DNA of 29,540 nt from a virus: positions 1 through 29,540 of IMG/VR virus record IMGVR_UViG_3300045135_003504; one strand, given 5' to 3'. The position numbers and the translations under genes are program-made. Every line of letters starts with the position of its first letter. The first letter of the stretch is position 1. This document shows positions 1 through 29,540 of this stretch, piece after piece. Under the pieces are notes generated by a model that was not told the origin of the DNA, did no database searches, and worked only from the letters and a program-made list of their open reading frames with translations.

Positions 1-287
1 TAAACCACATTTAACTGATGGTAGTATTTGTACTCTCTAAAAATCTTGTCCTGACAATCGGCATCAAGTTCGGTTTCAGAGATAACAACGCTGGCATTCT
101 GACTCATTACGACTGAGCCTGAATCATAGTCCCCTTCCCAGATTTGAGTAGCGGGATCAAGTTCCACCTCACGGTATTTAAAATTGACCTCATTACGCTC
201 ATGATCGATGCCTGAAGTCATACCAATATAAGCACCAGTGAACTTATTAAACACCAGTACCATTTTCTGATTTTCAGCGAATTCCAT
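1..287 (-). CDS. Hypothetical phage protein following the tail fibre gene (partial, 3' end off window)
   Basis: An open frame runs from an ATG at 287 to the left edge, giving 95 residues without a stop. It starts 2 bases after the stop of the tail fibre gene, so it is almost certainly the next cistron of the late operon. The protein starts MEFAENQKMVLVFN and contains a segment with GAYIGMTSGIDHE. It is acidic and shows no membrane segment or motif I recognise. By position it could be a fibre-associated or fibre-assembly protein, since P2-like phages place the fibre chaperone G directly after fibre H, but the sequence itself does not prove that. Confidence 0.6.
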   Translation of the reverse strand, partial: MEFAENQKMVLVFNKFTGAYIGMTSGIDHERNEVNFKYREVELDPATQIWEGDYDSGSVVMSQNASVVISETELDADCQDKIFREYKYYHQLNVV

Positions 288-289
288 AT

Positions 290-1324
290 CTAACCCCACC
301 AAGCTGTGTGAGTGGTAAAACCTAAGGACCAGGACGATCCTGACTTAAAGAACCGGGCTGTCCACTGATCGTTGTACCAATTAGCACCGTTACCGGTACC
401 TCGCCAATAACGATTGCGATACACCACAATCATCATGCTGCCATCACCAAACTGTGCTGGAGGATGTATTGCCTGAGCCCAAGACAAAGCAGTTGAGGAA
501 CTGCTTGTGTTACCTGTTCCTTGAACATCCACATACACTGTCTTGCCACCCAGATTGGTGCCTAAGGTGATATAGCGATCATCGTGATTGTGGTTTGATG
601 GAGGGTAAGTTGCAGGTTTATCATCCAGTTCACTCCATTTATGTCTGTGTGAAGATGGAGGATAACTTGACGGTTTATTATCTAACTCACTCCAGTTATG
701 CCTATGCCCTGATGGTGGATAAGAACTAGGCTTCTGATCTATTTCAGACCAGGCATGACGATGCACCTTTTTCGCATACCTCGCATCGCCATGTAATCGC
801 TGGCCTTTAGGTGTCACAACCTTATCTTGAAGGCTACCAGATACAGCTTCACTATCCGTCGCGTACTTCACCAGGCCCAATTTATCTGTACGAGCTGGTG
901 TTAAGCTGACTGTACCAGTTCCGATAACATTGATACTGTTCTTTGGCAGCGCACCTAGTGCCAAATCAAAGGCAATCAATAAATCAACGCCAGCGGCTTT
1001 AAAAGCAATGGGATGATCAGGATTACTCCAAATGGCTAGCAACGTGCCATCATCCAGATAAAAGCCAACCTCTCTTACCCAATAAGAATGTTCATCACCT
1101 TCCTCAATGGCTGTGATGTGTATCTGCGTGTCAGAAATCAGATTACTACTTCCAATGACAATACGGCGCTTTTCATTTTTCAATGAAGTAGCTGATTCAT
1201 CCGGAATCCAGCCTTCTTCTCCCAACCCAATGCTAGTCACATTGGCCTGAAATCCAGAACTCGTTGAATTAAATACAGCCTGTAATCCGGCTTGAGTCAC
1301 CACTGGCTGAAACGGCTGCGTCAT
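290..1324 (-). CDS. H: Tail fibre protein, P2 gpH-like N-terminal domain
   Basis: A 344-aa tail fibre protein that should bind the baseplate through its N-terminus and contact the host surface with its C-terminus. The first ~140 residues (start MTQPFQPVVTQAG, then WIPDESATSL and YWVREVGFYLDDGTLLAIW) match the N-terminal domain of P2 gpH-type fibres. A linker with KLGLVKYATDSEAVSG follows, typical of fibre shafts. Residues 188-244 are three 19-residue repeats of the form HxHxWSE(I/L)DxKPxxYPPS, closed by HNH. The short C-terminus is rich in W, G and Y. It is shorter than P2 gpH (~670 aa). I start it at the ATG at 1324, which overlaps the gpI stop as ATGA; an upstream in-frame codon at 1354 would run deep into gpI. 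Confidence 0.88.
   Translation of the reverse strand: MTQPFQPVVTQAGLQAVFNSTSSGFQANVTSIGLGEEGWIPDESATSLKNEKRRIVIGSSNLISDTQIHITAIEEGDEHSYWVREVGFYLDDGTLLAIWSNPDHPIAFKAAGVDLLIAFDLALGALPKNSINVIGTGTVSLTPARTDKLGLVKYATDSEAVSGSLQDKVVTPKGQRLHGDARYAKKVHRHAWSEIDQKPSSYPPSGHRHNWSELDNKPSSYPPSSHRHKWSELDDKPATYPPSNHNHDDRYITLGTNLGGKTVYVDVQGTGNTSSSSTALSWAQAIHPPAQFGDGSMMIVVYRNRYWRGTGNGANWYNDQWTARFFKSGSSWSLGFTTHTAWWG
593..763 (-). repeat. Three 57-bp in-frame repeats encoding HxH motifs in the tail fibre shaft
   Basis: Three tandem 57-base units each encode 19 residues with the pattern HRH-x-WSE-(I/L)-D-x-KP-(S/A)-(S/T)-YPPS, followed by a fourth HNH. At the DNA level the units have diverged at synonymous positions. 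In trimeric phage fibres such as the T4 gp37 tip, HxH triplets coordinate metal ions along the fibre axis, so these repeats probably form metal-stabilised shaft segments. Unit number could vary by recombination between repeats. Confidence 0.8.
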
Positions 1325-1872
1325 TGAAATTCTCCTGTGACGCGAGCCACACAAAAGGTCTGTAAAATTGGATTTATGTGAATATCAGTGCCGTACTTCA
1401 CACCCGCTTTGAAGTCATAATGAGATCGTGCAGGCTTGGCATTATTTATGGCCTTTTTCAGGGCCACGAAATACTCATTGGTTAATACAGGAGGATTTCC
1501 CTCCATTTCCCGATCTGCAGCCCAGGCTTTAATCTTAAACGTATGAGACGATCCACCGTCTTCAAACCATTCTGTTAAATCAACCTGAACTCCAAAGGCT
1601 TCCATGGCAAGTTTTACTGATGAAACCGTCCCTTTTCGCCTATGAATTTCAATGCTGTCTGCTATTTGCGCCCGTTTGATTTCAGCAGGCCAGTCACTGT
1701 TCCAGTTATCAACTGACAGTGCCCAGGCAAGCCATGGCAGGAACTCTTCAGGACATTCTTTTGGGTTCCAAAGCTGATCGATTTGAACGGGTAATTCACC
1801 TATGGAACTTACCGTGTCAGTTAGGTCTTTCTCAAAGTCTGTGGCATTAATAGGAAGTAACGATGAAGTCAC
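1321..1872 (-). CDS. I: Baseplate wedge / tail protein I (P2 gpI family)
   Basis: A 183-aa protein of the P2 gpI family, which forms part of the baseplate periphery and joins the fibre to the wedge. The family signature is visible in LWNPKECPEEFLPWLAWALSVD near residue 35-55, followed by the RRKGTVSSVKLAMEAFG segment. It starts with GTG at 1872, and an AAAGGAGGTAA Shine-Dalgarno lies just upstream, so this start is well supported. The gene sits 11 bases after gpJ and overlaps the fibre start by four bases. Gene order J-I-H is that of P2. Confidence 0.93.
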   Translation of the reverse strand: MTSSLLPINATDFEKDLTDTVSSIGELPVQIDQLWNPKECPEEFLPWLAWALSVDNWNSDWPAEIKRAQIADSIEIHRRKGTVSSVKLAMEAFGVQVDLTEWFEDGGSSHTFKIKAWAADREMEGNPPVLTNEYFVALKKAINNAKPARSHYDFKAGVKYGTDIHINPILQTFCVARVTGEFQ

Positions 1873-1883
1873 ACTTACCTCCT

Positions 1884-2762
1884 TTAATCGACCGTTATAC
1901 GCTCACACCAACCAGCTTCATGTTGAGACAGGGTGATGTTCGAAGTCGGCTTTATAAGCTCTACTCTTTCCACACCCGGCTGATGCAAGGCTGCGTAAAT
2001 CCCGGACAAGGTAATATCATTGCCCAGCAGGTGATGATCTTTCACGTATTGAGAAATCGCCTCAATGGATTTGGCTTCAACAACGTTCGCATCAGGCCCA
2101 TCGTACAAATACAGCTTTGCCTGCACCTCATAGGAAACAATCTGACAGGCTTCAACCGTTACATGGTCTGTAAGTGGTCTGACTGAATCTTCGTTAAGCT
2201 GGTTAAATACCTGATCAATTAGTGCCTGATCAGGTACACCCTGATTTTCGGATGAGAGCACTGTCACTAGCACCTCACCAGGATGGGGGCTTGAAACATC
2301 GACATCTTTGACCTGTGGGCTAGCAGCCAAGGCGTGGTAAACATAACTACCAATTGGTCCTGCTGTGCTATGCCCTTCCATACTTAGCTGAACACGTTTT
2401 CTTAAACGATCATCGCTTTCGTATTTAGGCTCAATAGGTGGAATCGCATCGGGATCCCCTTCATCAATGACTTGCCTTGTTACACCAAAGAAACCTGCCA
2501 GATTATCCAAATCGGCATTCACAGCGTAAGCCAGCATTACCCCTTTAGCGGCATCGTTGATACGTGCGCGAAGCAAGACTTCACGATAAGCTGCCACTTC
2601 CAGTATTTTGTAAACTGGGTCACTTTCCATATAAGCATTAAACGATGGATCTCGTTGTATCAAATCAGAAAGCATGCTCTGAAGAATCGCTTCAAAGCTT
2701 AAATTTTCAATAATGTCAGGAGAAGGTAGTTGGGCAAGATCGATTGCGCTGAACCCGCTCAT
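1884..2762 (-). CDS. J: Baseplate wedge protein J (P2 gpJ / Baseplate_J family)
   Basis: A 292-aa baseplate wedge protein of the gpJ family, part of the ring around the central spike in contractile tails. Family features are the N-terminal SDLIQRDPSFNAYMESDPVYKILEVAAYREVLLRARIN segment (read in two halves), a central DD-R-KRVQLSMEGHSTAGP block around residue 118-140, and the VKDVDVSSPHPGEVLVTVL strand region. Length is close to P2 gpJ (302 aa). The ATG at 2762 overlaps the stop of the gpW gene as ATGA, so the two are translationally coupled. Confidence 0.95.
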   Translation of the reverse strand: MSGFSAIDLAQLPSPDIIENLSFEAILQSMLSDLIQRDPSFNAYMESDPVYKILEVAAYREVLLRARINDAAKGVMLAYAVNADLDNLAGFFGVTRQVIDEGDPDAIPPIEPKYESDDRLRKRVQLSMEGHSTAGPIGSYVYHALAASPQVKDVDVSSPHPGEVLVTVLSSENQGVPDQALIDQVFNQLNEDSVRPLTDHVTVEACQIVSYEVQAKLYLYDGPDANVVEAKSIEAISQYVKDHHLLGNDITLSGIYAALHQPGVERVELIKPTSNITLSQHEAGWCERITVD

Positions 2763-3094
2763 ACCGACAATCCCTCCAAAATAATGTTCTTGTTATCGGG
2801 TAAATAATTACCCTCTAGCGCAATGGAGATAGCACCATGCTCGATGCTTTCCACCACAACCCGTGTTAACTCCAATCGTGGTTCCCAATTAATCAGTGCT
2901 TCACTGACGGCCGTGTATATTTCTACCAACAACGCCCTGTTAATGGGAGCATCCACAAGCTCGTATAATCTCGAACCATAATCACGGCGCATGACTCGAG
3001 AACCAATGGGTGTGGTCAAAATATCAATGATCGATTGCCTTAAGTGATCAATCCCCGTTAAGGATTCACCTGTAAATCGATTCATACCGTTCAT
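2759..3094 (-). CDS. W: Baseplate protein W (gp25-like family)
   Basis: A 111-aa protein of the GPW/gp25 family that sits at the inner baseplate and is thought to start sheath assembly. Diagnostic parts are HLRQSIIDILTTPIGSRVMR, the following RRDYGSRLYELVDAP, and the C-terminal ALEGNYLP strand. Length matches P2 gpW (115 aa). The first ATG at 3094 is used here; a GAGG lies 10 bases upstream. Note this is the P2 baseplate W, unrelated to the lambda-like head gene W found at 9792-10019. Confidence 0.95.
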   Translation of the reverse strand: MNGMNRFTGESLTGIDHLRQSIIDILTTPIGSRVMRRDYGSRLYELVDAPINRALLVEIYTAVSEALINWEPRLELTRVVVESIEHGAISIALEGNYLPDNKNIILEGLSV

Positions 3095-3106
3095 TGAAAT
3101 TTAACC

Positions 3107-3691
3107 TCATTGGCTATTTGTTGTTTTGGCCGTACTAGCGCCACCGGAAAGTACACCGCCATGAGTGTGTTGATTATAAATATCGCGATCTTCTTTCATG
3201 GATCGGGTGTGATCAGTTATGTCTTTGGTCGACACGATATTGCCGATAACCTTCACATCACCAGTAACAGTTAGCCCACCATCAGCGACTAACTCTGCGG
3301 TAGCACCTGATGGCAATACAGCTTTTAAGCAATGCGCTTTGCGATCATATTCAATCACTGCTCCATCGCCATATTGAGTACGATGTACATCAGCGCTTTG
3401 AGCAATAGCAGGGTGGTCTTTTTGATTGATAGAACCCAGGACCACACCCTGAGTTAACTCACCACTCGGTGACAGAACCAGTACCTGCTCCCCCTTCTCC
3501 AATGACCAAAAGCTCACATCGTTACCCGCACGCTGCACAAGCATTGGTAGCCATGTGGTTGTCAAATCACCAATAGCGACTTTGACCCTGGGTATACTCG
3601 TTTCATAGGATACGTCGATGACTTTTCCCAAAAGAAACATATTGGCAAGACGCCGGTGTAACTCAGAGACTTCAAAGTGCAGATTCATCAT
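3107..3691 (-). CDS. V: Baseplate spike protein V (P2 gpV-like)
   Basis: A ~194-aa membrane-piercing spike protein that forms a trimer at the centre of the baseplate. Residues MNLHFEVSELHRRLANMFLLGKV form the usual N-terminus, followed by an OB-fold region with LPMLVQRAGNDVSFWSLEKGEQVLVLSPSGE (read in two parts) and TQGVVLGSIN. Near the C-terminus the beta-helix ends in QHTHGG, an HxH tip like the one that holds iron in P2 gpV. Two adjacent ATGs at 3691 and 3688 fit the family start; a longer in-frame extension to 3808 would lie wholly within the upstream gene. The chosen start overlaps that gene by about 20 bases. Confidence 0.92.
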   Translation of the reverse strand: MMNLHFEVSELHRRLANMFLLGKVIDVSYETSIPRVKVAIGDLTTTWLPMLVQRAGNDVSFWSLEKGEQVLVLSPSGELTQGVVLGSINQKDHPAIAQSADVHRTQYGDGAVIEYDRKAHCLKAVLPSGATAELVADGGLTVTGDVKVIGNIVSTKDITDHTRSMKEDRDIYNQHTHGGVLSGGASTAKTTNSQ

Positions 3692-4184
3692 GGATATAAA
3701 TCGTCTCTCTGTCCGTATCGTCCCGCCACCCCAGATCAATGATCTTGGGACTAATACCTGTTTGCGCCCATATATCCTCACCAACGCGATATTGATGGGT
3801 CCACTCAATCAGCCAACAACGATGACCCTGAAGATCTGGTGAGAAGTGATCAGGAGCAGCTTGCTTTATGTGAGCATCCCCTACGCCGATCGACTTCCAC
3901 TCAAATGTTTCAAGCCAACTTAAGCACTGCTGAACCATCTGCCAAAGAGCACTAACAGGCTCTGTATCAGGAAGCAGAATTCGCCCTTCCCAATGACTAA
4001 TCAACACTAGTTCACTCGTACCAGCCGACCGCCCAGGAGCAAGTTCCACCAAATCCAAAAGCATGGCTGGTAAGCTGATCTCATCACGGCGCTTGGGTAA
4101 AGCGCCGCAGTAATGGATATTGGGGTTTTGACTAAAGCCCTCGATCAGGGTGTCATAGGTTTTACTAAGCTTATCCACGATCAA
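3672..4184 (-). CDS. Putative tail terminator / tail completion protein
   Basis: A 170-aa protein between the gpZ-like minor tail protein and spike V. It starts MIVDKLSKTYDTLIEGF, has a conserved-looking LPAMLLDLVELAPGR patch, and a strand-rich end (CWLIEWTHQYRVGEDIW). That alpha-beta pattern and the position suggest a tail terminator, the protein that caps the tail tube and joins it to the head (roles held by lambda gpU or Mu gp37). Sequence alone does not settle the family. Start and stop each overlap neighbours (ATGA with the upstream gene). Confidence 0.6.
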   Translation of the reverse strand: MIVDKLSKTYDTLIEGFSQNPNIHYCGALPKRRDEISLPAMLLDLVELAPGRSAGTSELVLISHWEGRILLPDTEPVSALWQMVQQCLSWLETFEWKSIGVGDAHIKQAAPDHFSPDLQGHRCWLIEWTHQYRVGEDIWAQTGISPKIIDLGWRDDTDRETIYIHDESAL

Positions 4185-4711
4185 CTCCGAACCAGATACC
4201 TAAGTTCTCGCTCAAAGAACACATCAAACTGAGCTAACGCCTGCCCATCCATCATGTCATCCATGGCATCTTTTAACCGACCGGTGAAAACAATTTGTAC
4301 TTCCTGAATGGGAAAACGCGTTTTACCTCGGCGACGAAAGACTCCGGTGTGACCATTTGGCATGGTGGCCAAAAAGGCATGATCAAACTGACGCTTGCCT
4401 GCTTTTACACCACGCTTATTTTGTGAAGCCCTGCCAAGTTTAGCGGCTTTCACGACACCCGATTTAGGATCAAGGCCAACCACCACTTCCAATCGATTAC
4501 GCTTTGCCGGCACCACCCTTAAACCACTGCGAATTAAACCCACTTTGATATCAAGCTCTTTTGCGGTGTCAGAGGACAAGCGAGTCCTTAACCACCTTGC
4601 GGTTTTATTGAGCGCCCTTGAATACGCAACCAGCACTTTACCTTGTGCTTGATTCAGCTCCTGCTCCCATTTGTGCAGGTCTTTATCAGGCGTAAGGGTC
4701 AGCTTAATCAT
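4181..4711 (-). CDS. Z: Minor tail protein Z-like (lambda gpZ family)
   Basis: A 176-aa basic protein similar to the lambda gpZ / prophage minor tail Z family, needed for correct head-tail joining and DNA positioning in the tail. Visible features are YSRALNKTARWLRTRLS near residue 30, AKELDIKVGLIRSGLRV, and the GHTGVFRRRGKTRFPIQE block near residue 120-140 that is characteristic of the family. Length is near lambda gpZ (192 aa). It overlaps the FII-like gene and the next gene by four bases each. A lambda-type Z in front of P2-type baseplate genes marks the join between the two modules. Confidence 0.85.
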   Translation of the reverse strand: MIKLTLTPDKDLHKWEQELNQAQGKVLVAYSRALNKTARWLRTRLSSDTAKELDIKVGLIRSGLRVVPAKRNRLEVVVGLDPKSGVVKAAKLGRASQNKRGVKAGKRQFDHAFLATMPNGHTGVFRRRGKTRFPIQEVQIVFTGRLKDAMDDMMDGQALAQFDVFFERELRYLVRS

Positions 4712-5043
4712 AAGTAATCAAAGGGTAACGCCTTAGCGATCCAAACCAACTGGTGTAAATCCAGCCTTGGCTCTTCCTCGATCCGGTAGACCTTGCCGTT
4801 TAAATGCACCTCATCCCCTCTCGATGGTGATGCCACCTCACTGACCCGAAACTCAATCTGCGGGTTCTCCGCATGCATGGATTCTTCACCAAGATCAAAA
4901 TACCCGTCTGGCCGACGGGCAATGATTTTGATTTTTTTGGTTTCTTTTACAACCGAAGAATCAATGCCAGAACGAGAATGAAAAGTGGCATTTTTGCCCA
5001 GATGAGAAAATTGGCTATCAATAGCCCTCTCAAAAGAGCTCAT
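4708..5043 (-). CDS. FII: Head-tail joining protein, lambda gpFII-like
   Basis: A 111-aa protein matching lambda gpFII in length (117 aa), position and pattern. FII attaches to the filled head and forms the docking face for the tail. The C-terminal half shows the expected strand pattern: IEFRVSEVASPSRGDEVHLN then GKVYRIEEEPRLD. The ATG at 5043 shares its A with the TGA stop of the upstream gene (TGATG), and AAGGTGA precedes it; a GTG one codon earlier (5046) is the alternative. Assignment rests on fold-level resemblance and synteny with E, FI and Z. Confidence 0.8.
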   Translation of the reverse strand: MSSFERAIDSQFSHLGKNATFHSRSGIDSSVVKETKKIKIIARRPDGYFDLGEESMHAENPQIEFRVSEVASPSRGDEVHLNGKVYRIEEEPRLDLHQLVWIAKALPFDYL

Positions 5044-5372
5044 CACTCACCTTCAATCAACTGTTGGTAGGCATCCCACGCTTTATCACGTTGGGCTGCC
5101 GTGATGTTTTCACCTAGGATTGCTTCAATGGCTTTCACACCAGGCTTACCATCCTTGCCATAAGCATCTTCAGGAAGATCTGTAATGGCATCAAGAATCG
5201 CTTCCACAAGGTGAGCGTCATCGAATGCTTGATCACCTGTCGGTGTAACAAAGCCACGATCAATCAGATCCTTGGCCTCGTCATCATCCAAGCTCACAAT
5301 CTCTCCTATTTTTACAGACTGATACTTACCAGGCTTACCAACACGCAAGGTCACTAAACTAATCACTTTCAT
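5043..5372 (-). CDS. Small phage head protein in the FI position (HI1506/FluMu N-domain-like)
   Basis: A 109-aa protein directly after the major capsid gene, where lambda has FI. The N-terminus, MKVISLVTLRVGKPGKYQSV then GEIVSLDDDEAKDLIDRGFV, matches the small domain seen in Mu-like HI1506 proteins and many head-region proteins. The C-terminal helical part has DGKPGVKAIEAILGENITAAQRD, a LEM/FluMu-like helix pair. The ATG at 5372 has AAGGAGG five bases upstream, which decides the start against a longer frame to 5429 that would run into the capsid gene. A role in DNA packaging, as for FI, is an inference from position only. Confidence 0.8.
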   Translation of the reverse strand: MKVISLVTLRVGKPGKYQSVKIGEIVSLDDDEAKDLIDRGFVTPTGDQAFDDAHLVEAILDAITDLPEDAYGKDGKPGVKAIEAILGENITAAQRDKAWDAYQQLIEGE

Positions 5373-5382
5373 CCGTGCCTCC

Positions 5383-6414
5383 TTAACGTACGGTAGCGCA
5401 GAAGGTGGCATTGGGGCGGTAAGGGACAATCAGCGGTGCAGACTGCATCAGCAACCAACGAACTGCAGGATCCTCTTCCAACCAGGACTTGGTGAAGTAG
5501 CGACTAGCTCGGTAATTAGCCTTTTCATCCTGAATCACACCATAGCAACGCGTGCCTTCCAGCATACCCTGACTGGCAATCAGTACTGTGTATGGTGGCA
5601 GCATGTTTTGGGACTTACCGTCGTCATCCACGTAAGAATCGTTATAAACCCAGAAATCGAAGTCACCAATGGAGCCTGCATAACGAGCCTTGTCGTTACC
5701 CTGACCGCGCACATAAATATCCACATCCAAGGTGTTGCTGGTACCGCGACGCAGATCCAGAAGCTTCTCTACCTTGTCATTGGACTTAAACACACGCCAG
5801 GCCAGTGGATCCATAATGACTTTACGAGCGGCAGCGCCAGACTTCATCTGCACAAGACCTGCCCAGTCTTCAATGTCATTAAGTGGATTTACACCAGACT
5901 CACCCCAACGGCCAGCGCCTGTTAGAACCTGAGTCAGATTGCCATCACGCTGAAAGTCGATGATCTGTGTTGGGTAATCTTCACCAGTAACGGTAATCTT
6001 ACCGGTACGAAGTGCTTCTGCTGCCATCACCTCTTCACGGCGAGTCAGGTTCTCCACCTGATTGGTCAGGGCCTTATTAAGGGCTGCTTCGCGACGATCC
6101 ATAGGTTTTAAACTGCCACCAATGGTTTCGCCAATCAGGCGCTTCAGTGGCGCGTTTGGATCAAAGCGACGCTTGTCTTTCACATAAGCAGGCTTAAAGC
6201 TTCGGGTTTCAAAACCCTCAGCATCCACGACTTTGCCCTGTACCAATGGCGATACAAAAGGCACCAGACGCGGCTTAGATTTATCAATATCGAAGTGAAT
6301 TTCTTCACTGTCTTCCGTTTGAATGGAAGGAAAAAATGTATCCAGCAAAAAAGAAGCTGGACGATCCAAGTGTTCAACCACTCGGTTTAGGACATGGGTA
6401 GAAAAAATATCCAT
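5383..6414 (-). CDS. E: Major capsid protein, lambda gpE family
   Basis: A 343-aa major capsid protein of the lambda gpE family (HK97 fold); lambda gpE is 341 aa. Recognisable blocks are the N-terminal LDRPASFLLDTFFPSIQTED, the IHFDI strand, LVPFVSPLVQGKVV, and the C-terminal MLEGTRCYGVIQDEKAN followed by KSWLEEDPAVRWLLMQSAPL and a proline-rich end. It follows the decoration protein D gene by 32 bases, which keeps the lambda order C-Nu3-D-E. Confidence 0.96.
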   Translation of the reverse strand: MDIFSTHVLNRVVEHLDRPASFLLDTFFPSIQTEDSEEIHFDIDKSKPRLVPFVSPLVQGKVVDAEGFETRSFKPAYVKDKRRFDPNAPLKRLIGETIGGSLKPMDRREAALNKALTNQVENLTRREEVMAAEALRTGKITVTGEDYPTQIIDFQRDGNLTQVLTGAGRWGESGVNPLNDIEDWAGLVQMKSGAAARKVIMDPLAWRVFKSNDKVEKLLDLRRGTSNTLDVDIYVRGQGNDKARYAGSIGDFDFWVYNDSYVDDDGKSQNMLPPYTVLIASQGMLEGTRCYGVIQDEKANYRASRYFTKSWLEEDPAVRWLLMQSAPLIVPYRPNATFCATVR

Positions 6415-6446
6415 TAATAGTCTCCTAGAGTTTGTTCTTAAACCGA

Positions 6447-6842
6447 TTAAGGTTGGTTGTGGCTGATAAAGATGGAACTCATGCGAAGTTGCTTGGTAAC
6501 CGTCTCCAGCGTATGACCTTCACCAAAGGTCAGCGCATGACCATTGAACTGACCAGACAAATACACATGGGCTTGCACATAGCCTTCGGATTCAGACACG
6601 CTCTCAGCCAGAATGGCTTGGGGTTTTTCAGAACCATCAGTAGCCGCGGTGGTGCTAAGTACAAACTCGCCTGTTTGGCCGATCTGACCCAAGACTGCTC
6701 CTACTGGCAAGCCACCCTCTACCAAGGCATAGCGTGCTACGCGTGGGTATTCACCTGCGATCAAATTATCCGGCGTGTACTTACCCTGATTGGTAAAACC
6801 CTGGGCGATGCCTGGTTGTGTTTTTACGTTTAACTCACTCAT
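6447..6842 (-). CDS. D: Head decoration protein, lambda gpD family
   Basis: A 131-aa capsid decoration protein; trimers bind at the capsid threefold axes after expansion and lock the shell. Family features are GEYPRVARYALVEGGLPVGAVLG in the N-terminal half and an acidic beta-rich C-terminus with VYLSGQFNGHALTFG. Lambda gpD is 110 aa. The ATG at 6842 overlaps the protease stop (ATGA). The first ~25 residues are probably disordered until capsid binding, as in lambda gpD. Confidence 0.94.
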   Translation of the reverse strand: MSELNVKTQPGIAQGFTNQGKYTPDNLIAGEYPRVARYALVEGGLPVGAVLGQIGQTGEFVLSTTAATDGSEKPQAILAESVSESEGYVQAHVYLSGQFNGHALTFGEGHTLETVTKQLRMSSIFISHNQP

Positions 6843-7345
6843 GCGGCATCTCCTGAATTAGTTCCAAATTGAGCAATGCGCTTGGCAATCATGTCGGCGC
6901 TTACTTCTTCACTTTCACCGTCATCGGGTTCAATATCAGGATTAATCATGTCAGCCATGGCTTGTTCAAAACCAGACCCTGTAGCTTCAACACTTTTAGC
7001 AGGAGATGCTTTCAACGTAGCCAGCGCCATCTCGACACTCATCTCGGTGGAAAATGCTAGATGTTTAGCTAATTCTTCTCGACCTTTGGCTTCATCGGCA
7101 CCGATAATGGCACCAATGCGTGCACGCTCTGATTCAACCGCGCTGATAGTGAGCTTTTCTGCTTCAGTGGTCGTGACACTTATGCGATCAGCAAAATCAG
7201 CTTCGCAACTAGCCACCGTTTCATCCTGAATCGCTTTCACAATATCTGGATAGTTTTCTTTTAAATTCGACACGCTCATCGGTGCCTGCTGGGTAGACTC
7301 AGCATTAGTATTGCCAGAATCTGACGCCAATTCTTTCTTGGGCAT
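6839..7345 (-). CDS. Nested scaffold protein within the protease gene (Nu3-like)
   Basis: An in-frame ATG at 7345 (residue 295 of the protease, start MPKKELASDSGNTN) is preceded by GAGGA with a 7-base gap, a good Shine-Dalgarno inside coding sequence. Translation from it gives a 168-aa, acidic, helix-rich protein that shares its C-terminus with the protease. Lambda makes its scaffold Nu3 in exactly this way from within gene C. The segment boundary falls after the peptidase fold, so the product would be scaffold alone. No experimental evidence is available here; the claim rests on the internal signal and the lambda precedent. Confidence 0.72.
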   Translation of the reverse strand: MPKKELASDSGNTNAESTQQAPMSVSNLKENYPDIVKAIQDETVASCEADFADRISVTTTEAEKLTISAVESERARIGAIIGADEAKGREELAKHLAFSTEMSVEMALATLKASPAKSVEATGSGFEQAMADMINPDIEPDDGESEEVSADMIAKRIAQFGTNSGDAA

Positions 7346-8227
7346 GGAAATATCCTCTTCTAGATTACCTTGCTCCATAACCAAAGAATCCTGCACATTG
7401 GCAGGATTCCGATAAGGCTCATTTTGGAGCGAATACTCTGTTATTAACTGATCCAGGCTTCCCGTTCGATCAGCCAGTCCACTCTTAACGGCTAAGGATC
7501 CGATAAACACATCACCTTTTCCGTAAGTAGACTTCACCGTAGGAGGATCAACGCCTCGGTGCTTTGCGATGGCATCGATAAATACCGACGCCAGATCATC
7601 AATTCTATTTTGTAATCGACTACGATCCTCGTCTTTTTCAGGATCCAATCGTTTGTGTGGGCTTTGGGATGAAACCACCTCGATAGTGTTCTGTTTATTA
7701 GCGCTGCGGTATACGGCCACCACACCAATGGACCCGATCATGGAGGTATCAGACACCACAATCTCATCACAAGCTGATGCTAACCAATAAGCCCCTGACG
7801 CAATGTCACCGGATGCGTACGCGATAATTGGCTTCTTGCCTCTTGTCTCATAGATCATCCGAGCAAGTTCAGCACAACCATTTACCTCACCACCAGGCGA
7901 ATCAATATCAAAGATGATGCTGGTAATCGCTGGATCATTGAGGGCTTTTGCAAAGTCTTTAGCCAAAAGCTCATAACTCGTAGCCCCACTGATTGCCGTG
8001 AACAAATTGGCATAACGAAACAGTGGTCCCGTTACCGGTAACACCGCCACACCATCATGGACTTCCACCTTGTAGTGATGATCAAGATCCTTACCAACAC
8101 GACTAGATATCGCTTCAATGGTTTCATCTGGCGATTTATGATCCCGCGTCACAATACTCAACAAATTATTGAGTACAGGCTCATCGATAGCCCAGGGCTC
8201 ACCCGTCGCATAATTCCAAAATTTCAT
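6839..8227 (-). CDS. C: Capsid maturation protease, S49 family (lambda gpC-like)
   Basis: A 462-aa serine peptidase of the S49/SppA clan that processes the prohead from inside. The ClpP-fold core has VLPVTGPLF near residue 62, FDIDSPGGEVNG at 106-117 and DIASGAYWLASACDEI at 141-156 with the likely nucleophile Ser144. The general-base lysine should be one of those in HKRLDPEKDE near 192-198. Residues 295-462 form a charged helical tail of scaffold type (see the nested entry). Lambda gpC is 439 aa. It starts at 8227, after a 20-base gap behind the portal gene. Confidence 0.93.
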   Translation of the reverse strand: MKFWNYATGEPWAIDEPVLNNLLSIVTRDHKSPDETIEAISSRVGKDLDHHYKVEVHDGVAVLPVTGPLFRYANLFTAISGATSYELLAKDFAKALNDPAITSIIFDIDSPGGEVNGCAELARMIYETRGKKPIIAYASGDIASGAYWLASACDEIVVSDTSMIGSIGVVAVYRSANKQNTIEVVSSQSPHKRLDPEKDEDRSRLQNRIDDLASVFIDAIAKHRGVDPPTVKSTYGKGDVFIGSLAVKSGLADRTGSLDQLITEYSLQNEPYRNPANVQDSLVMEQGNLEEDISMPKKELASDSGNTNAESTQQAPMSVSNLKENYPDIVKAIQDETVASCEADFADRISVTTTEAEKLTISAVESERARIGAIIGADEAKGREELAKHLAFSTEMSVEMALATLKASPAKSVEATGSGFEQAMADMINPDIEPDDGESEEVSADMIAKRIAQFGTNSGDAA

Positions 8228-8247
8228 TTTCTTTTAGAACCCTTTTA

Positions 8248-9759
8248 TCAAGCTTCTTTAGTAATTTGTTCAACAACATTAGAGGGCTGTTCGAGCAATC
8301 CCAGTTCGATCATTTTGGACTGCTCTTTGGCTCGTTGTTCCAGTACTTCTTCCCAGTCCATGCCTTGAGTAGCGCACTCTTCTTCAAGCGTGGACAATCC
8401 CACATCCAGACGGATTTTTGAGGCTTTGGCTTCCTTCACAGGATCAATCCAACCCCGTCCTGGCCCAATCCACTTACAACGTGTCCAAAGAGACTTGTTC
8501 TGGTAAAAATCAGGTGCCTCGATGAGGCCTGCATTCACTGCTTCTTCAAGCCATAGCTCGTATACAGGACGTGCCCAATAGGTGGATAGCCAAGCCCTTC
8601 GTCCCATAAAATAACGCCATGCTTCCATCAAGGCAGCACGAGCTGAAGAGTAATTGGTCTTGGAAAAATCCTTCATCAACAATTCAAATGGCAAATTCAG
8701 TCCGGTACCAATATGACGTAGTACGTTCTCAACAAAACTTGAATAGGCTGAATTTGGTCGTGACGGCGTAAAAGGCGCCACCTTGTCGCCAGGAAAGACC
8801 GGGATAACCGCCCCGCCCTGTAGCTTCACTTGCCATTCGTTTTTAGCAGCCATGTAATCTTCACTTGAACCACCAAACATCTCAGAGATGGATTCCCCAT
8901 CCATAGGTGTTTCAATGAAAGCCGCTATCATGGCATTCACAACTGCAGCTTGAAGCTCTGATCGCTCATAGTGATCCAGCATCTTAAATAACGGCATGAT
9001 GCTACTGAAGATGGGCTTACCTCTGGTTTGCCCGGTACGCTCTTTGTCATGAACGTGGATAACCCGCCTGCGACCAAATAGGGTTCGGGCTGGGATACGC
9101 TCAAAACCTTGCTCAGTATTAGGAATACCCAAATACTGATCACCAGGATGTGACTTACTCACCCAATAAGCTTTAGGTGCCCCAAAGCGATCAACCTCAA
9201 TACCACCTCGAATACCTTTAGAACCCGTCGCCCCATGAGGATTGGCTAACCGGTCAGGCTCTACCAATTGAATTACCGTTGAGAACGATCGGTAGTGCTT
9301 CTTTGGCATCCAAAGCGGTATCGCCAGGGCTTCACCATTAATCAAACCTGATCGAAACACCTGAGTTGTTAGGCCGTTAAACGTCAGGCTCTGTCCGGCA
9401 TCACATTCAGTTGTGTCAGCCCAGCTCCGCCATAACGCTTCCGTTTTACGAGACCACGCCTCAGCCCAGGATTTATCTTTTCCCAACGCACGATAATCAG
9501 GTACCGCAGATAACCGAAGGCCTGTACCGACAACATTATCAACCAGTGTCTGAACAGCCCCTGCTGCCACACCATGGTTACGTGTTAGATCTCGTGATCG
9601 AGATACCAGTGTTGATAACTCATCAATCAGGTCAGAATCAGGTGAACCCGCCAAAGGCTGCCAACTGGCAAGCTCCCTAGAAGTATGAGAAGCACCTCGG
9701 TGAGCGGTTGCTAAAGGATTGCCATCAAGCCCGACAATTTTGTTAGTTGTCTTCTGCAT
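8248..9759 (-). CDS. B: Portal protein, lambda gpB family
   Basis: A 503-aa portal protein that forms the dodecameric DNA channel at one capsid vertex. Family blocks include SRDLTRNHGVAAGAVQTLVDN near residue 45 (shown in part), LINGEALAIPLW, VIHVHDKERTGQTRGKPIF, and LPFELLMKDFSKTNYSSARA in the C-terminal third. Lambda gpB is 533 aa. I prefer the ATG at 9759 (MQKTTNKIVG), with AGAGA seven bases upstream, over the ATG at 9786, which lacks a ribosome site. It follows the gpW gene closely. Confidence 0.95.
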   Translation of the reverse strand: MQKTTNKIVGLDGNPLATAHRGASHTSRELASWQPLAGSPDSDLIDELSTLVSRSRDLTRNHGVAAGAVQTLVDNVVGTGLRLSAVPDYRALGKDKSWAEAWSRKTEALWRSWADTTECDAGQSLTFNGLTTQVFRSGLINGEALAIPLWMPKKHYRSFSTVIQLVEPDRLANPHGATGSKGIRGGIEVDRFGAPKAYWVSKSHPGDQYLGIPNTEQGFERIPARTLFGRRRVIHVHDKERTGQTRGKPIFSSIMPLFKMLDHYERSELQAAVVNAMIAAFIETPMDGESISEMFGGSSEDYMAAKNEWQVKLQGGAVIPVFPGDKVAPFTPSRPNSAYSSFVENVLRHIGTGLNLPFELLMKDFSKTNYSSARAALMEAWRYFMGRRAWLSTYWARPVYELWLEEAVNAGLIEAPDFYQNKSLWTRCKWIGPGRGWIDPVKEAKASKIRLDVGLSTLEEECATQGMDWEEVLEQRAKEQSKMIELGLLEQPSNVVEQITKEA

Positions 9760-9791
9760 GAAACAATCTCTGTTTTTAAAATACATTTAAA

Positions 9792-10019
9792 TTAGAAGCG
9801 CATGAGGATTGGTCCTCGCCTGCGCCCACCTGTGAGACGGTTAATCTCGTATTTAAGACGGCTGATATAGGCATCCAGTTTCTTCATGTCTGTCTGCGCA
9901 TAAGTGGTAGCACCATAGCCACCCACCGACACCGTCACTTCCAGCTCACCAACCATCAGCCTGTGTCTGCCAGTTTCTGCTTCTCGAAGCCATTGTTGTA
10001 AGGTGGCTAAATCAGTCAT
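9792..10019 (-). CDS. W: Head-tail joining protein gpW (lambda W family)
   Basis: A 75-aa protein matching lambda gpW (68 aa), which binds the portal after packaging and gives the FII attachment site. The fold signature is two helices around a beta hairpin: LATLQQWLREAETGRHRLM, then GELEVTVSVGG, then DMKKLDAYISRLKYEINRL. The last residues, RRRGPI, are basic. It lies between the terminase large subunit and the portal, the lambda A-W-B order. There is no strong ribosome site before its ATG. Confidence 0.9.
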   Translation of the reverse strand: MTDLATLQQWLREAETGRHRLMVGELEVTVSVGGYGATTYAQTDMKKLDAYISRLKYEINRLTGGRRRGPILMRF

Positions 10020-10040
10020 AAATCAAAGTCGAAAATCGGT

Positions 10041-12083
10041 TTAAGAGAAAAGGTAAGGGTCATCCGCTACGACAGTAGGTGGTTTCAATACCGGAACCCG
10101 TTTCTTCATTGACCCGCTTTGGCACTCACCCTCGGCTGGTTTTTTCGAAAGAGACAATGAAGAAGCACCGGATTCCAGTTTCGTTTCACCTAAAGCCTGT
10201 TCCAGGCGTTTCCAATGCATTTCCTTGAATCGATCTAGGCCGTAAATACTGGCCGCAGCACGTGCATAAACACGGCAGTCTAACGCTTCATTATTGCGAG
10301 TCGGATCTTTTTCCCAGGACGCTTTTGGAAAGCCCTTATGTAGACGGATAACCCTTTTTTCTGCTGTTAACTGTTTAAAGTACTCCTCCCCATATTGGGG
10401 GAAGTGACAACTGCCTGGCTGATAGGTCTCACCTTCAGCCAAAGCTTCATCCGTGGGCACTGGTAATTTAAGCCAACGATAAAGCTCTACCTTGGCAACA
10501 GGACCACTGACGTTCCAAACCCGAAGACCTCGACGCTTACTTCCGGTATCAGCTTTTGAAACAGACAAAATAAGCGCTGTTTCCGTATCCCGGCCTTTGA
10601 TGGCCACCACCGTTCGTGGTTGGGAAGCTCTTGCCCCTGCTCCACCCCAAACTGCTTGAGGAGATTGACGTACCCAGCTATACACATCTTGTGTTGCATA
10701 ACCTGAGTCGACGGCCATCACACGAATAGGCATAGTCGAACCTGATGCATGTAGCCAGTCTTTGGCCAGCACCTTATCCAACTTACTCCACACTTTAGAT
10801 TGAGCGGTATCGCCATCTAAAACAATGTAATCGACGGACCAGGATTCTTTATTGCGACCCCACGCTACTACCTCACATTCAAGGCGATCACGTTGGACGT
10901 CGACACCTGCCGTTAGGAACAGGCCACCTTCAGGTACCACACCTAATTGGTAATCTTCTCGGCGTTCATACAATCGCTCCCATTCAGGGGCGTCATACTC
11001 TTCTTCGAAAGCTTCACCCAACACGGTGTTAACAAAACCTTTCATCAAGTCTGGGCTTTGTTGTGCCTGCTCAAACATACGAGCGGCATCTGCCCATGAG
11101 AACCAACCAACAGGACTATATAGCGATGACAAGTGGTAGCCTTGAGTCAGGCCATCACCTTGTGTGGTAGCTACCCACTGCCCGTTTTCCAACATGACTG
11201 ATTTCTGGTGTTCTTCGATCAGCTCTTCGCAGGATTCACAGCAGTATTTGGCTTCGTCAGGACTTCCTTTAGTCCAACGAAGTTGGGCAAACTTTAATGG
11301 TTGGCGATGCCCACAATGTGGGCAAGGCACATAAAAATAGCGTTGATCTGAAGTATCAAACTCCCGCTGAATTCGGGATGTACTTTTTATGGTTGGCGTA
11401 CTTACCAACATGACCTTTCGGCGTCTTGCAAAAGTCGCACTACGACGCTCAGCCAACAGGATCGGATCACCTTCACCATCAACGTCACCCGGAAACCCAT
11501 CCACCTCATCCATGAACAGATACCGAGCCGGCATGGAACGAAGACCTACAGCGCTATTCGCGCCAGTCATGACTAATACACCACCGGGAAATTCTTTGGA
11601 AAGAACGGTATTACCAGAGTCTCGACTACGAGCAGGTGCAACACGTTCTCTAAGTTCAGGCACATCCTCAAGTTGAGGATCGATACGTTGCCGCGAGCTA
11701 CGTTTAGCCATCTCCACTGTAGGTGATACTGCCATCACAGGCCCTGGAGCCATGTGAATGATGTACCCGAGCCAGTTAATCCCTGTCTCCGATCCTCCGA
11801 TTTGTGAACCTTTCATGAATACCACCCTTTGGACGGGTGATGAAACAGACAAGCTATCCATGATTTCTTTCAAATAGGGTGTGCGTTGAGTACGCCACTT
11901 ACCCGGTTCTGCTGCCGACTTTGGAGACAGTATTCGGTATTTATCTGCCCATTCTGAAACACTTAAAAATGGATCTGGCTTTAACCCTTCAAGCCATGCC
12001 TTTTCAATCTCAATAGAACCATCATAGAACTCAGTCGACTTTGGGTTTGATATCGGCAAGTTCGGATAGGTGCTCTCTGACAT
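10041..12083 (-). CDS. A: Terminase large subunit, lambda gpA family
   Basis: A 680-aa packaging motor and nuclease; lambda gpA is 641 aa. The ATPase part has FMKGSQIGGSETG near residues 89-101 (Walker A-like) and YLFMDEVDGFPGD near 188-200 (Walker B). Four cysteines in CPHCGH and CCESCEE, near residues 255-290, form the zinc ribbon typical of gpA. The nuclease part has GVDVQRDRLE, MAVDSGYATQDVYSW and NEALDCRVYA, giving the acidic metal ligands. It overlaps the small subunit gene by 53 bases. The gpA type implies packaging from cos sites, though no cos could be located. Confidence 0.96.
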   Translation of the reverse strand: MSESTYPNLPISNPKSTEFYDGSIEIEKAWLEGLKPDPFLSVSEWADKYRILSPKSAAEPGKWRTQRTPYLKEIMDSLSVSSPVQRVVFMKGSQIGGSETGINWLGYIIHMAPGPVMAVSPTVEMAKRSSRQRIDPQLEDVPELRERVAPARSRDSGNTVLSKEFPGGVLVMTGANSAVGLRSMPARYLFMDEVDGFPGDVDGEGDPILLAERRSATFARRRKVMLVSTPTIKSTSRIQREFDTSDQRYFYVPCPHCGHRQPLKFAQLRWTKGSPDEAKYCCESCEELIEEHQKSVMLENGQWVATTQGDGLTQGYHLSSLYSPVGWFSWADAARMFEQAQQSPDLMKGFVNTVLGEAFEEEYDAPEWERLYERREDYQLGVVPEGGLFLTAGVDVQRDRLECEVVAWGRNKESWSVDYIVLDGDTAQSKVWSKLDKVLAKDWLHASGSTMPIRVMAVDSGYATQDVYSWVRQSPQAVWGGAGARASQPRTVVAIKGRDTETALILSVSKADTGSKRRGLRVWNVSGPVAKVELYRWLKLPVPTDEALAEGETYQPGSCHFPQYGEEYFKQLTAEKRVIRLHKGFPKASWEKDPTRNNEALDCRVYARAAASIYGLDRFKEMHWKRLEQALGETKLESGASSLSLSKKPAEGECQSGSMKKRVPVLKPPTVVADDPYLFS

Positions 12084-12591
12084 AGTTTTCCAAAGTCACA
12101 TGCATTTTGTGTGCATCGACCTCCAAGTCTGCTGCCATCTGAGCGGATACTCGAGCAGGCCAACCTACCCACGCATCGCGTTCTGCTCTTGCTAAACGAA
12201 ATACATGTGACAATGCCTTGGAACGATCGACCAGTTCCTTTTTGAGTTGCTGTAGTTTTAAACGATTGGTTTGGGCTTTTAGCACTTCATTGGCAGTACG
12301 CGCCTGCATGTAGGTTGTGCCTTGAGTCCCTTGTTCATTCGAAGATTCCCTAAGGGCCTCCTCCACTGCTGTAACCGCTGCTTGCGGTACCGCTTTTGTC
12401 TTTGTTCGTTTTGTAGTTTTGGCTTTTCGTTGTTGCGCCTGATCAGTATTGAGATCCCACTGAGCATCAGCAGCCTCCGCATCAATGGTGCCATCAGGTA
12501 GCGTAGAAATACGCCCAGCCTTAATGGCCTTATGCACTGCTGTGTCCGATACACCTCGGTGGCGACCGTATGCGCGAATAGAAATACCCAT
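12031..12591 (-). CDS. Terminase small subunit, Nu1-like
   Basis: A 186-aa protein in the small-subunit position. The N-terminus (SIRAYGRHRGVSDTAVHKAI then KAGRISTLPDGTID) is a winged-helix DNA-binding domain like lambda Nu1, followed by a Lys/Thr-rich linker (KAKTTKRTKTKAVPQ). The C-terminal half contains YMQARTANEVLKAQTNRLKL and a helical dimerisation/large-subunit contact segment. It is the first gene of the late operon on this strand. Its own ribosome site is weak (GGGAAA). Its function is to recognise the packaging site. Confidence 0.88.
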   Translation of the reverse strand: MGISIRAYGRHRGVSDTAVHKAIKAGRISTLPDGTIDAEAADAQWDLNTDQAQQRKAKTTKRTKTKAVPQAAVTAVEEALRESSNEQGTQGTTYMQARTANEVLKAQTNRLKLQQLKKELVDRSKALSHVFRLARAERDAWVGWPARVSAQMAADLEVDAHKMHVTLENYVREHLSELADIKPKVD

Positions 12592-12722
12592 GAATTTTCC
12601 CGAATAACAGAGACTAGTTTGACCTACTCACTGGTAGCCAAATACTCCTTCAAAATGACTTGCTTTGTGCCGCCAAAAGAGAGTTCATGGACATAACAAA
12701 CCAACACCTAAAGAACTAAAAA
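12592..12722. promoter_or_regulatory. Divergent intergenic region between the late operon and two plus-strand genes
   Basis: This 131-base gap must hold signals for the late genes (leftward) and the two small genes (rightward). On the plus strand TTGACC at 12619-12624 is a possible -35 with a weak -10 (TACTCC) about 18 bases on. No convincing leftward sigma-70 promoter was found, which fits late transcription arriving by read-through or a phage activator. A packaging site next to the small subunit gene would also be expected here, but no cos-like element was recognised. Confidence 0.3.
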
Positions 12723-13064
12723 ATGAGCACACGATGCCGCATCGCCATTAAACATGACAACGGATTATATGAGTCTGTGTACTGCCATTTTGATGGCTAC
12801 GATTACGACAACGGCGTAGGACCAACCCTACGCGAATTTTTCAATTCAGAAGAACAGGCCAAAGCATTCATCGCACTTGGCGACCTATCGTTCATCAGCC
12901 AGGAACAAAACTGTGCTTACCATCGAGATCGCGGCGATGCATGGGACAAAACCAAACCTCAAACATCGCGTTCATTCGAATCTCTATTTAACCTGGCCGA
13001 CCAAACCTGCGCCGGTTACCTGTATGTCTTCGAAGACAATGCATGGCAATCAACAAAGCTATAG
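12723..13064 (+). CDS. Small phage/plasmid accessory protein of unknown function (MSTRxRIAI family)
   Basis: A 113-aa protein transcribed against the late operon. It starts MSTRCRIAIKHDNGLYESVY and continues CHFDGYDYDNGVGPTLREFF; this arrangement, with YCHxDGY and a later ALGDLS, is seen in a widespread family of small phage and plasmid proteins with no known function. No signal peptide or membrane segment is present, and it has four cysteines. The ribosome site is weak (AAAGAA). It forms an apparent two-gene operon with the next gene, 17 bases apart. Its position suggests a moron (cargo) gene. Confidence 0.75.
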   Translation: MSTRCRIAIKHDNGLYESVYCHFDGYDYDNGVGPTLREFFNSEEQAKAFIALGDLSFISQEQNCAYHRDRGDAWDKTKPQTSRSFESLFNLADQTCAGYLYVFEDNAWQSTKL

Positions 13065-13081
13065 ATTAAGGAGTCAACGTC

Positions 13082-13366
13082 ATGGGCACATGGTCTCAAC
13101 CAAACACCACAGCCAAAGCCACTCAACTAAAGCAACTTATGGCCAGCCCCATTATCAAAACTGAGGCGGCCGATCTTCTGTATCATCTATGCGGTGACGA
13201 TGACTTATTCGATAGCTTTGAAGAACTCAGGCCTAACGAAGATGTACGCCTATACGTGCAATTTCATATCAAAGAGATCTTAGAAAACCTTCACCTATCG
13301 CTATTAAGCTGGGATAAAGAAGCTATCAATATTTGTCGTAAATTATTCAATGAGAAATCTAAGTAA
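13082..13366 (+). CDS. Hypothetical small acidic protein, second gene of the plus-strand pair
   Basis: A 94-aa protein not recognised. It starts MGTWSQPNTTAKATQLKQLM and is mostly helical in appearance, with an acidic stretch GDDDLFDSFEELRPNEDV and a C-terminal LHLSLLSWDKEAINICRKLF. AAGGAG eight bases before the ATG supports the start. It lies 17 bases after the previous gene and is followed at once by a rho-independent terminator, so the pair is a self-contained unit. No function is proposed. Confidence 0.7.
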   Translation: MGTWSQPNTTAKATQLKQLMASPIIKTEAADLLYHLCGDDDLFDSFEELRPNEDVRLYVQFHIKEILENLHLSLLSWDKEAINICRKLFNEKSK

Positions 13367-13367
13367 T

Positions 13368-13398
13368 AAAAAAACCGCCCAATAAAAGGCGGCTTTTT
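13368..13398 (+). terminator. Rho-independent terminator of the two plus-strand genes
   Basis: CCGCC at 13375-13379 pairs with GGCGG at 13388-13392 around an 8-base loop, flanked by A6 on the left and T5 (13394-13398) on the right. It starts directly after the stop codon at 13366. The A/T flanks make it potentially bidirectional. Confidence 0.8.
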
Positions 13399-13426
13399 AG
13401 TAGTCGGCTAAGCGTTTTACTGCGAC

Positions 13427-13457
13427 GTAAGGCTGGAGGCCGTCCCAGTCCCCTTAC
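13427..13457. other. Stable imperfect hairpin of unknown role
   Basis: GTAAGG (13427-13432) pairs with CCTTAC (13452-13457), and inside it CTGG (13433-13436) pairs with CCAG (13445-13448), leaving a 3-base bulge on one side and an 8-base loop. There is no T-tract beside it, so it is not a simple terminator. It could be part of a structured RNA or a protein-binding site. The strand cannot be decided. Confidence 0.4.
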
Positions 13458-13537
13458 CAAGAGTTCTCAATATACGTCTCGTTCAATAACTAGTCAATCT
13501 TGATCCAATAGAGATGTATACTCGATTTCCACTACAC

Positions 13538-13567
13538 TTGCCCTTATTCGAACAAGTACCATATAAT
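13538..13567 (+). promoter_or_regulatory. Sigma-70-like promoter for a short RNA
   Basis: TTGCCC at 13538-13543 and a perfect TATAAT at 13562-13567 are 18 bases apart, pointing right. An inverted repeat ACTTG...CAAGT (13536-13540 / 13553-13557) spans the -35 and spacer and could be an operator. Predicted transcription start is near 13574, with no gene on this strand downstream. Confidence 0.5.
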
Positions 13568-13573
13568 ATTTGA

Positions 13574-13634
13574 CAACATACCCGCCAAGCCTATGCCTCT
13601 TTAAACAGGCACGCTCAAATCGTGCGGGTTTTTT
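13574..13634 (+). ncRNA. Candidate ~60-nt small RNA, possibly a C4-type antisense RNA
   Basis: From the predicted start near 13574 the transcript would be about 60 nt and end at T6 (13629-13634). It folds in competing ways: CCCGC (13581-13585) with GCGGG (13624-13628) closing the whole element; TGCCT (13594-13598) with AGGCA (13607-13611); or GCACG (13609-13613) with CGTGC (13621-13625), which directly precedes GGG and the T-tract as a terminator. This layout, a short phage RNA of two stem-loops ending in a terminator, recalls the C4 antisense RNA of P1/P7 and its relatives. That family call is from memory of its architecture and was not tested. It faces the 3' end of the Fic gene. Confidence 0.42.
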
Positions 13635-13657
13635 GCCTATTTATAATAACGATAAAA

Positions 13658-14845
13658 CTAATACGGTTTATCCATTAAAGATATGCGCATAGCATAGTCC
13701 GCTAGCACATAGCTACTGCTACGACCACCAGCATCTGTTTTCTGTAATACGCCTTTACTGACCATGTCATTGATATCTCGCAAAGCGGTATCTGTAGAGC
13801 ACTTGCCAATTTTGGCCCACTTACCAGTTGTCAGTTTTCCTTCAAACCCATCAAGCAATCGATTCATCAGCTTTATCTGACGATCATTCATAGAGACACC
13901 TGACCAATGCTGCCAAAACTTAGCCTTTACTAACACTTCTGTTAGTGCCTCATCGGCCTTTTCCATAGCTCGCGACAAACAGCCTAAATACCATTCAAGC
14001 CAACCAGTAGTATCGACCATACCCTTTTGAGTAAATTCAAGCAGTTTATAGTAATCATCCACCTCAAGTTTAATCTGCGCAGATAAACTATAAAAACGCT
14101 GTGGGCAACGATCAGCCTTTGCTAACGCCATATCAGCTACGGCCCTAGCAATGCGTCCGTTACCATCTTCAAATGGATGTAAAGTTACAAACCAAAGATG
14201 TGCTATGCCCGCTTTTAGTACCGGATCCAGATCATCGTCGGAATTGAACCAAACTAAAAACTCTGCTGTCAACGCACCTAATTGATCTGCAGGTGGTGCC
14301 TCGTAATGAACACGCTCTCTACCAAAAGGCCCTGAGATAACCTGCATCGGGCCATCACTATCATCACGCCATTGTGCAGTTAGGATTTTATTGATACCGC
14401 TATAGCCCGTTGGAAATAATGAAGCATGCCAACCGAACAATCTATCCTCAGTCAAAGGTTCTTCAAACCGACCCGTGGCATCCAAAATCATCTCAACAAC
14501 ACCATCAACGTGTCTATCTGCTGGCACCAAAGCACCTATATCGACACCTAGTCGACGAGCAACTGAAGATCGTACGGTATCAGGATTTAAATGTTCACCT
14601 TCTATCTCACTGGTTTTTAATACGTCCTCAGTGACAACCCTTAAAGCTGCTTCATCACGAAGCCCCATGCCGATGTCATGCATTCGGCCAAGAAGGTGAC
14701 CTTGCTGGCTATGCACTTGCGCGAGGAGGCCAATCAGACGTTTTAAATCAAACTGCCAGTTTGTCCACTCAGTGTGTTTCCAGATATAATTACCGCTATT
14801 CATGCGGTTATTATGCACCCGATTTACCGCAAAGGCAATATTCAC
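13658..14845 (-). CDS. Fic-domain protein with DUF4172-type N-terminus and winged-helix C-terminus
   Basis: A 395-aa Fic protein, probably an AMP-transferase acting on a host or self protein. The N-terminal ~100 residues (IWKHTEWTNWQFDLKRLIGL) are the DUF4172-like part and carry the inhibitory motif TSEIEG at 78-83, whose glutamate blocks ATP in class II Fic proteins. The core motif HPFEDGNGR is complete at 223-231. The last ~80 residues (KLTTGKWAKIGKCSTDTALR, DINDMVSKGVLQK) look like a winged helix. I use the GTG at 14845; an ATG at 14803 is the alternative, and neither has a clear ribosome site. An 11-bp repeat at both starts may be its own operator. Confidence 0.9.
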   Translation of the reverse strand: MNIAFAVNRVHNNRMNSGNYIWKHTEWTNWQFDLKRLIGLLAQVHSQQGHLLGRMHDIGMGLRDEAALRVVTEDVLKTSEIEGEHLNPDTVRSSVARRLGVDIGALVPADRHVDGVVEMILDATGRFEEPLTEDRLFGWHASLFPTGYSGINKILTAQWRDDSDGPMQVISGPFGRERVHYEAPPADQLGALTAEFLVWFNSDDDLDPVLKAGIAHLWFVTLHPFEDGNGRIARAVADMALAKADRCPQRFYSLSAQIKLEVDDYYKLLEFTQKGMVDTTGWLEWYLGCLSRAMEKADEALTEVLVKAKFWQHWSGVSMNDRQIKLMNRLLDGFEGKLTTGKWAKIGKCSTDTALRDINDMVSKGVLQKTDAGGRSSSYVLADYAMRISLMDKPY

Positions 14846-14860
14846 CGTATATTATGCACC
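14809..14860. repeat. 11-bp direct repeat at the Fic start region, candidate autoregulatory operator
   Basis: TATTATGCACC occurs at 14809-14819 and again at 14850-14860, 41 bp apart, about four helical turns. One copy lies just upstream of each candidate start codon of the Fic gene. On the minus strand the copies read GGTGCATAATA, which also resembles an extended -10 element (TGCATAAT). The Fic protein has its own winged-helix domain, so autoregulation is plausible. Confidence 0.45.
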
Positions 14861-14891
14861 AATAAGGCGTTTTAATCACCGCACCTGCTTT

Positions 14892-14910
14892 GAGTTAGCA
14901 ATGCTAACTC
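14892..14910. promoter_or_regulatory. Perfect 19-bp palindrome, likely repressor operator
   Basis: The sequence gagttagcaatgctaactc has 9-bp arms about a single central A and no T-tract, so it looks like a protein-binding site and not a terminator. It lies 47 bases upstream of the Fic GTG and 181 bases before the -35 of the antitoxin promoter, so regulation of Fic is the simpler reading. Confidence 0.5.
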
Positions 14911-15090
14911 ATTAAACGTCTTACACATGTCGCTGTTAAGTTAGGATGAGAAAATTATCGCCATCGGCCAAAAGCTTGCCTCCGATTAAATGCTGACTTT
15001 ATGAAAAACTGCCGATAGCAACTTACGCTTCGAAGCCTGCTCCAGCCCCTGATAGTTAAACTCACTAATCTGGTCGTATTAGTTCTCAAA

Positions 15091-15119
15091 TTGACATAGC
15101 AATGCAAACGCATTACCAT
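15091..15119 (+). promoter_or_regulatory. PrlF-YhaV promoter with operator in the spacer
   Basis: TTGACA at 15091-15096 and TACCAT at 15114-15119 are 17 bases apart. Between them AATGC-AAAC-GCATT (15101-15114) is an inverted repeat reaching the -10. An antitoxin bound there would block RNA polymerase, the usual autoregulation in type II toxin-antitoxin operons. Confidence 0.6.
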
Positions 15120-15158
15120 ATATTATATCTCTGTTTTTAACACACAGTGAGGTTCACT

Positions 15159-15488
15159 ATGGAAACTGCATTACTTACCACTGAATCTACATTAACCGAT
15201 CGATATCAGACTACGGTGCCTGATGCTGTACGAAAGGCGCTTCACTTAAATAAACGTGAAAAAATTCGCTACACCATTCAACCTGATGGCGATGTACTCT
15301 TGTCTCGCGCGGATAAAGATGAGTCCGACCCCGTACTAGGTAGTTTTTTAACCTTTCTGGCAAATGATATTCAAAACAATCCTCAACGACTGCAAGCAGC
15401 TACTCCTGAACTTGCTAGCCGCATCCAAAGCTTAGTAAGTGATATGGATGTTGACTTGGATGCAGCATTGGATGATGAGGACGAATAA
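15159..15488 (+). CDS. prlF: Antitoxin PrlF (SohA), AbrB/MazE-fold
   Basis: A 109-aa antitoxin of the PrlF family; E. coli PrlF is 111 aa. The N-terminal swapped-hairpin domain is visible in TTESTLTDRYQTTVPDAVRK followed by ALHLNKREKIRYTI, and binds the operator DNA. The acidic C-terminal part (LDAALDDEDE) should wrap the toxin. I use the ATG at 15159 with GTGAGG upstream; a GTG at 15147 is possible but adds only four residues. It is followed two bases later by yhaV. Together the pair stabilises the element and may respond to stress by protease loss of PrlF. Confidence 0.93.
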   Translation: METALLTTESTLTDRYQTTVPDAVRKALHLNKREKIRYTIQPDGDVLLSRADKDESDPVLGSFLTFLANDIQNNPQRLQAATPELASRIQSLVSDMDVDLDAALDDEDE

Positions 15489-15490
15489 TT

Positions 15491-15991
15491 TTGCCAGACC
15501 AGACCAATCTCGTGATCAATGGGTGGACCATCTATCTCCACCCACTGATCATTGATGAACTAGACACCCTTATCTCAAAAGTCGAAACCTTAAAAGAAAA
15601 GGACCCTGATAAATACACCAGCAAAAATGTAACAAAGCGTCTAGCTGCAATCGACAAATTAATATTTGATGTTATTCCTCAAGACCCGACTAAACCTGTG
15701 TACCGTCAAGGCGATACTTTAGGGAATGATCACAAGCATTGGTTTCGAGCCAAATTTTTCCAGCAATATCGATTATTTTTTCGGTTTGATACTACTTCAA
15801 AAATAATTGTATTTGCATGGGTTAATGATGAAAATAACAAACGTGCTTATGGCAGCAAATCTGATGCCTACCGCGTCTTTGAAAAAAAGCTTAAATCCGG
15901 CAACCCTCCCGATGATTGGGACCAGTTACTGAAGGAAACTAAGCTTGATCTTAAGCGTATGCAGGCAACTGTAGGCAAACTTAAAAAATAA
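15491..15991 (+). CDS. yhaV: Toxin YhaV, ribosome-dependent mRNA interferase
   Basis: A 166-aa YhaV toxin (E. coli protein 154 aa), a RelE-superfamily RNase that cuts mRNA. Alignment by eye is clear: NGWTIYLHPLI, KVETLKEKDPDKY, AAIDKLIFDVIPQDPTKPVYRQGDTLG (in parts), FRAKFFQQYRLFFRFD, VFAWVNDENNKRAYGSKSDAYRVF and KSGNPPDDWDQL. The start is TTG at 15491, supported by GAGG ten bases upstream and by the homologue's N-terminus; no in-frame ATG lies before the conserved NGW. The open frame shows no damage, so the toxin should be active. Its stop is 7 bases from the converging methylase stop. Confidence 0.94.
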   Translation: MPDQTNLVINGWTIYLHPLIIDELDTLISKVETLKEKDPDKYTSKNVTKRLAAIDKLIFDVIPQDPTKPVYRQGDTLGNDHKHWFRAKFFQQYRLFFRFDTTSKIIVFAWVNDENNKRAYGSKSDAYRVFEKKLKSGNPPDDWDQLLKETKLDLKRMQATVGKLKK

Positions 15992-15998
15992 CGCCCAT

Positions 15999-17264
15999 TT
16001 AAACAGTTAGGCATATTTTCTGGGTTTTTATCGCTACTTCATCAAATAATTCTAAACTACCAACACGAACTGCTTGCTCTCCCGAGAACTCCTGCCAACG
16101 ACGGATGATCACGTCCACGTATTTTGGATCCAGTTCGATTAGTCGTGCAGAGCGATTTGTCTTCTCACAGGCAATCAATGTACTGCCGGATCCACCAAAG
16201 AGATCCAATACAATGTCCCTGCTCTTGCTGGAGTTACGAATGGCTCGCTCGACCAACTCCACTGGTTTCATCGTTGGATGTAGATCATTGCACATGGGTT
16301 TATTGAAAAACCACACATCACTTTGATTGCGATCGCCACACCAAAAATGATCACCACCATCCTTCCAACCATATAAAATAGGTTCGTACTGACGTTGGTA
16401 GTCTGAGCGCCCTAACGTGAATGTATGCTTGGCCCATATGATAAACGTTGACCACTTGCCACCAGCATCCCTGAATGCTTTTTGCAGGGTATCCAACTCA
16501 CTGGATGACATGGCCACATAACATGCGCCCTTGGTCACGCTCAGTAGATTGGAAAGCGCAGCATTCAGAAAACTGTAGAAATCATCACCTAAAGAATCGT
16601 TCTTAATTCGGCGATCACGCCCCTGCTGCTTGTCCGTTACGCTACCTGTGTAATCCACGTTGTAAGGTGGATCGGTAAAGGCCATATCGGCTAGCTCGTC
16701 ACCCATGAGCTTTGCCAGATCATCTGCACTTGTAGAATCCCCACATAGCAATCGATGGTTGCCAAGCATCCAAAGATCGCCCAACTTACTGACAGGTTGT
16801 TCTTCCACTTCAGGAACTTGATCTTCATCCGTGTCTCCATTGCCCGATTCAGGCTCAAGCAGTTCATCCAGCTCCACGTCTGTGAAGCCAATGATATCTA
16901 GATCAAAACCGATATCCTGAAGTTCCCCTAATTCAAGCCTCAACATGTCTTCATTCCAGGAAGATGACTCAGCTAGGCGGTTATCCGCGATGACTAACGC
17001 ACGCCGTTGCGCTTCGGTTAAGTGACTGATCACAATCACAGGAACCAGCTCCAGACTAAGTTGCTGAGCGGCCATCAGTCTGCCGTGTCCTGCGATAATG
17101 ACATTGTCATCACCGACTAGGATGGGGTTCACAAAGCCAAATTCAGCAATGGATCCTGCGATCTGTGAAATCTGTGCATCATCATGCATTCGTGAATTTC
17201 GGGCATACGGGATCAACTGCTGGAGCGGCCAGTGCTCCACAGACTCAACGCTAATTGGCTGCAT
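15999..17264 (-). CDS. DNA (N4/N6-adenine) methyltransferase with ParB-like N-terminal domain
   Basis: A 421-aa fusion. Residues 1-100 are a ParB/sulfiredoxin-fold domain (QLIPYARNSRMHDDAQI, then NPILVGDDNVIIAGHGRLMAAQQL). A linker rich in Asp/Glu follows, then a beta-class N4/N6 methylase domain: DPPY at 198-201 comes before LDLFGGSGSTLIACE near residue 355, and RLIELDPKYVDVIIRRWQ ends the domain. Such enzymes are common as solitary phage methylases that shield phage DNA or alter expression. No restriction partner is nearby. The ribosome site is weak (TTAGG). It lies between the early-operon terminator and the convergent toxin gene, so it needs its own promoter. Confidence 0.94.
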   Translation of the reverse strand: MQPISVESVEHWPLQQLIPYARNSRMHDDAQISQIAGSIAEFGFVNPILVGDDNVIIAGHGRLMAAQQLSLELVPVIVISHLTEAQRRALVIADNRLAESSSWNEDMLRLELGELQDIGFDLDIIGFTDVELDELLEPESGNGDTDEDQVPEVEEQPVSKLGDLWMLGNHRLLCGDSTSADDLAKLMGDELADMAFTDPPYNVDYTGSVTDKQQGRDRRIKNDSLGDDFYSFLNAALSNLLSVTKGACYVAMSSSELDTLQKAFRDAGGKWSTFIIWAKHTFTLGRSDYQRQYEPILYGWKDGGDHFWCGDRNQSDVWFFNKPMCNDLHPTMKPVELVERAIRNSSKSRDIVLDLFGGSGSTLIACEKTNRSARLIELDPKYVDVIIRRWQEFSGEQAVRVGSLELFDEVAIKTQKICLTV

Positions 17265-17489
17265 GAAAAACCTAATCTAATTTGGAATATTTTGAAAAAT
17301 GAGAACGGTGTGGATGCAAACCTTGATGGCTGCAAACCCGATTTAAAAGTCTATCGGTAGCGAAATACGGCGGCGTTGCCCCCCGCAAAAAGTCAACCCC
17401 CCGGAAGGAACCATTTTTCTTTTTGACACGCTAAACCCGACACGTTTACGCAAATACACCTAAATACCTCGACGATTTATTTAGTCATC
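17265..17489. other. Gene-free stretch upstream of the methylase
   Basis: No gene is seen. The centre contains two C6 runs with similar context, CCCCCCGCAAAA and CCCCCCGGAAGG, around 17378-17407, within AT-rich flanks. A TTGACT on the minus strand lies between them but has no good -10 at normal spacing. GACACG occurs twice near 17425-17445. A methylase promoter must lie here, and the unusual C runs make it a possible packaging or regulatory site, though neither is demonstrated. Confidence 0.3.
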
Positions 17490-17526
17490 CAAAAAGAAAG
17501 AGCCACAGACCGAAATCATGTGGCTC
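17490..17526 (-). terminator. Rho-independent terminator of the early/replication operon
   Basis: GAGCCACA (17500-17507) pairs perfectly with TGTGGCTC (17519-17526) around an 11-base loop. Read on the minus strand, the stem is followed by TTTCTTTTT (17491-17499). It lies about 100 bases after the last early gene, so it should stop transcription before the methylase and late genes. Confidence 0.85.
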
Positions 17527-17628
17527 TCACGCAATGTTTCCCTAGCTTAGAATGCATTCTGGCATAAAACGGAAGTTTTGTCCCACCCCCACTTTTCGCA
17601 GATCCTGTCAGCTTTACGCAGGTATTGT

Positions 17629-18003
17629 TTACGACTGTAAATTTCTAGTAATTTCCATCAAAGCCCCCTCCCAATAGCGCTGGGCAGAGGTTCTTGGGAA
17701 TCCTGTGCGCCTAGAAATCTCTCTCCAGGGCACCCGATAGGCTCGAAGCCAGACAAGTGTACGCTGACCTGGATTCAAACAATCAAACCATGTCAGCGTC
17801 TCCTCCATCCGAGTAATCTGATCAGGTGTGGCCACAAGCTTGGTTACCCCCACCTCCGATTCATGCTTGTGAGCTTGAACCAAATCCGGCCAATAGGATT
17901 GATACCCCATGCTGCGATCACCAGGGAGGCGCTCCATGGTGTTTACACACTCCTCCAGACGGTAGGCGATATCATCAACCGTTTTCACCTCAAATCGAAT
18001 CAT
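17629..18003 (-). CDS. HTH protein at the end of the early operon (DUF6362-like)
   Basis: A 124-aa protein, probably DNA-binding. The C-terminal third, LVWLRAYRVPWREISRRTGF then PRTSAQRYWEGAL, is a sigma-region-4-like helix-turn-helix around residues 83-115. The N-terminal half has a YRLEECVNTMERLPGDRSMG segment. It resembles the DUF6362 family found in phages. It starts with ATG at 18003 overlapping the resolvase stop, with GGAGA upstream. Being the last early gene before the terminator, it could be the activator of late transcription, an inference from position. Confidence 0.72.
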   Translation of the reverse strand: MIRFEVKTVDDIAYRLEECVNTMERLPGDRSMGYQSYWPDLVQAHKHESEVGVTKLVATPDQITRMEETLTWFDCLNPGQRTLVWLRAYRVPWREISRRTGFPRTSAQRYWEGALMEITRNLQS

Positions 18004-18497
18004 AGGCTGTCTCCGGTTATGCGTTCGTCCATGGCCCAGTACATGAGCGCAATGGCATCGGCTTCGTTATCATCTTTGGGATTGTGCCCCTTGGCTTTGA
18101 CCGAATCAATCATCATGGTCTTACTGGCATTGCCCTTACCCGTAGCATGACGTTTGATGGTGCACACCGGCACACCCTCGTAGGGTATCTCATTGTCTTC
18201 ACACCAGGCGGTTAAGTGCGCCATGAAACCACCGTAGGCGTGAGCAGCATCCACACCAAGGTGACGTCTGACTTCCTCGAAGAATACGGCATCAATGGAT
18301 CCGGTGTTTTGTTTAAGGTCACTCAAGAACTTGGTGAATTTTAAAAACCGCATGCCACCTCCCTGCCACCGGTCGTTTTTGAAATTTATCGTGCCACTGG
18401 TAATCACACCCTGAGAATTTATGGCCCATCCCGAGGTTGTACCTAGATCAAGTGTTAAGACAACTTGGTGATTCGATTGATCGATTAATGAATTCAT
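18000..18497 (-). CDS. RuvC-like Holliday junction resolvase
   Basis: A 165-aa RNase H-fold resolvase of the RuvC type; E. coli RuvC is 173 aa. The acidic active site is readable: Asp17 in LTLDLGTTSGWA, Glu74/75 in VFFEEVRRH, and Asp143 and Asp147 in KDDNEADAIALM. In phages such enzymes clear branches before packaging or finish recombination. GGAGG lies six bases before the ATG at 18497, which rules out a longer frame starting at 18551. The ATG overlaps the upstream ORF's stop (ATGA). Confidence 0.9.
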   Translation of the reverse strand: MNSLIDQSNHQVVLTLDLGTTSGWAINSQGVITSGTINFKNDRWQGGGMRFLKFTKFLSDLKQNTGSIDAVFFEEVRRHLGVDAAHAYGGFMAHLTAWCEDNEIPYEGVPVCTIKRHATGKGNASKTMMIDSVKAKGHNPKDDNEADAIALMYWAMDERITGDSL

Positions 18498-18892
18498 ACT
18501 CGACCTCCACAACCCAATGGAAACGTACCTGACCAAAAACGCCCCACGCAAAAATATCCATTGGTATTATGTTTGGCGTAAGCTTTAGTGCAACGCCAAT
18601 ACATATACTTTATGTATAGGGTCATAACTATAATCTGGAATTCACCCTCAAACCCTTTAATACCAAGGGTTTCAAGCCAGATTTGTAGATTTGAATTCAG
18701 ATTTGATTTCAAATCTGGATTTCTGCCAAAAAATACGCTGAAAGCCCTGTCGTAGTTGGCTTTCATACCCAAAATCCAGATTTGATCAGATTTCAGATTT
18801 GGACAAATCTGGCTCAGATTTGTGGAAAGTTTGTATACCTTTTTGATAGGCAAAGGAAACTTCAAACTGTTTCGCTTAAGGGTAAATTTCAT
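18494..18892 (-). CDS. Small unknown ORF carrying the iteron array
   Basis: A 132-aa frame with no recognised family. Three facts favour a real gene: GGAGG lies seven bases before the ATG at 18892, that ATG shares its A with the primase stop (TGATG), and its stop overlaps the resolvase start (ATGA). Against it, the sequence is low in conserved character: residues ~25-80 are shaped by the CAGATTTG repeats (NLSQICPNLKSDQIW, NPDLKSNLNSNLQIWLE) and the C-terminus is rich in W, C and G. It could be a replication protein whose gene holds the origin, as lambda O does, or a frame kept open by chance. Confidence 0.5.
   Translation of the reverse strand: MKFTLKRNSLKFPLPIKKVYKLSTNLSQICPNLKSDQIWILGMKANYDRAFSVFFGRNPDLKSNLNSNLQIWLETLGIKGFEGEFQIIVMTLYIKYMYWRCTKAYAKHNTNGYFCVGRFWSGTFPLGCGGRV
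18599..18617. repeat. AT-rich inverted repeat near the putative origin
   Basis: ATACATA (18599-18605) and TATGTAT (18611-18617) pair around a 5-base centre in an AT-rich segment about 60 bp from the iterons. It could be a DNA-unwinding element or a binding site. No T-tract of terminator type is present. Confidence 0.35.
18677..18822. repeat. CAGATTTG iteron array, probable phage replication origin
   Basis: The 8-mer CAGATTTG occurs exactly seven times in 145 bp: direct at 18678, 18698, 18777, 18794 and 18815, inverted (CAAATCTG) at 18710 and 18804. Near copies lie at 18686 (TAGATTTG) and 18787 (CAGATTTC). They form two clusters, 18678-18717 and 18777-18822, split by about 60 bp. The array lies directly after the primase-helicase gene and beside AT-rich sequence, which is how theta origins with iteron-binding initiators look (lambda, many plasmids). 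Which protein binds is not known. Confidence 0.72.
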
Positions 18893-21075
18893 CATATATC
18901 CTCCTCATCATAGACCCACACTTTGGGATTTTCGACAGGTAATAGAGCCGCTGTTTGGCGACATTTATAGTGGCTTGGGAGTAGAGAAACACCTTTTTGG
19001 ATCGTTTCTCCAGATTCATTTTCGGGGGTTTCGCTTTCAGTTATCAGACACATATCTTCCACGCATATATAGCCAAATTTTGACCGAGGTGGTTTAGGTA
19101 AATCGTACTCTTCAACGTTCTTAATAAACTTAATAAAGCCCTTGGTTGCCAGAACATCCATACGGCTTCGTATCGTGTCTTTACCTCCTAAGCTAGACCG
19201 GTTTTCAAATGACTGACAGAATTGCGTGATGGTATACAGACGCCCTTGCCTTGCCTCCTCAAAGATAATGTCCAAAATGACGTCACGCTTTCTGCGACGT
19301 TCTGCGTCTAATTTCGCACCGTGATCTTTGTTAACGAGACGCTCACTGGAACGATCAAGCTCGCGCCATTCGCCCTGACTCTTATCTACGATCTTGGGCG
19401 TAATACCGGGACCATTACGAAGCTCAAACACCAAGGTACGATCGGTACGGTTCTCATCGGGCCGAAACAACAGCATGCCTGTGGTGTAGTAACCACGCAG
19501 ACTGCCCGCACCAGATAAGGCCAAAAACGGATCTTCTTCGACCTGACGTTTACCCATCTTTCTGGTGTGATGAACTAGGATAATGCCGGCGTTGGGGTTG
19601 ATCACATCACGGAGTTTCTCTACTCGCTCTCGCAAGAAGAACAGCATGGCGTTGTTATCGTTTTCACTGTTACCTTCGGTGCCGCCGTCAAAGACATTAC
19701 GAATTGGGTCTATCACGACGATGTCGATTGGTGCCTTTTCAGACAGGTATTTCAGGGTGTCCTGGACTTGCGATACACCTTCATCGTTAAGTACCAATCG
19801 TAGCTGTGGAGTGACCATCAAATTAGCTGCTGCTTTGACTTTTACCGACGTTGATAAATCCATGGACTGCACGCGCTCACGAAGGTAGTGATACTGCACT
19901 TCAGCCTGCAGATAAAAGATCCGTAAAGGACGCGATGGCTTTAGATCCAGAAACGCTTTACCGGCCGCCATATGCGTAAGCCATGAAAGCAAAAAGTCAC
20001 TTTTGCCCACCTTAGGTGCACCACCAAAAACGATCATGCCACCGGGTGTTAATACCCTTGGCTCAATCAAATCAGCAGGCATGGGAGATGAGTCTTTAAG
20101 CAAATCACCCAAAGTGAATGACGGAAGTAAAGCTCGCTCTTTTACCGCATCCTTTTGGGTGTTTTGAATGAATTGCCATACATCCATTCCTTGCTCTACC
20201 GCATCATAAGCATCCCATTTTTGTGGCGTATGCTCAGGTATCTGTAGAACCGATACGGTTTCAGCACCAGCTGATGCAATGGCTTGAGCAGCCTTATGAG
20301 CATAAGCAATGCCAGCCTCATCGTTATCCGGCCAAATGGTGACGCGCTTTCCAATAAGTGGCGACCAATCCGTCTTATCAATTGGCGCATTGGCACCGTT
20401 CATGGCTGTGGTTGCCACAATGCCTTTTTGGATTAGCGCATCAGCAGCCTTTTCACCTTCCACCAACACCACATCAATGGCTTTATCAATCTGTGGTTGG
20501 TTGTAGAGAGGCCTTGGATCAGGCGTACGCGTGGCACGATTAACCACATCCCATGGCCTAAACTCCTTCCCAGCGGGTGTGTCATACCGGTACACGCAGG
20601 CAATCAACTTGCCCTTCGCATCACGGTAATCCCACTTCTGGGTAACAGGACCTAACTCATCCATAAGAACGTGTTTTTTGGGTTCTGCAGGCGGCACACG
20701 ATTCGGTGTTGGTAGATGTAACCACTGACCAATCGAATCCATCACAGCTTTAAAATCACGCTTTGCATTAAGCCCGTTGGCCTTAGCCCATAAATCGATG
20801 ACATCACCGCCTTCGCCAGTTGCAAAGTCCATCCACATACCGGCTCTTGGGCCCGTTAATTCCACCGATAAACTTTTACCGGGCGTGCCATCCACATCAC
20901 CAATCACAAACTGGTTATGCTTGGTTTTACCTGCCGGAAACAGATACCCAAGTACCGCATGCAATTGATCCATCAGGGACGCACGTACATCTCCTACAGA
21001 GCTTGTATGGGAATAAGCAGGACCTTGATCAGGTGCGTTGTTAAAGTCCTGCCATGGGCCTGAAATAACGCTCAT
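18892..21075 (-). CDS. Primase-helicase: TOPRIM domain fused to RepA-like RecA-fold ATPase
   Basis: A 727-aa replication protein. Residues ~45-100 (GDVDGTPGKSLSVELTGPRA, GMWMDFATGEGGDVIDLWA) are the zinc-less DNA-primase-like start; a TOPRIM domain has VEGEKAAD at 205-212 and PDNDEAG at 249-255. The ATPase has Walker A GGAPKVGKSD at 351-360, Walker B VVIDPI near 455 and ILVHHTRK near 505, the RepA/KaiC-like hexameric helicase type. A winged-helix-like C-terminus follows. It should load and prime at the adjacent iteron origin. The first residues, WQDFNNAPDQG, repeat a motif in the ssDNA-binding protein. It overlaps both neighbours. Confidence 0.9.
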   Translation of the reverse strand: MSVISGPWQDFNNAPDQGPAYSHTSSVGDVRASLMDQLHAVLGYLFPAGKTKHNQFVIGDVDGTPGKSLSVELTGPRAGMWMDFATGEGGDVIDLWAKANGLNAKRDFKAVMDSIGQWLHLPTPNRVPPAEPKKHVLMDELGPVTQKWDYRDAKGKLIACVYRYDTPAGKEFRPWDVVNRATRTPDPRPLYNQPQIDKAIDVVLVEGEKAADALIQKGIVATTAMNGANAPIDKTDWSPLIGKRVTIWPDNDEAGIAYAHKAAQAIASAGAETVSVLQIPEHTPQKWDAYDAVEQGMDVWQFIQNTQKDAVKERALLPSFTLGDLLKDSSPMPADLIEPRVLTPGGMIVFGGAPKVGKSDFLLSWLTHMAAGKAFLDLKPSRPLRIFYLQAEVQYHYLRERVQSMDLSTSVKVKAAANLMVTPQLRLVLNDEGVSQVQDTLKYLSEKAPIDIVVIDPIRNVFDGGTEGNSENDNNAMLFFLRERVEKLRDVINPNAGIILVHHTRKMGKRQVEEDPFLALSGAGSLRGYYTTGMLLFRPDENRTDRTLVFELRNGPGITPKIVDKSQGEWRELDRSSERLVNKDHGAKLDAERRRKRDVILDIIFEEARQGRLYTITQFCQSFENRSSLGGKDTIRSRMDVLATKGFIKFIKNVEEYDLPKPPRSKFGYICVEDMCLITESETPENESGETIQKGVSLLPSHYKCRQTAALLPVENPKVWVYDEEDI

Positions 21076-21863
21076 ACGTCACCTCCCCAGCAGCGCTTTT
21101 GCCATGAACAGAACTTACACTCAAAGTGACTGGATTCTTTAGCAATGCGTGGCAGCCAATCATTGGCATCACACGCCTCTAGTATCCGTACGCCACGATC
21201 GGAAGATCGCTGGGCAAGCTCACCATTAAATGGCACCCACTCAAAATAAAGCTCCGCAGTGTCCTTATTAATGGCTGTAAAGAGCGCATCGTTTTTGGCA
21301 ATGCCAGGAATCTGTTCTTCCATGTAAGCCTGATACAAAGCAATCTGCGCAGCATAGACAGGCTTTGATAGGGTTACGCCTCGCTTGGCCGTGTCTTTCC
21401 ATGATTTATTATTCAAGGATTTACACTCCCATAGTGCTGGGTAGCTGCCGGTAAGAACATCAGGACCAGATGCCAAAACGCCATCCACATGGCCTTTAAT
21501 GCGGCCACCCACAGCACTAAATCCATACTGAGAGCCTGACGAAGTTTCGGTATGAATATCAAACCCTGCCATACGCAACCACTTGATCGCCAAGTCTTCA
21601 AATACGTGCCCTGCAGCAAAGATACGTAACGTCTTACCAGTAAACGCTTTACCTTCATCTACCGGGATTTTTAGGTATTCAAACTGCAATGCCCGATCGC
21701 ATGACACCCCCAAGCGAGACCCGCCAAGATAGTGACGTGCCTCTTCTTTTTGGTTCTCTTCCTGAAGTGCAAAATCAATACGATCAACCAGCTTCTCGGT
21801 AAAGCTTTTACGGTGATTAAAATCGAGTATGGGTTGTTCAATTTCCAATGAATAAAACGACAT
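21072..21863 (-). CDS. Cas4/RecB-like PD-(D/E)XK exonuclease with Fe-S cysteines
   Basis: A 263-aa nuclease. The catalytic set is His/Glu in FAAGHVFEDLAIKWL near 83-95, Asp127 in GHVDGVL, and Glu146-x-Lys148 in LWECKSLN. Four cysteines, Cys55 early and Cys249, Cys252, Cys258 at the end, have the one-plus-three layout that holds the 4Fe-4S cluster of Cas4 and AddB. No CRISPR array or other cas gene is present, so this is the phage form, used for recombination end-resection with the Sak4-like protein. It starts as TAATG overlap with the previous gene. Confidence 0.88.
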   Translation of the reverse strand: MSFYSLEIEQPILDFNHRKSFTEKLVDRIDFALQEENQKEEARHYLGGSRLGVSCDRALQFEYLKIPVDEGKAFTGKTLRIFAAGHVFEDLAIKWLRMAGFDIHTETSSGSQYGFSAVGGRIKGHVDGVLASGPDVLTGSYPALWECKSLNNKSWKDTAKRGVTLSKPVYAAQIALYQAYMEEQIPGIAKNDALFTAINKDTAELYFEWVPFNGELAQRSSDRGVRILEACDANDWLPRIAKESSHFECKFCSWQKRCWGGDV

Positions 21864-22231
21864 TAAAACGGCACCTCATCCTTGTAGAGTGTTTGTAGTT
21901 GCAGGTGATAGGCCTCTAGCACCGTATCGACCAAGCCTTGGATCTCGGCTTTGGTATAGGCACCCAAACCTTTATCCATTCCTACGCCTGCCACGTAATC
22001 ACCAAGTTTTGGTAATACAGATTCAGCTGCCTGTTGTTCTAATCCAGTACGAATCACTTCTGTCATACCTTTACCTCGTTGTAGCAAATCAAAATGAATG
22101 TCCTGACAGGCTTTGGAACAAAAACGTTTTTTTGCATATGCCCCTTCCAACCTGAACCTGTGGTGTTTAGGATTCGTCCAACCGAACCCTCTTGGTGGTC
22201 GATGACAAACCTCGCATCGGTAACTACACAC
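21863..22231 (-). CDS. Small zinc-finger phage protein (DUF6511-like)
   Basis: A 122-aa protein with an N-terminal zinc-binding region: CEVCHRPPRGFGWTNP at residues 6-21 and CSKACQDIHF near 38-47, giving a CxxC...CxxxC-H set. The rest is helical (LGAYTKAEIQGLVDTVLEAY). It resembles DUF6511 proteins in phage replication operons, function unknown. The start is GTG at 22231 with GGGAGG nine bases upstream; an ATG two bases earlier is in another frame. It lies between the helicase and the nuclease and may assist one of them. Confidence 0.78.
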   Translation of the reverse strand: MCSYRCEVCHRPPRGFGWTNPKHHRFRLEGAYAKKRFCSKACQDIHFDLLQRGKGMTEVIRTGLEQQAAESVLPKLGDYVAGVGMDKGLGAYTKAEIQGLVDTVLEAYHLQLQTLYKDEVPF

Positions 22232-22232
22232 A

Positions 22233-23912
22233 TTAAGCAGCCTCCCTGTTAGCGGCCCTAAAGACCTGTTGTTGGATGTCTTTTTTGTTAAATTGAAATG
22301 CCAATAAGCACGATGCGTGATAACGGGTTAGGCCAAAATCATGACGGTACTTGGGTGCTAAAAACTTCAACTGCTGAGGCGTTGCTGCCTGTGATAACCA
22401 GCGCTTTGATTTATTGGCCGCTTCTTCAGTTTCATGGGTGTTAAGCCAATCATCCGCAGCCGCCAAACAAACGGTACGATCGCCTTTAGCAAGTAATCTT
22501 GTCGCTATGCGCTTTCGACCGCCTAAGCCATACCAGTGACCATTTAGCTGAAAGACACCCGCCCATGCTTCAAAGCCTGTGGCCATAAAAGCTGCGTTAT
22601 CTTCAAACACATCGCACCAGCGAAAGGATGAGCGTTTAAGTAGATCAATCTCGGACATGACAAAGTCAGCCAACAAAGTGACATCATCACTTTTCTTCGA
22701 GCTAAACTGATGTCCGCAGATAGAACATTCCTGTACTGCTGCAGGTAAATCTGCTTCACAGTCTGGACATTGTTTTCTGGGTGCCTCACCTTTGGATTCA
22801 CCAGAATAGCCGTCAAGGTTTGCGTCCGTTTCCAAAGTACCGTGCAGTATCGAACTGGTACCAAAATCTAAAACAATGCAGTCCGTTTTAGTGATACCTG
22901 GATACTCATTGGGATCGACTATACGTAAGCCTCTACCTACACATTGAATGAACGTGGATTTTTGAGAACTAGGCCTTAGCATTACAATGCAACTAACAGG
23001 CTGACTATCAAATCCTTCCGTTAGCACATAGCAGTTAAGTAATACCTGAAGATCACCTTTATCAAACTGTTCAATCAATGCCTGTCGGTTAGCTTTAGAC
23101 ATAGAGCCATCAATCACGGCCGACTTAATGCCAGCATCGACAAACGCCTTACAAACGTTCTGGGCATGACGAACAGTCGAGCAAAAGACAATGGTCTTCC
23201 TATCCCCAGCCTTTTCCTGCCAGTGCCTTACAACGGAATCATTTATCACTTGATGATCAAGAATGGCTTCAACTTCATTCATATCAAAATCGTTAGCACT
23301 GACTCGAACTTGCTCAAGATCTGACTGGACGCCGACATCAATAACAAAGGTTCTAGGTGGCACTAGATGACCATCATTGATCACTTCTCGTAGCTTCACC
23401 TGATCAGCCACATTGGTGAATACACTCCTCAAGCCCTTTTTATCTCCTCTCACAGGAGAAGCCGTCACACCAAATACTTTTAGGCCTGGGTTAAGTGACT
23501 TAGCGTGATCTATGATCTTGAGATAACTGGAAGCGACCGCATGGTGTGCTTCATCAATCACCAGTAGATCCAATGCAGGCATACGATCTAAATTAGCCTC
23601 ACGACACAGCGTCTGGACCATGGCAAATGTAGTCTTACCACTCCATGACTTTTCACTCGCATTTAAGATCGATGTGGATACATTTGGCACCACTCTCTGA
23701 AATTTCTGCTGGTTCTGGTTCGTTAGTTCATCTCTGTGTGCTAAGACACAGGCCTTACTTTCTTTTCCTTTGATTAATTCGCCAACAGCTGCTGATAGGG
23801 CCCAGGTTTTTCCAAAACCGGTAACGGCAACACCTAAAGTGTTGCCGTGTTCCTGGAGCGCATCGATACAGCGATCAACAAATAATCTCTGGCGATTGCG
23901 CAACAAAGTCAT
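22233..23912 (-). CDS. Superfamily II DNA/RNA helicase (DEAH type) with zinc ribbon
   Basis: A 559-aa helicase. Motif I is VTGFGKT at 30-36, motif II DEAH at 120-123, motif III TASPVRG, and motif VI QCVGRGLR near 325, so both RecA-like lobes are complete. A four-cysteine zinc ribbon (CPDCEADLP...CSICGHQF) follows near residue 390, then a ~150-residue C-terminal region ending in repeated helical segments. The family includes phage helicases used in recombination-dependent replication and fork remodelling, such as T4 UvsW. ATG at 23912 overlaps the HNH-like gene's stop. Confidence 0.92.
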   Translation of the reverse strand: MTLLRNRQRLFVDRCIDALQEHGNTLGVAVTGFGKTWALSAAVGELIKGKESKACVLAHRDELTNQNQQKFQRVVPNVSTSILNASEKSWSGKTTFAMVQTLCREANLDRMPALDLLVIDEAHHAVASSYLKIIDHAKSLNPGLKVFGVTASPVRGDKKGLRSVFTNVADQVKLREVINDGHLVPPRTFVIDVGVQSDLEQVRVSANDFDMNEVEAILDHQVINDSVVRHWQEKAGDRKTIVFCSTVRHAQNVCKAFVDAGIKSAVIDGSMSKANRQALIEQFDKGDLQVLLNCYVLTEGFDSQPVSCIVMLRPSSQKSTFIQCVGRGLRIVDPNEYPGITKTDCIVLDFGTSSILHGTLETDANLDGYSGESKGEAPRKQCPDCEADLPAAVQECSICGHQFSSKKSDDVTLLADFVMSEIDLLKRSSFRWCDVFEDNAAFMATGFEAWAGVFQLNGHWYGLGGRKRIATRLLAKGDRTVCLAAADDWLNTHETEEAANKSKRWLSQAATPQQLKFLAPKYRHDFGLTRYHASCLLAFQFNKKDIQQQVFRAANREAA

Positions 23913-24406
23913 TTACGTCGCCTCCTTGCTCGAGAAGCGTTTTCAGACAATGTTAGCCATCGACAATTATCAGGTTCGTAATGGCCATCAGGGTCAATTC
24001 GATCTATCGTAAGATGCTCTTCATATCCATGGTCTAATGCCCACTGATAAAACAAACTACGATCATCTAACCAACGGCTATCAATTCGAATTCCTCGACC
24101 TCCATAACTTTTATAGTCTTTTTGCTTAACGTTGTAACAACGTTTGAGCATTCCATCGAAAATGTTAGCTAATCGCGTTTTCGACATACCATGTGTGCGA
24201 TTCTTTTGACCCAAACGCTTTATGCGCTCATTCTTCAAACATCCACAGCTTTTAATGTCTCCAACCATCAGACGGTTTGCCGGGTATTTAAGCTCGTTTC
24301 CACATTCACACAGGCAACGCCATAGACGCTTACCATTGATGTGTACAACCTCAATTGCCGACAGTCGCCCAAACCTATAACCGGTTATGTCAATTGCATT
24401 AGGCAT
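23909..24406 (-). CDS. HNH-like zinc protein, possibly homing-endonuclease derived
   Basis: A 165-aa basic protein. The N-terminal half has ITGYRFGRLSAIEVV and a zinc pair, WRCLCECGNELKYPANRLM with later KSCGCLKNE. The C-terminal half has YKSYGGRGIRIDSRW and LTIDRIDPDGHYEPDNCRW, the HNH-like end seen in many phage DNA-binding nucleases of the AP2/HNH sort. It ends in RRRRK. AGGAGG seven bases before the ATG at 24406 decides the start. Such genes are often free-standing homing endonucleases, yet this one is fitted tightly between neighbours (ATGA with the helicase), so it may be domesticated. Confidence 0.75.
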   Translation of the reverse strand: MPNAIDITGYRFGRLSAIEVVHINGKRLWRCLCECGNELKYPANRLMVGDIKSCGCLKNERIKRLGQKNRTHGMSKTRLANIFDGMLKRCYNVKQKDYKSYGGRGIRIDSRWLDDRSLFYQWALDHGYEEHLTIDRIDPDGHYEPDNCRWLTLSENASRARRRRK

Positions 24407-24417
24407 ACTGATCCCTC

Positions 24418-25080
24418 CTACTGTGCCCAACTTGGACGTCCGGTTGGAGATTGTTGATGCTGTTGGTTTTGTTGATTTTGTTGTTGTACCTGCTGGCTCT
24501 GATCAAAGCCTTGTTGCATCGGCTGTTGGGGTTGCTGTGCCATTTGCCCCATTTGAGATTGATGGCTTACTTGCACCATGACCGCCGCATACTCTTTGTG
24601 GTCGGGCGTGATCACCGTGCGAACGATATTCTTCTCATCGCCATTCTGATCACGATCGGTTTCCACCTTCACAACGAACTCCATGCCATCAATGTCCGCA
24701 AAGCCTTGAATACGACGCGCCTGTTGAGCCTGTGGTGTGTTATCAGATGGATGAAGTCCACGAGATGAATTCAGCATGCCTTTGATAAAGGCTCGGCCCA
24801 TGTTGCTCCACTCTGGCCCCTTAGGGCTGTACAAACCAATAAGGCTCCAGATCTTACGCTTGGCATAAGGACCGTCGGTTACCACGAACTCACAGTTCAA
24901 ATACACAGCGCCAGTGGCATCACTTTGTGTAGCATAACCACCGTTCCAGCCTTGGCTAAAATCATCATAGCCTCCTGGGCGAATCGTCATGCGTACACGC
25001 GCCAATGTGTTTTTGGGAATCAGATCAAAGCTTCCCTGATCTTCTGCTGAGTTAAAGTCGTTCCATGCGTTCTCATTCAT
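24418..25080 (-). CDS. Probable single-stranded DNA-binding protein with Gln-rich tail
   Basis: A 220-aa protein with an OB-fold-like core: FDLIPKNTLARVRMTIRPGG near residues 18-37, GAVYLNCEFVVTDGPYAKRK and WSLIGLYSPKGPEW. The last ~50 residues are almost all Gln with Met, Pro and Ser, a disordered tail as in bacterial SSB linkers, ending GRPSWAQ and lacking the acidic SSB tip. Family resemblance is to DUF669-type phage SSB proteins. Its neighbour is the Sak4-like annealing protein, and Sak4 enzymes are known to work with a phage SSB. The N-terminus WNDFNSAEDQG is shared with the primase-helicase. Confidence 0.72.
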   Translation of the reverse strand: MNENAWNDFNSAEDQGSFDLIPKNTLARVRMTIRPGGYDDFSQGWNGGYATQSDATGAVYLNCEFVVTDGPYAKRKIWSLIGLYSPKGPEWSNMGRAFIKGMLNSSRGLHPSDNTPQAQQARRIQGFADIDGMEFVVKVETDRDQNGDEKNIVRTVITPDHKEYAAVMVQVSHQSQMGQMAQQPQQPMQQGFDQSQQVQQQNQQNQQHQQSPTGRPSWAQ

Positions 25081-25961
25081 TGTTCTGTCTCCTGTGTATT
25101 GGCTTGTGCTATGTTCTGGTTCATGTCTCTTGGGTTATCAAAAGTAAGTCGTTCAGATGCTGGGCGAACCGGGCCATGAATTTTGTCCATCAACCGGCCA
25201 AGATGAGGTTCTTCAATCATGTCCAAGCGCCCGCTACGATCTTTAGCTGGGTAGCCATATGGGTTTAAGGTGTGGTTAACAAAGGCGCGATATCGATGCC
25301 CTTCTTCACCTTCGATTTCAGCTAGCGTAATCACCTGATCGACGATGCCTGGCAGTTCAAGTGCCGTTTTGGAACCATCGATTTGAGGCACATATAGCTT
25401 TCGGTTGTAGTCATCAGTGCGCTCATCCAGAATCCCAACAAACCAGATATTTTTGTTGCGGGTATGCTGTAGATGAGTCAGCCAGGCAACCATCTCCTGC
25501 CCGTGCAAACCATAGGCGCCACGAGTATCCGGTTTACCGGTACGTTCACTAATGGCCTGAGGTTGTCCTTTACACCACTGCAGGCAAAGACGGCCAGCAA
25601 CTGTGATGGAGTCAATGAATACCGTCTGGTATTTTCCAAGAGCACTCGGATCACCAAACTTCTCACACACGGCATCAAAGTGTGCCTGGCTATAGGCTTG
25701 TTCATCGCGTAAAGCCGGATTAGGACCACCGATGTACACAGCAAAATCTCGACACTCCTGCCAGGTACGTGGACGAATGGTGTCACCCGCCCAACCTTCT
25801 ACCGCTAAGTCACCTGCTTCAAGATCAAAGAACAAAGTAGATTCAGCATCCACACTCCACAGCAGTGAGGTTTTACCGATACCACTTGGCCCTAAAATAC
25901 ATCCTTTGATACCGCGTTTTTCGGCCAACCGTTGATCGGCCGTAATAATCGGAAAACTCAT
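25077..25961 (-). CDS. Sak4-like single-strand annealing ATPase (RecA core fold)
   Basis: A 294-aa ATPase of the AAA_24/Sak4 group, phage recombinases related to the RecA/Rad51 core. Walker A is GPSGIGKTS at 24-32; Walker B is TVFIDSIT near 152. Further parts are DLEAGDLAVEGWAGDTI and GRLDMIEEPHLGRLMDK. The C-terminal ~30 residues are polar and likely disordered. It should coat or anneal ssDNA produced by the Cas4-like nuclease, with help from the SSB-like protein immediately downstream (ATGA overlap). Confidence 0.88.
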   Translation of the reverse strand: MSFPIITADQRLAEKRGIKGCILGPSGIGKTSLLWSVDAESTLFFDLEAGDLAVEGWAGDTIRPRTWQECRDFAVYIGGPNPALRDEQAYSQAHFDAVCEKFGDPSALGKYQTVFIDSITVAGRLCLQWCKGQPQAISERTGKPDTRGAYGLHGQEMVAWLTHLQHTRNKNIWFVGILDERTDDYNRKLYVPQIDGSKTALELPGIVDQVITLAEIEGEEGHRYRAFVNHTLNPYGYPAKDRSGRLDMIEEPHLGRLMDKIHGPVRPASERLTFDNPRDMNQNIAQANTQETEQ

Positions 25962-26446
25962 GCAGCCACCTCGTCCACGTCATCAGCCAAAGACTGAAGT
26001 TTGAAAGTAGGCTTGCCGGTTTTCAGGGTACGCGCATCAGCAAAGGTCTCCTGTAGAGCCTTAGGCCAGGCAGTGTATTTACGCTCGGCAACCTTGTAAG
26101 CAATCTCGATAAACTCTGATGGATCATCGCCCGCTTCACGAATTCGATCCGCAATGACAGCAAGCTTCTTTTGATCCCATGTTGGGCGCTTTGGAAGGTC
26201 TGCCGTAATACGAATGCCTTCATCTTCAAAGTTCACAGAGCCTGTGTCTTTACCCAGATCCTGCCGCATCAGCTTTGCACGTTGCTCGTATTTCAGGGCC
26301 ACCGCGCCATCGATCCATTCCTTCAAAGACTTGGTACGATCAAGGTAAGCCTTGGCTTGCATTTGCAGGCTTAGAAGATCACCTGCACTCAACTTGGATA
26401 GCTCATCCAAAGTCATGTTGTGAGCGGTTTCTACGGTCAAACTCAT
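25958..26446 (-). CDS. Conserved phage early protein of unknown function
   Basis: A 162-aa protein, helical and charged, starting MSLTVETAHNMTLDELSKLS. Notable parts are a central VNFEDEGIRITADLPKRPTW and IAYKVAERKYTAWPKALQET. Similar proteins are common just upstream of Sak4 or RecT genes, and none has a settled role. GGGAGG six bases before the ATG at 26446 chooses this start; a longer frame to 26569 would run into the HTH gene. Both ends overlap neighbours by four bases, so it is co-translated with Sak4 and probably acts in recombination. Confidence 0.75.
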   Translation of the reverse strand: MSLTVETAHNMTLDELSKLSAGDLLSLQMQAKAYLDRTKSLKEWIDGAVALKYEQRAKLMRQDLGKDTGSVNFEDEGIRITADLPKRPTWDQKKLAVIADRIREAGDDPSEFIEIAYKVAERKYTAWPKALQETFADARTLKTGKPTFKLQSLADDVDEVAA

Positions 26447-26664
26447 AGCGCACCTCCCACATGTTCCATGTGCACAAGCTCGGAAGTGGACACACGCATG
26501 TTGTTCATTTCGTAGGCTTCGATGTCTTCCACACGGTAGATAATTCGGCCGCCCAATTTGATAAAACATGGGCCCCAGCCAATGCAGCGCCAGCGTTCAA
26601 GTGTCCGCTCTGACATGCCCCATCGAGTAGCTAATTCGCGTTGATTAATATGTTGAATAGTCAC
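26443..26664 (-). CDS. Small HTH protein, AlpA/excisionase-like, first gene of the early operon
   Basis: A 73-aa DNA-binding protein with a MerR/AlpA-type winged helix: LATRWGMSERTLERWRCIGW, then GPCFIKLGGRIIYRVEDIEAY. I start it at the GTG at 26664, which has AGGAG six bases upstream. An in-frame ATG at 26703 has no ribosome site and would lie at or before the predicted transcription start. It is first in the early operon and follows three direct repeats that could be its operator. Roles seen for such proteins are excisionase, or activator/repressor of early genes; no integrase is in view to favour the first. Confidence 0.85.
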   Translation of the reverse strand: MTIQHINQRELATRWGMSERTLERWRCIGWGPCFIKLGGRIIYRVEDIEAYEMNNMRVSTSELVHMEHVGGAL

Positions 26665-26701
26665 GTTCGTCTCCTGTCGGTTATTGATAAAACGTGTGAT
26701 C

Positions 26702-26707
26702 ATTATC
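26702..26707 (-). promoter_or_regulatory. Candidate -10 of the early operon promoter
   Basis: On the minus strand GATAAT (five of six matches to TATAAT) lies here, predicting a start near 26695, about 30 bases before the HTH gene's GTG. No good -35 is present; the sequence 17 bases upstream is ATTTCT. The direct repeats overlap that -35 region, suggesting an activator- or repressor-controlled promoter. Confidence 0.35.
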
Positions 26708-26717
26708 GAAAGGAGGA

Positions 26718-26760
26718 TGTACGGAGAAATAGAACGAAGATGTACGGAGAAATGTACGGA
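26718..26760. repeat. Three TGTACGGA direct repeats upstream of the early operon
   Basis: TGTACGGA occurs at 26718-26725, 26741-26748 and 26753-26760. The first two are part of a longer match, GATGTACGGAGAAAT (15 bp), 23 bp apart; the third is 12 bp further on. They lie between the Doc terminator and the early operon's -10, where an operator would be expected. Confidence 0.7.
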
Positions 26761-26772
26761 ATGAAATTTAAG

Positions 26773-26800
26773 CCAAAAAAAATCGCCATTACGGCGATTT
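26773..26800 (-). terminator. Rho-independent terminator of the Doc operon
   Basis: On the minus strand AAATCGCC pairs with GGCGATTT (26780-26787 with 26793-26800) around a 5-base loop, followed by a run of T (26775-26782 region). It lies 25 bases after the doc stop and insulates the early operon. Confidence 0.88.
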
Positions 26801-26824
26801 ATAAAGTATTTGATTGTTATTCAA

Positions 26825-27220
26825 TCAACAACCAATAGCATATGAGTTATGCCGTAACCATATTGCAAAATCCTCTTTACTCCAGATATTGGTTGCAATA
26901 TTGACCCATACCTCAATGGCTTCGTCTTCAGTTGTCTCGAGACGATATCCATTAATACGAAGCATTGCATCAGTCGTGTAATATGAAGTGCGTTTGTTTG
27001 CATTTGCAAATGCATGCGCCTTAGCGATATGCCAGCCTACTGCAGATGCAATATCAAATATATCTGGATTTTCTAAATAGGCATGCGCGACGCCTCCCTG
27101 CTTCAAAGCAGACTCCAAGGCGCCGACATCTAATATATGCGATTGTTCTTTAGGCGTCAGACCAATACAAGCTTCATGGATTTCAAGTACTCGCTCGAAT
27201 GTAACGTATACTATTTCCAT
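26825..27220 (-). CDS. doc: Doc-like toxin (Fic-fold kinase, death-on-curing family)
   Basis: A 131-aa Doc toxin; P1 Doc is 126 aa and phosphorylates EF-Tu to stop translation. The Fic-type motif is HAFANANKR at 69-77, with Asn in place of the usual Asp at the fifth position, which also occurs in many Doc proteins. Other family parts are TFERVLEIHEACIGLTP at the N-terminus, ALESALKQGG and IFDIASAVGWHIAKAHAF, and RINGYRLETTEDEAIEV. The ATG at 27220 shares its A with the stop of the upstream small gene (TAATG), so the pair is tightly coupled. It lies at the head of the early region, on the same strand. Confidence 0.93.
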   Translation of the reverse strand: MEIVYVTFERVLEIHEACIGLTPKEQSHILDVGALESALKQGGVAHAYLENPDIFDIASAVGWHIAKAHAFANANKRTSYYTTDAMLRINGYRLETTEDEAIEVWVNIATNIWSKEDFAIWLRHNSYAIGC

Positions 27221-27393
27221 TAAACTTTGGACAGTGCCATCAGGACCTCTTTACGCTCTTCAAGTATTTTTTGAACAACGTCGTCCATCGCTTTGACAGG
27301 ATCAGTTTTTGAAGGACAAGCGATACCGTGCCCTTTAGGCAAGTCTTTTCTACGATACTGAACGTTGGTATGCTTTTCTGCTAAATTATTCAT
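27220..27393 (-). CDS. 57-aa partner of Doc, likely antitoxin
   Basis: A short gene starting MNNLAEKHTNVQYRRKDLPK and ending VVQKILEERKEVLMALSKV. GGAGG sits four bases before the ATG at 27393, and its TAA overlaps the Doc ATG, so its expression is coupled to the toxin. It does not show the Phd/YefM N-terminal DNA-binding fold and is shorter than Phd (73 aa). Its C-terminal helix (AMDDVVQKILEERKEVLMAL) could be the Doc-binding part, as in Phd. A different antitoxin class or a truncated form are both possible. Confidence 0.75.
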   Translation of the reverse strand: MNNLAEKHTNVQYRRKDLPKGHGIACPSKTDPVKAMDDVVQKILEERKEVLMALSKV

Positions 27394-27407
27394 AGCTCCT
27401 CCATTTC

Positions 27408-27425
27408 CAGCTATCTATTTAGCTG
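27408..27425. promoter_or_regulatory. Inverted repeat in the Doc operon leader
   Basis: CAGCTA (27408-27413) and TAGCTG (27420-27425) pair around a 6-base centre; with the flanking C and G the arms are 7 bp. It lies 15 bases upstream of the antitoxin ATG, on the transcript, so it may be an operator or a leader hairpin near the ribosome site. Confidence 0.45.
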
Positions 27426-27462
27426 GGGGCGAAATTTTACTAATTTCCCCTTACTTTTTCAA

Positions 27463-27490
27463 TTTATATCGATTCTATCGACAAAATCAA
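27463..27490 (-). promoter_or_regulatory. Doc operon promoter with operator in the spacer
   Basis: On the minus strand TTGATT (27485-27490) and TATAAA (27463-27468) are 16 bases apart. The inverted repeat TCGAT-TCT-ATCGA (27469-27481) fills the spacer. A bound repressor would block the promoter, the usual autoregulation of toxin-antitoxin operons. Confidence 0.6.
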
Positions 27491-27521
27491 GTAATAATGA
27501 ACTTCCGATGATTTCTATTAA

Positions 27522-28514
27522 TTACATGGAAAAGGAGTAATAACCACGTTTGGGGCTCAAAATGTATTCCTCCCATGTATCATTACCATGAAATAATGAA
27601 GACATACGCTTTGAACCATTACTTGATCCATTAGCTGCCAACAATATTTCTTTAGCCGGCAATTCCCATCTATCATTCTGTGCCTGTTCATACATGTACT
27701 TGACAGCTTTGGCTTGTTTATCCCCTTTCAAGATCCAAGGCTCCTTGCCAGTGATAGTTAGGCGCCGTTGATGATGGTCGTACCTTAATGGCATGGCTTT
27801 GTCTTCTGCCCTGAAATCTCGCACAGCCTGGTAGCGATAAAGCAGCTCTTTATCAATAACCGTATTACTCTGCCCTTGAACAATAAAATCATTCAGTCGA
27901 CAAATACTGAATCCTTCCAAGCTTGGTAGCATACTCAGATCAGTATTCGAGGTTGTTAGTAGGATTCCTCTCTTTCCTCTGCCTGAAACTGCTCTGACCA
28001 ACTGAGGCCAGTTAACTGGTAGATTCCTAGCCACCCATATCTCGGTTCTAAAGCCATGATCTAACACAGCTTCGCCAAGACACCACAGGCTGTTTGGTAA
28101 TTCTGGATTAGTAATCCCAGCACGCATTACCTGTGGAATATGGAACAAATCGGCCACTCCGTGTAGAAACATTTGTTCATCTACTTGCTCAACTTCAGTA
28201 GCTGAAAGAGGCACTACACGCTTCTTAAAGGAATCAGGTTCTCGGTACATGACCTGCCATGGATCTGCCGCTTCGTCGACATCCACATAAACAGTTTCAT
28301 CTTCCATTTCTAGCTCTATGTATCCAGAATAACCTGTTAGCTTCAGCCATGGTTCAAATTGCACCTTTGGAAAACCACGAAGAGCCTTATGCAGATCCCA
28401 AGCAGCAATACCCAGAATCCGTTGACCATCTGAATTGAAATGTACTTGGTGAGATTGTTCGAAAAGAGAGATTAGTTTTGACGTGTATTTAGGCGACCAT
28501 TTCTGCAATGTCAT
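27522..28514 (-). CDS. Hypothetical protein, second gene of an unknown two-gene operon
   Basis: A 330-aa protein not recognised. The C-terminal ~80 residues (RRLTITGKEPWILKGDKQAK, then AVKYMYEQAQNDRWELPAKE, then MSSLFHGNDTWEEYILSPKR) have the look of a winged-helix domain that ends in GYYSF. The middle part has SLWCLGEAVLDHGFRTEIWV and a GKRGILLTTSNTDLS strand, which suggests an alpha-beta fold. It overlaps the upstream gene by 26 bases. GGAGG sits two bases before the ATG at 28514. No transposase, integrase or defence motif is evident. Confidence 0.75.
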   Translation of the reverse strand: MTLQKWSPKYTSKLISLFEQSHQVHFNSDGQRILGIAAWDLHKALRGFPKVQFEPWLKLTGYSGYIELEMEDETVYVDVDEAADPWQVMYREPDSFKKRVVPLSATEVEQVDEQMFLHGVADLFHIPQVMRAGITNPELPNSLWCLGEAVLDHGFRTEIWVARNLPVNWPQLVRAVSGRGKRGILLTTSNTDLSMLPSLEGFSICRLNDFIVQGQSNTVIDKELLYRYQAVRDFRAEDKAMPLRYDHHQRRLTITGKEPWILKGDKQAKAVKYMYEQAQNDRWELPAKEILLAANGSSNGSKRMSSLFHGNDTWEEYILSPKRGYYSFSM

Positions 28515-29540
28515 CGCCTCCTACATTAACGTCTCTCACAATGCCCCACTTGTGCAGCAATCGATCACAGAGCTGCCTGTCGCGTTCTCGTTTGGTTTTA
28601 ATATTGCAGCCATTCTCACCGCGTAGTGTGATGTGAATGGTTCTTGCTCGCTCACCAAATTGCCTTTGTGATCGAATAGATAACTGTACAAAATTGAGTG
28701 TGTGTTGATTAAATAAAAAGCTTGGGCCAATCAGGTTTGCGGCCGCCGTATAGATATCTTCAGCACTATTCTGATTGACCTTAAAGATAACGCTACTGCC
28801 AGATTGGTTGAATCCTAGTTGGGTCACTTTAGCCCACGCAATGCTTTCATCTCGAATGTCCAACTGGCATGGCTGTGCCAGACATTGATAATCATATTTC
28901 TTAATGGCTACCGGTTCACAATTGGCATCTGTTGGCATCAAGTGAGCTGCTGCTAGCTGTGCTAGTGCTTCACGATCTGCCTTGTTCTTTGACATGACCT
29001 CGATATGACCATTTTCCGGTTCATAGGTAACAAACGAAGATTGTGCTTTGGTCACTTGCTGGCTATCCAACTGAGCTTCGTTTACCCATTCTACAGACTG
29101 AGGGGCCAAATTGTAATGAACACAGATCTGATACAAGGACACCTTGTTTAATTCACCTTCATCAAGGAGGTGATAACGCTTAAAGACTTCAACAGCCACC
29201 TGATCTTCTTCGCAGGCATACATTTGGGCTACTGCTTGATGGAAAGCATCCAAGTCGGATTGTTCAGGTTCCACAATTAATCCAACAGGACCTACATAGC
29301 CAGAATAGCATGTCGTGCTTTGACGATAGATATCAGCCAGTCGAATATTGAGCGCTTCATCAAAATACTGACGAGCATTAGCGTACAACCATAGGCTGCG
29401 CTCGTACTGATTGGCTAACTTATCCAGCTCCCGACGTTCTTCGAAACTTAGGCATTCACAGCGCAGACTTTCTACTGCGTCCTGGCCCGGACCATCAGCT
29501 AAGGCAAGTACACGTTCAGCTAACCTTTCTATCTCAATGC
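28489..29540 (-). CDS. Hypothetical protein, first gene of the unknown pair (partial, 5' end off window)
   Basis: The frame is open from its stop at 28489 to the right edge, so at least 349 residues are present and the start lies outside. Reading on past an internal TTG at 29388 gives further coding sequence (EERRELDKLANQYERSLWLY), so that TTG is not the true start. The visible sequence has an N-terminal helical region with ARQYFDEALNIRLADIYRQS, a middle with VAVEVFKRYHLLDEGELN, and a C-terminal RARTIHITLRGENGCNIKTK. No family is recognised. It overlaps the next gene by 26 bases, so the two are co-expressed. Confidence 0.7.
   Translation of the reverse strand, partial: IEIERLAERVLALADGPGQDAVESLRCECLSFEERRELDKLANQYERSLWLYANARQYFDEALNIRLADIYRQSTTCYSGYVGPVGLIVEPEQSDLDAFHQAVAQMYACEEDQVAVEVFKRYHLLDEGELNKVSLYQICVHYNLAPQSVEWVNEAQLDSQQVTKAQSSFVTYEPENGHIEVMSKNKADREALAQLAAAHLMPTDANCEPVAIKKYDYQCLAQPCQLDIRDESIAWAKVTQLGFNQSGSSVIFKVNQNSAEDIYTAAANLIGPSFLFNQHTLNFVQLSIRSQRQFGERARTIHITLRGENGCNIKTKRERDRQLCDRLLHKWGIVRDVNVGGDDIAEMVA

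Follow-up and report, generated by a model that had tools for sequence, protein, structure and literature searches.

A solitary abiF-family RNA in a virus contig: a candidate RNA antitoxin without its abiF gene

The RNA locus and its surroundings

The window, by which we mean the whole stretch of DNA that was analysed, is a viral contig 29,540 bases long. It is a fragment in which terminase genes are present and other reading frames look like portal and tail genes. The terminase matched those of the viral contigs L137 and L138 at 74% and 71%, respectively, and relatives in gammaproteobacterial genomes at 56–59%. A locus for a short structured RNA lies in the same cargo block as a type II toxin–antitoxin pair (Table 1), and the adjoining genes encode a Fic protein and the unknown 94-aa and 113-aa proteins. 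In L137 the methylase and small terminase genes are adjacent and the cargo block with the RNA is missing between them. Direct BLAST of the RNA region in phages gave only a weak match, which was located at the upstream terminator.

Table 1. Positions of the RNA, its signals and stems, and neighbouring features of the window
Feature	Position	Strand	Basis and remarks
Two small cargo genes, 113 aa (phrog_1987) and 94 aa (unknown)	12723–13366	+	own terminator at 13369–13398
Hairpin-like sequence GTAAGGCTGG...CCAGTCCCCTTAC	13425–13452	+	between upstream terminator and RNA promoter
-35 box TTGCCC	13538–13543	+	sequence
-10 box TATAAT	13562–13567	+	18-nt spacer from TTGCCC; ends 13 nt before RNA stem
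Predicted transcript (short leader, abiF RNA, T-run)	13573–13634	+	inferred from promoter and terminator
Stem-loop RNA	13581–13628	+	sequence/fold
P1 5' arm CCCGCC	13581–13586	+	pairs with 13622 and 13624–13628; with the T-run also forms the terminator
Invariant core, AAGCCU part	13587–13592	+	
P2 5' arm AGC	13588–13590	+	pairs with 13613–13615
P3 apical hairpin TGCCT-(CTTTAAAC)-AGGCA	13594–13611	+	covarying part of the family
Invariant core, GCUCAAAU part	13613–13620	+	P2 3' arm and single-stranded bulge
T6 of intrinsic terminator	13629–13634	+	sequence
Fic protein with DUF4172 domain	13658–14845	-	domain match; convergent to the RNA
PrlF–YhaV type II toxin–antitoxin pair	15147–15991	+	domain match; same cargo block as the RNA
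Doc-like Fic protein (131 aa) and the small reading frame ahead of it	26825–27393	-	57-aa open reading frame directly upstream

The preliminary description of this DNA had placed a promoter, a structured RNA of about 60 nt and a terminator, with no gene, at 13538–13634 of the + strand. This arrangement was confirmed: TTGCCC and TATAAT are separated by 18 nt, the stem-loop is followed by T6, and no open reading frame of at least 50 aa overlaps the locus on the + strand. The predicted RNA is better folded than its shuffled versions (z = -2.6). Promoter-like sites alone were near chance in the region (8 seen against 5.0 expected). A sigma-70 site scoring at least 9/12 at such a distance before the stem was found in 64% of the copies linked to an AbiF gene, compared with 1% of background positions. 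The site ahead of the window RNA scores 10/12, its spacing from the -10 box to the stem is that of Pseudomonas abiF loci, and the promoter is in register with those of AbiF-linked loci.

Two minor features of the window were also recorded. The Doc-like Fic protein, together with the small reading frame upstream of it, is probably a second toxin–antitoxin pair. The hairpin-like sequence ahead of the RNA promoter was without an Rfam match and folded no better than chance.

Family and fold of the window RNA

AbiF is a widespread abortive-infection ribonuclease and has been proposed as the ancestor of Cas13. Rfam at gathering thresholds returned zero matches across the window. Under relaxed limits, in a search of 311 bases, the abiF RNA family (RF03085) matched at 13581–13629 (+) with 34.6 bits and E = 8.5e-5, just below the gathering score of 37. 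All consensus letters displayed in the alignment were identical in the window RNA, which departed from RF03085 in its apical loop (20 versus 9) and in one U inserted before GCGGG. In a calibration, RNAs directly preceding abiF in Halopseudomonas, Vreelandella, Oceanisphaera and Marinomonas scored 34.6–34.9, so that the sub-threshold score is a trait of the long-loop gammaproteobacterial form.

A search with a pattern of conserved letters yielded 38 viral and 92 bacterial stretches. The covariance model R1, trained only on the 49 distinct RNAs located ahead of an AbiF gene, matched the window over 13581–13634 with 66.9 bits and E = 4.6e-18. In the alignment of those 49 RNAs, P1 and P2 are invariant by construction and the apical helix was left unconstrained by the search pattern; this helix held 57 double-change cells versus 19 in shuffles (0/500), and sliding its partners abolished the covariation signal. 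The outer stem was judged in the viral relatives, where 16 of the 34 distinct combinations of P1 arms pair at three or more positions, whereas 1000 shuffles gave 5.0 on average and at most 12; this indicates that this stem is kept by compensatory change. Lack of a match to RNA models and lack of compensatory changes in the stems were two of three outcomes named at the outset as speaking against the RNA; a match and such changes were found, in favour of a real RNA.

The conserved fold consists of an outer stem and two inner stems. In the window RNA the pairing probabilities were 0.91–1.00 for P1 and P2, apart from the innermost P1 pair (0.46), and 0.97–1.00 for P3. The invariant core AAGCCU...GCUCAAAU is present. 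The model match, the structure of P1, P2 and apical hairpin, the core, the promoter spacing and the intrinsic terminator are all traits of abiF RNA, and judged by its sequence the window RNA belongs to family RF03085. In the abiF RNA bulge, nucleotides C32 and U38 block AbiF activity (PMC12737573). Going by spacing, these two positions would fall in the GCUCAAAU core, so that this core, intact in the window RNA, probably contains the nucleotides responsible for blocking the active site of AbiF.

It had been proposed that the RNA resembles C4 antisense RNA (RF01695), and its general look, that of a short structured phage RNA with alternative stems, agrees with this. A C4-type RNA can nevertheless practically be dismissed, since no C4 match appeared at E values up to 10 or, within the window, at the gathering threshold, and the full set of conserved abiF RNA letters is present. 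The proposed switch between stems fared no better: GCACG/CGTGC occurs as sequence, with a pairing probability of 0.00 and no covariation in relatives. An antisense target inside the window found no support either, the longest match there being 10 nt. What stands of the preliminary description is that a phage carries a small regulatory RNA as a separate unit, with a promoter and terminator of its own and probably with its target elsewhere; the family is RF03085 and the target would be the protein AbiF, not an antirepressor mRNA.

Some variants of the family were noted in passing. The A–U pair of P2 is replaced by C–G (ACGCC...GCGCA) at 2501–2536 of L135 and 7020–7061 of L248, that is, in Rhizobium phage RHEph21 and a gammaproteobacterial genome. 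The phage contigs L213 and L214 carry a second, diverged abiF-like motif immediately before the first, which recalls the two-motif RNA RCd22. The AsC4_1 match (35.0 bits) lies within an annotated open reading frame, was not seen there by model R1 and was kept as doubtful.

abiF RNAs without an AbiF gene

In AbiF-linked loci the abiF gene directly follows the RNA on the same strand. No Abi_2 domain (PF07751) was found in the window record, a 29.5-kb fragment, and no AbiF-like coding remnant was found downstream of the RNA; without a downstream abiF gene the locus was filed as abiF RNA only and not as an AbiF system. The tblastn matches to AbiF at 13529–13648 were rejected as they represent the RNA itself translated in untrimmed frames.

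When the count was restricted to loci with enough downstream sequence, AbiF was missing from 25 of 34 viral loci, the window included, and from 20 of 87 bacterial ones (Fisher p = 5e-7), that is, from about 74% of viral compared with 23% of bacterial contigs with the same motif. Counting distinct RNAs gave 21/26 and 18/63, respectively (p = 1e-5). Orphan abiF RNAs are typical of viruses. A looser pattern, in which the outer stem was freed, gave 61 stem-forming viral matches, and AbiF was present beside two of the matches to this pattern; five stem-passing matches (L173, L176, L179, L187 and L208) were rejected as one repeated sequence with too short a loop. Over whole viral records, Abi_2 was detected in 8 of 38 from the conserved-letter set and in 1 of 44 from the looser set. 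Among 68 scanned proteins neighbouring the orphans, Abi_2 was not one of the 25 most frequent families; these neighbours include major head protein, endolysin and holin. The viral orphans mostly lie within operons and have no promoter of their own, which makes the window copy one of a less common kind.

Isolated phages also carry the RNA. It was detected in Acinetobacter phage Acj61 (58.0 bits), Roseobacter phage CRP-143 (50.8 bits), mycobacteriophage LittleE (49.9 bits) and Rhizobium phage RHEph21 (38.0 bits), and just below the gathering score in Whirlwind, DuncansLeg and VH-5. With the LittleE RNA as a BLAST query, similar sequence was found in 68 Mycobacterium phage records. In three Autographiviridae the RNA lies between genes of the capsid region, and in Acj61 and several mycobacteriophages it is in or near tRNA clusters. 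None of the nine complete phage genomes with the RNA that were checked holds Abi_2; complete genomes with the RNA and no AbiF include Acj61, mycobacteriophages and Autographiviridae. This result, together with the position of abiF directly after the RNA on the same strand in AbiF-linked loci, makes it very unlikely that the window RNA serves, as half of an ordinary toxin–antitoxin pair, an AbiF whose gene lies in the part of the phage that the fragment lacks or elsewhere in the host, although a 29.5-kb fragment would leave room for such a gene.

The positions of the orphans bear on a further explanation, in which the element is a mere terminator, serves RNA stability or regulates some other phage gene, and happens to resemble abiF RNA. 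P1 and the T-run do form a terminator, and orphans often lie 5–22 nt after a phage gene. Several orphans have no T-run, however; a terminator has no need of the AAGCCU...GCUCAAAU core, the model built from abiF-linked RNAs alone matches the window RNA at E = 4.6e-18, and the upstream + strand gene of the window already has a terminator. We regard this explanation as most improbable.

The RNA appears to move between genomes. LittleE and the provirus L183, whose RNA is abiF-linked, have 42 nt in common, which comprise the RNA and a few bases, and the rest of the 6.4-kb L183 stretch shares no further sequence with LittleE. In another set of viral contigs the RNAs are 88–100% identical, and similarity in the adjoining 100 nt drops to noise level on at least one side. 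Conservation between unrelated flanks and the short stretch common to LittleE and L183 indicate that the RNA is transferred and maintained independently of its surroundings. The abiF RNA was not found in L137 or L138, the closest phage relatives of the window found, by the search with the AbiF-only model. Near-identical abiF RNAs with a CGCCCC stem occur in L148, L151, L156, L159, L167, L169, L177, L184, L186, L188, L203, L215 and L217; the flanks of these viral contigs are swapped on either side, which looks like a mosaic or a mobile cassette.

Bacterial contigs also hold orphans, and loss of abiF can therefore leave the RNA behind. The window RNA could accordingly be a relic of a captured abiF locus that lost its toxin gene, functionless or useful only as a spare antitoxin, and its promoter and terminator have the form found at abiF loci. 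We consider this reading unlikely. The window has no AbiF remnant, the Fic gene ending 24 nt past the T-run (at 13658), and all conserved positions of the RNA are intact; the orphans recur in unrelated phages and in compact lytic genomes, are conserved against unrelated flanks, and still pair where their stem sequences differ. A prophage location of the orphans in sampled bacterial genomes was considered and was not supported.

A candidate role in counter-defence

AbiF is a homodimeric HEPN RNase with one RNA bound per monomer (review PMC12737573; structure 8VZ6). RCd22, an abiF RNA, neutralises AbiF by direct binding, both in cis and in trans; changes that break its stems abolish neutralisation and stem swaps that preserve pairing keep activity (PMC12373285). 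Known abiF RNAs (RF03085; RCd22 of C. difficile prophage phi027; PbAbiFr of the PDB 8VZ6 complex) have the consensus letters, P1/P2 fold, GCUCAAAU bulge, promoter position and terminator in common with the window RNA. They differ in lying directly upstream of the abiF gene on which they act in cis as well as in trans; in addition, RCd22 has two motifs and the window RNA one, and the apical hairpin of the window RNA is longer than the Rfam consensus. Since abiF RNA acts in trans and the core is intact in the window, a free phage copy would act as a decoy antitoxin.

It is fairly probable that the window RNA is an abiF-family antitoxin of a phage or prophage without abiF and acts in trans to neutralise AbiF proteins belonging to its host or to competing elements. 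The proposal is grounded in what the sequences show: the RNA belongs to the abiF family and its structure is intact, its promoter is spaced as in abiF loci, AbiF is absent, and such orphans recur in unrelated phages. The sigma-70 promoter would direct constitutive transcription of a short self-terminated RNA, which would fold into the P1–P2–P3 structure bound by AbiF proteins. The RNA would then occupy a matching AbiF, either the host's or one carried by a rival mobile element, the HEPN ribonuclease would stay inactive, and infection or lysogeny would not be aborted, presumably to the benefit of the phage. Of 369 gammaproteobacterial genomes sampled, about 10% carry Abi_2, so that targets for a phage RNA are available; most of the confident RNA matches in this sample adjoin Abi_2.

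The time at which the phage would profit can be seen in two ways. The RNA may serve chiefly the lysogen, as an anti-addiction device by which a prophage silences AbiF that other elements bring in or that resides with them and thus secures the survival of both itself and its host, evasion of defence in lytic growth being secondary. The constitutive-type promoter, unlike the situation of most orphans in phage operons, speaks for this, as do the neighbouring toxin–antitoxin pair and Fic gene in a cargo block missing from the closest relative. The biochemistry would be the same as for a decoy in infection and the timing alone would differ, and many orphans belong to lytic phages (Acj61, Autographiviridae), which form no lysogens. 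We consider a main role in the lysogen rather unlikely; the promoter and the neighbouring PrlF–YhaV and Fic genes fit a benefit in lytic growth or in a lysogen alike.

For the orphans as a group, we lean slightly towards the view that solitary AbiF antitoxin RNAs in many phage lineages (T4-like phages, Autographiviridae, mycobacteriophages and temperate phages such as that of the window) are a common RNA-based counter-defence and an unrecognised class of anti-defence RNA. The window RNA is a newly recognised member of an RNA family that is already known, and RNA mimicry of antitoxins (PMC3475682) and of CRISPR repeats (PMC10651486) is known as well. Pseudo-ToxI, an RNA of phage PhiTE, imitates the RNA antitoxin of a type III system and so stops abortive infection (PMC3475682; PMC5449768). 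The window RNA is likewise a phage copy of an antitoxin RNA; however, ToxN/ToxI is another toxin family with repeat antitoxins, and pseudo-ToxI was expanded in escape mutants whereas the abiF orphans are fixed and widespread. Racr RNA anti-CRISPRs are lone copies, in phages, of an RNA used in host defence, and they capture the defence protein (PMC10651486); they mimic CRISPR repeats and divert Cas proteins, whereas the target of the window RNA would be AbiF. The trait common to both types, a solitary phage copy of a defence RNA with the defence protein absent, is found in the window.

An abiF sRNA of cyanophage S-CREM1 has already been published from an Rfam scan (51.6 bits; PMC9964418). This copy is also phage-borne, but is listed as a predicted sRNA of a lytic cyanophage, and an anti-AbiF role is not proposed in that listing. 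In the searchable literature we found no proposal of orphan abiF RNAs as anti-AbiF agents, though the primary AbiF–Cas13 paper may contain an earlier mention. As a candidate RNA-based anti-defence, the orphan phage form would be a new one. A DNA region of lactococcal phage sk1 reportedly shields phage 712 against AbiF (Rince 2000); phage sk1 has no recognisable abiF RNA, which counts against the decoy proposal. An anti-phage role of AbiF outside Lactococcus has been hard to demonstrate (PMC12373285). If the proposal is correct, phages that keep the AbiF antitoxin RNA alone would argue strongly, if indirectly, for a restriction of phages by AbiF in nature, their RNAs would provide ready-made, short and testable AbiF inhibitors, and AbiF would join the defences beaten by RNA mimicry.

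Two observations on individual carriers of the RNA are added here. In the Legionella loci L093 and L094 the orphan abiF RNA adjoins a gene pair that is probably AbiEi/AbiEii, as judged from family matches pooled across loci. LittleE holds, at 3530–3611 of L132, a sub-threshold match to DUF3800-IV RNA (42.9 bits against 60.7), perhaps another structured RNA kept by phages.
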